64,000 nucleotides of DNA, taken from an uncultured Tolumonas sp. (lineage in GTDB: Bacteria > Pseudomonadota > Gammaproteobacteria > Enterobacterales > Aeromonadaceae). Shown here piece by piece: positions 1 through 64,000 of this stretch. Both the position numbers and the translations under genes were made by a program. Every line of letters starts with the position of its first letter. The first letter of the stretch is position 1. Location: positions 744,001 to 808,000 of the forward strand of contig NZ_OY782757.1 of NCBI RefSeq assembly GCF_963678185.1, read 5' to 3'. The notes below the pieces were generated by a model, which ran no database searches, was not told the DNA's origin, and was given only the letters and a program-made list of their open reading frames with translations.

Positions 1-256
1 GATCCTGTTTTTATATTACCGCTAAATAGCTAAAGAGTTAACAACCCTTCGTTAAAAAATGTTTATTTTTTATGCTTTGGTGTAAAAAACGCCAAAAAAA
101 AGTTAAGCACAACAACCATTATCAACTTGATTTCAAGTACAGGACGTGGTATCAGATGAAGCTGTTGCTAATTTATTTCATTCTAATATTTATCACCGTC
201 TGATGATACCTCAACTAATTGATGTATCATCAGACTGCCTTCAGTGGAACACTGAT

Positions 257-1032
257 ATGTTTATATATCGCCTTTTGCTTATTTGTTTTTTATTTTATTG
301 TTTTCCTTGCCAAGCACTTATTGCAGGCGAAAACGATAATGATTCACCTGAACGAAGAATAGATAGTAATAGCTGTCATTCGTCATGGGCCGGGGTCGTC
401 AGTATTCAAATAAATGGGGCTGTATATTCAGGAGTTATTATCGGGAAATCATGGATATTGACTGCTGCTCACGTTGTAGAAAGCTCCTTAAAAGCACCTG
501 AGAACGTCCATATTTACATTCCATGTCAAAATATTAAATTACGCGTATCAAAGGTTATTGTTAACCATGAATATCATCGCAACTCAATGCAAGGTATCGC
601 TTTATCTGATGTGGCATTGTTAAGACTAACTAGCCCTTTACCAAACTTCATCACCCAATACACTGTTAATTTTCAACCAATCTCTGAGGGTATAATAGCT
701 TCGTTTATTGGTTATGGTGCATCAGGAAATGCGTGTAATTCACATCTGCAGCTAGCATCTGCCCATATTAAACGCTGGGGGCAAAATGCATTGGATAGAG
801 TGCTAGTGGATTAACTCTTGGAAATCAAGCCGAAACCGTAGCGGCACCAGGCGATTCCGGTAGTCCAACTTTTATAAAAAACTCTAATAATCAATGGGTT
901 GTTACTGGTGTTAATACATTTCGAATGAGTTTCCCAAGTGAAGAACTTAATAGAGCACCAGCCCCTCCATGTTTCGGATCTGGAGGAGAGGCATACTCCT
1001 TGAAAGTGCGGTCAGTTGGCTATTATATTTAG
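257..1032 (+). pseudogene. Trypsin-like serine protease, frameshifted
   Basis: This is a secreted chymotrypsin-fold (S1) protease remnant. The start chosen is the ATG that opens a clear signal peptide (MFIYRLLLICFLFYCFPCQA); a longer frame from 146 has no such signal. Catalytic His is at about residue 72 (LTAAHVV) and catalytic Asp at about 118 (SDVALLRL). The frame then stops at 814. The nucleophile motif GDSGSP lies at 850-867 in another frame, which stays open back to about 799 and ends at TAG 1030-1032. A single indel near 796-812 would restore a complete triad of about 257 residues. Cys residues fit a disulfide-bonded extracellular enzyme. Either the gene is dead or the read has an indel here; several neighbours are broken too, so decay is favoured. 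Confidence 0.75.
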
Positions 1033-1752
1033 TATCTGATTTGCAAGTTAATCAATCAAATTAATTAAGTCTATATGATTGAATCAATTGAATATCTTCA
1101 TGTTTCTGTTACATATTTACTGAATCATAGGTGTAATAGGAATGGTGCAAATAAGTCCCTAATATGAGATCATATAACCATTAGTGATGGCCTCATCATC
1201 CAGACAGTAAGAGAACCACGATTTGCTAAAACCTAGTTGTACTGCTGCCAGTTGCTGATTTTATGTTTCGCTTTATCTATTGGGTTACCCTCAGTCATCG
1301 AAACTAAGAAATCTGATCATGAAAAAAATTCCCGAATTTTAGGCAACAACGCCGTTTCGGACCACCTCCCGACCGATGATGGTGCGATGAAGACCTAACG
1401 TTTTAGCAATATTGAAGCTTACTTTATTAAGAATGAAAACATATATTTATATAATAAATTAATATTTAATGCTTTTTTATTAGTTAGAACTAAGAAAGGC
1501 TACTATCACTGCTCACCGTTTTTAGCTTTTGCTGTGTTGTGCTTTGCTTTATAAACCCACAGTTACAAACGCATAGAATTACTGGCAAAAAAATCCATAA
1601 GTTCACGGTAAAAGGCAACAGATCCTTCTGGGGTAATCCTATTAATCATGTACAGATTATTCCTAGTGATTAACCAGCAATTACTCGAATTCATATGAAT
1701 CCATTTTAATGCTGTTAATATATGTGATAAGGGTCAAATTTAAGGACTGAAG
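1033..1752. other. AT-rich stretch without an intact gene
   Basis: No convincing complete gene is seen here. The only recognisable pieces are an IS30-like helix-turn-helix fragment at 1339-1432 (listed separately) and a short minus-strand open stretch at about 1565-1650, which starts with ATG, encodes about 28 residues (MINRITPEGSVAFYRELMDF and onward) and lacks a good ribosome binding site. The rest reads as decayed intergenic sequence. Confidence 0.4.
1339..1432 (-). pseudogene. IS30-family-like transposase fragment
   Basis: On the minus strand about 30 codons read through an IAKTLGLHRTIIGREVVRNG segment before a TAA at 1339-1341. This resembles the N-terminal helix-turn-helix of IS30-family transposases, where the pattern IAxxLgrxxsTIsREvkRN is typical. 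No DDE catalytic part is present on either side, so only a scrap remains. The assignment rests on one short motif. Confidence 0.35.
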
Positions 1753-2140
1753 ATGCTCCCTACATATGTTTATGAATCATTACCTACGGTATATATTTTT
1801 GTAGGTATTACTCTTATATCACAAAGCACAAATAACATGTTTTTATTTTCAGGAACAATCTTCTATATATGTGGCGCTATCATATGGATTATGCGCTCAA
1901 ATTTCAGAAGAAAAGATCGGTTTATTGCCCCTAAAAAAACATATTACTCCCCGAAATCATTTATGAAACATTACCGTTTGTATACATACTCCTAAGTATT
2001 TCTTTTGTTAATATTTATTTAAATGTAGTTAGTCATTCATATTGGCAGTCTCATTGCTACTTTTTTGGAACGGCTATCGACGAATATTGCAACGTAAAAA
2101 AAATAGATTCCCATCTTATAGTGCAATAAATGGCATTTAA
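1753..2140 (+). pseudogene. Two-repeat small membrane protein, doubly frameshifted
   Basis: An ATG at 1753 follows a good ribosome binding site (AAGGA, 1742-1746). The first unit has YESLPTVYIFVGITLIS, a second hydrophobic stretch and a basic end (IWIMRSNFRRKDR). In a second frame, from about 1953, comes YETLPFVYILLSISFVN, clearly a second copy of the first motif. A third frame, from about 2045, gives AVSLLLFWNGYRRILQRKKN and stops at 2138-2140, matching the second hydrophobic and basic half. The ancestral protein was therefore probably about 128 residues with two tandem two-helix units, now broken by two indels. The intact frame alone would be an 80-residue protein ending at 1995. I do not recognise a functional name. 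Confidence 0.55.
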
Positions 2141-2232
2141 TACCTAGGAATGTTTCTCTTGCTATGCATTGCTCAATTGCAGGTAAATGATCAACATAAA
2201 AATTGAGCTTTGCTGATGAGATTTCATACATA

Positions 2233-2400
2233 TCACATCGGCAACCACATCATGCAACAAGCCAATGCCAATGTGCTGGCATAGTTTCGGGCTAATTTGT
2301 CATATCGTGTTGCGATGGCGAGATCATGTTTCAGTCGCGCAAACGCATTCTCTACTAAATGCCGATATTTATATAAGCACCAATCGATATCGGTATTAAC
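2233..2400 (-). pseudogene. IS5-family transposase C-terminal fragment
   Basis: The minus strand encodes about 55 residues ending in a stop at 2233-2235. They include DIDWCLYKYRHLVENAFARL and YDKLARNYASTLALACCMMW, the hallmark C-terminus of IS5-family (IS427/ISL2-like) DDE transposases, including the YxxR...E signature around YRHLVE. Upstream the frame closes at about 2400 and the catalytic Asp residues are missing. It is an orphan 3' end left by deletion or by later insertions such as the IS3 element next to it. Confidence 0.75.
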
Positions 2401-2532
2401 TAGGGATAGGGTTTATTGCTCCCTATCGTGCACAAGCAAACATCTTAAGTAGATTGCATGATTCGTGGACACTAAAGCCGAATAATGTAGAGATCCAAGT
2501 TGACACAATACATGACATGGGTTCCAGGGTGA

Positions 2533-2558
2533 TGATCTAGCCCAGCAATATTGGACAC
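2533..2558. repeat. IS3 element terminal inverted repeat, orfB side
   Basis: The sequence begins TGATCTAGCCCAGCAATATT and matches the reverse complement of 3754-3779 at 23 of 26 bases. The TG start agrees with the usual IS3-family 5'-TG...CA-3' termini. Confidence 0.85.
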
Positions 2559-2562
2559 ACGG

Positions 2563-3420
2563 TTAAGCTATTTTCTGTTGTTCAAATTCATCTGGGCTTC
2601 TGTAATCCAGATAACTGTGTAAACGCTGTCGATTGTAATCAACTTCTATATATTCGAATACGGTTTCTCTCATCTGACTTCGGGTTTCAAATCTTTCACC
2701 ATGGATTGCCTCTACCTTCCGGCTATGGAAAAAGCTTTCTGAACAGGCATTATCGTAACAACAGCCTTTTGTACTCATGCTGCATAAAAGTTGGTGGTCA
2801 CGTAGCAATGTTTGATAATCGTGAGAACAATATTGGCTTCCTCGATCACTATGCACAACGACCCCTTTGGGGTGTTTACGACGGAATAAAGCCATCTGTA
2901 ATGCGTCACAGACTAAGTTTGCCATCATTCGTTCTGACATCGACCAGCCAATGATTTTACGTGAGTACAAATCAATCACGACTGCCATATAGAGCCAACC
3001 CTCTTCAGTCCATAGGTACGTGATGTCTCCGGCCCATTTTTGATTCGGCTGACTGGCATGGAAGTTCTGTTTCAGCAGATTTTCTGCTACCGGTAAGTTG
3101 TGGTTGCTCTGTGTCGTGGCTTTAAATTTACGTGCAGCTTTCGCCCGTAATCCTAGTCTTTTCAAGCTTGCCGCCACTATAGTGCAGTCCTTGTTTAGAC
3201 AAGCTTCGGACTAATCGAATTGCGCCACACCTGCTTTTTTCTGCCTGAAATACGAGCGCTACGTGTTTATCCAGATTTTGCTGCGCTTGTTGCCGTAGAT
3301 GACGTTTAGCGCTGCCGTTCAGCCAATGATAAAAGCTGCTCCGAGAAACATTCAGAACACGGCACATGGTCGATAAGTAAAATTTGCTTTTATATGAGCC
3401 AGCATAAAGGCGTACTTCAC
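2563..3420 (-). pseudogene. IS3-family transposase orfB (DDE integrase), frameshifted
   Basis: This is the catalytic transposase subunit. The C-terminal part (2563-3177) is a full rve-type integrase core with Asp in AGDITYL, Asp in [10 protein letters not shown] and Glu in NACSESFF. The N-terminal part (from 3367) is in another frame: CRVLNVSRSSFYHWLNG up to GLHYSGGK. The join reads agtggcggcaagcttg; one more copy of the 11-mer gtggcggcaag would restore [15 protein letters not shown] slippage loss of 11 bases fits both the sequence and the frame change. A GTG at 3420 overlapping the orfA stop opens KYAFMLAHIKANFT, which is again out of frame with CRVL, suggesting a second one-base lesion near 3377. 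Confidence 0.85.
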
Positions 3421-3716
3421 TTCAGGTGTTTGGCAAAGTACGCTGCGGCCTTTTTTACGATGGCCAGCTCTTCTGCTTGCTCTGCCAGCAAACGCTTGAG
3501 TCGAGCATTTTCATCTGCCAGGAATTGTTCTCGTTCGCTGGAAGTTTGCTGCTGACGAAATTTATTTTTCCAGTAGTAAAGCTGAGATCCCTGAATACCA
3601 AGCTGAGTTGCGGCTTTGGCAAAACCAATTCGTTCAGCTAATGCGAGCGCATCTTCTTTATAACTTTGCGAATATTGAGTTCGAGGCTTTTTCTGTTCAG
3701 TTGTAGTTTTGGTCAT
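3417..3716 (-). CDS. IS3-family transposase orfA
   Basis: The 99-residue protein has the usual OrfA plan: a helix-turn-helix (AERIGFAKAATQLGIQGSQLYYWKNKF is spread over residues 28-54) followed by a heptad-rich helix (ENARLKRLLAEQAEELAIVKKA) that in this family mediates multimerisation. It starts at an ATG preceded by GAGGTGG. Its TGA overlaps a GTG for orfB (GTGA), so expression of OrfAB would need coupling or frameshifting. It looks intact, but its partner is broken. Confidence 0.9.
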   Translation of the reverse strand: MTKTTTEQKKPRTQYSQSYKEDALALAERIGFAKAATQLGIQGSQLYYWKNKFRQQQTSSEREQFLADENARLKRLLAEQAEELAIVKKAAAYFAKHLK

Positions 3717-3753
3717 GATCCACCTCTATGAGTTATGTTACTCGTTTAATGAG

Positions 3754-3779
3754 GTGTCCAATAATGCTGGGTCAGATCA
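3754..3779. repeat. IS3 element terminal inverted repeat, orfA side
   Basis: The sequence runs from GTGTCCAATAATGCTGGG to AGATCA and pairs with 2533-2558 with three mismatches. It lies upstream of orfA and directly abuts the truncated hydrolase frame. Confidence 0.85.
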
Positions 3780-4002
3780 CTTTTATCCGTTCAATGACAT
3801 CGAGACAATTTCTCCGCGCCCGATGTTGTTTATTGCTGGTGAAGACGCGCACTCCCGCGAATTTAGTAATAATGCTTATAAATTAGCGGGTGAACCTAAA
3901 GAGCTGTATCTGGTGCCGAACACTGGTCATGTCGATTTATATGATCGTGTTGATTTGATCCCGTTTGCCAAATTGACTGATTTTTTTACCAAAAACTTAT
4001 AA
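3780..4002 (+). pseudogene. Alpha/beta hydrolase C-terminal fragment
   Basis: About 73 codons after the IS end encode the last third of a DUF1100/dienelactone-hydrolase-like protein: ISPRPMLFIAGEDAHSREFS, then a GHVDLYDR segment. In this fold GxDAHS is the acidic-residue region and the His of GHVDLYD is the catalytic His. The nucleophile Ser half is absent, and I could not find it left of the IS. The frame continues upstream into IS DNA and is not a genuine start. A hairpin after it (4039-4068) was probably the terminator of the original gene. Confidence 0.8.
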
Positions 4003-4038
4003 CTCCCCTAACAGATCCATTTCATCTGATTAATACAA

Positions 4039-4068
4039 AACAGTCGGGGATCATCTCCCGGCTGTTTC
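4039..4068 (+). terminator. Probable terminator of the broken hydrolase gene
   Basis: AACAGTCGGG and CCCGGCTGTT form a stem around GATCATCT with one G-U type position. The following T-run is short and interrupted (TTTCACTTTT), so efficiency is uncertain. Confidence 0.5.
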
Positions 4069-4098
4069 ACTTTTCAGCGACAACACTGGACAATCAAA

Positions 4099-4974
4099 AT
4101 GACCCATTACATGTCTGAAAAACAAACCATTCGTGATTGCTTTTTTGAGGGTGAGAGATCTCTATACGCGAAGAACCATATACATTTAGAAAATGTGCAA
4201 TTTCGTCCGGGAGAATCGCCACTGAAACATGCACATCAGATCTCGACGGCACAATGCGAATTCATGGGGAAATACCCATTATGGCACAGTAACGAAATCA
4301 CGATCGAACAATGCCATTTTACCGAAGTCGCTCGCGCTGCTATTTGGTACACACAAAATATCTGCATGCGAAATAGCATTGTCAATGCCCCAAAAATGTT
4401 CCGGCAGTCATCTAATCTCACTATTGAAAACTCCCGATTTTTAAATGCTGGTGAAACATTATGGAACTGCCGGAGCATCCGCATGAAAGATGTCGAATTC
4501 AGCAATGCTGATTACATTTTGATGAACAGTGAAAACATTGAAATCGAAAATATGAAATTGCAGGGCAATTATTCGTTTCAGGATGCGAAAAATATTGTCA
4601 TCCGGAATTCCATTCTTGATTCAAAAGATGCTTTCTGGGGTGCAGAGAATATAACCGTCTACGATAGTATTTTAGATGGAGAATACCTTGGCTGGCATTC
4701 GAAAAACCTGCGATTAATAAACTGTACCATTCGAGGTGAACAGCCGCTGTGTTATGCCACAGATCTAGTAATGGAAAACTGCAAGATGGAAAACACAAAT
4801 TTCTGTTTTGAATATTCTACCGTACAGGCGGATATTTGCTCCGGGATCGTCAGTGTGCGTAATCCGAAAGGCGGGTACATTCGTGCGCCACACATTGATG
4901 AAATCATTATTGATGAACACTGTCTTAATCCTGGCGCTTGCAAAATTCAGCTCGTGAATTCAAAGGTGGCCTGA
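4099..4974 (+). CDS. DUF3737 family beta-helix protein
   Basis: The 291-residue protein is built of short repeats of the kind seen in right-handed beta-helices (IxIxNSxF... / IxxENxxL...). It opens with [16 protein letters not shown], the typical start of the DUF3737 family. No signal peptide or membrane segment is seen, so it is probably cytosolic. Function is unknown. An alternative ATG at 4111 (MSEKQT) is equally possible; neither has a strong ribosome binding site. The stop is 2 bp before the ATG of the C-S lyase pseudogene, so the two were one transcription unit. This is the only clearly intact host-type gene in the decayed first 6 kb. Confidence 0.8.
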
Positions 4975-4976
4975 TC

Positions 4977-6154
4977 ATGAACTTTGATTTTGACAGTATC
5001 ACGCCTCGGCAAAATAGCGGATCTTATAAATGGGATATCTCTGATGACCCCGAATTGTTACCCATGTGGGTTGCCGACATGGATTTCAAAACAGCACCTG
5101 CCATTATCGAAGCACTAGAGCAACGTGTACGCCATGGAATTTTTGGATACACCAAAGTGCCAGAAACCTATTTTTCGGCGATACAACGTTGGTTTACAAC
5201 ACGTCACCAGTTTGAAATAGCGCGAGAGTGGATACTCTATACGTCAGGTGTAGTCCCAGCCCTTTCTGCCATATTACGCGCGGTCACTAACCCCGGAGAC
5301 AAAGTGCTGGTTCAGACACCAGTCTATAACTGTTTTTTTTCGTCTATTCGCAATATGGAGTGCGAGATCCTCGAAAATCCGCTTATACAAATTGATGGAC
5401 AATTCGAGATGGATTTTGCTGATTTAGAGCAAAAAGCATCATTACCGAGTGTGAAGACGTTACTTTTATGCAATCCGCATAACCCGGTTGGTCGGGCCTG
5501 GACGGCAACAGAACTGCGTCGCCTCGGCGAAATTTGCCAACGCAATAAAGTGTTGGTGATCAGTGATGAAATTCATTGTGGTCTGGTGTTTCCCCATCAG
5601 GGGCATCAACCCTATGCCACACTGGGCGCTGATTTTCTGGCGCAATCCATTACGTGCCTATCACCCAGCAAAACATTCAACATAGCCGGATTACAGATCG
5701 CCAATATTGTGGTCGCAGATCCAGCTTTACGCAGTAGCGTCGATAAAACCCTCAATATTCATGAGGTATGCGATGTAAACCCTTTGAGTGTCACAGCAAC
5801 CATTGCCGCTTATACAAAAGGTGCAGAATGGTTAGACGCACTGCGGCATTATCTCTATGAAAACTATCGCTGGTCGCCAATTTTCTCAACAGAGAATTGC
5901 CTGCACTCAGGTTGACAAAGCAAGAAGCAACCTACCTAGCTTGGATCGATTGTCGGACTATAAACATCAATTCATCGTTGATTACTCAACATTTGTCTAA
6001 AAAGGTAAATCTCTTAGTAAATGATGGCGTTCTTTACGGTGAAGCAGGAGAAGGATTCATTCGATTAAATATAGCTTGCCCTCGAACGGTTTTATTCGAA
6101 GGACTAACTCGCCTGAAGTTAGGATTAGAAAGAATTGATGAAATAGCCAATTAG
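4977..6154 (+). pseudogene. MalY/PatB-type cystathionine beta-lyase, frameshifted
   Basis: This is a fold-type I PLP enzyme of the MalY/PatB group, which cleaves the C-S bond of cystathionine or cysteine. Visible marks are [16 protein letters not shown] at the N-terminus, [19 protein letters not shown] (PLP-ring Asp) and [11 protein letters not shown] with the Schiff-base Lys. The frame breaks near 5866-5872 (cgctggtcgcc). Adding one G there restores VANFLNREL running into the second frame, EATYLAWIDCR, GEGFIRLNIACPR, and a stop at 6152-6154, giving a normal length of about 392. A one-base deletion in a GG run explains everything. The start at 4977 matches the family ([11 protein letters not shown]). 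Confidence 0.85.
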
Positions 6155-6722
6155 CACCATGGACATTACAAAGAGTCCATTAGGACGCACCAATTCATGG
6201 TTTATCAAGCAGTTACTATTTCCAACACATTTCGAACATGACCACTTATTTTAGTGGACATAGCCATGTGTGGAACAGCAACCAATTAGACCAATAACAT
6301 TCATTTGAATCTTATTAGTCTAATTTCAGGCAACTTCCCTTTGAGTGTCCAAACTGCGCCAAAACCTTCATGACTCGAGCATTTGTCTGTGCACAAACGT
6401 GCTGGTGTCAGCCTACAACCATTGTAATTCACCAGAAAATATTGCCGAAGAAACATGGATTATTTGGTTATCCTGATTTTTGATTATTCTTCCAATCGGC
6501 ATCATCACTTTTAATGATGATCGCAAGGCGTTGTAGAACTACCTAAATTCCACGTTTTTCAATTTCAAAACTTACCTTCACTTGCAACAACCTCAGAACC
6601 ATTTAGTTTTTCTTGACTTAAAAATCACATTCACTGATATTCACTTAAGTGATAATGATCTTTAAATTCCACTAATGGTCCGCACTATCTGTGCGGTTAT
6701 CTGCAATGAGAGTGAGGTAAAA
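6155..6722. other. Gap with a possible Cys-rich gene remnant and a promoter
   Basis: No complete gene is seen in these 568 bases. Codons 6319-6483 are open and encode FECPNCAKTFMTRAFVCAQT followed by CWCQP, a pattern of paired Cys recalling the small cysteine-rich CWC family. There is no start codon before the first Cys pair, so it is at best a remnant. A hairpin CCACTtattttAGTGG sits at 6242-6257. The end of the gap holds the promoter of the next operon (6613-6641). Confidence 0.35.
6613..6652 (+). promoter_or_regulatory. Promoter and likely DeoR operator for the epimerase-lactonase operon
   Basis: TTGACT (6613-6618), a 17-bp spacer and GATATT (6636-6641) form a good sigma-70 pair. From the -10 the sequence GATATTCACTTA is identical to that at the -10 of the dehydrogenase promoter (9759-9770). 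Here it continues into the perfect palindrome CACTTAAGTG (6643-6652). A near copy, GATATCACTTA, lies at 9646-9656 in front of the DeoR gene. The shared motif is read as the repressor site; this is an inference. Confidence 0.55.
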
Positions 6723-7712
6723 ATGAATATCTTACTGATTGGCGGCCTCGGCAATATCGGTGCACCTATCACCCGGCAACTGGCTAAACAAGGTCATACG
6801 GTATACGTTCTTGGTAGAAAAAAGTCCGTCACAACTCCAGCAGAGGTAATCTATATCTCAGGTAACGCGGAAGATCTCGATTTATTAACATCGTTACGAG
6901 AACTGTACCAGTTTGATGTCGTGGTAAATTTTGCCATTCAGTCAACCTTACAAGCAGAAGTAAACATCAAAGCCTTCGTAAAGCATATAAAACAGTTTAT
7001 TTTTATTAGTACGGTCACTGTGTTGGATCGGGAAAAAAACGTTGTCCTCACAGAAAATTCCGAATGTGGAAATCCGTTCAGTCTCTATGCACAAACAAAA
7101 TTACGATGCGAACAGCTGTTTCTGAATGCTTATTACCAACAACAATTTCCTGTCACCATTATTCGTCCATCCCAAACTTACAGTCATGAAAAATTCCCAC
7201 TGAGTGTCAAAGGAAAAAGTTACTGGTCAGTCATTGATCGGATACTGCACGATAAACCAGTGATCATTCATGGAGATGGCACATCCACGTGGGTGTCGAT
7301 GCATAGTGACGATTTTTGTCGAGGATTTATCCCGTTCATCAATCAACCTCAAACAATCGGAGAGATTTATCATCTCACTGGTGATGAAATACTTACCTGG
7401 AACATGATCTATCATGAGTTAGCCAGACAGCTGAATAAACCGCTAAAAATCGTCCACATACCGACTGACTTACTTGCACAAAGCACTCAATACGATTTCA
7501 AAACATCGATCAAAGGCGACAAGCAATACTCAGTCATATTTGATAATCACAAACATAAACAGATATGTCCGGATTTTCAGTGTCAGATCACCATGCAAGA
7601 TGGCATTCGTCAGTTTCTTGAATACATGGAAGCACATCCTGAATTGAAAGTATCTGACCTGGAATGTGACCAATGGTGTGATCAGGTTATTGAACGAGGA
7701 GTGATCCAGTGA
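6723..7712 (+). CDS. NAD-dependent epimerase/dehydratase (extended SDR)
   Basis: The 329-residue protein has an N-terminal Rossmann motif, LLIGGLGNIGAPITRQLAKQ (GxxGxxG), and the SDR active site YxxxK in SLYAQTKLRCEQ with an upstream ISTVTV strand. Extended SDRs of this type epimerise, dehydrate or oxidise sugars, often as nucleotide derivatives. The substrate cannot be told from sequence. The start is the ATG at 6723 after GAGGT; the upstream in-frame extension to 6675 has no ribosome binding site. It overlaps the next gene by 4 bases (GTGA), so the two are co-translated. The shared promoter motif links it to the DeoR repressor and the Gfo/Idh/MocA dehydrogenase nearby. Confidence 0.8.
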   Translation: MNILLIGGLGNIGAPITRQLAKQGHTVYVLGRKKSVTTPAEVIYISGNAEDLDLLTSLRELYQFDVVVNFAIQSTLQAEVNIKAFVKHIKQFIFISTVTVLDREKNVVLTENSECGNPFSLYAQTKLRCEQLFLNAYYQQQFPVTIIRPSQTYSHEKFPLSVKGKSYWSVIDRILHDKPVIIHGDGTSTWVSMHSDDFCRGFIPFINQPQTIGEIYHLTGDEILTWNMIYHELARQLNKPLKIVHIPTDLLAQSTQYDFKTSIKGDKQYSVIFDNHKHKQICPDFQCQITMQDGIRQFLEYMEAHPELKVSDLECDQWCDQVIERGVIQ

Positions 7713-8722
7713 ATTTGACGACTTTTTTAATTGGATATGGCGATGCTCATGGAAATGGGCGGGGCATTTACGCAATTAAGATCAATCACCATCATATGCA
7801 GACCAGACTAGCATATGCTTGCCCGATGAAACCCGGCGCCATTATCACCGTCAATAACCGGCTTTATATGTCTTATCAGGATGAGAATAAAGCATCTGGT
7901 CTGTTATGCTGTTCTCTCGATACAAACTCAAACCTGACTTTATTGCACCAGCAACCGCTTCCCTTTTTTATCACTTCATGGTCGCAGACAAATGTTCCTG
8001 AGCAACTTCTTGGCTCATCATTTTATGATGGTGTGGACGTAATGTTTCAGCTCGATCAAGAAGTCCAGATCAAAAATGTTGTTCCGCATGTTTACCGACC
8101 GAGAAGTGCGGATATTCGGCAAACAACAACCCACCCTCATCATATTTGTACCTTCAATGATGGACAGAATGCTTATTCCGTTGATATGGGCATTGATTTC
8201 GTCAGCTTTTACTCAATCACCAACCATGAACTTAACTTGCTCAAAAATATTTATATAGACTGCCCATTCGGCTCAGGGCCACGGATCATGCGGGTCAGTT
8301 CAGACGGACGGTTTGCCTATTTATTACATGAAATTGCCAATGAAATAGCTGTCTACGATCTCTCTGATTTTCAATGCAAAGAGATCCAGCGGTTATCTAC
8401 GGTGAATAATCCTACAACGGCAACAAATAGTGCCGCAGGTTGTGTATTAACCGCCGACGGCAAGCATTTACTGGTCACTAACCGAGGCGAAAATACGTTG
8501 GTTCTATTCAGCATTCACCCAATTACGGGGCTTTTGATATGCACTGACCGCCAAGCAACCCGTTTATCGCCAAGAGACCTGTATATCCAAAATAATATGG
8601 TTATTGTTGCCGCACAGGCTGAAAATTATTTGCAGTTATTTGAAATTGATGAGAACCATCATCAGCTCACATTAGTCAATGAAGTCGCCAATATTGCATC
8701 ACCGGTTAGTTTTCTTCAATAA
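7709..8722 (+). CDS. Lactonase-like beta-propeller protein
   Basis: The 337-residue protein starts at GTG, overlapping the stop of the epimerase gene. It has the look of the seven-bladed lactonase (6-phosphogluconolactonase/YbhE-like) family: THPHHICTFNDG, GPRIMRVSSDGRFAYLLHE, LTADGKHLLVTNRGENTLVL and a final SPRDLYI-type blade. There is no signal peptide. In a sugar-oxidation route such a protein would open the lactone formed by the dehydrogenase encoded at 9805-10794, which makes the grouping sensible. It is rather divergent, so a non-enzymatic propeller is possible. It is convergent with the DeoR gene, 21 bases apart. Confidence 0.7.
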   Translation: MNLTTFLIGYGDAHGNGRGIYAIKINHHHMQTRLAYACPMKPGAIITVNNRLYMSYQDENKASGLLCCSLDTNSNLTLLHQQPLPFFITSWSQTNVPEQLLGSSFYDGVDVMFQLDQEVQIKNVVPHVYRPRSADIRQTTTHPHHICTFNDGQNAYSVDMGIDFVSFYSITNHELNLLKNIYIDCPFGSGPRIMRVSSDGRFAYLLHEIANEIAVYDLSDFQCKEIQRLSTVNNPTTATNSAAGCVLTADGKHLLVTNRGENTLVLFSIHPITGLLICTDRQATRLSPRDLYIQNNMVIVAAQAENYLQLFEIDENHHQLTLVNEVANIASPVSFLQ

Positions 8723-8743
8723 AACGCAACAAGCCGGCAGATA

Positions 8744-9517
8744 TCACATGTCTGCCGAAATTGAAGTATCCGTCACGATGATCAGCTCAACTTCATTCTC
8801 TTCAATACATTTTAAAATATTCGCAGGCGGTTGCTTGTCAGTGATCACGCAGTCAATCTCCGCCCAGCCACAAGACTGATACATCAACTGAGAATTGAAT
8901 TTTGAAAATGTCGCTATGCAGATAACCATTTTTGATTGTTGTGCCATGGCTATTTTTAATAAAGCATCCATTTCAGTATCTGTTGTAATGCCCGCTTCTG
9001 ACAAAGCGCTAACACCAAGAAATGTCTTATCTGCCTGATACCGTTTGATCTGTTCAATCGTGATCTGGCCTAAAATGGTATGTGAAAACTCATCAAATGC
9101 CCCGCCTAAAACACATTTTCTTATATTATCTTTCCCATTCAATTCATTAAGCACTTCGATAGAATTCGTAATAATATTGCTTGGTGTCTGTAAATGGTGT
9201 GCCAACGCGGCCATTGTTGTACCCGCATCAAGAAAGATAATGTCATTTTCGTTGATCAGATTTAAAGCGTGGCGAGCCAAATAATCTTTCGTTTCGCTAA
9301 ATTCGCTGCGTTGAAGATAGGACAAACTCAGTCTTTTTTCAGAAAGGATTGCGCCTCCGCGAATACGGAGAATGCCCGGGATCTTCGTGAGTTTCACCAG
9401 ATCCCGACGTGCCGAGTCATACGAAATCTGATATTGCTGACAGATATAATCGAGCGTAACCTTCCCCTGCGCTCTTACAAATGCCTCCAATTCAATTAAG
9501 CGTTCTTCTTGCGTCAT
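8744..9517 (-). CDS. DeoR-family transcriptional repressor
   Basis: The 257-residue regulator has an N-terminal winged helix-turn-helix (LDYICQQYQISYDSARRDLV, then LRIRGGAI) and a DeoRC sugar-phosphate sensor domain with DAGTTMAALAHHL and the later LGVSAL...TDTEMDALLKIAM segment. The start chosen is ATG 9517 (MTQEERLIELEAF) because GCAGGAGA sits 8-12 bases before it; the frame is open upstream to 9562 but without support. It lies between the epimerase-lactonase operon and the divergent dehydrogenase gene. DeoR proteins usually repress adjacent sugar catabolic genes and release DNA on binding a phosphorylated sugar. Confidence 0.88.
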   Translation of the reverse strand: MTQEERLIELEAFVRAQGKVTLDYICQQYQISYDSARRDLVKLTKIPGILRIRGGAILSEKRLSLSYLQRSEFSETKDYLARHALNLINENDIIFLDAGTTMAALAHHLQTPSNIITNSIEVLNELNGKDNIRKCVLGGAFDEFSHTILGQITIEQIKRYQADKTFLGVSALSEAGITTDTEMDALLKIAMAQQSKMVICIATFSKFNSQLMYQSCGWAEIDCVITDKQPPANILKCIEENEVELIIVTDTSISADM

Positions 9518-9645
9518 CGATCTGTCTCCTGCTCTCACTTCAATTTTTTGCCATGCAATCAATTAACTTTCCTTACATTACCTTATTTTTGTTTAGATAT
9601 CTTTAACTGCATAATAATTCATGACCCTGAAACCATTAAACGCGT

Positions 9646-9656
9646 GATATCACTTA
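9646..9656. promoter_or_regulatory. Third copy of the putative DeoR operator motif
   Basis: GATATCACTTA differs from the GATATTCACTTA copies at 6636 and 9759 by one missing T. It lies about 130 bases upstream of the deoR-type start, so it could serve autoregulation or loop with the copy at 9759. Confidence 0.35.
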
Positions 9657-9735
9657 AAAAAGCAGACCGCAACAACATTTTTACGCACAAAAACTTATAA
9701 ATAGTCACATTAAAGCACTAATAATGCACAATCGC

Positions 9736-9785
9736 TTGACAAAAAGACCAATAAACTCGATATTCACTTACGCTAATTCAAGTGT
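9736..9785 (+). promoter_or_regulatory. Promoter and likely operator of the dehydrogenase gene
   Basis: TTGACA (9736-9741), a 17-bp spacer and GATATT (9759-9764) make a strong promoter. The -10 opens the motif GATATTCACTTA shared with 6636-6647. Downstream, CACTT (9765-9769) is followed by an inverted AAGTG at about 9779-9783, echoing the CACTTAAGTG palindrome at 6643. Confidence 0.5.
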
Positions 9786-9804
9786 TATGTAAGGGGTGAT
9801 AATG

Positions 9805-10794
9805 ATGCGACTTGGTATTGTGGGTGCAGGAAATATTGTGAAATGGTGTCTTGAGGCTCTGGCCTTGGCAAATGATGTATCCTGTGAGGCAATTTGTGTT
9901 CTGGAAAGCGATTTAGACATTGCAAAAAGTTATCAGCTTAAATTTGCCATTCCCAAAATTTATACCGATTTCAACTTGCTGCTTGCAGACCCAGACATTG
10001 ATTTCATTTATCTGGGGATCCCGAACAAACTACATTTTTCGTATGCATTGAAAGCACTCATGGCAAACAAGCATGTGATCAGTGAAAAACCTTTCACATC
10101 TAATGTGGATGAAGCATTGCAATTAGCTGAACTGGCGAAAAAGAATAAACTTTTTCTATTTGAAGCAATCACCACGATTTATGCCCCTAACGTCCTTTTA
10201 TTGAAAGAACAGTTACCACGGATTGGCGCCATCAAAATGATCCAGAGTAACTACTCACAATTTTCCAGCCGGTATAAACAATATTTAGCAGGTCAGGTGC
10301 ATCCCGCGTTTGATCCAGCAATGTCAGGTGGGGCGTTGTACGATATTAATATCTATAACATTCACCTTTCCTGCTTTTTATTTGGCATACCTGATCGCAT
10401 TGAATATTTTATTAATCAAGGATTCAACGGCGTTGATACTTCAGGTGTTGTTATTATGCAATATCCAGAATTTTTATCGGTTTGTACTGGTGCAAAAGAT
10501 TCGGCCAGCCCAAGTCAAACAATCATTCAAGGCACCGAGGGTTATATTAAATTAACCAGTTCACCTAACATTGCTCGTTCAGTTGAAATTGTCGTTCATG
10601 ACGAGGTACAGGAACTCAATCAGAATAAATTTGAAAATCACATGGTCTATGAAATGAATGCTTTCTGCAAAATGTATACGCAGCAGGATCATGACGCATG
10701 CTATCGCAATTTAGATCATTCAATCGCTGTAATGAAAATTTTGACAGAGGCGAGAAATAAAGCAGGAATTATTTTTAATGACTCGAAAATTTAG
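9805..10794 (+). CDS. Gfo/Idh/MocA family oxidoreductase
   Basis: The 329-residue protein has a Rossmann N-terminus (LGIVGAGNIVKWCLEAL) and the family hallmark EKP in HVISEKPFTSNVDEAL, where the Lys is catalytic or cofactor-binding. The C-terminal half has the GGALYDINIYNIHL segment that carries the conserved D/H of this family. Members oxidise sugars, inositols or related compounds with NAD(P). The start is ATG 9805 (or 9802), 5-8 bases after AAGGGG; an upstream GTG at 9796 overlaps that site. The gene is alone downstream of its promoter and divergent from the DeoR repressor. No transporter or kinase for a sugar is nearby. Confidence 0.85.
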   Translation: MRLGIVGAGNIVKWCLEALALANDVSCEAICVLESDLDIAKSYQLKFAIPKIYTDFNLLLADPDIDFIYLGIPNKLHFSYALKALMANKHVISEKPFTSNVDEALQLAELAKKNKLFLFEAITTIYAPNVLLLKEQLPRIGAIKMIQSNYSQFSSRYKQYLAGQVHPAFDPAMSGGALYDINIYNIHLSCFLFGIPDRIEYFINQGFNGVDTSGVVIMQYPEFLSVCTGAKDSASPSQTIIQGTEGYIKLTSSPNIARSVEIVVHDEVQELNQNKFENHMVYEMNAFCKMYTQQDHDACYRNLDHSIAVMKILTEARNKAGIIFNDSKI

Positions 10795-10815
10795 CCTCCA
10801 TTGGAGGCCTATCAA

Positions 10816-12081
10816 TTACATCTTGATCTGTGGGGGGCGATCGTTCGATTCAAATAAAATATGCCCTTCTCCATCCACAACAATGACATGATGCACATCG
10901 CTGATGCGAGGGAATTGATATTTTGCAATTTGCGCGGCAACAACGGCTTTCGGCACAGCATGTGTCCGGTTGGCATTGCCACTATAGATAGCCGTTTCTG
11001 GCGCAAGAAAAATCACTAACGTGATTAAAGCATGCTGATCGCGCGCCAGCGCATACAACGGTTTTCGATAGTCTTGGCGCAGATTGGTGGCATCCCAAAC
11101 CACGGTGCACTTCTCTCGTAAATACTGTTTCAATTTTTGCTGTGCTGTAGCGACAACTAATTCGGGGTTATCTTGGCAGGCGCGATTACCCCAAAGCTCT
11201 TCCCTGATAGCATCCAGCGAAACCACTGACATATTTTGACAATGACGCGCTACATAACGGGATTTACCTATGCCGCTTGGCCCGCACAACAAAATTAAGT
11301 GCGCATGTTCATCTTTGTGACGCGACAATTTCGCGATAGCATTTTTTACCGAAACACAGGTGCCCCGCTGCATGCTCTCAACCACCAGTGATTTCAAATA
11401 CCGTTGTGCACGCTGTGATTCATGAGCAATCAATCGATCGAGTTCATCGGTGGAAAAAGGTTGATGCCATAAACCATTAGCCTCACAGTGCTGGCGATAT
11501 TGTTCGAGATATTGAAGTTGATGCGGAATGGCTTCGCCTATTCGCCCCTGCATGTCGGCGCGCTCCAGCCAGTAGAGTAATGCCAGATCGGCACGGCGAG
11601 CCAAGGCGATATACGCACCATGATCCATATTCTGCACGACTAACATTTTCGGTATCTGGTGTTCGCCCACCAAACCAAGCACAGTCCAGATCACTGTAAT
11701 TGGCAATGGCAATTTCATGAGCTGGAAAGCCAGATAAGAGCGCCCCTTGGCTTCATGATCCGGGGAGCCAATGCGTTGTTGCCCGCGAATAGTCATTTTA
11801 CGGGTGTTACGCGTCTTGCCGATATCATGAAATATCGCCGCTAAAATCAATACCTGGCGTTGTTGCCCATTCAGATAAGCCGCCTCTTTAGCCAGTAATT
11901 GATAGAGTTTTTCTAACACCATCCCGGTATGAATGTGCACATTCCCCTCTGCGTGCCAACCGGGATCTTGCGGGGTTTTCCTTAGATCATTTAACCACGG
12001 AATAACAGGGCCAAGTTGTTGCACACATTCATCAATAGATGGTGTGGCAAAATGGCAAAGCTGTTGCAGCCACTGTTTCAT
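10816..12081 (-). CDS. HD-domain plus polynucleotide-kinase-like ATPase
   Basis: The 421-residue protein fuses two domains. Residues about 45-170 form an HD phosphohydrolase-like domain (HIHTGMVLEKL, AAIFHDIGK with HD at 85-86, then SPDHEAKG and VGEHQIPK). Residues about 262-410 form a P-loop kinase (CGPSGIGKS at 267-274, VVWDATNLRQDYRK at about 325) like bacterial and T4-type polynucleotide kinases. This layout is found in RNA- or DNA-end healing proteins, where the kinase phosphorylates a 5' end. No ligase gene is beside it. The start is ATG 12081, preceded by AGGA at 8 bases; a TTG one codon earlier is less likely. It stands alone and is convergent with the dehydrogenase gene. Confidence 0.75.
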   Translation of the reverse strand: MKQWLQQLCHFATPSIDECVQQLGPVIPWLNDLRKTPQDPGWHAEGNVHIHTGMVLEKLYQLLAKEAAYLNGQQRQVLILAAIFHDIGKTRNTRKMTIRGQQRIGSPDHEAKGRSYLAFQLMKLPLPITVIWTVLGLVGEHQIPKMLVVQNMDHGAYIALARRADLALLYWLERADMQGRIGEAIPHQLQYLEQYRQHCEANGLWHQPFSTDELDRLIAHESQRAQRYLKSLVVESMQRGTCVSVKNAIAKLSRHKDEHAHLILLCGPSGIGKSRYVARHCQNMSVVSLDAIREELWGNRACQDNPELVVATAQQKLKQYLREKCTVVWDATNLRQDYRKPLYALARDQHALITLVIFLAPETAIYSGNANRTHAVPKAVVAAQIAKYQFPRISDVHHVIVVDGEGHILFESNDRPPQIKM

Positions 12082-12330
12082 CAATTATTTCCTGCCGTTA
12101 TTTGTGCCTATCCTTGATTAACTCATGGCTATGTGTCCACTAAAAAATAAATTCGTGCTATCTCAAACACTTAAACTACGCGTGCAATACCATAACCAGG
12201 TCGCGATTATTCCTAAAACTGGAATACTCAAATCAGAATTCATTCATTTTGCAACACGAATTTCATCGTGATAATGGCGTATGAGACATCAATCATGTCA
12301 CCGCAACTGATTCGGAATGAAGGAATTGCT

Positions 12331-13488
12331 ATGAATAATTTTAGTTACCGTAACACCACTCAGATCCATTTTGGTCAGGGTCAAATCGCAAAAATCCGTG
12401 ATGAAATGCCCGCTAATGCGCGTGTTCTCATTACTTACGGCGGCGGTAGCATTAAGAAAAATGGTGTAATGGAACAAGTTCATGCCGCACTGGAAGGTGT
12501 GACCTACTTTGAATTTGGCGGCATCGAACCAAACCCACATTTTGAAACACTGATGAAAGCTGTTGATGTGATCAAACAAGAGAACATCAACTTCATTCTG
12601 GCTGCTGGCGGTGGTTCGGTGATAGACGGCTCTAAATTCATCGCAGCGGCGGCGTTATACCCGAATGACCCGTGGGAAATTATTCAAACTTACGGCGCAA
12701 AAGTGACGCAAGCCGTGCCACTTGGTTGCGTATTAACACTCGCAGCCACAGGCTCTGAAATGAACAATGGCGCGGTGATTACTAAAGCGGCCACGCAAGA
12801 TAAATTGTTCTTCTTCTCTGAACATGTTTATCCGAAATTTTCAGTGCTTGACCCAACCACCACTTATAGTTTGCCGCCGCGTCAGATTGCCAATGGTGTT
12901 GTCGACAGCTTCGTGCACATTGTTGAGCAATATGTAACCTATCCGGTTAATGCAAAAGTGCAAGATCGTCTGGCGGAAGGTTTACTGCTGAACATTGTGG
13001 AAGATGGCCCGAAAGCACTGGAAAACCCAACTGACTACGATATTCGCGCTAATTTGATGTGGACTGCCACCATGGCGCTGAATGGTCTGTTGTCGACTGG
13101 TGTACCCGCTGATTGGGCGACCCATTTGATTGGGCAAGAAATAACCGGTTTATATGGTTTAGACCACGCGCAAACACTGGCGATCGTTATTCCTGCCGTC
13201 TGGGCTTACAAACAGTCTGCGAAAAAAGAAAAACTACTGCAATACGCCGAGCGCGTATGGGGAATGACTGATGGTGATGAAGATGCGCGTGTTGTTGCTG
13301 TTATCGAAAAAACGCGTCAGTTCTTTGAACAAATGGGCGTAAAAACACGGTTAAGTGACTATGGTTTAGACCGTTCGGTGATCCCTGCCGTGGTAGCCAA
13401 ACTGAAAGAACATGGCCATGTGCAACTGGGCGAAAAAGCTGACATTACACCTGACGATGTCACTGCCATTCTGGAACTTGCCTTGTAA
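12331..13488 (+). CDS. yqhD: NADPH-dependent aldehyde reductase YqhD
   Basis: The 385-residue iron/zinc alcohol dehydrogenase is close in length to E. coli YqhD (387), which reduces toxic short-chain aldehydes with NADPH. Seen are the cofactor loops YGGGS (37-40) and AAGGGSVIDGSKFIA (from 91), and the metal ligands Asp192 and His196 (DSFVHIVEQY) plus two later His in WATHLIGQEITGLYGLDHAQ. The start is ATG 12331 after GAAGGA; the frame is open upstream to 12268 without support. A terminator follows at 13516. The next gene is a LysR regulator, which may respond to the same substrates; in E. coli the yqhD activator is AraC-type. Confidence 0.93.
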   Translation: MNNFSYRNTTQIHFGQGQIAKIRDEMPANARVLITYGGGSIKKNGVMEQVHAALEGVTYFEFGGIEPNPHFETLMKAVDVIKQENINFILAAGGGSVIDGSKFIAAAALYPNDPWEIIQTYGAKVTQAVPLGCVLTLAATGSEMNNGAVITKAATQDKLFFFSEHVYPKFSVLDPTTTYSLPPRQIANGVVDSFVHIVEQYVTYPVNAKVQDRLAEGLLLNIVEDGPKALENPTDYDIRANLMWTATMALNGLLSTGVPADWATHLIGQEITGLYGLDHAQTLAIVIPAVWAYKQSAKKEKLLQYAERVWGMTDGDEDARVVAVIEKTRQFFEQMGVKTRLSDYGLDRSVIPAVVAKLKEHGHVQLGEKADITPDDVTAILELAL

Positions 13489-13515
13489 TTTGAGATTCAG
13501 TTTATAGTGTCTTTT

Positions 13516-13540
13516 GGCCCATCGTGAGATGGGCTTTTTT
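13516..13540 (+). terminator. Terminator of yqhD
   Basis: The inverted repeat GCCCATC-gtga-GATGGGC is followed by TTTTTT, a standard intrinsic terminator 28 bases after the yqhD stop. Confidence 0.9.
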
Positions 13541-13588
13541 GATTGAGCATTTCTGATAATGATTCACTCTACGGTATGATAAATTTTT

Positions 13589-14530
13589 ATGCGTGTTGGC
13601 CTAAAAACTATGTTCAATCGTCTCGATTATTTGAAAATTTATTGTGTTGCCGCCCAACACCGCACTTTTAGGGATGCCGCGACGAAGCTGAATGTTTCCC
13701 CACAGGTGATAACGCGTTGCATTAAAGAATTGGAAACCGAATTAGGTGAGATTTTGTTTGTGCGCAGTACGCGCAATATCAAAATAACAACCTTTGGTGA
13801 GCAGTTTTATCAGAAAGCACAAGCAGCGCTGGCTGTCATGGATGATGTTTTCGGTCATTCCACACACAATAATCTGTCGGTAAAGATTACCGCCCCGCCG
13901 TCGTATGCCAAGCCATTTTTGTTACCCGTTTTAAAAAAAATAACCGATGAACATCCGGAAATTCGCTTTGATTTACGGTTGTCGAATCAGATAGCTGATG
14001 TAGTGGAAGAGAAAATTGACATCGGGATCCGGGTCGGTCGCCCAATCACCGATCATCGATTTATCGCCAGAGCGGTCAGTAAAGTTAACCATGTGGTGGT
14101 CGCCACACCAGATACCATTGCTAAATATGGTAAACCAACCACGTTGGAAGACCTTAACCGGGTACCGATGACCACACTGTTTGATAACACGCGGAATCAG
14201 GTTTGGGAGTGGTTCTTCAAAGACAATATCCACATTACTCCCGAAAACCCTGTACTAATCACTGATGATGCCGATGCTGAATTTGAGGCTATTTTGCATG
14301 GCATTGGTTTTGGTCAGGTTTCAGTGTCAGTTGCAGCCCCTTACATTAAAAAAGGGCTATTAGTTCCGGTACTTACTGACTATGAGCTAACAGATGAGTG
14401 GGATGTCTATATTTATCGCCCGCAAAGTGGCCCTGTTCCGCCACGAGTTCGTATCGTGTTTGATGCGCTGGTTGAGCACTTCCAAAACCCAGAATTCATG
14501 CCGGTGCGAATTCCAGATCTGCTCGGATGA
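13589..14530 (+). CDS. LysR-family transcriptional regulator
   Basis: The 313-residue regulator has an N-terminal winged helix (FRDAATKLNVSPQVITRCIK, then LVRSTRNIKIT-like wing) and a periplasmic-binding-like effector domain (DIGIRVGRPITDHRFIARAV). ATG 13610 (MFNRLDYLKIY) is an equally good start and matches the usual LysR N-terminus better; neither has a clear ribosome binding site. It sits about 100 bases after the yqhD stop, beyond a terminator, and so has its own promoter. Target genes are unknown; yqhD is a candidate. Confidence 0.85.
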   Translation: MRVGLKTMFNRLDYLKIYCVAAQHRTFRDAATKLNVSPQVITRCIKELETELGEILFVRSTRNIKITTFGEQFYQKAQAALAVMDDVFGHSTHNNLSVKITAPPSYAKPFLLPVLKKITDEHPEIRFDLRLSNQIADVVEEKIDIGIRVGRPITDHRFIARAVSKVNHVVVATPDTIAKYGKPTTLEDLNRVPMTTLFDNTRNQVWEWFFKDNIHITPENPVLITDDADAEFEAILHGIGFGQVSVSVAAPYIKKGLLVPVLTDYELTDEWDVYIYRPQSGPVPPRVRIVFDALVEHFQNPEFMPVRIPDLLG

Positions 14531-14568
14531 ATTTAGATCAAATCGCGTAAATTTAATCTAACGCTTAG

Positions 14569-14706
14569 GAATATTTTTCGGTACAAAAAACCTGGCCAGG
14601 TGCTATTTGGCTTACCGTGGTATTCTTGTATGTGCTAGCCTACCACTGCCAGCAAAGGTGGCCGGCAAGCAAGCACCCGCTGTATTTTCGCCTGCTAACC
14701 TTCTGA
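14569..14706 (+). other. Open hydrophobic fragment, possible gene remnant
   Basis: Forty-five codons between stops encode a membrane-helix-like segment (WPGAIWLTVVFLYVLAYHCQ) and a basic tail, with no start codon. It could be the 3' end of a lost membrane-protein gene or chance. The surrounding 14531-14798 holds nothing else that I recognise. Confidence 0.2.
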
Positions 14707-14798
14707 AGCTCCCTTATGATTTTTGACGCAAGAACCAGACATAGATGTCAAAACCCACACAAATGCTGAATTTTGATAACCCAGATAAATGGGCTTTT

Positions 14799-15563
14799 TC
14801 AGCCCATCTTTTCTGCATCTTTACCTCGAATTACTAAAGTGGGATTTATTCGCCCCAATACTCGGATCAAGCGGCTAAACCCCGGCAGCACCTCAGTTTC
14901 CCCTTTTTCCATACCACGAATAGCAGCAGTAGCAAGCTTGTCCACGCTCATTAACATTGACGTATTCATATCCTCTTGTCCCTTGTTGAAATCGGTATCG
15001 GTAGCAGGGGGTGCTAATTCCAGCACCTGAACAGAAGAATGCTTCAATTGAATGCGTAAAGACTGAGTATAAGAATGCATGCCCGCTTTCGTCGCGCAGT
15101 AGATTGGCTTAAGTGGCATTGGAACAAATGCCAGTCCAGATGTGACATTGACGATCATCGCTGAAGGCTGGCTTTTCAATTGCGGTAGCAGCTGGCTAAT
15201 TATTTGAATGGGGCCGATCAGATTTGTATGTATTTCAATGCCCAACTCTTCTAATTCTTCAATAGAACTTGCCGCATCATGAAGATTGCGTTTGTGACCA
15301 ATACCAGCGTTATTGATCAATACATTAAGCTTAGGGAAAGCATGAATTACTGCCTGACACATTTTTAATATCGATTCTGGACGACGCTGATCGCATACAA
15401 AGGAATGAACTCCTGGTAGCGAATGGCTGGCAGCCGCAAGTCGCTCTGGTGAGCGTCCCGTAATGATAACTGTGTTGCCGTACGTGATTAATTGTTTAGC
15501 TAAGGCATATCCGATGCCACTCGTTCCACCCGTGATGAGAATGGTGTTATTGTTCAAATTCAT
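14799..15563 (-). CDS. Short-chain dehydrogenase, DltE-like
   Basis: The 254-residue classical SDR has TGGTSGIGYALAKQL (cofactor loop), NNAGIGHKRNL, the catalytic Ser in VNVTSGLAFVPM and YCATKAGMHSYTQSL with YxxxK. The pattern, including the LELAPPATDTDF segment, resembles DltE/YciK-type oxidoreductases of unknown substrate. The start is ATG 15563 after GGAGG; the frame runs on to 15593 without support. It is divergent from an AraC regulator 140 bases away, a common layout in which the regulator activates the SDR gene. Confidence 0.88.
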   Translation of the reverse strand: MNLNNNTILITGGTSGIGYALAKQLITYGNTVIITGRSPERLAAASHSLPGVHSFVCDQRRPESILKMCQAVIHAFPKLNVLINNAGIGHKRNLHDAASSIEELEELGIEIHTNLIGPIQIISQLLPQLKSQPSAMIVNVTSGLAFVPMPLKPIYCATKAGMHSYTQSLRIQLKHSSVQVLELAPPATDTDFNKGQEDMNTSMLMSVDKLATAAIRGMEKGETEVLPGFSRLIRVLGRINPTLVIRGKDAEKMG

Positions 15564-15703
15564 ATAAACCTCCAGCCTTTCGGAATATTTCAATAGTAGT
15601 AGTATCGAAAAAACAACTCAGTCTGAATACGTCAAAAGCACTTGCGTTCTTGCCTAATCCTGCTTCACTATCCTTGACTTCCCTCTAAAAGTGCCCTCTA
15701 GCC

Positions 15704-16591
15704 ATGATTGAACAACTCGCTGAATCACTTTGGGCGTATACGGATCGTCAAATTGGTGATAGCCCCTACCACACCGTCATCGACGGTGTGGGGGTTTTGC
15801 GCTCAGACCGACCGACTAACCCAGTCCATCGGATGATGCAGCCTGCCATTTGTATTGTTGCGCAGGGAGCAAAGAAGGCTATTTTTGGACATGAAGAGTT
15901 GGTATACCAAGCAGGTCAAGCTCTGGTAATTGGTGTCGACACACCGTCAATCGGTTGTGTACTGGAAGCTAGCGAAGGGAAACCTTGTCTGGTGCTTGCG
16001 TTTGAGTTGGATTTGGCTATTTTGCGCAGTGTTGCAGAGGAGCTATCCAATCACCTTACTCCTCGGAACAAAGTAAGTTATGGTGTATGCATTGCTGACG
16101 TGTCTGGGCCATTAGCCGATTGTGCATTGCGTATCATACGATTATTAGAAACGCCCAAGGCTATTCCGATAATATACCCGCTCATCATGCGAGAAGTTTG
16201 TTACTGGTTACTCACCGGACCACAAGGTGGCGAAATTGCGCAGTTGGTACTTGCCCACAATACCTCACAAGGTGTTATCACTGCCATTCAACATCTACGA
16301 CAGCACTATCAAACCCCCATTCTTATTGAAGTGTTAGCCAAAATAGCTCATCTAAGCTCCTCAGCCTTCCATCGGCAGTTTAAGGCTCTGACCTACCTGT
16401 CACCGCGACAATATCAAAAACAACTGCGATTATTAGAAGCGCGACGCCAGATATGGACTAGCGCCGTTACTATGGAAAATGTAGCCTACAATGTTGGCTA
16501 CGAAAGCCCTTCTCAGTTTAACCGTGAATATGTGCGCATGTTTGGCATACCGCCGAAACAGGATAAAATAAGATATCGCGAAACGGCCTAG
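15704..16591 (+). CDS. AraC-family regulator with AraC_N cupin domain
   Basis: The 295-residue protein has an N-terminal AraC_N-type sensor domain (MMQPAICIVAQGAKKAIFGH, FELDLAIL) and two C-terminal helix-turn-helices (LIEVLAKIAHLSSSAFHRQF; MENVAYNVGYESPSQFNREY). It reads divergently from the SDR gene at 14799-15563 and probably controls it. No ribosome binding site is obvious before ATG 15704. The inducer is not predictable. Confidence 0.88.
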   Translation: MIEQLAESLWAYTDRQIGDSPYHTVIDGVGVLRSDRPTNPVHRMMQPAICIVAQGAKKAIFGHEELVYQAGQALVIGVDTPSIGCVLEASEGKPCLVLAFELDLAILRSVAEELSNHLTPRNKVSYGVCIADVSGPLADCALRIIRLLETPKAIPIIYPLIMREVCYWLLTGPQGGEIAQLVLAHNTSQGVITAIQHLRQHYQTPILIEVLAKIAHLSSSAFHRQFKALTYLSPRQYQKQLRLLEARRQIWTSAVTMENVAYNVGYESPSQFNREYVRMFGIPPKQDKIRYRETA

Positions 16592-16725
16592 GCACATGTC
16601 TAATTACAGGAATGGTTTTAAATCCATGTGAGCTAAAATGACTAGTGAGCCTTTCCCCGCTAAAAGATGCGATGGGATCAAGTAATGCCAAACGGCAGGC
16701 AAATCCGAAAGGTAGCAAACTGCAG

Positions 16726-17274
16726 TTAGCCTTTCATCTTCAGTTCTATACCAGACACGACCAGATACATCTCTTTTGCTTTGGCGGCTAACAGCTGGTT
16801 AACTCGCCCAGCAATATCACGAAATCGTCTGGCTAAGAGATTATCGGGAACAATGCCAAAACCCACTTCGTTCGTGACTATATAGACTGGGCATGGGCTT
16901 GCGAGACAAGCGGCGATCAAATCCTCAATCTCAACCATGATCCGCTGTTCAATGGCCGCAAAATCCATCATTTCTGCAGGAATATCCCCTGTTTTATCAA
17001 ACATGAGGTTGGTGATCATAGTGGTAATACACTCCAGCATGATGGCATCACAATCAGCACTTCGCTGGCGGATCACCCTACCAAGTTCACAATACCCCTC
17101 ATGCGTAAGCCATTGTGCAGGTCTGGTTTGTTGATGAATGACGATGCGTTCTGCCATTTCATCATCCGTAACGATAGATGTGGCAATGTATAAAACATTA
17201 TCGCCTTGCTGCGCGGCAAATTGTTCTGCCAATCGACTTTTACCGCTACGTGCACCGCCCGTGATCAAAATCAT
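16726..17274 (-). CDS. cobU: Adenosylcobinamide kinase / guanylyltransferase
   Basis: The 182-residue bifunctional enzyme phosphorylates adenosylcobinamide and transfers GMP to give AdoCbi-GDP, in nucleotide-loop assembly of vitamin B12. The P-loop ITGGARSGKSRLAEQ is at the very N-terminus, as in CobU, and YIATSIVTDDEMAERI with a downstream HQQTRP are typical. Length agrees with CobU (about 181). It is 58 bases downstream of cbiB on the same strand. cobS and cobT are not in the window. Confidence 0.93.
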   Translation of the reverse strand: MILITGGARSGKSRLAEQFAAQQGDNVLYIATSIVTDDEMAERIVIHQQTRPAQWLTHEGYCELGRVIRQRSADCDAIMLECITTMITNLMFDKTGDIPAEMMDFAAIEQRIMVEIEDLIAACLASPCPVYIVTNEVGFGIVPDNLLARRFRDIAGRVNQLLAAKAKEMYLVVSGIELKMKG

Positions 17275-17332
17275 AGTGCGGTCCTAATTGGTTTTTGTAC
17301 CCGCGTAATCCCGTTCATGCGTTACAACCCTT

Positions 17333-18283
17333 TTAATTAAATATCCAATACACGATAGAAAATAGAATCAATGCAATCGCTGAGGCAATAAACATCAAGC
17401 GAATGGTGAGTTTAATATCCTGCCGATTAATTTCTCGCAGCGGATCACCAATCCACGGTTTTTCAACCAATTCACCGAAATAGCTGTTTGGCCCACCTAA
17501 ATGCACGCCTAACGCACCTGCAACCGTGGCTTCTGGCCAACCACAATTCGGGCTTTTATGCTGATAGCGGTCGCGCCAACCAATCTTGAATGCCTGACGA
17601 GCATCGAGTTTTAAACACCAGGCTGCCATAGTTAGCAACAACCAACTGATCCGTGCAGGAATTAAATTCGCCAGATCATCGATGCGGGCGGAAACACCCC
17701 CAATTGCTTTATATTTCTCATTTTTGTAGCCGACCATCGAGTCCAGAGTGTTGATCGCTTTGTAGGCCATCGCCAGCGGCACACCACCGAGAAAAAGATA
17801 AAACAGCGGTGCAATAACACCATCAACCGTGTTTTCAGCCACAGTTTCAACTACACCACGGGTGATCTGAATTTCATTAAGCTGTGAAGTGTCGCGCCCG
17901 ACAATATATGACAGCTGCCGGCGACTATTCTCCAGCGAGCCGGAATCCAGTGCGCGATAAACATCCATTGCCGCATCACTCAGACAACGTCCCGCCAGAA
18001 TGGTATAAGCCAGCCAAAGTTCAACCAATCGTCCCAGCCAGATATTGACTGCGCTCAGACCAGAAATAACCACCCATGTGATCAGCCAAGTAACCCCAAC
18101 AATCACTATCCATAACACAGCACCACCGATATATAACGCAGGCTCTGAATGACAAATCGCTCTGAGCTGTTTTTGCACCCAGCTAATACTATTCCCAATC
18201 CAGCGGATCGGGTGCGGCCAGTGATGCGGGTCGCCCAAGATCAAATCAAGTAAAAATGCCGTACTGTAAATAACAAGTGTCAT
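17333..18283 (-). CDS. cbiB: Adenosylcobinamide-phosphate synthase CbiB
   Basis: The 316-residue membrane protein joins adenosylcobyric acid to aminopropanol phosphate. Seen are DLILGDPHHWPHPIRWIG near the N-terminus, RDTSQLNEIQITRGVVETVA, ENTVDGVIAPLFY and SPNCGWPEATVAGALGV, all diagnostic of CbiB/CobD. Four to five membrane helices are evident. It is divergent from cobD (18447), whose product makes its amino-alcohol phosphate, so the 163-bp spacer should hold both promoters. No cobalamin riboswitch is recognised there. Confidence 0.95.
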   Translation of the reverse strand: MTLVIYSTAFLLDLILGDPHHWPHPIRWIGNSISWVQKQLRAICHSEPALYIGGAVLWIVIVGVTWLITWVVISGLSAVNIWLGRLVELWLAYTILAGRCLSDAAMDVYRALDSGSLENSRRQLSYIVGRDTSQLNEIQITRGVVETVAENTVDGVIAPLFYLFLGGVPLAMAYKAINTLDSMVGYKNEKYKAIGGVSARIDDLANLIPARISWLLLTMAAWCLKLDARQAFKIGWRDRYQHKSPNCGWPEATVAGALGVHLGGPNSYFGELVEKPWIGDPLREINRQDIKLTIRLMFIASAIALILFSIVYWIFN

Positions 18284-18446
18284 GACTTAAACCCCGATTA
18301 TGTACGGTTACTATACCTGTTGCTGTATTAAAAATGGCTGTTTTTCAATTCATTAGCACTTTTCCAGCCACTATCATGCAGTTAGATGAATTTACTGAGA
18401 TATTTGAGTTAGCATAAGCGCTTGAGCGGTCAGGTAGGAACAAATC

Positions 18447-19526
18447 ATGGCGAAAAGCGGTCAGCATGGCGGTAACGTGCTGCAAATGGCAAAAAGATGT
18501 GGAGTCAACCCCGACCTGATGCTGGATTTCAGCGCCAATATCAATCCGTTGGGTATGCCTGATTCATTGAAAAACGCCATCATGACGCACCTGCATCTGG
18601 CCGAACGCTACCCGGATATCGATTATCAGGCGCTGCATGCAGCGTTATCACGTCATACCGATTGCCCGCCGGAACGGATCTTGGCCGGAAATGGCGCGAC
18701 CGAACTGATTTTTTCAATTGTTCGTTACCTAAAACCGAAGAAAGCACTGCTCCCCGTGCCGGGATTTGCCGAATATCGTCGAGCTTTACAGCGTGAAGGC
18801 TGTGAAATTATTCATCACCCGCTGTTGGAAGAAGACGACTTTCAGCCCACCGCACACATTCTTTCCGCGCTTACTGCGGATATTGATTGTCTGTTTCTCT
18901 GCACGCCGAATAACCCCACCGGACAATATCCCGATCATGCGTTGTTATTAGCGATTGTCTCGCACTGTCAACAGCACGATATCGCTTTGATCGTCGATGA
19001 GTCATTCATTGATTTTCTACCCAAGCAGCAAGGTTTAACTGCGTTATTAGCCGAAAATCCCAAGCTCTATTTGCTGCGATCATTAACCAAATTTTTTGCG
19101 ATTCCTGGCTTGCGCCTTGGCTATCTCATCAGTGCCGACGAACAAGCCATCGACAGCATGCGCAATTTGCAGGAACCTTGGACCATCAACGCATTTGCTG
19201 CTTTAGCCGGTGAAACCGTGCTGGATGATCACAGTTATATTCAGCAAACCTACCAATGGCTGGATGAAGAACAGCGCTATCTTTTTGAATCGTTTTCAAG
19301 CTTTGCGGCTTTAAAAATCTGGCGACCCGCGGCTAATTATATTTTTATCCGCTGCCTTGATGAGACCTTGAATCTGCAAGATGCCTTGCTTGCACATCGT
19401 ATTCTGATCCGTCATTGCGCCAATTATCCCGGGTTAAACGAACATTATTACCGGGTCGCCATCAAAAACCATGCTGACAACCAAGCCCTGATTGCTGCCT
19501 TAAAACAGGTGCTGCCACATGGCTGA
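18447..19526 (+). CDS. cobD: Threonine-phosphate decarboxylase CobD
   Basis: The 359-residue PLP enzyme makes (R)-1-amino-2-propanol O-2-phosphate for the B12 nucleotide loop. It opens with HGGNVLQMAKRCG and LDFSANINPLG, typical of CobD and related HisC-like aminotransferases. CTPNNPTGQYP, VDESFIDF and SLTKFFAIPGLRLGY (Schiff-base Lys) follow. TAGGAA precedes the ATG. It overlaps pduX by 8 bases, so the enzyme that makes its substrate is translated with it. Confidence 0.93.
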   Translation: MAKSGQHGGNVLQMAKRCGVNPDLMLDFSANINPLGMPDSLKNAIMTHLHLAERYPDIDYQALHAALSRHTDCPPERILAGNGATELIFSIVRYLKPKKALLPVPGFAEYRRALQREGCEIIHHPLLEEDDFQPTAHILSALTADIDCLFLCTPNNPTGQYPDHALLLAIVSHCQQHDIALIVDESFIDFLPKQQGLTALLAENPKLYLLRSLTKFFAIPGLRLGYLISADEQAIDSMRNLQEPWTINAFAALAGETVLDDHSYIQQTYQWLDEEQRYLFESFSSFAALKIWRPAANYIFIRCLDETLNLQDALLAHRILIRHCANYPGLNEHYYRVAIKNHADNQALIAALKQVLPHG

Positions 19527-20382
19527 AGCCAGTTGCCCCGCATCGTGCGGAGAGTTTATTCAGGGCCTGATCAACGGTTCCGAAAAACTCATCTCCTGTC
19601 CTATCGATTGGCACAGCACCGTTGAGGTGAAACAAGGCACAGCTCATCAATTTGATGAACGACCATTAATGCGCCAAGCCGTGAAAGCAACACTTAAACA
19701 CCTGCAGATCGACGAAGTTTGGCATCAGAGATTATCAATCCGGTTTGACTCAACCATTCCCGTAGCCAAAGGCATGGCCAGCAGCACAGCCGATATTGCA
19801 GCGACCGCAGTCGCCACCGTGCGCCATTTTCAGCAGGAATTGAATAGTCAGACACTGGCACAGATCTGCACGTCACTGGAACCAAGTGACAGCACCTTCT
19901 TGCATCAACTTAGCTTGTTCGATCACAAGCGAGGTGAGATCCATCGACAGTTTGGGTGGGTACCGGATCTGAATATTCTGATTTTTGAAAGCACAACGCA
20001 GCTGAATACCGCTGATTATCATCAGATGCCGCGCCAGCAACAACTAAAGCAGAATGAAACACAGGTAACCGATGCCATGCGTCTGTTTGAACAAGCAATG
20101 CAAACAAGAAACGTCGCTTTATTTGGTCAGGCGTGTACGTTGAGCGCGATGGCCTGTCAGCATATTTTGGCAAAACCTGGTTTTGAGCAGTTCCAAGCCT
20201 TGATTGAAAAATTCGACTTACCCGGCATGGTTGTCGCGCATAGTGGCACAGTCGTTGGGTTGTTATGCCGCCCTCAGCAACATGATCCCGATGCTATTTT
20301 TACTTCCGTGCAGCATTCAGTTTTACAGACTTATTACCCAATGCAGTATATGAAAAAGCTGATTGCTGGTGGTGTGAGCTAA
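19519..20382 (+). CDS. pduX: L-threonine kinase (GHMP family), PduX
   Basis: The 287-residue GHMP kinase phosphorylates L-threonine for B12 side-chain synthesis. The N-terminal ASCPASCGEFIQGLINGSEK and the glycine/serine loop PVAKGMASSTADIAATA are the family landmarks, with a C-terminal AHSGTVVGLL motif. It overlaps cobD by 8 bases; PduX makes L-Thr-P, CobD decarboxylates it and CbiB uses the product, so these genes form one short pathway. Confidence 0.9.
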   Translation: MAEASCPASCGEFIQGLINGSEKLISCPIDWHSTVEVKQGTAHQFDERPLMRQAVKATLKHLQIDEVWHQRLSIRFDSTIPVAKGMASSTADIAATAVATVRHFQQELNSQTLAQICTSLEPSDSTFLHQLSLFDHKRGEIHRQFGWVPDLNILIFESTTQLNTADYHQMPRQQQLKQNETQVTDAMRLFEQAMQTRNVALFGQACTLSAMACQHILAKPGFEQFQALIEKFDLPGMVVAHSGTVVGLLCRPQQHDPDAIFTSVQHSVLQTYYPMQYMKKLIAGGVS

Positions 20383-20388
20383 TAAATA

Positions 20389-20661
20389 TTATTTAACACG
20401 CAGAACTTGGTGGCTGATACCATTAAGTTCCAATTGCACCGCTTGTGAACGCTTTAGCTGATTTATTTTTTGTAACATATCTTCGGTGTAGCCTTTTCGC
20501 ATCATCCATTGCATCGGTTCATGAAAACTGTCTTCATTGACAATGAATGTATCTGTGGCAGAACTATTACAAATACTGACAACCCAAATACGTTGTTGAA
20601 ATTCTAAGATTTCAGAAAGTTGATGTAATAACCAATATTTTACTTGTGTTAGTATTTTCAT
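20389..20661 (-). CDS. Hypothetical protein, 90 aa
   Basis: I do not recognise this protein. It starts MKILTQVKYWLLHQLSEILE and ends LNGISHQVLRVK, has no signal peptide or clear membrane segment and is convergent with pduX, only 6 bases from its stop. Codon use looks ordinary. No strong ribosome binding site is seen. Confidence 0.5.
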   Translation of the reverse strand: MKILTQVKYWLLHQLSEILEFQQRIWVVSICNSSATDTFIVNEDSFHEPMQWMMRKGYTEDMLQKINQLKRSQAVQLELNGISHQVLRVK

Positions 20662-20723
20662 ACTTTTTTTACTCGATTGTGTATATTTCTTTATACGAAA
20701 ACGTGCGTGGTTATCTTCAAAAT

Positions 20724-20756
20724 AAAAATCCGGGTCTATGAAACAACCCGGATTTT
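20724..20756. terminator. Bidirectional terminator
   Basis: AAAATCCGGGT and ACCCGGATTTT form an 11-bp perfect stem with a 9-base loop. A- and T-runs on both sides allow use in either direction; it ends transcription of the DUF3144 gene on the minus strand. Confidence 0.85.
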
Positions 20757-20787
20757 AGCACTCAAATAAGTCCATTTATTATGGTGA

Positions 20788-21072
20788 TTACGCGTTGTAC
20801 TCATCAAAATTTTCTATGTATTCATCAATATTATCGATGAGTAACTGACGATATTGCTCTGTAAAATATTCCACCGCTGCATCTTTTCCAGCTTTTATGT
20901 CATCGGCTTTTTCGGCAGAAGACGCAACAAGAAATGCATTAAAACGCGCTGTTGCGTACAGCAAAGAAGAGCTTACATCATCACTTTCCGCTTCTTCTGC
21001 TTGTTTATTCGCCAGATTAATAATTTCATCCGCGCGTTCCCAGAACAATTCATCTTGCGTTGTATCACTCAT
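20788..21072 (-). CDS. DUF3144 family protein
   Basis: The 94-residue acidic, helical protein (DELFWERADEIINLANKQAE, ATARFNAFLVASSA, YFTEQYRQLLIDNI) matches the small DUF3144 family of gammaproteobacteria, of unknown function. The start is the second ATG (MSDTTQ): the upstream ATG at 21078 touches the AGGAG site directly, while 21072 has a 6-base spacing. It is monocistronic with a strong terminator. Confidence 0.8.
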   Translation of the reverse strand: MSDTTQDELFWERADEIINLANKQAEEAESDDVSSSLLYATARFNAFLVASSAEKADDIKAGKDAAVEYFTEQYRQLLIDNIDEYIENFDEYNA

Positions 21073-21190
21073 AAACATCTCCTACACATACTTAAGTTAA
21101 CCAGTCAGAACCACAGATGGGCTGATTCAGCAGGCAATCTGCAGATTTTCTACCAGTTTGTAAATGAAAACATGTTTCTTAATTTGAGAC

Positions 21191-21835
21191 TTATCGAAAT
21201 TGCAGCAGAGCGATACCGAAATTGGTAGCGCCTTTAATTAAAGATGCCAGCGGTAATATTTCGATCTTGGTGTTGTTCTGAATGAGTATTATCAGTAACA
21301 AACCGTAGGTTCCAAACATATACACATTTCTCAGTAGCTTAGGGCTAATGTCTTTCAAAAAAGTCATATAAAGATGGGAACCATCCAGCGGTGGAATAGG
21401 CAATAAATTAAAGAAAAATAATCCAAAATTTATAACACCCCACAGAATGAGTAGATTAACCGTAGCAAGACCGAGCGCTGTAGCACTGAAATATGGGAAA
21501 AAGAAGAAAACTCGCGCCGTAATCAAAAAAAATACTGCCAGCAAAAAATTGGAAACTGGTCCGGCAAGGGAAATCAAAATTTCGTCACGATGTTTATGCT
21601 TCAAATTATCAGGGTTGAAACTTACTGGTTTCGCCCAACCAAACCCAGCAATCAAGATCAACATAAAACCAAGTGGATCAATATGCTTTAGCGGGTTGAA
21701 CGTCAAACGGCCATCATTCTTTGCCGTCATATCGCCCAGTTTGTATGCCATATAGGCATGCGCTAACTCATGTATTGTCAATCCGATGATAATTGCCGGT
21801 AAAGATTTAAGGATCCAGAAAAAATCGAAATGCAT
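21191..21835 (-). CDS. Site-2 protease family (M50) membrane protein
   Basis: The 214-residue integral membrane protein has the zinc motif LTIHELAHAYMAYKLGD (HExxH) and the second-ligand motif LLPIPPLDGSHLYMTF (NPDG-like), both diagnostic of M50 site-2 proteases. It has about five to six helices and no PDZ domain, as in the short YwhC/SpoIVFB-like subgroup. Substrate is unknown. A start at 21835 directly follows AT-rich sequence with little ribosome binding signal. Confidence 0.88.
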   Translation of the reverse strand: MHFDFFWILKSLPAIIIGLTIHELAHAYMAYKLGDMTAKNDGRLTFNPLKHIDPLGFMLILIAGFGWAKPVSFNPDNLKHKHRDEILISLAGPVSNFLLAVFFLITARVFFFFPYFSATALGLATVNLLILWGVINFGLFFFNLLPIPPLDGSHLYMTFLKDISPKLLRNVYMFGTYGLLLIILIQNNTKIEILPLASLIKGATNFGIALLQFR

Positions 21836-21938
21836 TTATATATTTCCCGATCTGAAAACCAGCCTAAAAGCATATTGAATGTTTCAGCTGGTTTGGTGCG
21901 AAAGTAACAAAAACAAGCACAAAACTTGTTCTCTGCCT

Positions 21939-22265
21939 TTATGCTAGTCGGGATTTCACCTTACTGGAGAATATATATGCGCCAATCAAACTTGGGACAA
22001 CAATGCGAGGCAACAATTGACTCACATCCAACCCAACCTCAAATAATGACCACAAAATGATAACCGATAACGTACCAGCGTACGCGAAGGCTCCCATTTT
22101 TTTGCCTCGCGCAAGCAGTAAGCCTGAAACAAGGATACCCATACCAATAACTAAAAAATAAGGTGAGTCGTTCATCAGGATAAGGTTAACACCGCCAATA
22201 ACCGTTGTTGCGCCCAACAACGCCAACAGCAATCCCAAAACACGTGGAGGTTTGATTTCAGACAT
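21939..22265 (-). CDS. Small membrane protein like the glucose dehydrogenase anchor domain
   Basis: The 108-residue protein has four hydrophobic helices. The layout PPRVLGLLLALLGATTVIGG, SPYFLVIGMGILVSGLLLAR, then ALFEVGLDVSQLLPRIVVP-like residues, recalls the N-terminal membrane domain of quinoprotein (PQQ) glucose/quinate dehydrogenases. Those enzymes continue into a large periplasmic propeller. Here the frame ends at once and no propeller gene follows, so it is a stand-alone anchor-like protein. The resemblance is from memory; function is unknown. Confidence 0.55.
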   Translation of the reverse strand: MSEIKPPRVLGLLLALLGATTVIGGVNLILMNDSPYFLVIGMGILVSGLLLARGKKMGAFAYAGTLSVIILWSLFEVGLDVSQLLPRIVVPSLIGAYIFSSKVKSRLA

Positions 22266-22717
22266 TTAAAGCTCTCATAATTTATCGATAGTGAAGACTA
22301 ACAAGTAAAACGTCAGATGTTTACCTATAAAAGGTAAAATTGTGGCCTCTCAATCTAAGTTTATGACTCACTCACAATTGACTCTTACTGCACGCTAAAA
22401 TAAGAACCATCGCCCACATCAATCTACTTGCGGATGGGAACTCAAGCGCCATGAAAAATGTGAACCGCAATTAGCCTATAAAATAATCAAATTAATATTT
22501 TAACTTCTCAGTAATTAATTTTAAAAATAATTAACAATCCAATTACATGAGAAATTATAGGAACGGATATTCTGGATAATGATTGTGAATATATTAAGCT
22601 CTGCTAACATGAAATTTGAAATGCAGTCTATATGACTAAAATTCATTTAATTATTAATAAAATAGATAACGATAATTTTTATTGGCATTCTGGTAACGAA
22701 TAAGGACATTTCAATTT
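22266..22717. other. Long intergenic promoter region
   Basis: No gene is seen in these 452 bases; the longest frames are short and lack ribosome binding sites. The right half is very AT-rich and contains two Fur-box-like stretches, GATAATGATTGTGAATATA at about 22574-22592 (about 14 of 19) and the better one at 22665-22683. Confidence 0.5.
22665..22683. promoter_or_regulatory. Fur-box-like site before the MFS gene
   Basis: GATAACGATAATTTTTATT matches the 19-base Fur consensus GATAATGATAATCATTATC at 15 positions. It ends 34 bases before the MFS start codon, a position suited to repression. Binding is not proven by sequence. Confidence 0.4.
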
Positions 22718-23974
22718 ATGTCACAAGATCAAATACTGACCGATCCCCCTGATAACTCTTCTTTGTTCCCTCCACCAACGCAAATTCGAGCAGGCTCCGT
22801 CGCTTTCAAACATACTAATCTGGCTGTTTTTCTCGGTGGTTTTTCTACGTTTTGGCTACTGTATTGGGTTCAGCCAATACTCCCGTTATTTGCCCGCACC
22901 TTCTCTTTATCGCCTGCCGCAAGCAGCACTATCTTATCTATTTCAACCGCCGCGCTGGCCTTGTCTCAGTTACCATCCAGTTTTATCTCTGACCGTTTTG
23001 GCCGGAAGCCTGTAATGAGTTGCGCCATGCTGCTCGCAGCCATAATGACATTACTGACAACTTTCGTACCCGATTACTCATCACTACTCGTTCTTCGTCT
23101 GTTCGCAGGCATTGTTCTCGCGGGCCTTCCTGCGGTTGCGATGGCTTATCTGGCCGAAGAAATTGAAGTAATTTCGCTGGGTAAATCCATGGGTGTTTAT
23201 ATTTCCGGCTCGGCGATTGGCGGAATGAGTGGCCGTTTAGTAACGGCATTGGCTGCTGATTATTTTTCATGGCATATCGCGGCATTAATCGTCGGTAGTG
23301 TCGGGTTGATCTCCGCAGTGGTGTTCTGGCAAAAATTACCGGCATCTCAGCATTTTCATGCTCGACCACTGCCATTTTCGCAACAAGGCCGTCGGGAATT
23401 AAAACAAGCGTTCATCACTTTGTTAAAAGATGAAGGGTTACCATGGTTATACGCCAGTGGCTTTATTTTGATGGGATGTTTTGTCAGTTTATATAACTAC
23501 ATTGGTTTTCATTTGGAAGCAGCCCCCTTTAACTTACGCCCCAGCATCATCGGTGGCATTTTTACATTATTTTTGGTTGGTGCGGTGGCATCAGCAAAAG
23601 CCCACCGTATCGCACAAAAAGTCGGCCGTTATAAAGCATTAATAGGCTCCATGCTGATGATGCTAGTCGCATTATTACTGACATTTTCGCCTTGGTTACC
23701 GGTGGTTGTCTTAGGCATTACCATGCAAACATTTGCCTTTTTTGGTGGACATACCATTGCCAGTAGCTGGGTCGGCCAGCGTGCAGGTAAAACCAAAGCT
23801 TTGGGGGCATCTCTTTATCTGAGTAGTTACTATTTAGGTTCAAGCGTGGTGGGTTCAATATCTGGTTTGTTCTGGCGATATGGTGAATGGCGGGGTGTGG
23901 CAACCGCGTTGATTTCTACCTTAGTTATTACGATGTCACTAACTGCCTATAAGCTATCTCGCATTCCGGCTTAA
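22718..23974 (+). CDS. MFS transporter (YnfM-like)
   Basis: The 418-residue protein has twelve predicted helices and the MFS loop motif SDRFGRKPVMS between helices 2 and 3. Its layout (QPILPLFARTFSLSPAASS; RLFAGIVLAGLPAVAMAYLA) is that of the YnfM/arabinose-efflux-like exporters. The 40-residue N-terminal extension before helix 1 is hydrophilic. The Fur-like box upstream suggests iron control, so siderophore or metal-complex export is a hypothesis. A strong terminator follows. Confidence 0.85.
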   Translation: MSQDQILTDPPDNSSLFPPPTQIRAGSVAFKHTNLAVFLGGFSTFWLLYWVQPILPLFARTFSLSPAASSTILSISTAALALSQLPSSFISDRFGRKPVMSCAMLLAAIMTLLTTFVPDYSSLLVLRLFAGIVLAGLPAVAMAYLAEEIEVISLGKSMGVYISGSAIGGMSGRLVTALAADYFSWHIAALIVGSVGLISAVVFWQKLPASQHFHARPLPFSQQGRRELKQAFITLLKDEGLPWLYASGFILMGCFVSLYNYIGFHLEAAPFNLRPSIIGGIFTLFLVGAVASAKAHRIAQKVGRYKALIGSMLMMLVALLLTFSPWLPVVVLGITMQTFAFFGGHTIASSWVGQRAGKTKALGASLYLSSYYLGSSVVGSISGLFWRYGEWRGVATALISTLVITMSLTAYKLSRIPA

Positions 23975-23999
23975 TTTGATCAGAAAATGACATCGAATC

Positions 24000-24028
24000 A
24001 TGGGCAACTAATGTTGCCCATATTTTTT
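24000..24028 (+). terminator. Terminator of the MFS gene
   Basis: ATGGGCAAC-taat-GTTGCCCAT is followed by a T-rich run (ATTTTTT). It ends at the stop of the convergent LysR gene. Confidence 0.9.
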
Positions 24029-24980
24029 AAATTTCGTAATGCAAAGCACTATTATCTTCTGTCGAGAATACCTGTGCCTGAATATCACTGATAGATAACG
24101 ACGGGTTGCACAACTGCAGAAAACGCCATGCAAAATTAGGCTGCAACTTACCCTTTTTCAAACCAAACCAAACAGTATTAGCAGAAAATAAATGCTCCGC
24201 ATTTAAGCGAACTAAATTGCTGTCTTTTACGGTATCAATCGCCATATCGGCCAAAATACCAACCCCCATACCGAGCTCAACGTAGGTTTTAATGACATCT
24301 GAATCCTGCGCACTTAATACAATATCAGGCTCGATACCCGCGTAAGCAAATGCCGCGTCTACTTTGGCTCGCCCCGTCAAACCGGTCTGATAAGTGATCA
24401 ACGGCCAGGCACTGAGTGCGTCTAACGTTACCTCAGGCAACTCAGCCAAGGGATGTCCGCGCGGCACTAAAATCGTGTGATGCCAGCTGTAATATGGAAA
24501 TGCAGCAATCGCATCTGTTTCAGACAGTTGTTCGCTGGCAAGCCCAATATCTGTTTCCCCGTTTAAGATCATCGACACGATTTCACTTGGGCTACCCTGA
24601 TGTAAAACTAACTGCACCTGTGGGTAGTGGGTTCGAAATTCTTTGATAATACCGGGTAATGCGTATCTTGCCTGAGTATGAGTGGTCGCTACATGCAAAC
24701 GGCCTTTATCACTGTTAGCAAAATTATCGGCTAACCGGCGAATATTAGCGGCCTCAGTTAAAATCCGTTCTGCCATCGTCAAAAGTGCTTTACCTGGCTC
24801 CGTCATGCCTAATAAACGTTTGCCTCGACGAATAAATAATTCTACACCCAGCTCATCTTCCAGCTCTTTAATATGTCGACTAACACCTGACTGCGAGGTA
24901 TATAGCACATTAGCCACTTCGGTTAAGTTAAAGTGACTGCGGGCAGCCTCACGGATTATTTTTAATTGTTGGAAGTTCAA
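24027..24980 (-). CDS. CysB-like LysR regulator with TTG start
   Basis: The 317-residue regulator belongs to the CysB/Cbl group: NLTEVANVLYTSQSGVSRHI in the DNA-binding domain, ATTHTQARYALPGIIKEF and GMGVGILADMAID in the effector domain, where CysB binds acetylserine and sulfate. The frame runs to an ATG at 25004, but the sequence AGGAG-caaactt-TTG places the real start at TTG 24980, giving MNFQQLKIIREAA, which lines up with the MKLQQLRYI start of CysB. It probably controls sulfur genes such as the sbp gene 900 bases upstream. Confidence 0.88.
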   Translation of the reverse strand: MNFQQLKIIREAARSHFNLTEVANVLYTSQSGVSRHIKELEDELGVELFIRRGKRLLGMTEPGKALLTMAERILTEAANIRRLADNFANSDKGRLHVATTHTQARYALPGIIKEFRTHYPQVQLVLHQGSPSEIVSMILNGETDIGLASEQLSETDAIAAFPYYSWHHTILVPRGHPLAELPEVTLDALSAWPLITYQTGLTGRAKVDAAFAYAGIEPDIVLSAQDSDVIKTYVELGMGVGILADMAIDTVKDSNLVRLNAEHLFSANTVWFGLKKGKLQPNFAWRFLQLCNPSLSISDIQAQVFSTEDNSALHYEI

Positions 24981-25228
24981 AAGTTTGCTCCTGTCCATAG
25001 GCATAATGTGCTGTGCTTTCCATATTGTTATTTATTCTTATGCATAAATACAAATATGAAATACTGCAAACCTATCCAAGAAAAGGCATATACCACAAAC
25101 AAATAAAGATATATTGATTTTATTTGATTAAAGCCCTGAACTTAATCCAGGACTTTATCTATGTATTGAATGGTTGGTTGTATATTTTTTCTACTTCTTT
25201 GTATTAAATAAAAAATATACAAATAACA

Positions 25229-25648
25229 TTATGGTTTTATAGCCATATGTTCTTTATGCGGAACAAAATAAAAGTGAACATCATAATGTGGCACGGTATA
25301 ACCTTCATGCCCTTTAGGTTCCCAATTAAAATCGACATGATTTACCGGTGGGAAAGGAATTCCAGCTTTCGATTTTAGATCTAGGAAAGAAGTGCCTTTT
25401 GCCAAACTATCTCGATCAATCATAAACTCAAAGAAGATAACCCGTCCTTTCGACACCCCGTAGATTGGTCCAAGGGGTAAATCTTTAGGGTTTGCCCAAT
25501 GCTCCCCCATTTCTGGGACAACAGGTGAGATCTTAACAACACTGTCAGGTAAACTTGATGCAAGTGGAAGGTTTGCTGTAGCTGCTGCCACCGCACTCGT
25601 CACGCCAAATAACAGCGCAACGCCAATCATACGACAGGTATGGATCAT
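25229..25648 (-). CDS. Secreted DUF5602-like protein
   Basis: The 139-residue protein has a signal peptide (MIGVALLFGVTSAVAA core) and a mature part rich in His and aromatic residues: PPVNHVDFNWEPKGHEGYTV and PHYDVHFYFVPHKEHM. That His pattern recalls the DUF5602/TTHB210-like family of uncharacterised secreted proteins, and might bind metal. ATGATCC is preceded by AGGAGGTCATC, a strong ribosome binding site. A Fur-like box lies about 130 bases upstream. Confidence 0.65.
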   Translation of the reverse strand: MIHTCRMIGVALLFGVTSAVAAATANLPLASSLPDSVVKISPVVPEMGEHWANPKDLPLGPIYGVSKGRVIFFEFMIDRDSLAKGTSFLDLKSKAGIPFPPVNHVDFNWEPKGHEGYTVPHYDVHFYFVPHKEHMAIKP

Positions 25649-25779
25649 GATGACCTCCTGGATTTCGTAGATCCATAGTAGAGACTGAATAAAAGACTGA
25701 ACTGCTTAACTGGTCTATTTCAGCCGTGAATACGTGTTCCCTCCGCTCTCTGTCATTGGTATGTGAGGAAACAACGATT

Positions 25780-25798
25780 GCAAATGATAATTATTACA
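25780..25798. promoter_or_regulatory. Fur-box-like site before the DUF5602-like gene
   Basis: The stretch containing AATGATAATTATTAC matches the Fur consensus at about 14 of 19 positions. It lies in the leader between sbp and the secreted protein gene. Confidence 0.4.
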
Positions 25799-25843
25799 AG
25801 CTAAATTATAGCATCTGCATATACACAGACAGATTTTTATTAA

Positions 25844-25877
25844 TAAAAAAGGGTTAGCTGAAATTCAGACTAACCCT
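25844..25877 (-). terminator. Terminator of sbp
   Basis: On the minus strand GGGTTAG and CTAACCC pair around a 12-base loop and are followed by a T-run (A-run at 25845-25850 on the plus strand). It lies 35 bases past the sbp stop. Confidence 0.85.
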
Positions 25878-25911
25878 AAAGTTTTACCGAAGAATAAGAT
25901 GAAAAGTATGG

Positions 25912-26913
25912 TTACTGACCTGGTTTATACAGCTGATCAAATGTGCCACCGGTAGCAAAATGGCGTTTCTGTGCAGTCTTCCAATCCCCTTCCAAATCAC
26001 GAATGGTAAATAACTTAACTGGCGCAAAATTTTTCGCGGTTTCTTTGGCTACTTCCGGGTCAATTGGACGATAGTAATTTTTCGCTGCAATACGTTGGCC
26101 TTCTTTAGAGTACAAATGTTGCAGATAGGCCTTCGCTACCTCTTCAGTACCATGTTTTTTCGCCACTTTTTCAACAACAGCAACTGGCGGTTCAGCCAAA
26201 ATTGAGACCGAAGGTGTTACTAATTCAAATTGCCCTTTACCTAACTCATTCAAAGATAAATAGGCTTCATTTTCCCAAGCAATCAGCACATCACCCAAAC
26301 CACGTTCCACAAAACTGGTAGTTGCACCACGGGCACCTGAATCCAATACTTTTACGTTGCTGAACAATTTAGAAATGTAATCGCGTGCACCTTGTTCATT
26401 GCCCGTTTTCTTTAATGCATATCCCCATGCCGCCAGATAATTCCAGCGCGCGCCACCCGATGTTTTAGGGTTTGGAGTGATGACTTCGACACCAGGGCGA
26501 ACTAAATCATCCCAGTCTTTAATATTTTTAGGATTGCCTTTACGCACCAGGAAAACGATCGTTGAGGTATAGGGTGCTGCATGGTTATCAAATTTCTTTT
26601 CCCAGTCATCTGGAACTAAACCTTGTTTAGCAACAGCATCAATATCTGAGCCCAATGCCAAAGTCACCACATCTGCCTCCAAACCATCAATAACAGCGCG
26701 AGCTTGTTTACCTGAGCCACCATGAGATTGACTAACTGCTACAGTATCGCCATGTTGCTTTTGCCAGAATTTAGAAAAGGCCTGATTATATTCCTGATAC
26801 AACTCACGGGTTGGATCATAAGAAACGTTTAACAATTTCACTTCACCCGCCATTACTGATTGTGTTGCCAGTGCAATCGTTAAACCTAAAACAGACAATT
26901 TGATATTTTTCAT
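25912..26913 (-). CDS. sbp: Periplasmic sulfate-binding protein
   Basis: The 333-residue substrate-binding protein has a signal peptide ([20 protein letters not shown], cleaved after VMA). The mature start, [52 protein letters not shown] and [19 protein letters not shown] follow Sbp closely, including the sulfate-binding Ser/Gly loops. It delivers sulfate (or thiosulfate) to a CysTWA transporter, which is not in the window. The start is ATG 26913 after GGGAGATG; the longer frame to 27054 would put 47 residues before the signal peptide. The adjacent CysB-like regulator is its likely controller. Confidence 0.93.
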
Positions 26914-27172
26914 AACTACATCTCCCTGTATTGATGTAGTTAGATTGAAGGATTCATTTACGAAAATGAAATAAGAAAAATTATAATTCTTATGCAGAAA
27001 ACAGATAATAATCGATATTGTATGACCAACTACTCGATTTCGTATTTCCGGCAATGACGTAAGGTTGACACTATGTCACACTAAAAAATCAACGCGTTAT
27101 CGTATTTTTCGCTCTTCCATTTTCAAGAGTTCTGTATTCTAATTTCTGCAGTTTTCATCTTTGGATATTGAA

Positions 27173-27694
27173 ATGATTGCGTTCATTCGAACTCTGACAC
27201 AAAACCGTATTGCATGGGCTATTTTGCTGGGTTCCACACTGTTTCTTGAATTATGCGGTATGTTTTTTCAACATGTTATGGGGTTACAACCCTGTGTGAT
27301 GTGTATTTATCAGCGGGTAGCCATTCTGGGTATTATGGCCGGTGCCGCTATCGGGTTTATTAATCCTAAAAACCTTTTCCTACGTTGGAGCGGCTTATTG
27401 TTATGGGCCTATTCCTCTGTTCAAGGTCTGCGCTTAGCGTTGCGCCATACCGACATCCAGATTCATCCGTCTCCATTTAACACTTGCGATTTGTTTGTTA
27501 GCTTCCCACAATGGTTACCACTTAATAAATGGGCACCGTGGTTTTTTAATGCAACAGGCGAGTGTTCTGAAATTCAATGGCAGTTCCTTTCGTGGACTAT
27601 GCCACAATGGCTCATAGTTGCATTTGGAATTTATACTGTGTGTAGCTTTATTATCATCGCGGGAAATTTAATCAAAGGACGATGCTGTGGATAA
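27173..27694 (+). CDS. dsbB: Disulfide bond formation protein DsbB
   Basis: The 173-residue inner-membrane protein reoxidises DsbA and passes electrons to quinone. The first Cys pair is LQPCVMC (41 and 44) and the second is Cys105 (NTCDLF) and Cys131 (GECSEI), positions nearly identical to E. coli DsbB. Four helices are evident. The start is ATG 27173 (MIAFIRTL); a TTG at 27161 extends it by four residues. It overlaps the MoxR gene by 8 bases, tying disulfide formation to the Bat operon. Confidence 0.95.
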   Translation: MIAFIRTLTQNRIAWAILLGSTLFLELCGMFFQHVMGLQPCVMCIYQRVAILGIMAGAAIGFINPKNLFLRWSGLLLWAYSSVQGLRLALRHTDIQIHPSPFNTCDLFVSFPQWLPLNKWAPWFFNATGECSEIQWQFLSWTMPQWLIVAFGIYTVCSFIIIAGNLIKGRCCG

Positions 27695-28688
27695 TATTTA
27701 TAACGAACAACAGCAAACCATAACAGAAGATGCTTGTTTGGCTGCTATTGCCAACGTTAAACAATTTCTGAATGAACAAATCATTGGGCAACAACACCTG
27801 ATCGACGGTTTGCTGATGGCATTATTGGCTGATGGTCATATTCTTGTCGAAGGCCCGCCAGGCTTAGCTAAAACTCGCTCAATCAAAATGCTGGCCAGCT
27901 GTGTCGAAAGCCATTTTCACCGTATCCAGTTTACCCCCGACCTTTTGCCTGCCGATCTGACAGGCACAGAGATCTACCGGCCACAAAATGGCACTTTCGT
28001 TTTCCAGCCGGGACCATTGTTCAATGAAATAGTATTAGCTGACGAAATTAACCGTGCAGCGGCTAAAGTTCAAAGCGCTTTGCTGGAAGCAATGGAAGAA
28101 CGACAAGTCACCATCGGGCGCAAAAGTTATCATCTGCCCCCGCTGTTTCTGGTCATGGCGACACAAAACCCGCTCGAGCAGGAAGGCACTTATCCGCTCC
28201 CGGAAGCACAACTAGATCGTTTTATGCTGCATCTTGAGCTTGATTATCCATCAGCTATTGATGAATTAAGCATTCTGCGCCTAAACCACGCAGAGAGCAG
28301 AGTTGAAAGCAACCCTACTCCGCCACAATTAACGCAACTACAGATTTTTGCGGCGCGCCAATATGCCTTGCAGGTGATTGCTGCAGCACCAATCGAAAAT
28401 TATATCGTGAATTTAGCTACTGCCACCCGACATCCACAAGCGTATGACCCCGATCTGGCTCGCTGGCTTGCATATGGTGTCAGCCCTCGCTCTAGCATTG
28501 CTTTATTGCGTTGTGCTCGGGTCAGAGCATGGTTGGCTGGGCGTAATTATGTCACGCCGGAAGACATACAATATTGCATCTACCCAGTAATGCGGCATCG
28601 TCTTATGTTGACGGTAGAAGCAGAAGCCGATGGTATTACGCCAAAAGATGTCATTTCACTGTTGTTACAGAAGGTTGTCGTTGCATGA
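27687..28688 (+). CDS. MoxR-family AAA+ ATPase
   Basis: The 333-residue ATPase has Walker A GPPGLAKTRS, Walker B ADEINRA and the sensor segment ATQNPLEQEGTYPLPEAQLDRF, which define MoxR proteins. These act as chaperone-like partners of VWA-domain proteins, here those encoded downstream. It starts at GTG 27687 inside the end of dsbB, and its stop overlaps the DUF58 ATG (ATGA). It is the first Bat operon gene. Confidence 0.93.
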   Translation: MDNIYNEQQQTITEDACLAAIANVKQFLNEQIIGQQHLIDGLLMALLADGHILVEGPPGLAKTRSIKMLASCVESHFHRIQFTPDLLPADLTGTEIYRPQNGTFVFQPGPLFNEIVLADEINRAAAKVQSALLEAMEERQVTIGRKSYHLPPLFLVMATQNPLEQEGTYPLPEAQLDRFMLHLELDYPSAIDELSILRLNHAESRVESNPTPPQLTQLQIFAARQYALQVIAAAPIENYIVNLATATRHPQAYDPDLARWLAYGVSPRSSIALLRCARVRAWLAGRNYVTPEDIQYCIYPVMRHRLMLTVEAEADGITPKDVISLLLQKVVVA

Positions 28689-29563
28689 AATTAAATGACG
28701 GCGTAACACTTACACTGGATGACTTATTAGCAGCGTCAGTAAGTGGAAGCCGTATTGCAGCACAGCTTTCCGATGGCTGGCGGACTGGCGTACATCTTTC
28801 CCGTAAAAAAGGACGCGGCATGGAATTTGCTGAGGTTCGTCCGTATATGATCGGTGACGATGTACGTAATATGGACTGGAAAATTACCGCCAGAACCGGA
28901 AAACCTCACACCAAGCTATACCGCGAAGAACGTGATCGTTCCGTATATATACTGCTGGATCTCTCTAAAGAGATGTATTTTGGTTCACGTGGCCAACTTA
29001 AATCCCGTTTAGCATCATTAGTCGCTGCTGCCGTTGCATGGCATGCACTGAAAAATGGCGACAAAATTGGCGGGTTGATTTTGTGTGGAGAACAAACATT
29101 CGTTCAGTCTCCTATTAGCCATCGTAAAGGTGTTTTACTGTGGTTGAAACAAATTGTCGATAGCTACAACACCGGCCTGCACCAACCCTCTATCTCTGTG
29201 GAAATGACCAGCAGCCTGACGACCTTAGGTAATATGCTTAGACCAGGAGCCAGACTGGTGGTGATCAGTGACTTCTATCGTTTGTCTCATAAATCATTTT
29301 TAATGATCCGTTTTTTACGCAAACGGCACGAAGTGAACTTAATCCAAGTTTATGATGCATTAGAGAGAAAAATTGAAGGTGATGGTATTTTAGGTGTCGA
29401 AAACGTTGAAAATATGGGTTTTTTATTAGCCAATGATGAGTTTAAACATCATTACGCCAAAATAGCGGGATTTCGTCAATTCGAATTAGAAAGAAAGCTG
29501 TGTAGCTATTCTAAACAATTATTAACTTTTGACGCATCAAAACCATTAGCAGAACAATTATAA
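28685..29563 (+). CDS. DUF58 domain protein of the Bat operon
   Basis: The 292-residue protein carries the DUF58 signature GRGMEFAEVRPYMIGDDVRN followed by DWKITARTGKPHTKLYREER, then a VWA-like strand, SVYILLDLSKEM. The start is ATG 28685 (MKLNDGVTLTLDDL), overlapping the MoxR stop by 4 bases; the open frame extends upstream inside moxR and is not used. DUF58 proteins always travel with MoxR and VWA partners. Confidence 0.9.
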   Translation: MKLNDGVTLTLDDLLAASVSGSRIAAQLSDGWRTGVHLSRKKGRGMEFAEVRPYMIGDDVRNMDWKITARTGKPHTKLYREERDRSVYILLDLSKEMYFGSRGQLKSRLASLVAAAVAWHALKNGDKIGGLILCGEQTFVQSPISHRKGVLLWLKQIVDSYNTGLHQPSISVEMTSSLTTLGNMLRPGARLVVISDFYRLSHKSFLMIRFLRKRHEVNLIQVYDALERKIEGDGILGVENVENMGFLLANDEFKHHYAKIAGFRQFELERKLCSYSKQLLTFDASKPLAEQL

Positions 29564-30022
29564 ATGACCGCACCACTTGAACAACTGCATGATATTTTGC
29601 CAGGGCCACAATTGAATGTGCTCGACAACCAAACTATTGTTCTGATTTCGGCCGCGCTAGGCTCAATATTATTTCTTATTCTCTTTTATAAATCTTGGCC
29701 TCGTTATAAATTTTATTGGCGGCTAAAACGAGAACTACGTGTAATTATCAAAAAACACCCTGATAACTGTGTTCCAGCCATCAATTTATTACTAAAAAAA
29801 ATTGCCAGCCATTTTTGGCCTCGTGAGCAATTTGCTGGTTTGCATACAGTTGAATGGCTCAAATTCCTTGATAAAAACTCATCTTGTCAATTTTCACGTT
29901 TTTCCGAAGAGTGGGAAAATTGGTCCTATTCCAATTCTTCACTTTCGAATCAAGAGAAAAAAGCCATTATTCGCGAATGCAAACGTTGGTTTAGACATGT
30001 GCGCACTCGGAGGCCGTTATGA
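29564..30022 (+). CDS. DUF4381 membrane protein
   Basis: The 152-residue protein has PLEQLHDILPGPQL at its N-terminus, one membrane helix (VLISAALGSILFLILFYKSW region) and a basic cytosolic part with LHTVEWLKFLDK. This matches DUF4381, regularly found between DUF58 and BatA. Its ATG follows the DUF58 stop directly and its stop overlaps the BatA ATG by 4 bases. Function is unknown. Confidence 0.85.
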   Translation: MTAPLEQLHDILPGPQLNVLDNQTIVLISAALGSILFLILFYKSWPRYKFYWRLKRELRVIIKKHPDNCVPAINLLLKKIASHFWPREQFAGLHTVEWLKFLDKNSSCQFSRFSEEWENWSYSNSSLSNQEKKAIIRECKRWFRHVRTRRPL

Positions 30023-30963
30023 TTAGTTTTGCTTGGCCATGGTTTGCCTGTGTATTGCCCCTGCCCTTGCTGGTTTTCTGGTTTGTTAAAGCTAAGAAAA
30101 ATCAGCATATTATTATTAACGCACCAACATTACCTTTTCTTGCCAACAATGTTGTGGGGAATACAACACGACATCGCTTTTCACAAACATTATTAATTAT
30201 AGGTTGGTGTTTATTAATATTGACGCTGACACGCCCACAATGGCTAGATACCCCCGTCGTGCAAACATCACCATCTCGAGATTTATTGCTGGCAGTTGAT
30301 GTGTCATACAGCATGCAAATCAAAGATATGACGTTGAATGGCCAATCGGTTGAGCGGTTGGATATGGTGAAATCGTATTTACAATCATTTGTAAAACAAC
30401 GTCAGGGAGATCGAGTTGGTGTTATCTTGTTTGCAGATCATGCTTACCTGATGATCCCATTCACTCAAGATCTACAAGCGACCGGACAATTGCTCGATGA
30501 GGTAAATGTGGGTCTTGCAGGCAAATTCACTGCCATTGGAGAAGCCATTACTCTTGCAGTGAAAAGAACATTACATGAACCATTCAAAAGTAAGACGTTG
30601 ATTTTACTTAGTGATGGCCGTGACACCGTTAATACTATCTCGCCTATTGATGCGGCTGGTTTAGCTAAAGCCAGTGGATTAAAAATTTATACCGTAGGTA
30701 TCGGCGCTGACCCAACAGAAACAGAAAGCCAAAGTGACTTAGATGAAACAACGCTGGAACAAATTGCGCAAATAACCGGTGGGCAGTATTTCAGGGCTCG
30801 CAGTGAACAAGATCTGTCGGAAATATATCAACAGATTAATCTTATTGAGCCGTTATCTTTAAAAACAGTCACTTATCAACCATACATAGAATTACTGATG
30901 TGGCCTCTCTCCTGCCTTTTACTAGTCATCACGATGTTGCTCTGGATATTAAGAAATGACTGA
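30019..30963 (+). CDS. batA: VWA-domain membrane protein BatA
   Basis: The 314-residue protein has two N-terminal membrane helices, a von Willebrand A domain and a C-terminal helix. The metal site is intact: LLAVDVSYSMQ (Asp94, Ser96, Ser98), a Thr in GKFTAIGEAI and Asp in LLSDGRDTVN. In Bacteroides and Francisella Bat proteins are linked to aerotolerance or envelope stress. It overlaps batB by 8 bases. Confidence 0.9.
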   Translation: MISFAWPWFACVLPLPLLVFWFVKAKKNQHIIINAPTLPFLANNVVGNTTRHRFSQTLLIIGWCLLILTLTRPQWLDTPVVQTSPSRDLLLAVDVSYSMQIKDMTLNGQSVERLDMVKSYLQSFVKQRQGDRVGVILFADHAYLMIPFTQDLQATGQLLDEVNVGLAGKFTAIGEAITLAVKRTLHEPFKSKTLILLSDGRDTVNTISPIDAAGLAKASGLKIYTVGIGADPTETESQSDLDETTLEQIAQITGGQYFRARSEQDLSEIYQQINLIEPLSLKTVTYQPYIELLMWPLSCLLLVITMLLWILRND

Positions 30964-32404
30964 TATTATTTTCCTGAGACCTTATTTTTTTATCCTTTTT
31001 CTTCCGTTATTTGTTATGTTTTATTTCTCATCCACTCGAAAAATAAAACAGCAAAGCTATATTTCAGCCCATTTACTGGCTGTAATGATAAAAAGTGAAC
31101 CACATAAATCTAAAATCAATATTCCTTTAGTATTGTTTTTATTTTCTTGTTTGATTGTTATTGCACTTGCTGGCCCGGCAACACCGCAAAAAACAGCGTT
31201 AACAAAATCAAATATGAATACTGTCATTTTGCTTGGTATGGATAAAACCATGCATGCTGATGATCTAAAACCATCGCGCTTAGCACTAACCAAACAAAAA
31301 CTGACCACATTTCTGGAAAAAGACAAAACGACTAATACAGCATTGATAGCCTTTGCGGGCACTACACATATCATTTCACCATTTACCGACGACCATACAA
31401 CATTGATTCATTTCATTAACGCACTTAACCCTGAAATTATGCCAAAACCAGGTTCTAATGTGCCAGATGCGGTAAAACTTGCTAACTCTCTCATAACCCA
31501 ATTAAAACCAAACAGCCAAGTCAGAATTTTGCTGGTGACAGATCAGCTGACTGTATTGCAATCCGAAAAAATTGTCACCAGCATGAAAAATTTTAACTGG
31601 CCAATAGATATTATTTTCGTTGGCACCCCAACAGGCTCTGTTGTTCCATTGCCTGAAGGCGGATTATTACGTACACCGGCAGGACAATTAATTGTCGCGA
31701 AAACACCCATGACCGTATTAAAAGAAGCGGCTGAAAAATTGCATGGAAATATAACAGATATAAATAGTTTCGATCAATACGCTATGGTTAGCACCACAAA
31801 AAACGCTCAAAAATCACAAAATGAAATCATCATTTATAATGAGTTAGGGTATTTCTTGGTTATTCCGTTGTTATTTATGTGTCTATTATTTCGGAGAGGC
31901 TATATTCTCTGTGTATTATTTTTAATTTCAACGCCTCATTATTCTTTTGCTAAAGATACTGCTTTGGACTTGTATGAAAAAGGTAAATATCAACAAGCAG
32001 CCGACAGTTTCCATGATTTCATTTGGAAAGGAAATGCTATGTATCGTATGGGGAAATTCGATACTGCAATTATCTTTTATGAAAAAACAAACACTGACGT
32101 ATCAAATTATAATCGTGGTAATGCATTAGCTCATATAGGCAAGATAAAAGAAGCAATTTTGGCTTATAGCCAAGCATTACAACTTAACCCAAATCTGAAA
32201 GTAGCCAAAGACAATAAAAATATTCTTGAAGCTTGGCTTAAAACGCAATCACCAGAAAATAAACAAGATGAAGTGATTATCGCATTACAGAATAAATCAG
32301 AAAACATTGAGAAAGCGCTTAGTTTTTTAAAAGCCTTACCGGAAGAACCTGGCGATCTGATGCAAAAAAGATTACAACTACAACAAAAGAATAAGTCTGA
32401 CTAG
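30956..32404 (+). CDS. batB: BatB/BatC-like VWA plus TPR protein, degenerate MIDAS
   Basis: The 482-residue protein joins a VWA domain (residues about 85-290) with TPR repeats (about 335-430; YQQAADSFHDFIWKGNAMYR, NRGNALAHIGKIKEAILAYS). Three to four membrane helices flank them. Where BatA has DxSxS, this protein has ILLGMDKTMHADD: Gly94, Asp96, Thr98. The following residues, DLKPSRLALTKQ, align exactly with the family, so the metal site really is altered. It may bind partners without metal, or not bind at all. Confidence 0.85.
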   Translation: MTDIIFLRPYFFILFLPLFVMFYFSSTRKIKQQSYISAHLLAVMIKSEPHKSKINIPLVLFLFSCLIVIALAGPATPQKTALTKSNMNTVILLGMDKTMHADDLKPSRLALTKQKLTTFLEKDKTTNTALIAFAGTTHIISPFTDDHTTLIHFINALNPEIMPKPGSNVPDAVKLANSLITQLKPNSQVRILLVTDQLTVLQSEKIVTSMKNFNWPIDIIFVGTPTGSVVPLPEGGLLRTPAGQLIVAKTPMTVLKEAAEKLHGNITDINSFDQYAMVSTTKNAQKSQNEIIIYNELGYFLVIPLLFMCLLFRRGYILCVLFLISTPHYSFAKDTALDLYEKGKYQQAADSFHDFIWKGNAMYRMGKFDTAIIFYEKTNTDVSNYNRGNALAHIGKIKEAILAYSQALQLNPNLKVAKDNKNILEAWLKTQSPENKQDEVIIALQNKSENIEKALSFLKALPEEPGDLMQKRLQLQQKNKSD

Positions 32405-32413
32405 GTTATTACT

Positions 32414-34012
32414 GTGAAATTATATCGTTACTATTTATATAGTTTAGCCGTTCTCTGCTGTTCATCAGCCTTAGCGGTTCAAGTCACGGGCAATGTCGAT
32501 GTACAGACTTTATCTCTGGGCGGCAGTCTCACGTATACGCTGACTGTGGATGCAAATCTCAGTGATGATGCTCTTGATATCCGACCTCTATTTAAAGATT
32601 TCATCATCGGTAATTTGCAAATTGCTCACGAATCCGCAACAAAAACCAGTTGGACCATCCCTTTACAACCAGTATCTGCTGGCGAAATTACTATTCCGGC
32701 ATTAAAGATTGCTGATGGCGAATCCCAATCCATCGCTATTACAGTCAATGATGCCAACTCAAATCAGATTGCAAATACAGATCAATCATCACAAGAACAA
32801 ACAGAAGCCCTACAACCTGTTCATTTATTAGAAAGCCAGATCAGCGCTGAAAGTGCATACAAAGACGAATTGCTCACTTACACAGTAACCATGGCTAAAA
32901 GAGCCGATCCAGAAAATAGACCGCCTGTCATTCCGAAGATAGAGGGGTTAAAAATTATTCCGGTGGGAGATCCTGTTGAAGATAAAGAAATATTTGCGGA
33001 TCACTATCAGGAAACACTGGCATATAACTACATCGTGATTCCAGAAAAAACAGGTACATTAACACTGCCTGGTGCTACGCTGGCTTCCGATAGTAAACAG
33101 ATATCAGATGAACATATTATCGAAATTAAATCGGTGCCTTCTTCTTTCCATGGTACAGAAAACGAGTGGTTACCAAGCGCCGGTATTACCATTGAAGATA
33201 GATGGGAGCCACAAACAAGTTATGCCAAAACAGGTCAGCCATTAACCCGAACTATCACGCTGACAGGAATTAATAACGTTTCTGAGCAACTCCCGGATAT
33301 ACCAACTCCGGCTATTACTGATGTAAAAGTGTACCGCGATAGCGAGAAAAATGAACAGCAGTACCAAAATGGGATGCTGATCAGTAAAAAAACCATTAAG
33401 CAGGTTTTTGTTCCAGAAAAAAATATCACTTTCGTGATACCGGCAATAGGTCTGAATTGGTGGAATACGATTAGTGATCGGGCACAAATTGCATCACTTG
33501 ATGAACGTAGATTTATGGCATCTATCGTCGCAACTAATACGAAGCCTATAGCAAGTTCAGCTGTAACAAAGAAACCATCATCAAATGTAGAAATGTGGCG
33601 CAATTTATTGCCAAAGATACTCTTTATTGCCGGAGGCATCATTGCACTACTGACGCCCATTCTGGCAATTCTCTGGTATTACAGGAAAGCGCTTCGTATT
33701 CGTTATGAACGCAATCAATTATGGAAAACACTTAAACGTTGCTGTCTGACAAACGATCCGCTTTTAGCTTATCAGGCATTATTAGTCTGGGCATCGCAAC
33801 GTTGTGCTCAACCCTTCACTTGCCTTGAACAATTACCTTTTTATGCTCAGATGAAAGCTGAACTGGATGAATTACAGATGGCTTGCTTTAGTGTGGCAAC
33901 AAAAGAGTGGAATGGCAGAAAATTACTTCGTCAGTTAGCTCATATATCTACAGTCAAACCTAAACCAGCACCAAAATCACCTACTGATAAATTTGACGAA
34001 TTTAGCTGTTGA
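32414..34012 (+). CDS. batD: BatD-like (oxygen tolerance) protein
   Basis: The 532-residue protein starts at GTG 32414. A signal peptide (YLYSLAVLCCSSALA) is followed by a large beta-rich extracytoplasmic part with YTVTMAKRADPENRPPVIPK and IPEKTGTLTLPGATL, a membrane helix at about 398-420 (FIAGGIIALLTPILAILWYY) and a cytosolic tail. This is the BatD plan. It closes the operon; a bidirectional terminator follows. Confidence 0.88.
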   Translation: MKLYRYYLYSLAVLCCSSALAVQVTGNVDVQTLSLGGSLTYTLTVDANLSDDALDIRPLFKDFIIGNLQIAHESATKTSWTIPLQPVSAGEITIPALKIADGESQSIAITVNDANSNQIANTDQSSQEQTEALQPVHLLESQISAESAYKDELLTYTVTMAKRADPENRPPVIPKIEGLKIIPVGDPVEDKEIFADHYQETLAYNYIVIPEKTGTLTLPGATLASDSKQISDEHIIEIKSVPSSFHGTENEWLPSAGITIEDRWEPQTSYAKTGQPLTRTITLTGINNVSEQLPDIPTPAITDVKVYRDSEKNEQQYQNGMLISKKTIKQVFVPEKNITFVIPAIGLNWWNTISDRAQIASLDERRFMASIVATNTKPIASSAVTKKPSSNVEMWRNLLPKILFIAGGIIALLTPILAILWYYRKALRIRYERNQLWKTLKRCCLTNDPLLAYQALLVWASQRCAQPFTCLEQLPFYAQMKAELDELQMACFSVATKEWNGRKLLRQLAHISTVKPKPAPKSPTDKFDEFSC

Positions 34013-34041
34013 TTAAGCGCTAATATCAAACTTTAAACAAT

Positions 34042-34070
34042 AAAAAGGCCAGTCTTAGACTGGCCTTTTT
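34042..34070. terminator. Bidirectional terminator between batD and ihfA
   Basis: AAAAAGGCCAGTC-ttag-ACTGGCCTTTTT is a perfect stem with A- and T-tails, serving both convergent genes. Confidence 0.93.
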
Positions 34071-34072
34071 AT

Positions 34073-34399
34073 TTATTCATCACCACCATCACGGTCATCA
34101 TCATCGTCCACAGGTCTTGCATGCTCAACCCGGGATTTCAGCTTCTGTCCAGGACGGAAGGTTACTACTCGTCTTGCAGTGATTGGAATATCTTCGCCTG
34201 TTTTCGGATTTCGCCCCGGACGTTGGTTTTTCGTCCGGAGTTCGAAATTACCAAAGCCAGATATTTTCACTTGCTCGCCAGTTTCAAGGGCCAGTCGGAT
34301 ATCCTCAAAAAACGTTTCTACCAGTTCTTTGGAGTCACGTTTACTTATACCCAACTCAGTAAAAAGATGTTCTGCAATATCGGCTTTGGTCAAGGCCAT
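34073..34399 (-). CDS. ihfA: Integration host factor alpha subunit
   Basis: The 108-residue DNA-bending protein has [40 protein letters not shown] with the DNA-intercalating Pro arm, and [14 protein letters not shown]. It is nine residues longer than E. coli IhfA (99). The extra C-terminus is very acidic ([13 protein letters not shown]). It follows pheT by 2 bases, the conserved pheST-ihfA order. Confidence 0.97.
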
Positions 34400-34401
34400 A
34401 G

Positions 34402-36792
34402 CTAGTCCCTCAAAGTAGCATTGAACTCTACTCGGAGTGCATCGACAACGCGTTCCATTGTTTCAGCAATCTCCTTATCTTCCAGAGTTCGTTCTGTGTT
34501 TTGCAGAACAATACTGAATGCCAGACTCTTTTTGCCATCCGGCACACCAGTACCCTGGTATGTGTCAAATAAGTTTATGCCAACTACCTGATTTCCGCCA
34601 ACTTTTCTTGCTAATCGTAAGATATCATCTGCAGAAATTGTTTGGTCGACCACAATTGCTAAGTCACGACGGTTACCTGGGAATTTAGAAACCTCAGCAA
34701 ATGCAGGAATATTTCGTTGCAGAATTGCGGCTAATTCCACTTCAAATACAATAGCTTTGCTCTTTAATCCCAGTTTTTTCTCCAGCGATGGATGCACAAC
34801 GCCGATGTAACCTACTGATTTACCATTAAATTCTATCGCAGCAGACTGACCTGGATGCAAAGCAGGATGTTCACAACGAACAAAACGGTATGCCTCAGTA
34901 TTAGCGGTCAGTTCCAGTAATGCTTCAACATCACCTTTCAGGTCGAAGAAATCGACAGCACGATTTGAGATCGTCCAATTCTCTTCCGCAGCGTTACCAG
35001 TAATGACACCGGCCAGCATTGCTTCCTGACGGATACCATTTTCAGCACTGGCATCACGAATAAAACGCAAACCCGATTCAAACAGACGAACGCGAGTTTG
35101 CTGACGATTCTGGTTATACACCACGGCACCCAACAGACCAGGCAGCAGCGATACACGCATTGCCGCCATGTCAGAAGCAATTGGATTTGGCAGAACAATT
35201 GGGTCCGCCGATGGTTCCAGCAATGACAATACTTTTGGATCAATAAAGCTGTAAGTAATTGCCTCCTGGAAACCACGATCCACTAACACATCACGCAGAC
35301 GCTTCAGTGGTTGTTCAGCTTCTTTATGCTCAGACATAGTCAAACGCGCTTCCGGCGCAATATTAGGAATATTGTCGTATCCATAAATACGGGCAATTTC
35401 CTCGACCAAATCTTCTTCAATCGCGATATCAAAGCGCCAGCTTGGTACATTCGTCACCCAGCCGCTTTCTGTAGCCGTAACTTGCAGACCAAGGCGGGTC
35501 AGAATATCGACCACTTCGGAGTCATCAAATGCAATACCAACCAGTTTGGTCAGTTTTTCACGACGCAATGTCACGGTTTTAGCCGCTGGTAACTCTTCAG
35601 CAGCAGACTGATCAATCACCGGACCACAAGCACCACCACAGATTTCCAGCAACAAGGCTGTAGCACGCTCGATAGCTTTATACTGAACCTGAGGGTCAAC
35701 ACCGCGCTCAAAACGATGAGAAGAGTCTGTACGCAAGCCATACACACGTGCACGGCCAGTGATAGACAGAGGTTGGAAGAAGGCACATTCCAGCATAATG
35801 TCTGTCGTGGTTTCAGCATCAACACCCGTGTCTGCGCCACCGAAAATGCCCGCCATCGCAATAGCACCACGATCATCGGCAATGATCAGCGTATCATCAC
35901 GTAAAGAAACTTCGGTTTGATCCAACAAAGTCAGTTTTTCACCAGCAGTTGCACGGCGAACCTGAATTGCACCCTGCAATTTCGCCAGATCAAACGCATG
36001 CATTGGCTGACCCAGTTCCAGCAGAACGTAGTTGGTGACATCAACGATTGGATCAATAGAGCGCAGGCCACAACGACGCAGGCGTTCTTGCATCCACAGC
36101 GGCGTTTCTGCTTTTACATTCAGACCACGCAATACCCGACCTAAATAACGCGGACAATCTGCTGTTGCCTGCACATTAATTGGGTAAGTGTCAGTCAAGG
36201 TTGCTGCGACTGTTTTGATTTCTGGTTCGTTCAATGCGCAACGATTTAATACGGCGATTTCACGTGCCAGACCCAACATACCTAAACAATCAGCACGGTT
36301 AGCAGTTAGATCAACTTCGATACAAGAATCGTTCAGCGACAGATATTCACGAACATCAGTACCAATTGGTGCATCAGAAGGCAGTTCAATGATACCGCTA
36401 TGATCAGACCCGATCCCCAATTCAGAGAATGAACACAACATGCCGTGAGATGGTAAACCACGCAGTTTGGCTTTTTTGATAACAAAATCACCGGGTAATA
36501 CCGCTCCGACCGTTGCGACAGCCACACGCAAACCCTGACGACAGTTTGGTGCACCACAAACGATATCCAGCAACTCCGCTTCGCCAACATTTACCTTGGT
36601 AACGCGTAATTTATCGGCATCTGGGTGTTGCGCACACTCAACCACTTCACCGATAACGACACCATTGAAATTACCAGCAACCGGTTCAATACCGTCGACT
36701 TCCAGACCCGCCATGGTGATCTGTGCGGCGAGTTCTTCTGCAGATAAGGAGGTTGGCACCAGCTCATCAATCCAGGCTTTATTAAATTTCAT
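34402..36792 (-). CDS. pheT: Phenylalanyl-tRNA synthetase beta subunit
   Basis: The 796-residue subunit forms a heterotetramer with PheS and charges tRNA-Phe. The N-terminal tRNA-binding EMAP-like domain ([20 protein letters not shown]), B3/B4 editing region, B5 domain and a C-terminal anticodon-binding FDX domain ([17 protein letters not shown]) are in order. Length is that of E. coli PheT (795). It starts 12 bases after the pheS stop. Confidence 0.98.
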
Positions 36793-36804
36793 GTTGATTG
36801 ATCC

Positions 36805-37869
<1,065 letters not shown>

Positions 37870-37881
37870 TCATAACCGCCT

Positions 37882-37910
37882 AGTATAAATCGGTAATAAG
37901 GCAATCAAAA
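37882..37910 (-). promoter_or_regulatory. Candidate pheST promoter
   Basis: On the minus strand TTTTGA, 17 bases and TATACT give a moderate sigma-70 promoter about 95 bases before pheS and after the rplT terminator. Confidence 0.3.
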
Positions 37911-38014
37911 GGCTGAATCACAGATTCGGTTGTTATACGAACGATTAACTGACAGATCATGAACCAGAAAAGGCTAAATTGAGGAAATAAAACAGAATGA
38001 TGGGAAATGCAGAT

Positions 38015-38040
38015 AAAAAAAGGGAGGCTTTCGCCTCCCT
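38015..38040 (-). terminator. Terminator after rplT
   Basis: AGGGAGGC-gaaa-GCCTCCCT on the minus strand is followed by a run of T (A-run 38015-38020 on plus). It separates rplT from pheST. Confidence 0.92.
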
Positions 38041-38057
38041 ATTCGCAACGTACTTGA

Positions 38058-38414
38058 TTAAGCCAGTGCGGCTTTCGCTTTCTCTACCAGTGCGGTAAAG
38101 GTCGCTTTATCATGAACTGCGATATCGGAAAGGATCTTACGATCGATTTCGATAGAAGCTTTCTTCAGACCGTTGATGAAACGGCTGTAAGACAGACCGT
38201 TTAAACGAGCTGCAGCGTTGATACGCACAATCCATAATTGACGGAATTGACGTTTTTTCTGACGGCGGTCACGGTAAGCATACTGACCAGCTTTAGTAAC
38301 TGCTTGAACAGCTACACGGTAGATACGGGAACGAGCACCATAATAACCTTTGGCTGCATTCAGAACTTTTTTGTGACGCGCGCGAGCAGTCACACCACGT
38401 TTAACTCTTGGCAT
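38058..38414 (-). CDS. rplT: 50S ribosomal protein L20
   Basis: The 118-residue protein ([34 protein letters not shown]) is a standard bL20, which binds 23S rRNA early in assembly. In E. coli L20 also represses translation of rpmI-rplT. It starts 15 bases after rpmI. Confidence 0.98.
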
Positions 38415-38429
38415 TTGTCAATCCTTCCC

Positions 38430-38627
38430 TTATGCGTATGGCAGCATTGCTGCAACTCGAGCCAAATCTGGTTTGGCAACCATGCCTGGCGCACGCAGGT
38501 GACGCTTACGCTTGGTGGTTTTCTTGGTCAGGATGTGACGCTTGTTAGCGTGCTTGCACTTAAAACCACCGGAACCGGTTTTTTTGAAGCGCTTCGCAGC
38601 ACCACGGTCAGTTTTCATTTTTGGCAT
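38430..38627 (-). CDS. rpmI: 50S ribosomal protein L35
   Basis: The 65-residue basic protein ([30 protein letters not shown]) is bL35. It lies 90 bases after infC; that spacer contains a complete terminator hairpin (38668-38697), so expression of rpmI-rplT depends on read-through or on another promoter. Confidence 0.98.
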
Positions 38628-38667
38628 ACGAACTCCGCATTGTATTTGCCAGTAATGTAATCAGGCG

Positions 38668-38697
38668 AAAAAAACCATCAGACCGAAATCTGATGGT
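38668..38697 (-). terminator. Terminator or attenuator between infC and rpmI
   Basis: On the minus strand CCATCAGA-tttcgg-TCTGATGG is followed by at least seven T. It lies 20 bases past the infC stop and about 40 before rpmI, inside an operon that is normally co-transcribed, so it likely sets the read-through ratio. Confidence 0.85.
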
Positions 38698-38717
38698 CTA
38701 TTTACTTGAAAGCCTAA

Positions 38718-39257
38718 TTACCGTTTTTTCGGGGCTAACATCATGACTGCTTGGCGACCTTCCACACGTGGGAAAGACTCCACTACAGCAAGTTCTTCCA
38801 GGTCAGCTTTTACGCGTTCCAGGACGTTCATGCCGAGGTCTTGATGTGCCATTTCACGACCGCGGAAACGCAGTGTTACTTTGGCTTTATCCCCTTCCTC
38901 TAGAAAACGAATCAGGTTGCGTAGTTTTACCTGATAGTCGCCTTCATCAGTTCCAGGACGGAATTTAATTTCCTTGATCTGGATCTGTTTGGTTTTCTTC
39001 TTTTGTTCTTTGACAGATTTGCTCTTTTCATAGAGGAATTTGCCAAAATCCATAATACGACAAACTGGTGGTTCAGCCGTTGGGCTGATTTCGACCAAGT
39101 CTACACCCGCTTTAATTGCTGCATCTAGTGCCTCTTCAATAGAGACAATACCGAGTGCTTCACCTTCGAGTCCGACAAGTCGAACTTCTTTTAGACGAAT
39201 CTCACCGTTGATGCGAGTACGTGGTGCTTGTTTTCCAGTTTTCTTTGCGCCGTTTAT
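38718..39257 (-). CDS. infC: Translation initiation factor IF-3, AUA start
   Basis: The 179-residue factor includes [57 protein letters not shown] and ends MMLAPKKR; E. coli IF-3 has 180. The only frame-consistent start is ATA 39257-39255: an in-frame TAA lies two codons upstream, GGAGG is 8 bases before it, and no ATG, GTG or TTG comes before the conserved residues. IF-3 rejects non-standard start codons, so infC in enterobacteria uses AUU for autoregulation; AUA here should work the same way. It starts 3 bases after the thrS stop. Confidence 0.95.
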
Positions 39258-39260
39258 AGT

Positions 39261-41189
39261 TTATTCCTCCACAATATTTAATACACGAGTGCTGATTTCT
39301 TTGCGTAACTTATCTACTAAATCAGTTACTTTGAATTTGCCTAAATCAACACCTTTACGGGTTCTTACTGCTATCTCGCCTGCTTCCATTTCTTTATCGC
39401 CACAGACAAGCATGTAAGGAACGCGTTTCAAAGTATGCTCACGGATTTTAAAGCCAATCTTCTCATTTCTCAAGTCCGCTTTTGCTCGGATGCCTGATTC
39501 ATTCAAAGTATTAACCACTTGCTTCACATAATCGGCCTGATTATCAGTGATATTCATCACTACTGCCTGCAATGGCGCTAACCACAGCGGGAAATATCCG
39601 GCAGTTTCTTCGGTCAGGATACCGATAAAGCGTTCCATGGAGCCAAGAATTGCCCGGTGGATCATGACTGGCACATGACGGTCGTTATCTTCACCGACAT
39701 AAGTTGCACCTAATCGCCCAGGTAATGCAAAGTCGAGCTGCACAGTACCACATTGCCACGCGCGATCCAGACAATCATGCAAAGTAAATTCGATCTTAGG
39801 GCCGTAGAAGGCACCTTCACCCGGTTGCAGATCAAATTCGATATTGTTGTGCTTCAATGCTTCGCTCAGTGCTTCTTCTGCACGATCCCACATTTCGTCA
39901 CTACCGATGCGTTTTTCCGGACGAGTAGACAGTTTTACGGCAATATTTTTAAAGCCAAAAGTGCTGTAAGTGTCGTAGACCATACGGATACAAGATGAAA
40001 CTTCATCCTGGATCTGATTTTCAGCACAGAAAATATGCGCATCATCTTGTGTGAAACCACGTACACGCATTAAGCCATGCAAAGAGCCTGATGGTTCATT
40101 ACGGTGGCAACTACCAAATTCCGCCATACGCAATGGCAGGTCACGGTATGATTTCAGACCCTGATTGAAGATCTGAACGTGACCCGGACAGTTCATCGGC
40201 TTTATCGCGTATTCACGATTTTCTGATGAAGTAGTGAACATGGCATCGGCATATTTATCCCAATGGCCTGAACGTTCCCACAACACGCGGTCCATCATGA
40301 ATGGACCTTTTACTTCTTCGTAATCGTATTCGCGCAATTTCTGGCGGATAAAGGTTTCTAGTTCACGGAAAATAATCCAGCCATCGTTGTGCCAGAACAC
40401 CATACCTGGTGCTTCTTCCTGCATATGATACAGGTCGAGCTGTTTACCAATTTTACGGTGATCACGTTTAGCGGCTTCTTCCAAACGTTGCAGATAAGCA
40501 TTCAGCTGTTTTTTATCAGCCCATGCGGTGCCGTAAATACGCTGCAGCATTTTGTTTTTTGCATCGCCACGCCAGTAAGCACCGGATGTTTTCTGCAATT
40601 TGAAATGGTGACAAAAGCGCATATTTGGTACGTGTGGACCACGGCACATATCAATATATTCTTCATGATGATACAAACCTGGTTTGTCATCATGGGAGAT
40701 ATTTTCATCCAGAATGGCAATTTTATAGGTTTCGCCACGTGCTTCAAAGGCATCGCGAGCTTCTTGCCAGCTCACTGTTTTTTTCACAACGTCATAGTCT
40801 TTTTGTGCCAGTTCTAACATACGGGCTTCTAGCGCCAGCATGTCTTCTTCTGTCAGCATATGATCTAAATCGACGTCATAGTAAAAACCGTTATCAATAA
40901 CCGGTCCGATGGCCATTTTTGTCTGCGGCCACAGCTGTTTAATGGCGTGCCCTAACAAATGTGCACAGGAGTGACGCAGAATTTCTAAGCCTTCCTGATC
41001 TTTGGCGGTAATAATAGAAAGCGTGGCGTCAGTTTCGATGAGTTCACACGCATCAACTAATTCACCATTAACGCGACCAGCGATACAGGCTTTAGCTAAA
41101 CCAGCACCGATGCTTGCAGCGACGTCCAATACAGTGACGGCATTATCAAACGGACGTTGGCTACCATCGGGAAGTGTAATAACAGGCAT
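39261..41189 (-). CDS. thrS: Threonyl-tRNA synthetase
   Basis: The 642-residue class II synthetase has the N-terminal TGS domain ([20 protein letters not shown]), the editing domain with [13 protein letters not shown], the zinc-dependent core ([32 protein letters not shown]) and the C-terminal anticodon-binding domain. Length equals E. coli ThrS (642). Its leader carries an anticodon-arm-like hairpin at 41207-41227, the sign of translational self-repression. It heads the thrS-infC-rpmI-rplT block. Confidence 0.98.
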
Positions 41190-41206
41190 GATTTATCCTT
41201 ACAGTG

Positions 41207-41227
41207 GTGACACACACCAAGTGTCAC
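41207..41227 (-). promoter_or_regulatory. thrS operator mimicking the tRNA-Thr anticodon arm
   Basis: In the mRNA (minus strand) GUGACAC and GUGUCAC form a perfect 7-bp stem around the 7-base loop UUGGUGU. Loop bases 3-5 are GGU, the anticodon of tRNA-Thr(GGU), preceded by U at position 33. The hairpin sits directly upstream of the UAAGGA site of thrS. In E. coli ThrS represses its own translation by binding such a mimic; the same role is inferred here. Confidence 0.75.
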
Positions 41228-41342
41228 TTGTTGATATTGAAGTAAAGTGAAAGGCAATGTCCGCTACATTCGAACATGTCGGGCGAAAGTCTAATGAAAT
41301 GCGATGATGGGTGCAAACAGAGATGTACTTTTGACAGCAAAA

Positions 41343-41370
41343 AATAAAGGCAGCCGAAGCTGCCTTTATT
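41343..41370 (-). terminator. Terminator of rplY
   Basis: AATAAAGGCAGC and GCTGCCTTTATT form a 12-bp perfect stem with a 4-base loop, flanked by A/T runs, 16 bases after the rplY stop. Confidence 0.9.
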
Positions 41371-41385
41371 TACGCAATCAGAGGA

Positions 41386-41673
41386 TTACGCGCGAATGAA
41401 GTCCAAGTGAACTACTTTCGGTTTAACAGGGTGACGTTGTACAGCTACAACTTTAGCCTGAACTTCTTTACCATCAACAACCAGAGTTACTGTGTCGGTG
41501 TAGAATGCGTCAGTTGCCTGAGCAACGATCACTTTGTTGTGATCCAGAACCAGAGATACAGCTTCTTGACCGGCACCGTACAGGATTGCTGGAATTTGTT
41601 CAGCGCGACGCAGGCGGCGGCTCGCACCTTTCCCCAGGTCTGCACGAACTTCAGCTTGGAATACAATAGACAT
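41386..41673 (-). CDS. rplY: 50S ribosomal protein L25
   Basis: The 95-residue protein ([20 protein letters not shown], then [12 protein letters not shown]) is the short, single-domain bL25 like E. coli RplY (94), which binds 5S rRNA. It lacks the CTC tail domain. It has its own terminator and is monocistronic. Confidence 0.97.
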
Positions 41674-41788
41674 AGTCTTCTCACTTCTTTAATTTATGAA
41701 TGATTGGTACCAGATGCGACCGTCCAATACCGCTTTAATAGCGGCGCGGATACTATCACTCATTACTAGGCGCAACAAGTAAAAACAG

Positions 41789-42208
41789 TTACCACCACCC
41801 TAACCAATTTTGACCAATGACAGCCAGCCAGACTATGCCGTTCAGAACCAGCGTGATAAACACCGCGGCAGAGCCCATATCTTTTGCCCGTCCAGATAAG
41901 GTATGTATTTCACCACCGAAGCGGTCAACAACAGCTTCAACCGCCGAATTCAAGATTTCGACGATCACCACCAACCAAGCCAGAACGAGTAACAACAGTT
42001 TTTGTGTTAATCCATCACCGATAATGAACGCTGCTGGCGTTAACAATAACATCAGGATCACTTCCTGACGGAAAGCAGCTTCATGTTGCCATGCGGCTTT
42101 AATGCCTTGCATGCTATAAATGCCTGCTTTATATACCCGAGATAAACCGGTGTTTCCTGGTTTCACATTGACATCCTCTTTTGACAGGCTGGGATCATTA
42201 ACTGACAC
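41789..42208 (-). CDS. dgkA: Diacylglycerol kinase
   Basis: The 139-residue protein has three membrane helices and the DgkA signature VEILNSAVEAVVDRFGGEIH followed by LSGRAKDMGSAAVFI. It recycles diacylglycerol to phosphatidic acid in the inner membrane. A hydrophilic N-terminal tail of about 20 residues is longer than in E. coli (122 in total). It overlaps btuD by 11 bases. Confidence 0.95.
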   Translation of the reverse strand: MSVNDPSLSKEDVNVKPGNTGLSRVYKAGIYSMQGIKAAWQHEAAFRQEVILMLLLTPAAFIIGDGLTQKLLLLVLAWLVVIVEILNSAVEAVVDRFGGEIHTLSGRAKDMGSAAVFITLVLNGIVWLAVIGQNWLGWW

Positions 42209-42956
42209 GCCATGGAATAAATACAGTCTGACCTTCAGCCTGACTACGAATTGTTTTAAGACGAAAAACTTGTTCGATTAAATGTTCATCGAACTGATTC
42301 GCTGAATCAGAAAAAACCAGCTTACCTTGCTGTAAACACCAGATTGTATCGCAATGCGCTACCGCCAGATTAAAGTCATGGATCGATGTTAAGACTGTCA
42401 TCCCTTGCTGCGTAAGCTCTTTGAGCACAGTCAACACCGTGATCTGATGATGCCAATCAAGACCAGCCAGCGGTTCATCCAACAGTAGCAAACGTGCTTG
42501 CGGATTTAATGTGGGCCAGACTTGCAGCAATGTTTTGGCTAATAATATCCGTTGTTGCTCGCCGCCAGATAACTGGCTGAAATCGCGTTCCAAGTAATCG
42601 AGCAGTTCCAGCCGTGAACAAACCTGTTCTATGGCTGACTGAATCGCACTGGCACTACAGTTTAACGGTGAAGCACCCAATGCGATAACCTGATAACACG
42701 CAATTGGTAATAACTGTGCGGTACGTTGTGGCAGCATCGCCCGTTTAATAGCGGCATATTGCATTGTCCACTGACGAACGTCTTGTTGTTCCAGCTCAAC
42801 CTTACCCTGTGACGAAATCAGCCCAGCGATGCCAAGTAATAAGCTGGACTTGCCACTTCCATTCGGCCCTAACAGCGCAATATGTTGCCCTGCAGCGACA
42901 GAAACCGAAAGAGGCCCCACCCGCTGCTTAACCGAAAAATCAACCAGCGAGAGCAT
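42198..42956 (-). CDS. btuD: Vitamin B12 ABC transporter ATPase BtuD
   Basis: The 252-residue ATPase has Walker A LLGPNGSGKSSLL, signature FSQLSGGEQQRILLAKTLLQ and Walker B RLLLLDEPLAGLD followed by the switch His in TSIHDFNLA. The start is ATG 42956 (MLSLVDFSV), which overlaps btuC by 17 bases; the open frame upstream is inside btuC. BtuF is not present here. Confidence 0.92.
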   Translation of the reverse strand: MLSLVDFSVKQRVGPLSVSVAAGQHIALLGPNGSGKSSLLLGIAGLISSQGKVELEQQDVRQWTMQYAAIKRAMLPQRTAQLLPIACYQVIALGASPLNCSASAIQSAIEQVCSRLELLDYLERDFSQLSGGEQQRILLAKTLLQVWPTLNPQARLLLLDEPLAGLDWHHQITVLTVLKELTQQGMTVLTSIHDFNLAVAHCDTIWCLQQGKLVFSDSANQFDEHLIEQVFRLKTIRSQAEGQTVFIPWRVS

Positions 42957-43956
42957 GACGACGAACCAAAAGATAAATAAAGATAGGCGCACCGATTGTG
43001 GCAGTGACCACACCAACAGGAAGTTCACCGGCACTAACTAAAGAGCGCGATAATACATCCGCAACCAATAACAACAAACTGCCAGCTAAAATCGATGCGG
43101 GAATAGTAAAAGCAGGCCCATCTTTACCGGCTAATCGCAGTAAATGAGGAACAACCAAACCGATAAAGCCAATAACACCAGCCAAAGCCACACACATTCC
43201 ACTGATAAAACAAATAGCCCAAACCAGTTTGCGATGAGTTTTACGCAAATCTAACCCCATCAACTGGGCTTGATAAGCACCTAACTGCAGAAGCGCCAAT
43301 TGGCGGTGCTGACATAACAACCATCCGCACACCAGAATAAAAGGTATCCACCAATATGCTGGATGGATCTGCCCATATGCGAGACTTCCCATCATCCAGA
43401 ACATAATTTCTCGCAAAGCCTGATCATCAGAGAAATAGAGTAACCATGTAGTTAATGCATTACTGGCAATACCAATCGCAACACCCAGCAGTAATAACCG
43501 ACTTCCGCCTATTTGCCCACGTTGTGATAATCGCAGTAACAATAATGTGACCAGCAATGCGCCAATAAATGCCGAGACGCTGATCCCCCAGGCAGGGATC
43601 ATTATTCCCCACTGATGACCAACAAAAATAACGATGACCGCAAGTAAACTCGCACCACTAGAGATGCCAATCAGGCCTGGTTCCGCAACAGGATTATGCA
43701 ATAATATCTGCAGAACAGCACCACATAGTGCCAGCCCGCCCCCCACTGCTATGGCTAACAAAGTCCGCGGTAAGCGAAGTTGCCAGATCACCTGCTGTTG
43801 TGTTTCAGATAAGCCATGCCACCAATCAGTTAAACCAATCTGGTAGCTGCCCGACGAGAGGCTGATAAGGATAGCTATCAATAAACAGGTAAGCAGTGCC
43901 GTCAGCCATATCTGACGCTGCCAACGTTGTTTATGCCAGATAGTTTGCAATGACAC
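42940..43956 (-). CDS. btuC: Vitamin B12 ABC transporter permease BtuC
   Basis: The 338-residue FecCD-family permease has about ten helices, with LRLPRTLLAIAVGGGLALCG, NPVAEPGLIGISSGASL and VIGFIGLVVPHLLRLAGKDG, as in BtuC. With BtuD it imports cobalamin or cobinamide delivered by a periplasmic BtuF. It fits the cobinamide-processing genes at 16.7-20.4 kb. No cobalamin riboswitch fits in the short leader. Confidence 0.92.
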   Translation of the reverse strand: MSLQTIWHKQRWQRQIWLTALLTCLLIAILISLSSGSYQIGLTDWWHGLSETQQQVIWQLRLPRTLLAIAVGGGLALCGAVLQILLHNPVAEPGLIGISSGASLLAVIVIFVGHQWGIMIPAWGISVSAFIGALLVTLLLLRLSQRGQIGGSRLLLLGVAIGIASNALTTWLLYFSDDQALREIMFWMMGSLAYGQIHPAYWWIPFILVCGWLLCQHRQLALLQLGAYQAQLMGLDLRKTHRKLVWAICFISGMCVALAGVIGFIGLVVPHLLRLAGKDGPAFTIPASILAGSLLLLVADVLSRSLVSAGELPVGVVTATIGAPIFIYLLVRRHALAG

Positions 43957-44044
43957 AGAACTAAATCCAATTCAGCAGTGAATAGTATGGGGATTGTATC
44001 ATTTCAGAGGTTAACCGCGAACTTGAGATTAAAAAACAGAAAAA

Positions 44045-44320
44045 TCAGATAAAAATATCTATATGTTCCGGATGTTTATCATCATCAGGTGTAATTGAGT
44101 TTGTCTCGGCATTATCTTCTTTCTCAGCAGTATCATCTTGAGCGTGTGGCTCAGTATGATGACTATGCGGTTGCTGCTGAGGGTGGTGTTGCTCGGTATC
44201 AATCTTGTGCGTTTCCGGCTGTTTTTCTACACGCGGGACATCGTGATGCACGATATCATTCAGATTAACCGGCGGTGTAGGTCGCGGTAATATAGGGAAA
44301 AGCATATCTTGGTTGGGCAT
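44045..44320 (-). CDS. Small His/Asp/Glu-rich protein
   Basis: The 91-residue protein is low-complexity: MLFPILPRPTPPVNLNDIVH, then His clusters (EQHHPQQQPHSHHTEPHAQ) and acidic runs. No signal peptide, helix pair or fold is apparent. Such composition suggests metal chelation or disorder. It lies between btuC and the his leader and is unlikely to be part of either. I do not recognise a family. Confidence 0.5.
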   Translation of the reverse strand: MPNQDMLFPILPRPTPPVNLNDIVHHDVPRVEKQPETHKIDTEQHHPQQQPHSHHTEPHAQDDTAEKEDNAETNSITPDDDKHPEHIDIFI

Positions 44321-44480
44321 AGTGAGCGCCTTACTAGATATCAGAGTATCTACATATATTATCGGCCAAGCAGTACAAAAAATAAGCCGAAAATAAAAAT
44401 CATATTCCCCATTGCAACAATGAATAATATTGCATTATTGGTGATATTTAATTCAAAATCTCATTTGCGATAATCTGTGC

Positions 44481-44508
44481 TTGCATTTTTTATCAGGCAC
44501 GGTATTTT
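44481..44508 (+). promoter_or_regulatory. Candidate his operon promoter
   Basis: TTGCAT, 16 bases and TATTTT lie 40 bases before the hisL start, a plausible moderate sigma-70 promoter. Confidence 0.35.
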
Positions 44509-44547
44509 GTATGCCATTGGGACAATAAAGAAGCAACATAAACCATT

Positions 44548-44598
44548 ATGACCTCACTGAAGACTGTGCACCATCATCATCGCCATCATCCAGAATAG
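44548..44598 (+). CDS. hisL: His operon leader peptide
   Basis: The 16-residue peptide MTSLKTVHHHHRHHPE has six His codons. It precedes a terminator hairpin and hisG, exactly as the enterobacterial leader with seven His. Stalling at His codons when charged tRNA-His is low would prevent terminator formation. Confidence 0.95.
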   Translation: MTSLKTVHHHHRHHPE

Positions 44599-44666
44599 TC
44601 TTTCAGGAGGATTGCTGCTGGAAGACACAAAGTGACTTCCCAGTGGTTCCCAAGCCAATCACTTAA

Positions 44667-44698
44667 CCCTCGGAAGCCACTACTTCCGAGGGTTTTTT
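44667..44698 (+). terminator. His operon attenuator terminator
   Basis: CCCTCGGAA and TTCCGAGGG pair around GCCACTAC-type loop bases and are followed by six T. It stands between hisL and hisG, 20 bases before the hisG start. Confidence 0.93.
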
Positions 44699-44717
44699 CA
44701 TTTACAAGGATATAACT

Positions 44718-45614
44718 ATGGATAGCAAACGTCTGCGCATCGCGATGCAGAAATCAGGTCGCCTGAGTCAGGATTCTCAAGAACTGCTGAAAAGCTGTGG
44801 TTTTAAAATCAATTTGCGTGAAGATCGTTTGATCGCGCACGTTGAAAACATGCCAATTGATATTCTGCGCGTTCGTGATGACGATATTCCTGGCCTGGTC
44901 ATGGACAAGGTTGTCGACCTAGGAATTGTAGGTGAAAACGTGCTGGAAGAGACCATGCTTGAGCGTCAGTCTCTCGGTTTACCAACTGCGTTCAAAAAAC
45001 TAAAAGATCTGGACTACGGCGGATGCCGTCTGTCACTGGCTATTCCACGTGAAGAAGAATGGACCGGCGTTGCTGCACTGCAGGGCAAAAAGATTGCGAC
45101 CACCTACCCTCACCTGTTGAAACGCTTTCTGGCCGAGCAAGGTGTTTCTTTCAAACCAGTTTTACTGACGGGTTCTGTAGAAGTCGCCCCGCGTGCGGGT
45201 CTGGCTGAGGCGATCTGTGATTTGGTTTCCTCAGGCGCCACGTTAGAAGCTAACGGTCTGAAAGAAGTTCAGGTTATCTACCGTTCTAAAGCTGCATTAA
45301 TTCAGGCTGATACTGAACTCTATCCAGAAAAACAAAAACTGGTTGATCGCTTGATGCCGCGTCTGGAAGGCATGTTGCAAGCCCGTGAAAGCAAATACAT
45401 CATGCTGCACGCACCAAAAGACAAATTGGCCGAAATTACTGCCCTGTTACCAGGCGCTGAAAACCCGACTGTGATGCCACTGGCCAGTGACAGCACACAC
45501 GTAGCGATGCATGTTGTTGCGACTGAAACCCTATTCTGGGAAACCATGGAAAAGCTGAAAGCGCTGGGTGCCAGCTCGATTCTGGTACTGCCAATCGAAA
45601 AAATGATGATGTAA
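44718..45614 (+). CDS. hisG: ATP phosphoribosyltransferase (long form)
   Basis: The 298-residue enzyme catalyses the first step of histidine synthesis and is feedback-inhibited by His. Its length shows the long, HisZ-independent form with a C-terminal regulatory domain (E. coli 299). [32 protein letters not shown] and the PRPP loop [20 protein letters not shown] are seen. Confidence 0.98.
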
Positions 45615-45626
45615 CGGGAGCAGAAT

Positions 45627-46928
45627 ATGCAGATCGTTCAGTGGGCAAATCTGGATATGGAACAGCGTCGCGAGACGCTGACCCGTCCGGCCATGAGTAA
45701 TTCAGCGGAAATCACGAGCATTGTCAGCAACATCGTGAACCGTATTCGTACCGAAGGTGATAGCGCGCTACGCGAATTCACGGCCAAATTCGATAAAGTC
45801 AGCGACGGTGATTTACGTTTAAGTGACGCAGTTATTCAAGCCGCTTGTGAACGCACCAGCCCGGAGCTGAAAAACGCTATTCAGCATGCTTATCGTAATG
45901 TTGCCACTTTCCACCAGGCACAAAAACCCACGCCGCTTTCTTTAGATACTCAAGCTGGTGTGCGTTGCGAACTTCACTATCAACCGATTAACCGGGTTGG
46001 TTTGTATGTTCCCGGTGGTAGCGCGCCGCTCGTTTCGACAGTTTTGATGCTAGCTATTCCGGCGAAAATTGCCGAATGCCGCAAAGTCATTCTGTGCTCA
46101 CCGCCACCGATTGCTGATGAAATCATCTACGCTGCAACGCTGTGTGGTGTCAGTGAAATCTACACCATGGGTGGTGCGCAAGCGATTGCTGCAATGGCAT
46201 ATGGCACTGAGTCAGTCTCAAAAGTTGATAAAATCTTTGGCCCGGGGAACTCCTGGGTAACCGAAGCCAAACGCCAGGTCAGCATGGATTTCCGCGGCGC
46301 AGCGATTGATATGGCCGCTGGTCCATCTGAAGTATTGGTTATTGCAGATGATACCGCTAATGCTGCTTTTGTGGCTTCTGACTTGCTGTCTCAGGCTGAA
46401 CATGGCCCAGACTCTCAGGTTGTCTTAGTTACACCATCTGTTGAATTAGCAAATCAGGTCGATGCAGAGTTGGAAAAACAACTGGCCGAATTGAGCCGTG
46501 CCGATATTGCCCGTAAAGCATTAGAAAGCAGTCGTTCTATCATTTGTGCCGATCTGGAAGAAGCTTGCGTCATTTCCAATGAATACGCACCAGAGCATTT
46601 GATCGTGCAGACTGTTGAGCCGCGCGCTTTACTTGGTCAGTTGGAAAATGCCGGTTCGATTTTCTTAGGCAACTGGACACCAGAATCGGTAGGTGATTAC
46701 GCCAGTGGTACCAACCACACACTGCCAACCTACGGTTATGCGAAAACCGCATCCAGCCTCGGTTTGGCCGATTACCAGCGCCGTTATACCGTGCAAGAGT
46801 TAAGTGCTGAGGGTTTGGCTGGTCTGGCAACTACAGTAACAACGATGGCCGATGCCGAAGGTCTGACTGCGCACAAACGTGCTGTCACTATCCGCATGGA
46901 AAGCATTAATAGCCAGGAGGCAAAATAA
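45627..46928 (+). CDS. hisD: Histidinol dehydrogenase
   Basis: The 433-residue zinc enzyme performs the last two oxidations to histidine. Motifs are VGLYVPGGSAPLVSTVLMLA, GPGNSWVTEAKRQV, IDMAAGPSEVLVIAD and ISNEYAPEHLIVQT with metal and catalytic residues. It starts 12 bases after hisG; its stop overlaps the hisC ATG (TAATG). Confidence 0.98.
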   Translation: MQIVQWANLDMEQRRETLTRPAMSNSAEITSIVSNIVNRIRTEGDSALREFTAKFDKVSDGDLRLSDAVIQAACERTSPELKNAIQHAYRNVATFHQAQKPTPLSLDTQAGVRCELHYQPINRVGLYVPGGSAPLVSTVLMLAIPAKIAECRKVILCSPPPIADEIIYAATLCGVSEIYTMGGAQAIAAMAYGTESVSKVDKIFGPGNSWVTEAKRQVSMDFRGAAIDMAAGPSEVLVIADDTANAAFVASDLLSQAEHGPDSQVVLVTPSVELANQVDAELEKQLAELSRADIARKALESSRSIICADLEEACVISNEYAPEHLIVQTVEPRALLGQLENAGSIFLGNWTPESVGDYASGTNHTLPTYGYAKTASSLGLADYQRRYTVQELSAEGLAGLATTVTTMADAEGLTAHKRAVTIRMESINSQEAK

Positions 46929-47986
46929 TGAGTCTGACGAAACTGGCTTGCCAGCGCGTACAAGATCTGACCCCTTACCTATCTGCCCGCCGTATTGGCG
47001 GTAAAGGTCATGTCTTCCTGAACGCCAACGAGGCACCGAAAAGCGAACAATATACGCTGGATAGCAGTAATCTGAACCGTTACCCGGAATGTCAGCCGCC
47101 ACAAGTGATCGAATCTTATGCCGCCTATGCGGGTGTGCAGCCTGACCAAGTGCTGGTCAGCCGTGGATCTGACGAAGCGATCGAATTACTGGTACGCACC
47201 TTCTGTGAGCCGGGTAAGGAAGAGATCCTGATCTGCCCACCGACTTACGGTATGTATTCCATCAGTGCGGAAACCTGTGGTGTTGGCATCCGTACTGTTC
47301 CTCCGCTAGCAGATTTCCAGCCGAATGTTCCGGCTATTCTGGAACAGCTGGATGGTGTGAAGGTTATTTTCTTCTGCTCGCCAAATAACCCGACCGGTAC
47401 AGTGCTGGATCGTGAAAAACTGATCACGGTGCTGAATGCCACACAGAACAAAGCGATTGTTGTGGTCGATGAAGCCTATATTGAGTTCTGCCCGCAATTC
47501 AGCATGATTGACCTGATCAATGATTATCCAAATCTGGTGATCACCCGCACACTGTCTAAAGGCTTTGCCTTGGCTGGACTGCGCTGTGGCTTCACCATTG
47601 CGAATGCGGAAGTGATCAGCCTGCTGCTGAAAGTGATCGCACCTTACCCGATTGCTGAACCCGTAGCGCAAATTGCCGCGCAGGCATTAAGCCCTGCCGG
47701 TCTGGAAAAAATGCGTGCTCGCATCGCTTGGTTAAATGAGCTGAAGCAAAAATTCAAAGCCGATATTGCTGCTTTGCCATGTGTAAAAGATATTTACGAT
47801 GATAACGGTAACTTTGTGCTGATCCGTTTTACCGAGAGTGCAAAAGTATTTGCTGCTATGGTTGAACAAGGCATTATTTTGCGTGATTTTGCGAATAAGC
47901 CGATGCTGGATAATTCCGTGCGTGTCACGATTGGTGACGAAGCAGAAATGCAGGCAGTGTTAACTGTACTGCAATCACTGGCCTGA
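46928..47986 (+). CDS. hisC: Histidinol-phosphate aminotransferase
   Basis: The 352-residue PLP enzyme has [52 protein letters not shown] and [19 protein letters not shown] with the Schiff-base Lys. It lies in the usual hisD-C-B order. Confidence 0.98.
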
Positions 47987-47999
47987 CAGGGAGAACGCC

Positions 48000-49073
48000 G
48001 TGAGCCAAAAGCAAAAATTTCTCTTCATTGACCGCGACGGTACTTTGATTGAAGAACCTGTGGTCGATAAGCAGGTTGATAGTCTGGATAAACTGCGCTT
48101 TGAGCCAATGGTCATTCCGGCTCTGCGTGAACTGCAGGCAGCGGGTTATGTTTTAGTGATGGTGACCAATCAGGATGGTTTAGGCACCGACAGTTTGCCT
48201 CTGGAAAACTTCCAACCGCCGCAAGATCTGATGATGCACATCTTTGAATCACAAGGCGTGACTTGGGAAGCGGTGCTGATTTGCCCACATTTCCCACATG
48301 AAGACTGTACCTGCCGTAAACCGAAACTCGGCATCGTGAAAGATTACATGCATTCAGGCCGTATTGATCATGCCAACTCGTATGTGATCGGCGATCGCAT
48401 CACGGACGTGCAGCTGGCAGAAAACATGGGCATTCATGGAATTCGTTATAATCCAGAGACCTGCAACTGGAATCACATCCGTGACATGCTGCTGAATAAA
48501 GGCCGCAAAGCGCACGTGATCAGAAATACCAAAGAAACTCAGATCAGTGTTGATGTTGATCTGGATAAATCTGGCAGCAATCAAATCGCAACCGGTATTG
48601 GTTTCTTTGATCACATGCTGGATCAGATCGCAACGCATGCTGGCTTCAGCCTGCAATTAAGTGTGAAAGGCGATTTGCATATCGACGATCATCACACAGT
48701 TGAAGATACAGCTCTTGCGTTGGGCGAAGCACTGAAAAAAGCATTGGGTAACAAACGCGGCATTGGTCGTTTTGGTTTCCTGCTGCCGATGGATGAATGT
48801 CTGGCTCAGGTTGCTATAGACTTATCTGGCCGTCCATTCCTCGTGTTTGATGCGAATTTTGGCCGCGAACAAGTGGGCGAATTCAACACCGAAATGGTGC
48901 AACATTTCTTCCGCTCACTGACTGATGCCATGGCAATCACGTTAAATCTGTCTGTAACGGAAGGTAATACGCATCATCAGGTCGAAGCGCTGTTCAAAGG
49001 TTTTGGTCGCGCATTGCGTCAGGCGATCAAAGTAGAAGGCACGGAACTGCCCTCTTCCAAAGGTGTTCTGTAA
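48000..49073 (+). CDS. hisB: Bifunctional histidinol-phosphatase / IGP dehydratase
   Basis: The 357-residue fusion starts at GTG 48000. Residues 1-165 are a HAD phosphatase ([14 protein letters not shown]; zinc-type [15 protein letters not shown]), and residues 166-357 are the dehydratase ([37 protein letters not shown]). This fusion is typical of gammaproteobacteria. Confidence 0.98.
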
Positions 49074-49083
49074 GGGGTTCAGC

Positions 49084-51170
<2,087 letters not shown>

Positions 51171-51178
<8 letters not shown>

Positions 51179-51791
51179 TTTAATTACTGTTGACCCAACT
51201 CGTCTGGATTGGGAAAAAACTGGCGGTATGATCCCAGCGATTGTGCAGCATGTACATACCGGTCAGGTATTGATGCAAGGTTATATGACCCGCGAAGCGC
51301 TGGATAAAACGCTGGAAACAGGTCATGTGACGTTCTTTAGTCGCAGCAAAAACCGTCTATGGACTAAAGGCGAAACCTCTGGTCACGTGCTGCAACTGCA
51401 TGCTATTACCACCGACTGCGACAATGACAGTCTACTGGTTGCTGCTGACCCGATTGGTCCGACTTGCCACCGTGGTTGCCCATCGTGTTTTGATGAACAC
51501 CCTGCGCTGCCACTGGGCTTTTTAGCTGAGTTAGAGCAGATCCTGGCTGGTCGTAAAGATGCCGATCCTTCATCCAGTTATACTGCGAGCTTGTATGCCA
51601 AAGGCACTAAACGTATTGCACAGAAAGTGGGCGAAGAAGGCGTTGAAGTAGCACTGGCCGCAATGGCAAAAGATCGGGAAGAGCTGATCAATGAATCTGC
51701 CGATTTGCTGTATCACCTGACTGTCTTGCTGCAAAACGAAGGTCTGAAACTGGCCGATGTTGTTAACTGCCTGAAAGAACGTCATAAATAA
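51171..51791 (+). CDS. hisI: PRA-CH hydrolase / PRA-PH pyrophosphatase fusion
   Basis: The 206-residue protein starts at GTG 51171. The HisI part ([35 protein letters not shown], zinc Cys in [10 protein letters not shown]) is fused to the HisE part ([33 protein letters not shown]). It is the final gene of the operon. Confidence 0.97.
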
Positions 51792-51800
51792 TGTGACTGC

Positions 51801-51830
51801 GGAACAGAAATTCTCATGTTTTTCTGTTCC
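51801..51830 (+). terminator. Weak hairpin after the his operon
   Basis: GGAACAGAAA and TTTCTGTTCC form a 10-bp stem shortly after the hisI stop. The downstream sequence (GTAATCTTCG) is not a T-run, so it may be a processing or weak termination site. Confidence 0.45.
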
Positions 51831-52001
51831 GTAATCTTCGTTCAATATGTTTCATTCTTCGTTTTTTCCTTCCTAACACAGCTAATTACGCCAAACAAAT
51901 TGGTGTTCGCCACAGAATCAAAATCCCATAGTAAACAGCTTACTCTGTTACGTTTATACTGAAACCTAACGATGTTTCTATGATGACTGTGCGCGCATTT
52001 T

Positions 52002-53243
52002 ATGAATAAGATCCTTTTGATTGAAGACAGCATGATGATCTCTCGAGCACTCAGCGCGAATATTCGCAAAGAGTTAAATGTTGAGGTCGATTCCGCTTAT
52101 ACGCTGGCTGATGCTAAAGCCCGATTGGCATCGAATCATGATTATTTTGCCGCACTGGTTGATCTGACATTACCGGATGCTCCAGATGGAGAAGCGTTAG
52201 ATGAAGTATTGCAATGGCATATTCCCGCCATCGTCATGACCGCTAGTTTTAGTGAAGAAAAACGCGATGAGTTACTGGAACGTGGCCTCGTTGATTACAT
52301 CATTAAAGATTCAAAAACATCGTTTAACTATGTAGTCAGTCTGCTGCGCCGTCTTTATCTCAATCAATTTATTTCGGTATTGGTGGTCGAAGATTCATTT
52401 ACTGGGATGCAGTTTGTTACCCGACAATTACGCCGTTGGCTGCTGACCGTTCATGAAGCTGCTGATGGCGCAGAAGCATTGGCAATTTTGAACAAACACC
52501 CTGAAATCAAAATGATCCTCGCGGATTACCATATGCCTGTCATGAATGGCATGGAGCTGGTTAAAGCGCTACGCGAGAAAAAAGATAAAGAAGAACTGGC
52601 CATTATTGGTATTTCCGCCATCAATGAAAAATCACTGTCGGCCCGCTTCATTAAATATGGCGCCAATGACTTTTTGACTAAACCGTTTGCGCCGGAAGAG
52701 CTGCAATGCCGAATCAATCATAATCTGGAAACACTGGAGTTATTAGCCAAGCTGCGTGAAACCACATATCGTGATTACCTAACGCAACTGTTTAATCGCC
52801 GTTATTTATTTGAAAAGGCAGAAAAACAATTCCGCGCGGCTAAATCGGCCGGTCACCCTATCACTATGTGTGTTATGGATATTGATCATTTTAAACGGAT
52901 CAACGATGCGCATGGCCATCATGCCGGTGACACCGTATTACGCACTATATCTACGTTGTTTAGCGAGCATTTCCCCGATTGCATTACGTTCCGTTTAGGC
53001 GGAGAAGAGTTCGGAGTGATCATGCTGAATATTCCCTTTGAAGTCGCACTGACACGTATTGAGCAATTTCAACAGGATTTAAAAGATACACCGATGGATC
53101 TCGGGCACCCAGTCTATGTTACAGCCAGTTTCGGTGTTACTGATGAATTGGCCGATCAGCTGGATGAAATGCTTCAAGCAGCTGATCGACTGCTCTATCA
53201 GGCGAAACAGCAAGGCAGAGACCGGATTTGCACCAATAATTAA
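52002..53243 (+). CDS. REC-REC-GGDEF diguanylate cyclase
   Basis: The 413-residue protein has two response-regulator domains: ILLIEDSMMIS with ALVDLTLPD as phospho-acceptor, and SVLVVEDSFTG with MILADYHMPVMNG. A GGDEF domain follows (FRLGGEEFGVIM active site, preceded by DIDHFKRINDAHGHHAGD). It should make cyclic di-GMP when phosphorylated. The inhibitory RxxD site that normally lies five residues before GGEEF is absent (FPDC there). No histidine kinase is adjacent. Confidence 0.92.
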   Translation: MNKILLIEDSMMISRALSANIRKELNVEVDSAYTLADAKARLASNHDYFAALVDLTLPDAPDGEALDEVLQWHIPAIVMTASFSEEKRDELLERGLVDYIIKDSKTSFNYVVSLLRRLYLNQFISVLVVEDSFTGMQFVTRQLRRWLLTVHEAADGAEALAILNKHPEIKMILADYHMPVMNGMELVKALREKKDKEELAIIGISAINEKSLSARFIKYGANDFLTKPFAPEELQCRINHNLETLELLAKLRETTYRDYLTQLFNRRYLFEKAEKQFRAAKSAGHPITMCVMDIDHFKRINDAHGHHAGDTVLRTISTLFSEHFPDCITFRLGGEEFGVIMLNIPFEVALTRIEQFQQDLKDTPMDLGHPVYVTASFGVTDELADQLDEMLQAADRLLYQAKQQGRDRICTNN

Positions 53244-53259
53244 CGCTTTTCTTGGCTGA

Positions 53260-54012
53260 CTACTTGGCTTTACCCTGATTAGCGACGGCATGTGCTTTGG
53301 CAGCTATTTCTTCTGGGTCACCGAGGTAGTAATGCTTCACTGGCTGCATATCGTCATCAAGTTCATAGATCAGAGGCACACCCGTTGGAATGTTCAACTC
53401 AAGGATGTCTTTTTCACTGATCCCATCAAGATGTTTCACTAAGGCGCGCAGCGAATTGCCGTGGGCCGCGATAATCACCCGTTCACCAGATGCAACTCTG
53501 GGTTTTATGACATCATTCCAATACGGTATGACACGATCAATGGTAATAGCTAAGCTTTCGGTAACGGGTAGTTGTTCTTTATTCAGTTTGGCATAACGCG
53601 GATCATGGCCAGGAAAGCGTTTATCGTCTTCTGTTAACGCAGGTGGCGTAATCGCATAACCCCGCCGCCATAACAGCACTTGTTCATCACCATATTTCTG
53701 TGCCGTTTCTGCCTTGTTCAAGCCTTGCAGCGCACCATAGTGACGTTCATTTAATCGCCAGTCTTTTTCTACAGGGATCCACTGCAGATCCATCTCTTCT
53801 TGAATATACCATAGTGTTGAAATGGCACGTTTCAGTACAGATGTATAAGCAAAATCAAAAGTATAACCTTCTTTCAGCAGTAATTTGCCTGCCTGATGGG
53901 CTTCTTCTATGCCTTTTGGCGACAGTTCGACATCAGTCCAGCCGGTGAAACGATTTTCCTGATTCCAAGTACTTTCACCATGCCGGATTAATACTAATTT
54001 TTTGGTAGTCAT
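53260..54012 (-). CDS. gpmA: 2,3-BPG-dependent phosphoglycerate mutase
   Basis: The 250-residue glycolytic enzyme has the phospho-His motif [34 protein letters not shown] and the second His in [17 protein letters not shown]. The start is ATG 54012 ([13 protein letters not shown]) after GAGAGG. A strong Fur box lies just upstream, and gpmA is known to be Fur-regulated in E. coli. Confidence 0.97.
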
Positions 54013-54036
54013 GTTGATTGCCTCTCTTTGCATATC

Positions 54037-54055
54037 TCTAATGATAATTATTATC
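54037..54055. promoter_or_regulatory. Fur box of gpmA
   Basis: AATGATAATTATTATC plus flanks matches the 19-base Fur consensus at 16 positions. It lies 25 bases before the gpmA start codon on the minus strand. Confidence 0.65.
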
Positions 54056-54226
54056 AATAGCGCAAATGAGAAGCAATACTATTTGGACGATTATTACGAT
54101 AAGTAAAACCTATCGATGATCTTTCATTGCCAGTTATATTAACTAAGCTGATATAAGCGGACTCTGTTCGCAGAGCCGCTTAATACAAAGGCATCAAATT
54201 AAACATAATATTTCTGACGATGAATA

Positions 54227-55138
54227 TCACGCATTTGGCTTCAATATCGCTATACCTTCCCCTTTCTTACTCATTGGGCGGTAAAAAACCAGAACATTTC
54301 CCGCGATAACCAAACCCAAGCCGAATAAACCAGACAGTGACCAGTGATAATCTTCAAACCAAACCGATAAATTTAAGGCCACTATCGGAAATAACACTGT
54401 GCTGTAGGCGGCTCGTTCTGCACCGATGCGCCCCACCAGCATCAGATAAGCTGTAAATCCAATAACAGAACCGAAGAAAGCCAGATATACCAAGGCCCCC
54501 CAATAACGCGGACTGGGGTCAATTTGCCAGCTCAAACCGGAAAACAGACTACCTACCAGCAAAACAGTGGCCCCGCATAACATGGCCCAGCCATTGGTCT
54601 GCAATGGTGTGGCACCTAAGGTCTGTAAACGTGCGGAAATAAGATTACCGGAAGAGAAAAATAACGTGCCCAGCAAAGCTAAACCCAAGCCTTTTAGCAC
54701 ATTGAGAGAAGCTGAATGAGCGGATATTTCCGGCCAGAACAGAAACAATAAGCCCACCAGCCCTAACCCACCGCCTTGCCAAACTTTCGGCTGGATCTGT
54801 TTATGAAAGATGAACCGAGCACTCAGTGCATTCCAAAGTGTTGAAGTGGAAAAGATCACCGCGATCAATCCGCTGGGTATCCAGGCACTGGCCGTATAAA
54901 AACAGAGAAAGTTACAACAGAACAAAAACACGCCTTGCAGCAAAATCAGACGCAACACTTCCCCTTTTGGAATGGTTAATTTCTTTCGCAATACCAGATA
55001 AGTCAGCATGATAAATGCGGCCAGCAGGAAACGTCCGGCAATTGAAAATGGGATCGCAGTAACGCCCAACTGCCATTTCAGTGCCAGCCACGTGGTTCCC
55101 CAAATCAGTACGGTCGTGATATACAGCAGAATATTCAT
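54227..55138 (-). CDS. EamA/DMT-family transporter
   Basis: The 303-residue protein has ten hydrophobic helices in two EamA halves. The first opens LYITTVLIWGTTWLALKWQL; the second has LGLALLGTLFFSSGNLISAR and ends with a short basic tail. Members export amino acids or other metabolites; the substrate is not predictable. It is divergent from an AraC regulator, its probable activator. Confidence 0.85.
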   Translation of the reverse strand: MNILLYITTVLIWGTTWLALKWQLGVTAIPFSIAGRFLLAAFIMLTYLVLRKKLTIPKGEVLRLILLQGVFLFCCNFLCFYTASAWIPSGLIAVIFSTSTLWNALSARFIFHKQIQPKVWQGGGLGLVGLLFLFWPEISAHSASLNVLKGLGLALLGTLFFSSGNLISARLQTLGATPLQTNGWAMLCGATVLLVGSLFSGLSWQIDPSPRYWGALVYLAFFGSVIGFTAYLMLVGRIGAERAAYSTVLFPIVALNLSVWFEDYHWSLSGLFGLGLVIAGNVLVFYRPMSKKGEGIAILKPNA

Positions 55139-55281
55139 ATAACCTCCGTTTCTATTCTGCTAACTATCATGATGGTTTTCGGGCAAAACCAATTGTCTGT
55201 TCTTGCGGTTATTTACGAAGATGGCTTTTGTTTAACGCGATAATCGATACACTCAAAGGTGAACGCGTAGTAAGGATGGTT

Positions 55282-56178
55282 ATGCCGAACGCACAAATGC
55301 ATGTTGTCGATGTGCTTACCGAAGCACACGCCACGTTGAAGCGCCACTCCCCGCTAGGTGATGGTTTCAGCGCGGCTACCTGGCATCGGCAATTGCTGAA
55401 TGACACGGCTTATTCTCGTCCCGGTCACCATACGCTTTCCCTTTATCTTTCCGGCGGCGAAAAAGTTCGGCGACGCGATCAACCGGATAAATGGGGTGCC
55501 CCCGGCAAGTTGTGTCTGTTGCCAGCAGAGCATGAATCATACTGGGAAATTGGCGGTGAAATACGCTTCTTGCATTTGTATATGCCGCCAGAGTTATTTG
55601 CCCGACAAGTCGTACAAATCTTGGATGCCGAACCACGCTTGTTTTCTTTAGCCGATCGCACTTATATGGATGATGCCTGGCTAACCGCATCGTGTTTGCG
55701 TCTGGTGCAATATGACTGGAGTGATCCAATAGCCTGCTTGTCTGCTAACGCCTTAAGCCATGACATTTTGCTGCACCTGTTACAGACACAAACTCAGCGT
55801 GTGCAATTGCCCGCGATCAAAGGTGGGTTATCGCCAGTGCAGCGAACGACTATTCGTGACTGGATAGAGACTCATCTGGCGGAAAACATGACGTTATCAG
55901 CCATGGCCGAGCAACTTCACCTTTCCGGATATCATTTTGCTCATATGTTTAAGATAAGCTTCGGTATGCCCCCGCACAATTGGGTATTACGCCGACGTAT
56001 AGAGCGTGCACGTGAACAGTTACAACATACCAATGACGATTTACTCACCATAGCCCTGCAAAATGGCTTCGCCAGCGTGAGCCATCTCAGTAAGCATATG
56101 AAACAATTGATCGGGGTTCCGCCCGGTAAATACCGTCATTGGAGTCAAACCACTGCCCTTCCTGCCACTGGGAGCTGA
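55282..56178 (+). CDS. AraC-family transcriptional regulator
   Basis: The 298-residue regulator has a cupin-like sensor part (SYWEIGGEIRFLHLYMPPEL) and two helix-turn-helices (MTLSAMAEQLHLSGYHFAHM; LLTIALQNGFASVSHLSKHM) ending GVPPGKYRHW. The start is ATG 55282, 5-6 bases after TAAGGA; the frame is open upstream to 55228 but that part lacks a site. It reads divergently from the DMT transporter. Confidence 0.87.
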   Translation: MPNAQMHVVDVLTEAHATLKRHSPLGDGFSAATWHRQLLNDTAYSRPGHHTLSLYLSGGEKVRRRDQPDKWGAPGKLCLLPAEHESYWEIGGEIRFLHLYMPPELFARQVVQILDAEPRLFSLADRTYMDDAWLTASCLRLVQYDWSDPIACLSANALSHDILLHLLQTQTQRVQLPAIKGGLSPVQRTTIRDWIETHLAENMTLSAMAEQLHLSGYHFAHMFKISFGMPPHNWVLRRRIERAREQLQHTNDDLLTIALQNGFASVSHLSKHMKQLIGVPPGKYRHWSQTTALPATGS

Positions 56179-56244
56179 GTAGTTTTTAAACTGATATAAA
56201 TTATTCCACTTTAGGGCTTGTCGGATTTTAAACACACGCGCATA

Positions 56245-56266
56245 ATTAATTGCATAGTCAATTAAT
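56245..56266. promoter_or_regulatory. MarR operator
   Basis: ATTAATTG-catagt-CAATTAAT is a perfect 8-bp inverted repeat with a 6-bp spacer, ending 13 bases before the marR-type start. Size, symmetry and place are those of an autoregulatory MarR site. Confidence 0.65.
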
Positions 56267-56279
56267 GACAAGGCAATAT

Positions 56280-56786
56280 ATGTCTAAGCAAAATCCATCC
56301 TCGTATGAAATTCTGAATCTGGCTGAAAATGTGAGTTTTCTGCTTGGTAATACCAACCTGCTCAAAGATCGTTTGTTAGATCAGCATATTGCGGAAGAAG
56401 ACATTACCGCAGCGCAAGCTAAAGCCCTGTTCAAGATGCATTTTTTTAACATCAACCGCCCTTCCGACATCTGTAAATCATTGGGTGTTGATGGTGGTGC
56501 CGTCACCCGAATGCTCGATCGTCTCGAAAAGAAAGAACTGATCACACGCTCACCTGACCCTAGTGATCGTCGCTCTTTATTGATTGCTGTGACCGATAAA
56601 GGTCGTGAAGTGATTGATCGCGCGCTACCGCTTGCCGTGAACTCGCAAAAAGAGCTGGTCAGTGCGTTAACCGATGATGAGATCCAGCAACTCAAAATAA
56701 TACTGAGAAAAATCTTAGTGGCTGCGGGTTCAACCTGTGGCCTTGCGACTGCTTCATTTCCTGCTATCGAACCAAAAGAAGATTAA
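56280..56786 (+). CDS. MarR-family repressor of the efflux operon
   Basis: The 168-residue winged-helix protein has FFNINRPSDICKSLGVDGGA, VTRMLDRLEKKELITRSPDP and SDRRSLLIAVTDKGREV, the MarR recognition helix and wing. The start is ATG 56280; the in-frame ATG at 56250 lies inside the operator. Its TAA shares a base with the next ATG (TAATG), so it is co-translated with the efflux genes and probably represses them. Confidence 0.92.
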   Translation: MSKQNPSSYEILNLAENVSFLLGNTNLLKDRLLDQHIAEEDITAAQAKALFKMHFFNINRPSDICKSLGVDGGAVTRMLDRLEKKELITRSPDPSDRRSLLIAVTDKGREVIDRALPLAVNSQKELVSALTDDEIQQLKIILRKILVAAGSTCGLATASFPAIEPKED

Positions 56787-58246
56787 TGATGAAAGCAACC
56801 ACGTTTGTAATTTCAGGCATTGCACTATGTGTGCTGTTATCGGGTTGCGCTTCACCCGATGACGTTCAAGCCAATGGTGTTTTATTAAAAACCGGTGCTT
56901 TAGCCAGTCAACATTCGCTGGCAACTGACCACTTATCTCCTGCTGATTGGCCAAAACAAGATTGGTGGAATCAGTTAGGCGACCCGGCACTGGCACAATT
57001 AATTAATGAAGCCTTAGCGCATAACCCAACCATGCAAGTCGCTAACGCCCGTTTGGAGGCTGCTGATGCGCAGGTGTCTGCTGCTGATGCCGGTTTCTCA
57101 CCAACACTGGATGCCAACGCCAGTTTGAAACGTTCGCGTCTATCTCGCTTAGAAGATCCGTCTGGACAGGGTAACCGCTTTTCTACCGTTCGCTCTGCTG
57201 GGTTAACTTTTAGCTATGACTTTGACCTCTGGGGTGGAAAACGTGCCGCATGGGAAGCCAGTGTTAACCAGCAAAAAGCGTCGGAAGTTGATTATCAGGC
57301 TGCCCGTATTGCTTTATCCACTAGTATTACCCGTACCTACATTCAGTTGGCCAATGCCTATGAATCAGCCGATTTAGCGAAACGGGAACTGGACCGCGCA
57401 CAACAAATTACACAGATCACACAGCAACTACTGAAGTCTGGCTTGGTCGCAGAAGACCGTTTACTGGCCGCCAATACCGCGGTATCAGCGGCGAAACAAC
57501 AAGTTGAACAACGCACTTTGGTGATCGGTCAGCTTAAAAACAGTTTGAGTACGCTATTAGGCCAAGGGCCAGATCGCGCAGCTTCATTGCCACGTCCACA
57601 TTTATTGAGCGCTCAAGTAACTGGCCTGCCGGAAAATATTCCTGCATCGTTGATCAGTCATCGTGCTGACATCACCGCTGCGCGGTGGCGCGTTGAAGCA
57701 GCGAGTAAAAATATCGCTGTCGCCAAAGCGCGTTATTACCCTGATTTTAATCTGACCGCGATGGCTGGTTTTAAATCAATTTTGGGCGATGCCATTTTAG
57801 GTGATGTCAGTCAATCATGGAGTGTTGCGCCTGCGGTTTCCATCCCCTTGTTTGAAACCGGGCTGAAAGCCAATCTGCAAGCCAAAACTGCTGCTTATGA
57901 CTTAGCGGTCGCGCAATATAACCAGACCCTGACCAATGCATTAGGTGAGATCGCTGACAATGTGTTGGTGATGCAATCATTAAAACAACAGCTTATTGAT
58001 GCGGAAGAAACAGCCACGTTAGCAGACAAAACCTATCAGGTTAGCGCTGCCCGCTTCCGTTCAGGTTTAGGCAGCCAGCTGGCCGTATTAATAGCAGAAC
58101 AGCAGCTGATCCAGGCGGAAAACCAATTATCGACGCTGAAAACACGTCAACAAGATTCGCTGGCATTACTGATCCAATCGCTGGGCGGTGGATTTAGTAA
58201 CGATGAACATGCCACAGCCTCTCATTTGCAAAATAAAAATAGCTAA
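56786..58246 (+). CDS. Outer-membrane efflux lipoprotein (NodT/OprM family)
   Basis: The 486-residue protein has a lipoprotein signal with the lipobox VLLSGCASP, DWWNQLGDPALAQLINEALA, VANARLEAADAQVSAADAGF and a second half with YPDFNLTAMAGF, LFETGLKANLQAKTAAYDL. These are the two repeats of TolC-like channels. It gives the exit duct for the pump encoded next. Confidence 0.92.
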   Translation: MMKATTFVISGIALCVLLSGCASPDDVQANGVLLKTGALASQHSLATDHLSPADWPKQDWWNQLGDPALAQLINEALAHNPTMQVANARLEAADAQVSAADAGFSPTLDANASLKRSRLSRLEDPSGQGNRFSTVRSAGLTFSYDFDLWGGKRAAWEASVNQQKASEVDYQAARIALSTSITRTYIQLANAYESADLAKRELDRAQQITQITQQLLKSGLVAEDRLLAANTAVSAAKQQVEQRTLVIGQLKNSLSTLLGQGPDRAASLPRPHLLSAQVTGLPENIPASLISHRADITAARWRVEAASKNIAVAKARYYPDFNLTAMAGFKSILGDAILGDVSQSWSVAPAVSIPLFETGLKANLQAKTAAYDLAVAQYNQTLTNALGEIADNVLVMQSLKQQLIDAEETATLADKTYQVSAARFRSGLGSQLAVLIAEQQLIQAENQLSTLKTRQQDSLALLIQSLGGGFSNDEHATASHLQNKNS

Positions 58247-58265
58247 TGCGCAATAAGGATTAATT

Positions 58266-59456
58266 ATGAGCCATACCGTTTCTGAAAAATCAGCGTCACC
58301 TCGTTCCGGACAGCGCAAAAATAGCCTGCTGGTTTTATTAGTTTTGTTAATTATTGCTGCTGCCGGTTCTTACTATTGGTATTTCCATCATGCGATTTGG
58401 TCTGAATCGACTGACGACGCTTATATCAGCGGTAACTTAGTGCAGATCACGCCTGAAACAGCGGGTACCGTAACCAGTATTGCCGCCGATGATGGTGATT
58501 TTGTGCAAAAAGGTCAGCCGATGATCAGTTTTGACCAAAGCGATGCCCTATTAGCACAAGAAAATGCCGAAGCTGGTTTAGCGCAGACTGTTCGTCAGGT
58601 ACGTACACTGTTTAACAACGTCGATCAGGCTCAGGCTGTAACCGCAGAACGCAAAATTGACTTACAAAAAGCACAAGCGGATGTGGCCCGTCGTAAAAAC
58701 ATGGTGAAAGCCGGTGGTTTGTCACAAGAAGAACTGATCCATGCGCAGGATGTTGTCAGTTCCGCGGAAAAAGTGTTAGCCGCAGCGCAACAGCAACTGA
58801 AATCTCAACAAGCGCTGGTTAACAACACCACCGTGACAACCCATCCGTTGGTTAAAAGTGCTATTAGCAAACTGCGTCAGGCATATCTGGAAAAACAACG
58901 CACTGTGATGGTTGCACCGGTTTCTGGTTATGTGGCGCGTCGTAATGTACAGGTTGGTCAACGTGTAACTCCGGGCGCCACCCTGATGGCAGTTGTGCCT
59001 CTTGAGCAAGTTTGGGTCGATGCCAACTTCAAAGAAACTCAGCTGACCAAGATGCGTATCGGCCAACCCGCAACTGTCACTGCCGATCTGTATGGCAGCA
59101 AAGTGGAATATCACGGCAAAGTGGAAAGTCTGGGTATTGGTACCGGTAGTGCCTTTTCTCTGCTGCCAGCCCAAAACGCTACAGGTAACTGGATCAAGGT
59201 CGTTCAACGCTTACCTGTCCGTATTCAGCTGGATGCCGAAGAGCTGAAAAAACACCCTCTGCGTATTGGTTTGTCGATGATTGTTGATGTTGATTTGCAT
59301 AACACCGACGGAGCACTGTTAGCTGAAACCGCACCACATCAAGCTCGTTATCAGACTGATGTGTACGGACAACAACTGGCTGGTGTTGATGCCATCATCA
59401 AGAAAATCATTGCCGATAACGATACACAATCTTCATCTAGTCATATGAAAGGTTGA
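58266..59456 (+). CDS. EmrA-like membrane fusion protein
   Basis: The 396-residue HlyD-family adaptor has one N-terminal helix (LLVLLVLLIIAAAGSYYWYF), the lipoyl halves TDDAYISGNLVQITPETAGT and MVAPVSGYVARRNVQVGQRV, a long coiled coil between and VWVDANFKETQL, a mark of EmrA. It bridges the inner-membrane pump and the outer-membrane channel. Confidence 0.92.
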   Translation: MSHTVSEKSASPRSGQRKNSLLVLLVLLIIAAAGSYYWYFHHAIWSESTDDAYISGNLVQITPETAGTVTSIAADDGDFVQKGQPMISFDQSDALLAQENAEAGLAQTVRQVRTLFNNVDQAQAVTAERKIDLQKAQADVARRKNMVKAGGLSQEELIHAQDVVSSAEKVLAAAQQQLKSQQALVNNTTVTTHPLVKSAISKLRQAYLEKQRTVMVAPVSGYVARRNVQVGQRVTPGATLMAVVPLEQVWVDANFKETQLTKMRIGQPATVTADLYGSKVEYHGKVESLGIGTGSAFSLLPAQNATGNWIKVVQRLPVRIQLDAEELKKHPLRIGLSMIVDVDLHNTDGALLAETAPHQARYQTDVYGQQLAGVDAIIKKIIADNDTQSSSSHMKG

Positions 59457-59460
59457 GACC

Positions 59461-60978
59461 ATGGCACACAGTTTGGGCTTTCAGCCGAAAAATCTGGGGC
59501 TGTGTACCTTTGCGATTGCACTCGGGGTCTTTATGCAAGTCCTCGATAGCACCATCGCCAATGTGTCACTGCCCACGATGGCTGGCAATATGGGTGTCAG
59601 TTTAAATCAGGGCACCTGGGTTATTACGTCTTTCACGGTCTGTAACGCCATCGGTTTGCCAATGACTGCCTGGCTGAGTCGTCGGGTGGGTGAAGTGCAC
59701 TTATATCTAGGTGCGCTGATCCTGTTTATTATCACCTCATTCTTGTGTGGCATATCGCAATCCATGGGTATGCTGGTGGTGTTCCGCGCCTTACAAGGCT
59801 TGGCTGCAGCGCCATTATTTCCAATGAGCCAAACATTGCTGCTATCTATCTTCCCCGCTGCGAAGCGCAGTATGGCGCTTGCTTTATTGGGAATGGTGGC
59901 AGTCGTCGGGCCGATTGTTGGCCCTATTCTGGGTGGTTGGTTAACCTATGACTACAGCTGGCCGTGGATATTCTTTATCAATATCCCGATTGGTATATTT
60001 GCGGTCATGGTGGTCGCGAAACAGCTAAAAGATCGCCCTCATGCGCCTTCCAAAGCACCACTGGATTATGTTGGTTTTGCCGCATTAGTCTTGGGTGTCG
60101 GTGCACTGCAAATTGTGTTGGATAAAGGTAACGATCTGGATTGGTTCAATGACCCGTGGATCATCGGTGGCACTGCTTTTGCTGCGATTATGCTGATCTT
60201 CCTGGTGATCTGGGAACTGACCGATGAGCACCCGATTATCAATTTGCGCCTGTTCACTAACCGCAATTTCTGTATCGGCACGATATTACTGACGTTGGGT
60301 TTTTCCGGTTTCTTCAGTATCAACCTGATCTTACCGCAATGGTTGCAAAGCCAGATGGGATACACCTCAGTATGGGCCGGCTTGGCGGCAGCACCGATGG
60401 GATTATTACCATTATTCCTGACCCCCGTGCTTGGTAAGATGGGCACCAAAATTGATATGCGGAAACTAACGGCGCTGTCATTTATCGTCATTAGTATGAG
60501 CTGTTATCTGCGCACCCATTTCAATAATGAGGTTGATTTTGTCACGATAGCCTCGATACAGCTGTTTATGGGGATCGGTATTTCACTGTTCTTTATGCCG
60601 ATGACATCTATTCTGTTATCTGATCTATCTGGCCCTCAGGTGGCCGATGCAGCATCGTTGTCAACGTTTGCCAGAACACTGGGTGCTAGCTTCGCCTCAT
60701 CGTTGACCGCTTGGTTTTGGAGTCACGATGCCAGCTTGCACCATGTATTTTTAAGCGAACACATCAACTCGTATAACCCTTTGGCCAGTTCGTTTATGAA
60801 CGGTAATGCCACCAGCTCATTACTCAAAATAAACAATATCATTACCGGTCAGTCATACATGTTATCGACGATTGATCTGTTCGAAATATTGATGTGGATG
60901 TTTATCGTGTTGATCCCATTTGTATTTTTCACGCGTCGACCTCGTGCCGCGAGCGGTGCCGGTGGTGCGGCGCATTAA
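59461..60978 (+). CDS. EmrB-like DHA2 drug exporter
   Basis: The 505-residue MFS protein has fourteen helices and the DHA2 motif LDSTIANVSLPTMAGNMG, followed by GPIVGPILGGWLTYDYSWPW (antiporter motif C). With the preceding adaptor and channel it forms a tripartite pump for hydrophobic compounds, driven by protons. A terminator follows. Confidence 0.93.
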   Translation: MAHSLGFQPKNLGLCTFAIALGVFMQVLDSTIANVSLPTMAGNMGVSLNQGTWVITSFTVCNAIGLPMTAWLSRRVGEVHLYLGALILFIITSFLCGISQSMGMLVVFRALQGLAAAPLFPMSQTLLLSIFPAAKRSMALALLGMVAVVGPIVGPILGGWLTYDYSWPWIFFINIPIGIFAVMVVAKQLKDRPHAPSKAPLDYVGFAALVLGVGALQIVLDKGNDLDWFNDPWIIGGTAFAAIMLIFLVIWELTDEHPIINLRLFTNRNFCIGTILLTLGFSGFFSINLILPQWLQSQMGYTSVWAGLAAAPMGLLPLFLTPVLGKMGTKIDMRKLTALSFIVISMSCYLRTHFNNEVDFVTIASIQLFMGIGISLFFMPMTSILLSDLSGPQVADAASLSTFARTLGASFASSLTAWFWSHDASLHHVFLSEHINSYNPLASSFMNGNATSSLLKINNIITGQSYMLSTIDLFEILMWMFIVLIPFVFFTRRPRAASGAGGAAH

Positions 60979-60990
60979 ATGACATTTTCT

Positions 60991-61022
60991 GCGGGTGGCT
61001 TTATAAACCACCCGCTTTTTTA
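60991..61022 (+). terminator. Terminator of the efflux operon
   Basis: GCGGGTGG-ctttataaa-CCACCCGC is followed by TTTTTTT. Confidence 0.93.
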
Positions 61023-61080
61023 TTCCTCAACTAAACCCACCCCACCTCAATAGTTTTTACCTATCACATTATTCGATATC

Positions 61081-61115
61081 TTTAATGATATTTATTCTCA
61101 TTTGTGTTTTATAAT
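61081..61115 (+). promoter_or_regulatory. mntH promoter with Fur-like overlap
   Basis: TATAAT (61110-61115) lies 37 bases before the start. The stretch 61081-61099 (AATGATATTTATTCTC with flanks) matches the Fur consensus at about 14 of 19 and would cover the -35. No MntR palindrome of the E. coli type was seen. Confidence 0.35.
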
Positions 61116-61151
61116 ATGAATATGCCTTCTTCGTGTCTCAAGGTGTCTATT

Positions 61152-62435
61152 ATGATCCATGCTATCTCCGATAAACATGTCCGCTTACAAGCAGCACAAA
61201 CGTTGACGGGTAACAGTAAAAGCAGCTTCCGACGGGCACTGCCTTTCCTTGGCCCGGCGATGATCGCTGCCGTGGCTTATATCGACCCAGGCAATTTTGC
61301 TACCAATATTGAAGCGGGTTCTCACTATGGTTATGGCCTGTTATGGGTGGTTTTGTGGGCCAATCTCATGGCTATGCTGATCCAAACATTGTCGGTTCGC
61401 TTAGGGTTTGCGACCGGCAAAAATTTGGCTGAGGTGATCAGAGAACATTTTCCCCGTCCGGTCGTGTGGCTTTATTGGGTTCAGGCTGAAATAGTGGCGA
61501 TCTCTACTGATTTAGCGGAGTTTCTTGGTGCCGCATTAGGCTTTCATTTGTTATTTGGCTTTTCCATGTTCACCGGTGCCATGCTGACGGGTGTCATTAC
61601 GTATGTCGTTTTATACATGCAACGTTATGGTTTCCGTACTTTGGAGTTAATTATCGGCGCGATGATCCTTGCTGTTTCCGCCGGATTTTTGCTGGAAATC
61701 ATCATGGGTAAACCAGATGTTGCCACCATCGCCAGCGGATTATTGATCCCCCAATTTCCTGACAATTATTCTATCTTTCTGGCCGCCGGGATTTTAGGTG
61801 CTACCGTGATGCCGCACGTGATCTATCTGCATTCTGCTTTGTCACAAAGCCGGATCAAAGTGCTCAACAATGAAGAGCGCCATACGGCCATGAAATATTA
61901 TCGGTTGGATGTCATCATCGGTATGGCTCTGGCGGGTCTGATCAATATGGCGATGCTGATTTTATCCGCCACCGTATTTTTTAATAACGGACACACCGGT
62001 GTTGCATCGATTGCCGAGAGTTACAAACTGCTGGGCCCGTTAATGGGCCATAACGCGGGAAGTATCATTTTTGGCCTGACATTATTAGTTGCGGGTTTGT
62101 CATCATCGATTGTCGGCACCTTAGCAGGTCAAGTTGTCATGCAAGGGTTTGTGCATTTCACCATTCCGTTGTGGCTGCGCCGTTTGATTACTATGGCACC
62201 TGCCATTCTCGTGATCCTGATGGGGTTATCAGAACAAAAAGTGCTGGTATACAGTCAGGTCGTATTGAGTTTCGGGATCCCATTTGCGTTACTGCCATTG
62301 TTATATTTCACGGCAAAACGCTCTCTTATGGGCAATTTGGTGAGTCGTAAATGGGTCACTGTCGCTGGTGCCATATCAGCCACTGTGATCATTATGCTTA
62401 ATCTTTTTGTTATCTATTATGAATTTAACCATTAA
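61152..62435 (+). CDS. mntH: Nramp-type manganese/divalent metal transporter
   Basis: The 427-residue protein has eleven helices and the Nramp metal motif IDPGNFATNIEAGSHYGYG (DPGN) in helix 1 and MPHVIYLHSAL (MPH) in helix 6. It imports Mn and other divalent ions with protons. The start is ATG 61152 after AAGGTG; an open frame reaches 61104 but that includes the -10. Its stop overlaps the stop of the convergent MerR gene. Confidence 0.95.
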   Translation: MIHAISDKHVRLQAAQTLTGNSKSSFRRALPFLGPAMIAAVAYIDPGNFATNIEAGSHYGYGLLWVVLWANLMAMLIQTLSVRLGFATGKNLAEVIREHFPRPVVWLYWVQAEIVAISTDLAEFLGAALGFHLLFGFSMFTGAMLTGVITYVVLYMQRYGFRTLELIIGAMILAVSAGFLLEIIMGKPDVATIASGLLIPQFPDNYSIFLAAGILGATVMPHVIYLHSALSQSRIKVLNNEERHTAMKYYRLDVIIGMALAGLINMAMLILSATVFFNNGHTGVASIAESYKLLGPLMGHNAGSIIFGLTLLVAGLSSSIVGTLAGQVVMQGFVHFTIPLWLRRLITMAPAILVILMGLSEQKVLVYSQVVLSFGIPFALLPLLYFTAKRSLMGNLVSRKWVTVAGAISATVIIMLNLFVIYYEFNH

Positions 62436-62863
62436 CCCAAATGGGTGTAGCGTTCCGTGTGCTGAGTTAACTCCAGATTAGTTAAGCCCTGCACAATGCC
62501 ACACTCATCAATGCCTTGTTGCTGCTGGCATTGCTGCCGTAGCGTTTGTAACTGCCCTTTCAAACTCATCAATTCCTGAATACGATGTTCGATATGCAAA
62601 ATATGCTCATCGAGCAGGATGTTAACTGTCTGGCAATCGTCAGCATGCGAGTCAACTTGCTGCAGTAATTGCCGGATCTCTTCATGCGACATATCAAACG
62701 CCCGACAATTGCGGATAAACCGTAAGCGTTCCAAATGCGATTGCTGATATTCCCGATAATTGTTGTCGGTGCGCGCCGCTGGCGGTAACAACCCCTCTTT
62801 CTCATAAAACCGGATCGTCTCAGCAGAACATTTCGCAATTTTAGCCAATTCACCAATTTTCAT
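62432..62863 (-). CDS. MerR-family metal regulator (CadR/PbrR/ZntR group)
   Basis: The 143-residue protein has KIGELAKIAKCSAETIRFYE and KEGLLPPAARTDNNYREY (helix-turn-helix and wing), a dimer helix and metal Cys in ADDCQTVN and IDECGIVQG. This Cys spacing is of the CadR/PbrR type. It reads away from the P-type ATPase gene, and the spacer contains the matching operator at 62888-62908. Confidence 0.92.
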   Translation of the reverse strand: MKIGELAKIAKCSAETIRFYEKEGLLPPAARTDNNYREYQQSHLERLRFIRNCRAFDMSHEEIRQLLQQVDSHADDCQTVNILLDEHILHIEHRIQELMSLKGQLQTLRQQCQQQQGIDECGIVQGLTNLELTQHTERYTHLG

Positions 62864-62884
62864 GATTCATCTCACTGGAAAGCA

Positions 62885-62915
62885 TTGACCCTGAAGTTAC
62901 TTCAGGGTGTTTAAT
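62885..62915 (+). promoter_or_regulatory. MerR-type promoter and operator of the ATPase gene
   Basis: TTGACC (-35) and TTTAAT (-10) are 19 bases apart, the over-long spacing that MerR proteins correct. Between them lies a perfect 10-1-10 palindrome, ACCCTGAAGT and its mirror ACTTCAGGGT (62888-62908), very like ZntR/CadR/PbrR sites. Confidence 0.9.
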
Positions 62916-62950
62916 GATAAAAGATATCATTTTAATTGTACCCGGTGTTA

Positions 62951-63072
62951 ACCCAAAGTAATTGGAGTTGCAGCAAGGCAACAAGTGAGCGAATCCCCAT
63001 GAGCATAGATAAGCTATGTGATTGGGGTGAGTGAATGCCGTCAACGATGCTGCAATTTCAAGTACAAAGGGT
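62951..63072. repeat. Palindromic intergenic repeat (MITE- or ERIC-like)
   Basis: The ends ACCCAAAGTAATTGGAGTTG and, reversed, ACCCTTTGTACTTGAAATTG match over about 28 bases (GCAGCA continues on both). The centre has AATCCCCAT...ATTGGGGTGAG with an AGCATAG/CTATGT inner pair. It resembles a family of about 125-bp palindromic repeats I remember from enteric and Aeromonas-type genomes. It lies inside the transcribed leader of the ATPase gene. Confidence 0.8.
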
Positions 63073-63091
63073 ATATCAAGAGGATCTTGTT

Positions 63092-64000
63092 ATGGGACAA
63101 CCCAGCATTAAGAAAATAACCAAGCTAACACCGGTGAATCCTGCACGGACCGGTGCTTTACGCCATAACAATCCACCACTCGAAACACAAAGAGATACAC
63201 CGAAAATCACACCTAAAATTACGCTGAGTTGCTGTGATGCTTGTGATACCGAAGAAAAACCAGTGGTGGTCAAACCCGCCGCACCTCAGCTGAGTTGTTG
63301 CGGTTCTTGCAGTACCGATGCTGCGACTACGACAGAACAAGAGAGTAAATCTCGCTTTTCCTTCAACTTCATCAGATCGAAACAACGCTTGGTCATCGCT
63401 GGTTTTCTGGCTGTGGCTGCCGAAGCATTAGACTGGTTTGCAGTGCCGTCATTGTTCCCCGCGTTATTGGCTTTGCTGGCAGTGGCGTTGAGTGGTGTGG
63501 CGACCTACAAAAAAGGCTGGCAAGCCTTACGTCGATTTGACCCGAACATGCATGCACTGATGAGTATTGCTGTAACCGGTGCTTGTCTGATTAGACAATG
63601 GCCGGAAGCCGCAATGGTGATGGTATTGTTCAACATTGCCGAATTTCTGGAAGGAAAATCGCTGGAGCGGGCGCGCAATGCTATTCAGGAACTGATGACG
63701 CTGACACCGGAACAAGCGTTGGTACAACAACCAGACGGAAACTGGAAAACACTGTATACAAATACAGTGAGCGTCAATCAGGTCATTCGCGTTAAACCGG
63801 GTGTGCGCATTCCACTTGATGGCATCGTTATTCGGGGTAATTCCAGTGTCGATCAGGCCCCGATCACTGGTGAAAGTCTACCGGTTGATAAAAATGCTGG
63901 CGATGTGGTGTATGCCGGCACGATCAATCAACAAGGATCATTCGATTATCGAGTCACTGCCACCACACAAAATACTCTGCTGGCGCGGATCATCCACTCG
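63092..64000 (+). CDS. zntA: Zn/Cd/Pb-type P-type ATPase, 5' part
   Basis: The frame is open from ATG 63092 (site AGAGGA, 7 bases before) to the end of the window, 303 codons. After a Cys-rich N-terminus come helices (LVIAGFLAVAAEALDWFAV...), FDPNMHALMSIAVTGA, FNIAEFLEGKSLERARNAIQ and the actuator motif APITGESLPVDK (TGES). The order is that of P1B-type heavy-metal exporters. The usual GMxCxxC metal-binding domain is missing; instead LSCCDAC (45-51) and LSCCGSC (67-73) occur in tandem. The MerR operator upstream supports a Zn, Cd or Pb substrate. CPC and DKTG motifs lie beyond the window. Confidence 0.9.
   Translation, partial: MGQPSIKKITKLTPVNPARTGALRHNNPPLETQRDTPKITPKITLSCCDACDTEEKPVVVKPAAPQLSCCGSCSTDAATTTEQESKSRFSFNFIRSKQRLVIAGFLAVAAEALDWFAVPSLFPALLALLAVALSGVATYKKGWQALRRFDPNMHALMSIAVTGACLIRQWPEAAMVMVLFNIAEFLEGKSLERARNAIQELMTLTPEQALVQQPDGNWKTLYTNTVSVNQVIRVKPGVRIPLDGIVIRGNSSVDQAPITGESLPVDKNAGDVVYAGTINQQGSFDYRVTATTQNTLLARIIHS

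Follow-up and report, generated by a model that had tools for sequence, protein, structure and literature searches.

The closest described counterparts of the locus analysed here are local sugar regulons of the DeoR family. Described DeoR-type regulators have mostly neighbouring genes as targets, and sugar phosphates act as the releasing effectors of one of them, SugR (PMC2222622); the motifs of RhaR, another member of the family, are imperfect direct repeats with a period of 10-11 bp (PMC3870299). Based on our analysis, we propose that four genes within a 64,000-nucleotide stretch from an uncultured Tolumonas sp. (the window, meaning the whole stretch analysed) form a self-contained cassette for sugar oxidation that is controlled by a single local repressor of the DeoR family, a reading to which we give a probability of roughly 0.6. 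The cassette resembles the RhaR and SugR regulons (PMC3870299, PMC2222622) in that the regulator gene adjoins its presumed targets, in candidate operators that are direct repeats, as for RhaR, and in proposed sugar-phosphate effectors, as for SugR of Corynebacterium; it differs from them in its candidate half-site, CTTA, in its other enzymes and in being a unit without a transporter or kinase. The cassette is like the system of PMC9795676 in combining a Gfo/Idh/MocA oxidoreductase with a lactonase, and the two seem to be controlled jointly here. Unlike that system, it has a propeller-type lactonase and an extra extended SDR, it contains no dehydratase, aldolase or semialdehyde dehydrogenase, and its Gfo protein falls below the cut-off for D-xylose 1-dehydrogenase Gfo6 (68.4 of 350 bits).

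The cassette consists of genes for an SDR, a lactonase, a DeoR regulator and a Gfo/Idh/MocA protein (Table 1). Pfam confirms all four families, and the coordinates and gene calls of the earlier note were right. Scores exceed the Pfam gathering values for the lactonase (PF10282, 153.3 of 21.7 bits), for both domains of the regulator (HTH_DeoR, 37.3 of 21; DeoRC, 139.1 of 31.8 bits) and for the Rossmann domain (77.9 of 24 bits) and C-terminal domain (45.1 of 27 bits) of the Gfo protein. Another model of the C-terminal domain stays just below its gathering value (22.4 of 22.9 bits). A terminator scan found no terminator.

Table 1. Features of the cassette and its candidate control sites (window coordinates)
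Feature	Position	Strand	Remarks
ACTTACCTTCACTTGC, imperfect 10-bp direct repeat, candidate distal DeoR site	6570..6585	+	43 bp before SDR -35
SDR-lactonase operon promoter	6613..6641	+	-35 TTGACT, 17 bp, -10 GATATT; consensus matches 9/12
TCACTTAAGTGA, perfect 12-bp palindrome, candidate operator over SDR start site	6641..6652	+	Sequence
Extended SDR, epimerase/dehydratase-like, 329 aa	6723..7712	+	YxxxK present (Y122, K126)
7-bladed beta-propeller lactonase (PF10282), 337 aa	7709..8722	+	GTG start overlaps SDR stop
DeoR-family regulator, 257 aa	8744..9517	-	HTH_DeoR and DeoRC sensor
CCTTACATTACCTTAT, 10-bp direct repeat, candidate autoregulatory operator	9571..9586	+	54-69 bp upstream of deoR start
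GATATCACTTA, previously proposed third near copy before deoR	9646..9656	+	Judged chance
Gfo gene promoter	9736..9764	+	-35 TTGACA, 17 bp, -10 GATATT; consensus matches 10/12
ACTTA-N8-CAAGT inverted repeat, candidate operator over Gfo start site	9766..9783	+	Imperfect in window
Gfo/Idh/MocA oxidoreductase	9805..10794 (start 9802 or 9805)	+	Pfam

Of ten other genomes of the genus, two (one of them Tolumonas osonensis) carry all four genes in this order, and the whole cassette is known from only these two relatives besides its own genome. Its chromosomal site differs between the own genome and both relatives. When the first 20 kb of the window were compared with the 18 kb surrounding each of the relatives' copies, the cassette was the only common block (blastn, E<=1e-5); because of this, no transporter or kinase accompanies it there, which bears out the earlier statement that the unit has neither. 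The G+C content of the cassette is lower than that of its flanks in the relatives G007 (0.397 vs 0.464) and G004 (0.412 vs 0.450), which favours horizontal movement between sites; in the window it equals that of the left flank (0.401 and 0.402), which does not. On balance we regard such movement of the cassette as probable. The SDR gene is present in 4/11 genus genomes and a DeoR orthologue in three of the 11; these three are the very genomes that have the full cassette and also the motif described below, the motif model having been run on seven of the 11. In genome G008 (70% complete) an SDR-lactonase pair stands at a contig end with no deoR after it, and no deoR orthologue was found. In a sample of 369 from the class, the own genome gave the only match for the Gfo protein (E<=1e-50) and for DeoR (E<=1e-40) and one of two for the SDR (E<=1e-20), the other being 32% identical. 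A first scan of genome contigs with the lactonase as query found nothing. A single viral relative was seen, at 25%.

Three copies without an accompanying transporter or kinase also suit a role in metabolite clean-up, in which the cassette would dispose of a damaged or stray sugar (or sugar phosphate) made in the cell; with the substrate made inside, neither a transporter nor a kinase would be needed. Gfo relatives elsewhere are, moreover, often solitary, including a 58% paralogue in the own genome, and the paralogue is mostly apart from sugar genes. We nevertheless consider such a role unlikely, since the SDR and DeoR genes are patchily present in the genus, as would be expected for a special substrate more than for a housekeeping task, and nothing points to a metabolite.

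What speaks for joint control of the two operons? The motif TTGACW-N17-GATATTCACTTA precedes both operons flanking deoR (+ strand, 6613-6647 and 9736-9770), with 2 matches against none in each of 100 dinucleotide shuffles. The 12-mer GATATTCACTTA has exactly two copies in the own genome of 3.95 Mb, both at this locus, and a reversed-pattern control has none; the likeness of the two promoters, as first claimed, is upheld for this motif. Looser forms are common: if two mismatches are allowed, the window has 11 copies of the 12-mer where 6.35 would be expected, a number close to chance; one-mismatch copies are many in each of four genomes searched, and G007 holds another exact copy outside the cassette. 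A generic sigma-70 scan of 6400-10900 returned 9 sites, fewer than in shuffled sequence (14.2). The case for the motif rests on its exactness, position and conservation. It is kept in 6/6 promoters of the three cassette genomes (one base being C or T). The earlier note had named lack of conservation in orthologous promoters as grounds for refutation; each of the two relatives with an intact cassette has the motif at its SDR and its Gfo promoter, and on this point the proposal stands. Promoters held out of training still ranked first, the window's SDR promoter weakly so (E 0.118 and 0.011): a model from the relatives' four promoters reached E<=1 in the own genome only at the window's two (2.0e-8 and 0.011), and one from the three Gfo promoters placed each genome's SDR promoter next below the training site (2.4e-9, 6.1e-9 and 0.118). 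A model from all six gave E<=1.2e-11 for its 6 training sites and E>=0.04 for everything else in seven genomes, the next best being 0.0406 (G007) and 0.045 (own genome, 17160-17196); 150 candidates were scored per genome, and therefore weak sites may be missed, while sites without this promoter escape detection. A wider regulon with a distant transporter was considered and rejected, as the six-promoter model yielded no strong extra site in the seven of 11 genus genomes.

The two promoters look like duplicates of one segment of about 100 bp, to which their likeness would partly be owed. Over approximately that length, each relative's SDR promoter region resembles Gfo promoter sequence, with alignment scores of 61-76 where shuffles reach at most 27-32, and one match spans 152 columns at 72%. 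The motif might then reflect inheritance and sigma-70 constraint, with DeoR not regulating both promoters. The -35 and -10 hexamers do belong to the conserved core, and counted in the window by itself, the repeats do not exceed chance at either spacing (CTTA-N6-CTTA, 2 found vs 1.42 expected; CTTA-N8-TAAG, 0 vs 0.65). That copying accounts for the whole pattern seems improbable to us, however: in the window, divergence has brought the likeness of the SDR promoter region to the Gfo region down to near background (score 30 vs shuffle maximum 31), yet the SDR region has kept the -35/-10/ACTTA core, conserved CTTA repeats lie also outside the hexamers and before deoR, and the motif is confined to DeoR-bearing genomes among the seven searched.

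We return to the proposed control of both operons by DeoR. The CACTT/AAGTG symmetry noted previously after the promoters is present with differing spacing, the two halves being directly joined before the SDR gene (6642-6651) and separated by N10 before the Gfo gene (9765-9784). Transcripts of the two operons would be predicted to begin near 6649 and 9772. ACTTA occurs in 6/6 promoters, and CTTA-N8-TAAG in 4/4 promoters of the two relatives, the window's SDR promoter having no N8 repeat. Direct repeats resembling those described for RhaR lie near the SDR gene as well as near deoR in 3/3 genomes: the distal repeat ACTTACCTTCACTTGC keeps its position at -43 to -45 and reads exactly CTTA-N6-CTTA in the two relatives vs the imperfect CTTA-N6-CTTG in the window, and CCTTACATTACCTTAT is likewise kept in all three. 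The Gfo promoter core carries an inverted, not a direct, repeat. Across six intergenic regions there are 7 direct CTTA pairs at 10 bp (0.06 expected), 5 of them at two conserved places and 2 elsewhere, and 4 inverted pairs at 12 bp (0.03 expected), counts reached at any spacing by 0/500 shuffles. These statistics treat as separate a set of orthologous, hence non-independent, regions with duplicated promoters, and the counting came after the spacing had been spotted. ACTTA counts are unremarkable in 2/6 regions (fractions 0.077 and 0.060). The third near copy that the earlier note had placed before deoR, GATATCACTTA, is one base short, lies on the + strand with deoR on the -, and is not kept in either relative; we reject it because it is unconserved and on the other strand, the conserved element there being the direct repeat at 9571-9586. 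From these arrangements we infer that DeoR may bind at the promoter sites.

The regulator itself falls far below the cut-off of each of the ten NCBIfam DeoR-type models with which it gives a match (best AgaR, 132.1 of 260 bits), the named members so missed including AgaR, GlpR, SrlR, UlaR, YgbI and DeoR. In our model, DeoR would occupy CTTA half-sites, blocking RNA polymerase at both promoters and at its own, until a sugar phosphate releases it. The Gfo enzyme would form a lactone by oxidising an aldose or its phosphate, the propeller lactonase would open that lactone, and the SDR might add a further redox or epimerisation step, with uptake and phosphorylation supplied from elsewhere in the cell. 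One promoter would have arisen by copying of the other, and the cassette itself would probably have moved horizontally. A pathway of Gfo/Idh/MocA dehydrogenase, lactonase and SDR is plausible; its order and product are guesses.

The Gfo protein has Lys95 in EKP and Tyr184 in DINIY (numbered from 9805), both motifs being invariant in 3/3 sequences and aligned with dimeric dihydrodiol dehydrogenase 2o48. This Lys/Tyr pair is compatible with aldose oxidation, and a lactone would fit better than a keto sugar. In the lactonase, His144/145, Arg192, Glu208 and Arg259 (GTG start = 1), which we presume to be catalytic, are invariant in 4/4 sequences. The YbhE-type 6-phosphogluconolactonase and the PpgL gluconolactonase (PF10282) belong to the same fold family and agree with it at the conserved His, Arg, Glu and Arg positions, but the cassette lactonase scores far under both 6-phosphogluconolactonase NCBIfam cut-offs (74.1 of 370 and 102.1 of 500 bits). 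The literature yielded little or nothing on the residues of lactonases and Gfo proteins or on the operators. The SDR belongs to a family found across several phyla (Bacillota, Bacteroidota, Chloroflexota and others), and among its close relatives none with a solved structure or a name was found from which its reaction could be read. In nucleotide-sugar SDRs an Arg contacts the diphosphate. At the same place in the cassette SDR stands Trp190. Synthesis of surface sugars, in which the SDR would act on NDP-sugars as an epimerase or dehydratase and the Gfo protein would be an NDP-sugar dehydrogenase, is suggested by the solved structures whose folds come nearest to the SDR, namely UDP-glucose epimerases and dTDP-glucose dehydratases (TM about 0.75), by a distant Gfo match to UDP-GlcNAc 3-dehydrogenase (47.5 of 450 bits) and by a distant SDR relative (32%) near a rhamnan-synthesis-type gene on a Brachyspira plasmid, but is very improbable given that Trp190 is invariant in 27/27 aligned relatives vs Arg in three aligned nucleotide-sugar enzymes, that the SDR stays below the cut-offs of the named nucleotide-sugar epimerase/dehydratase models (best 48.1 of 365.1 bits), that no flanking gene is common to the three cassette copies and that a lactonase with a DeoR sensor would fit catabolism better.

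Relatives elsewhere were surveyed for a substrate of the proposed oxidation pathway, and none ties the cassette genes to one. Named genomes hold at least 576 relatives of the SDR; from the best 80, 79 were examined, many on short contigs, with the T. osonensis cassette set aside; a Gfo-like neighbour adjoins the SDR in 3/79 and a DeoR- or lactonase-like one in 0/79 (E<=1e-4). The examined SDR relatives show no coupling of the cassette genes, and the pathway therefore draws no support from outside. On plasmids, SDR relatives lie near Gfo-type genes in Agrobacterium (with a sugar isomerase) and Streptomyces and in other gene contexts in Deinococcus and Brachyspira, those of Paenibacillus and Subdoligranulum being in records unannotated there; plasmid relatives of the Gfo and DeoR proteins have no common context (one record unannotated). 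An exception is Selenomonas, where a PTS EIIA and a DeoR-type gene adjoin a 48% Gfo relative, but this DeoR-type protein shares just 27% identity with the window's DeoR. In T. osonensis the 58% Gfo paralogue adjoins genes resembling an allose operon. Literature searches, mostly outside subscription journals, found no paper joining Gfo/Idh/MocA, lactonase and DeoR and no Tolumonas title on the cassette.

What does the cassette mean for its family? The core observation of the earlier note holds, and the locus is a genuine local sugar regulon of an ordinary kind, its regulation being closest to that of known local DeoR-family sugar regulons. We are rather doubtful that it represents a complete new three-enzyme route for a sugar or sugar phosphate, with an uncharacterised extended-SDR family, in a mobile unit carrying its own DeoR switch. 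It is a compact, testable regulon of one regulator, two promoters and three enzymes, with candidate operators placed to the base and three natural cassette variants on hand for comparison, and it offers a small genetic system for finding the reaction of the SDR family.

The four-gene cassette (SDR-lactonase operon, convergent deoR and Gfo gene) is a real, compact and conserved local regulon. It occurs whole and in identical gene order in two of the ten other genus genomes, G004 and G007, one of them Tolumonas osonensis, whose proteins match those of the window at 77-78% identity for the SDR, 60-62% for the lactonase, 82-84% for DeoR and 79% for Gfo. The SDR is present in 4 of the 11 genus genomes and DeoR (E<=1e-30) in three, exactly those with the full cassette. 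Another genome, G008 (70% complete), holds a lactonase at 48% and a partial SDR on a contig ending inside the SDR gene; in this incomplete genome a gene other than deoR follows the lactonase, and a search gave no deoR orthologue. When the first 20 kb of the window was compared by blastn with an 18-kb stretch from each relative, the cassette was the only common block, beginning in both comparisons at 6713-6714, so that it leaves out the SDR promoter of the window, of which the core alone is conserved. The block shared by G007 and G004 extends from a point upstream of the SDR promoter to a few bases from the Gfo stop codon, and beyond it only a duplicated promoter segment matches. The cassette is probably mobile. 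An inverted repeat, CGGCAGA-N9-TCTGCCG, sits where the lactonase and deoR genes converge, in the gap and over the gene ends; as it has no T run, the terminator scan did not report it. On the left side of the window, a disturbed region, integrase-core and small helix-turn-helix ORFs have, by their translations, the look of an IS3-type insertion, and adjoin a possible hydrolase fragment with no family match. A PatB-type C-S lyase gene divided between two overlapping frames looks frameshifted, since its first part accounts for profile positions 1-298 of 384.

The two near-identical promoters described in the earlier note are borne out. TTGACW-N17-GATATTCACTTA has two matches in the window (bases 744001-808000 of a 3,948,912-base genome) and none in 100 shuffles, and the 12-mer GATATTCACTTA has only two copies in the whole genome, both at these promoters. 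By itself the 12-mer carries little weight, because two-mismatch copies are near chance (11 in the window versus 6.35 expected), G007 has one exact copy elsewhere besides that at its cassette, single-mismatch copies abound in each of the four genomes that were searched, and a generic promoter scan of 6400-10900 gave fewer sites than shuffles (9 versus 14.2). The support for the motif is its exactness, position and conservation. A search of the orthologous promoters, suggested in the same note, found it kept in both promoters of both full-cassette relatives: all six promoters of the three genomes align without gaps and retain TTGAC, ACTTA and a GATATT spaced 17 bases from the hexamer, with T in place of C at the variable position of GATATT[C/T]ACTTA in the relatives' Gfo promoters. 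When a model built from the relatives' four promoters is run on the window's own genome, the two expected sites, and no others, reach E<=1 (2.0e-8 and 0.011). When the three Gfo promoters are used for the model, each genome's SDR promoter comes next after the training site (E-values 2.4e-9, 6.1e-9 and 0.118, the last, that of the window, being weak). A six-promoter model, which recovers its own training set by construction, was run on seven genomes, of which four lack DeoR; every other site it scored had an E-value of 0.04 or above.

One promoter probably arose by duplication of the other, judging from the relatives, whose SDR and Gfo promoter regions are alike over ~100 bp (scores 61-76 versus shuffle maxima 27-32). 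In the window the SDR side has eroded to near background (30 versus 31) except for the -35, the -10 and the ACTTA core. Across genomes, too, the SDR promoter segment of one matches the Gfo promoter segment of the other, a duplicated control region within one small regulon. The SDR leader of the window carries a perfect hairpin, CCGCAC-TATCT-GTGCGG, which is not kept in the two relatives.

What might DeoR recognize at these promoters? In six intergenic regions, whose orthologous copies are non-independent and where the spacing was noticed before counting, same-strand CTTA pairs at 10 bp number 7 versus 0.06 expected and inverted pairs at 12 bp number 4 versus 0.03; none of 500 shuffles reaches 7 or 4, respectively, at any spacing. 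Three of the direct pairs lie before deoR, one per genome. Of the other four, two precede the -35 hexamer of an SDR promoter in the relatives by 43-44 bp, one follows the SDR promoter of G004 and one overlaps the G007 Gfo candidate operator. Seven Tolumonas stretches totalling 178 kb, cassettes included, contain 8 direct and 5 inverted pairs, of which 7 and 4, respectively, are inside cassette intergenic regions. In the window alone neither pattern is above chance (direct, 2 versus 1.42 expected; inverted, 0 versus 0.65), and two of the six regions show nothing unusual in their ACTTA counts. The candidate operator is well placed. The third near copy of the motif that the earlier note saw before deoR was rejected: it is not conserved in the relatives, and a direct repeat is the conserved element in its place. 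Regulation of this kind is already known. Published motifs of the DeoR-family RhaR are imperfect direct repeats that recur every 10-11 bp (PMC3870299); other DeoR-type regulators are described as having palindromic sites and mostly neighbouring-gene targets (PMC2222622).

Positions of the cassette elements and of neighbouring or related features (window coordinates unless a stretch of other DNA is named)
Feature	Position	Occurrence or identity
SDR-lactonase promoter	6613-6641, +	
Gfo promoter	9736-9764, +	
Direct repeat	43-45 bp before SDR -35 hexamer	3/3 genomes; window version CTTA-N6-CTTG
Direct repeat	about 50-70 bp before deoR start	3/3 genomes
CTTA-N8-TAAG	just downstream of -10	4/4 promoters of relatives
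ACTTA-N8-CAAGT	just after -10, window's Gfo promoter	
Palindrome TCACTTAAGTGA	just after -10, window's SDR promoter	
Rejected motif copy	9646-9656	
SDR leader hairpin	6680-6696	
Lactonase/deoR inverted repeat	8735-8757	
PatB-type gene	4977-6154, + (frames 4977-5915, 5897-6154)	
IS3-like ORFs	2563-3716, -	
Possible hydrolase fragment	3709-4002	
SDR/Gfo promoter segments	L014, 7263-7411; L015, 10486-10633	152 columns, 72%
Gfo paralogue	L045 (G004), 1389-10074, - (with adjoining genes)	59%
DeoR relative	L147, 7001-7789	37%

The SDR has a confident predicted structure (best pLDDT 91.7) whose nearest folds are nucleotide-sugar epimerases and dehydratases (TM about 0.75, about 20% identity). Ser96, Tyr122, Lys126 and Trp190 occur in all 27 aligned sequences, and Trp190 is replaced by Arg in all three of the printed nucleotide-sugar enzymes; we infer that the substrate is not a nucleotide sugar. 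The lactonase, of the Pfam family PF10282, aligns with solved propellers, among them the gluconolactonase PpgL, and its His144/145, Arg192, Glu208 and Arg259, which we take to be the catalytic residues, are invariant in four sequences. Both the EKP lysine and the DINIY tyrosine are retained in the Gfo protein, whose best structure matches are 2ho5 and 4iq0, both without an assigned reaction, followed by dimeric dihydrodiol dehydrogenase. A Gfo paralogue in G004 adjoins genes that, by their translations, resemble an allose/ribose ABC operon; its neighbours differ in the other genomes examined. Lactones are described as products of the Gfo/Idh/MocA aldose dehydrogenases, the base being generally Tyr or His (PMC9795676). 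The route previously proposed, in which the dehydrogenase makes a lactone or keto sugar, the propeller hydrolyses it and the SDR modifies the product, is a reasonable guess.

Among the best 80 of at least 576 SDR relatives, those outside the genus have no more than 45-46% identity, with hosts that include Anaerolineaceae, Erysipelotrichaceae, Paenibacillus and Prevotellaceae; of the 79 whose neighbourhoods were examined, three have a Gfo-like neighbour and none a DeoR- or lactonase-like one. In a class sample of 369 genomes, DeoR (E<=1e-40) and Gfo (E<=1e-50) relatives occur in the window's own genome only. No substrate name came from genus, class-sample or wider relatives, and searches of open-licence literature listed no paper with a title on this cassette. 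A DeoR relative on Priestia plasmids adjoins N-acetylmuramic acid genes (anmK, murQ and a PTS gene). SugR is described as being released by sugar phosphates (PMC2222622). The DeoR sensor of the cassette suggests that the signal is a phosphorylated sugar, so that uptake and phosphorylation would take place elsewhere in the cell, in keeping with what the earlier note had supposed.
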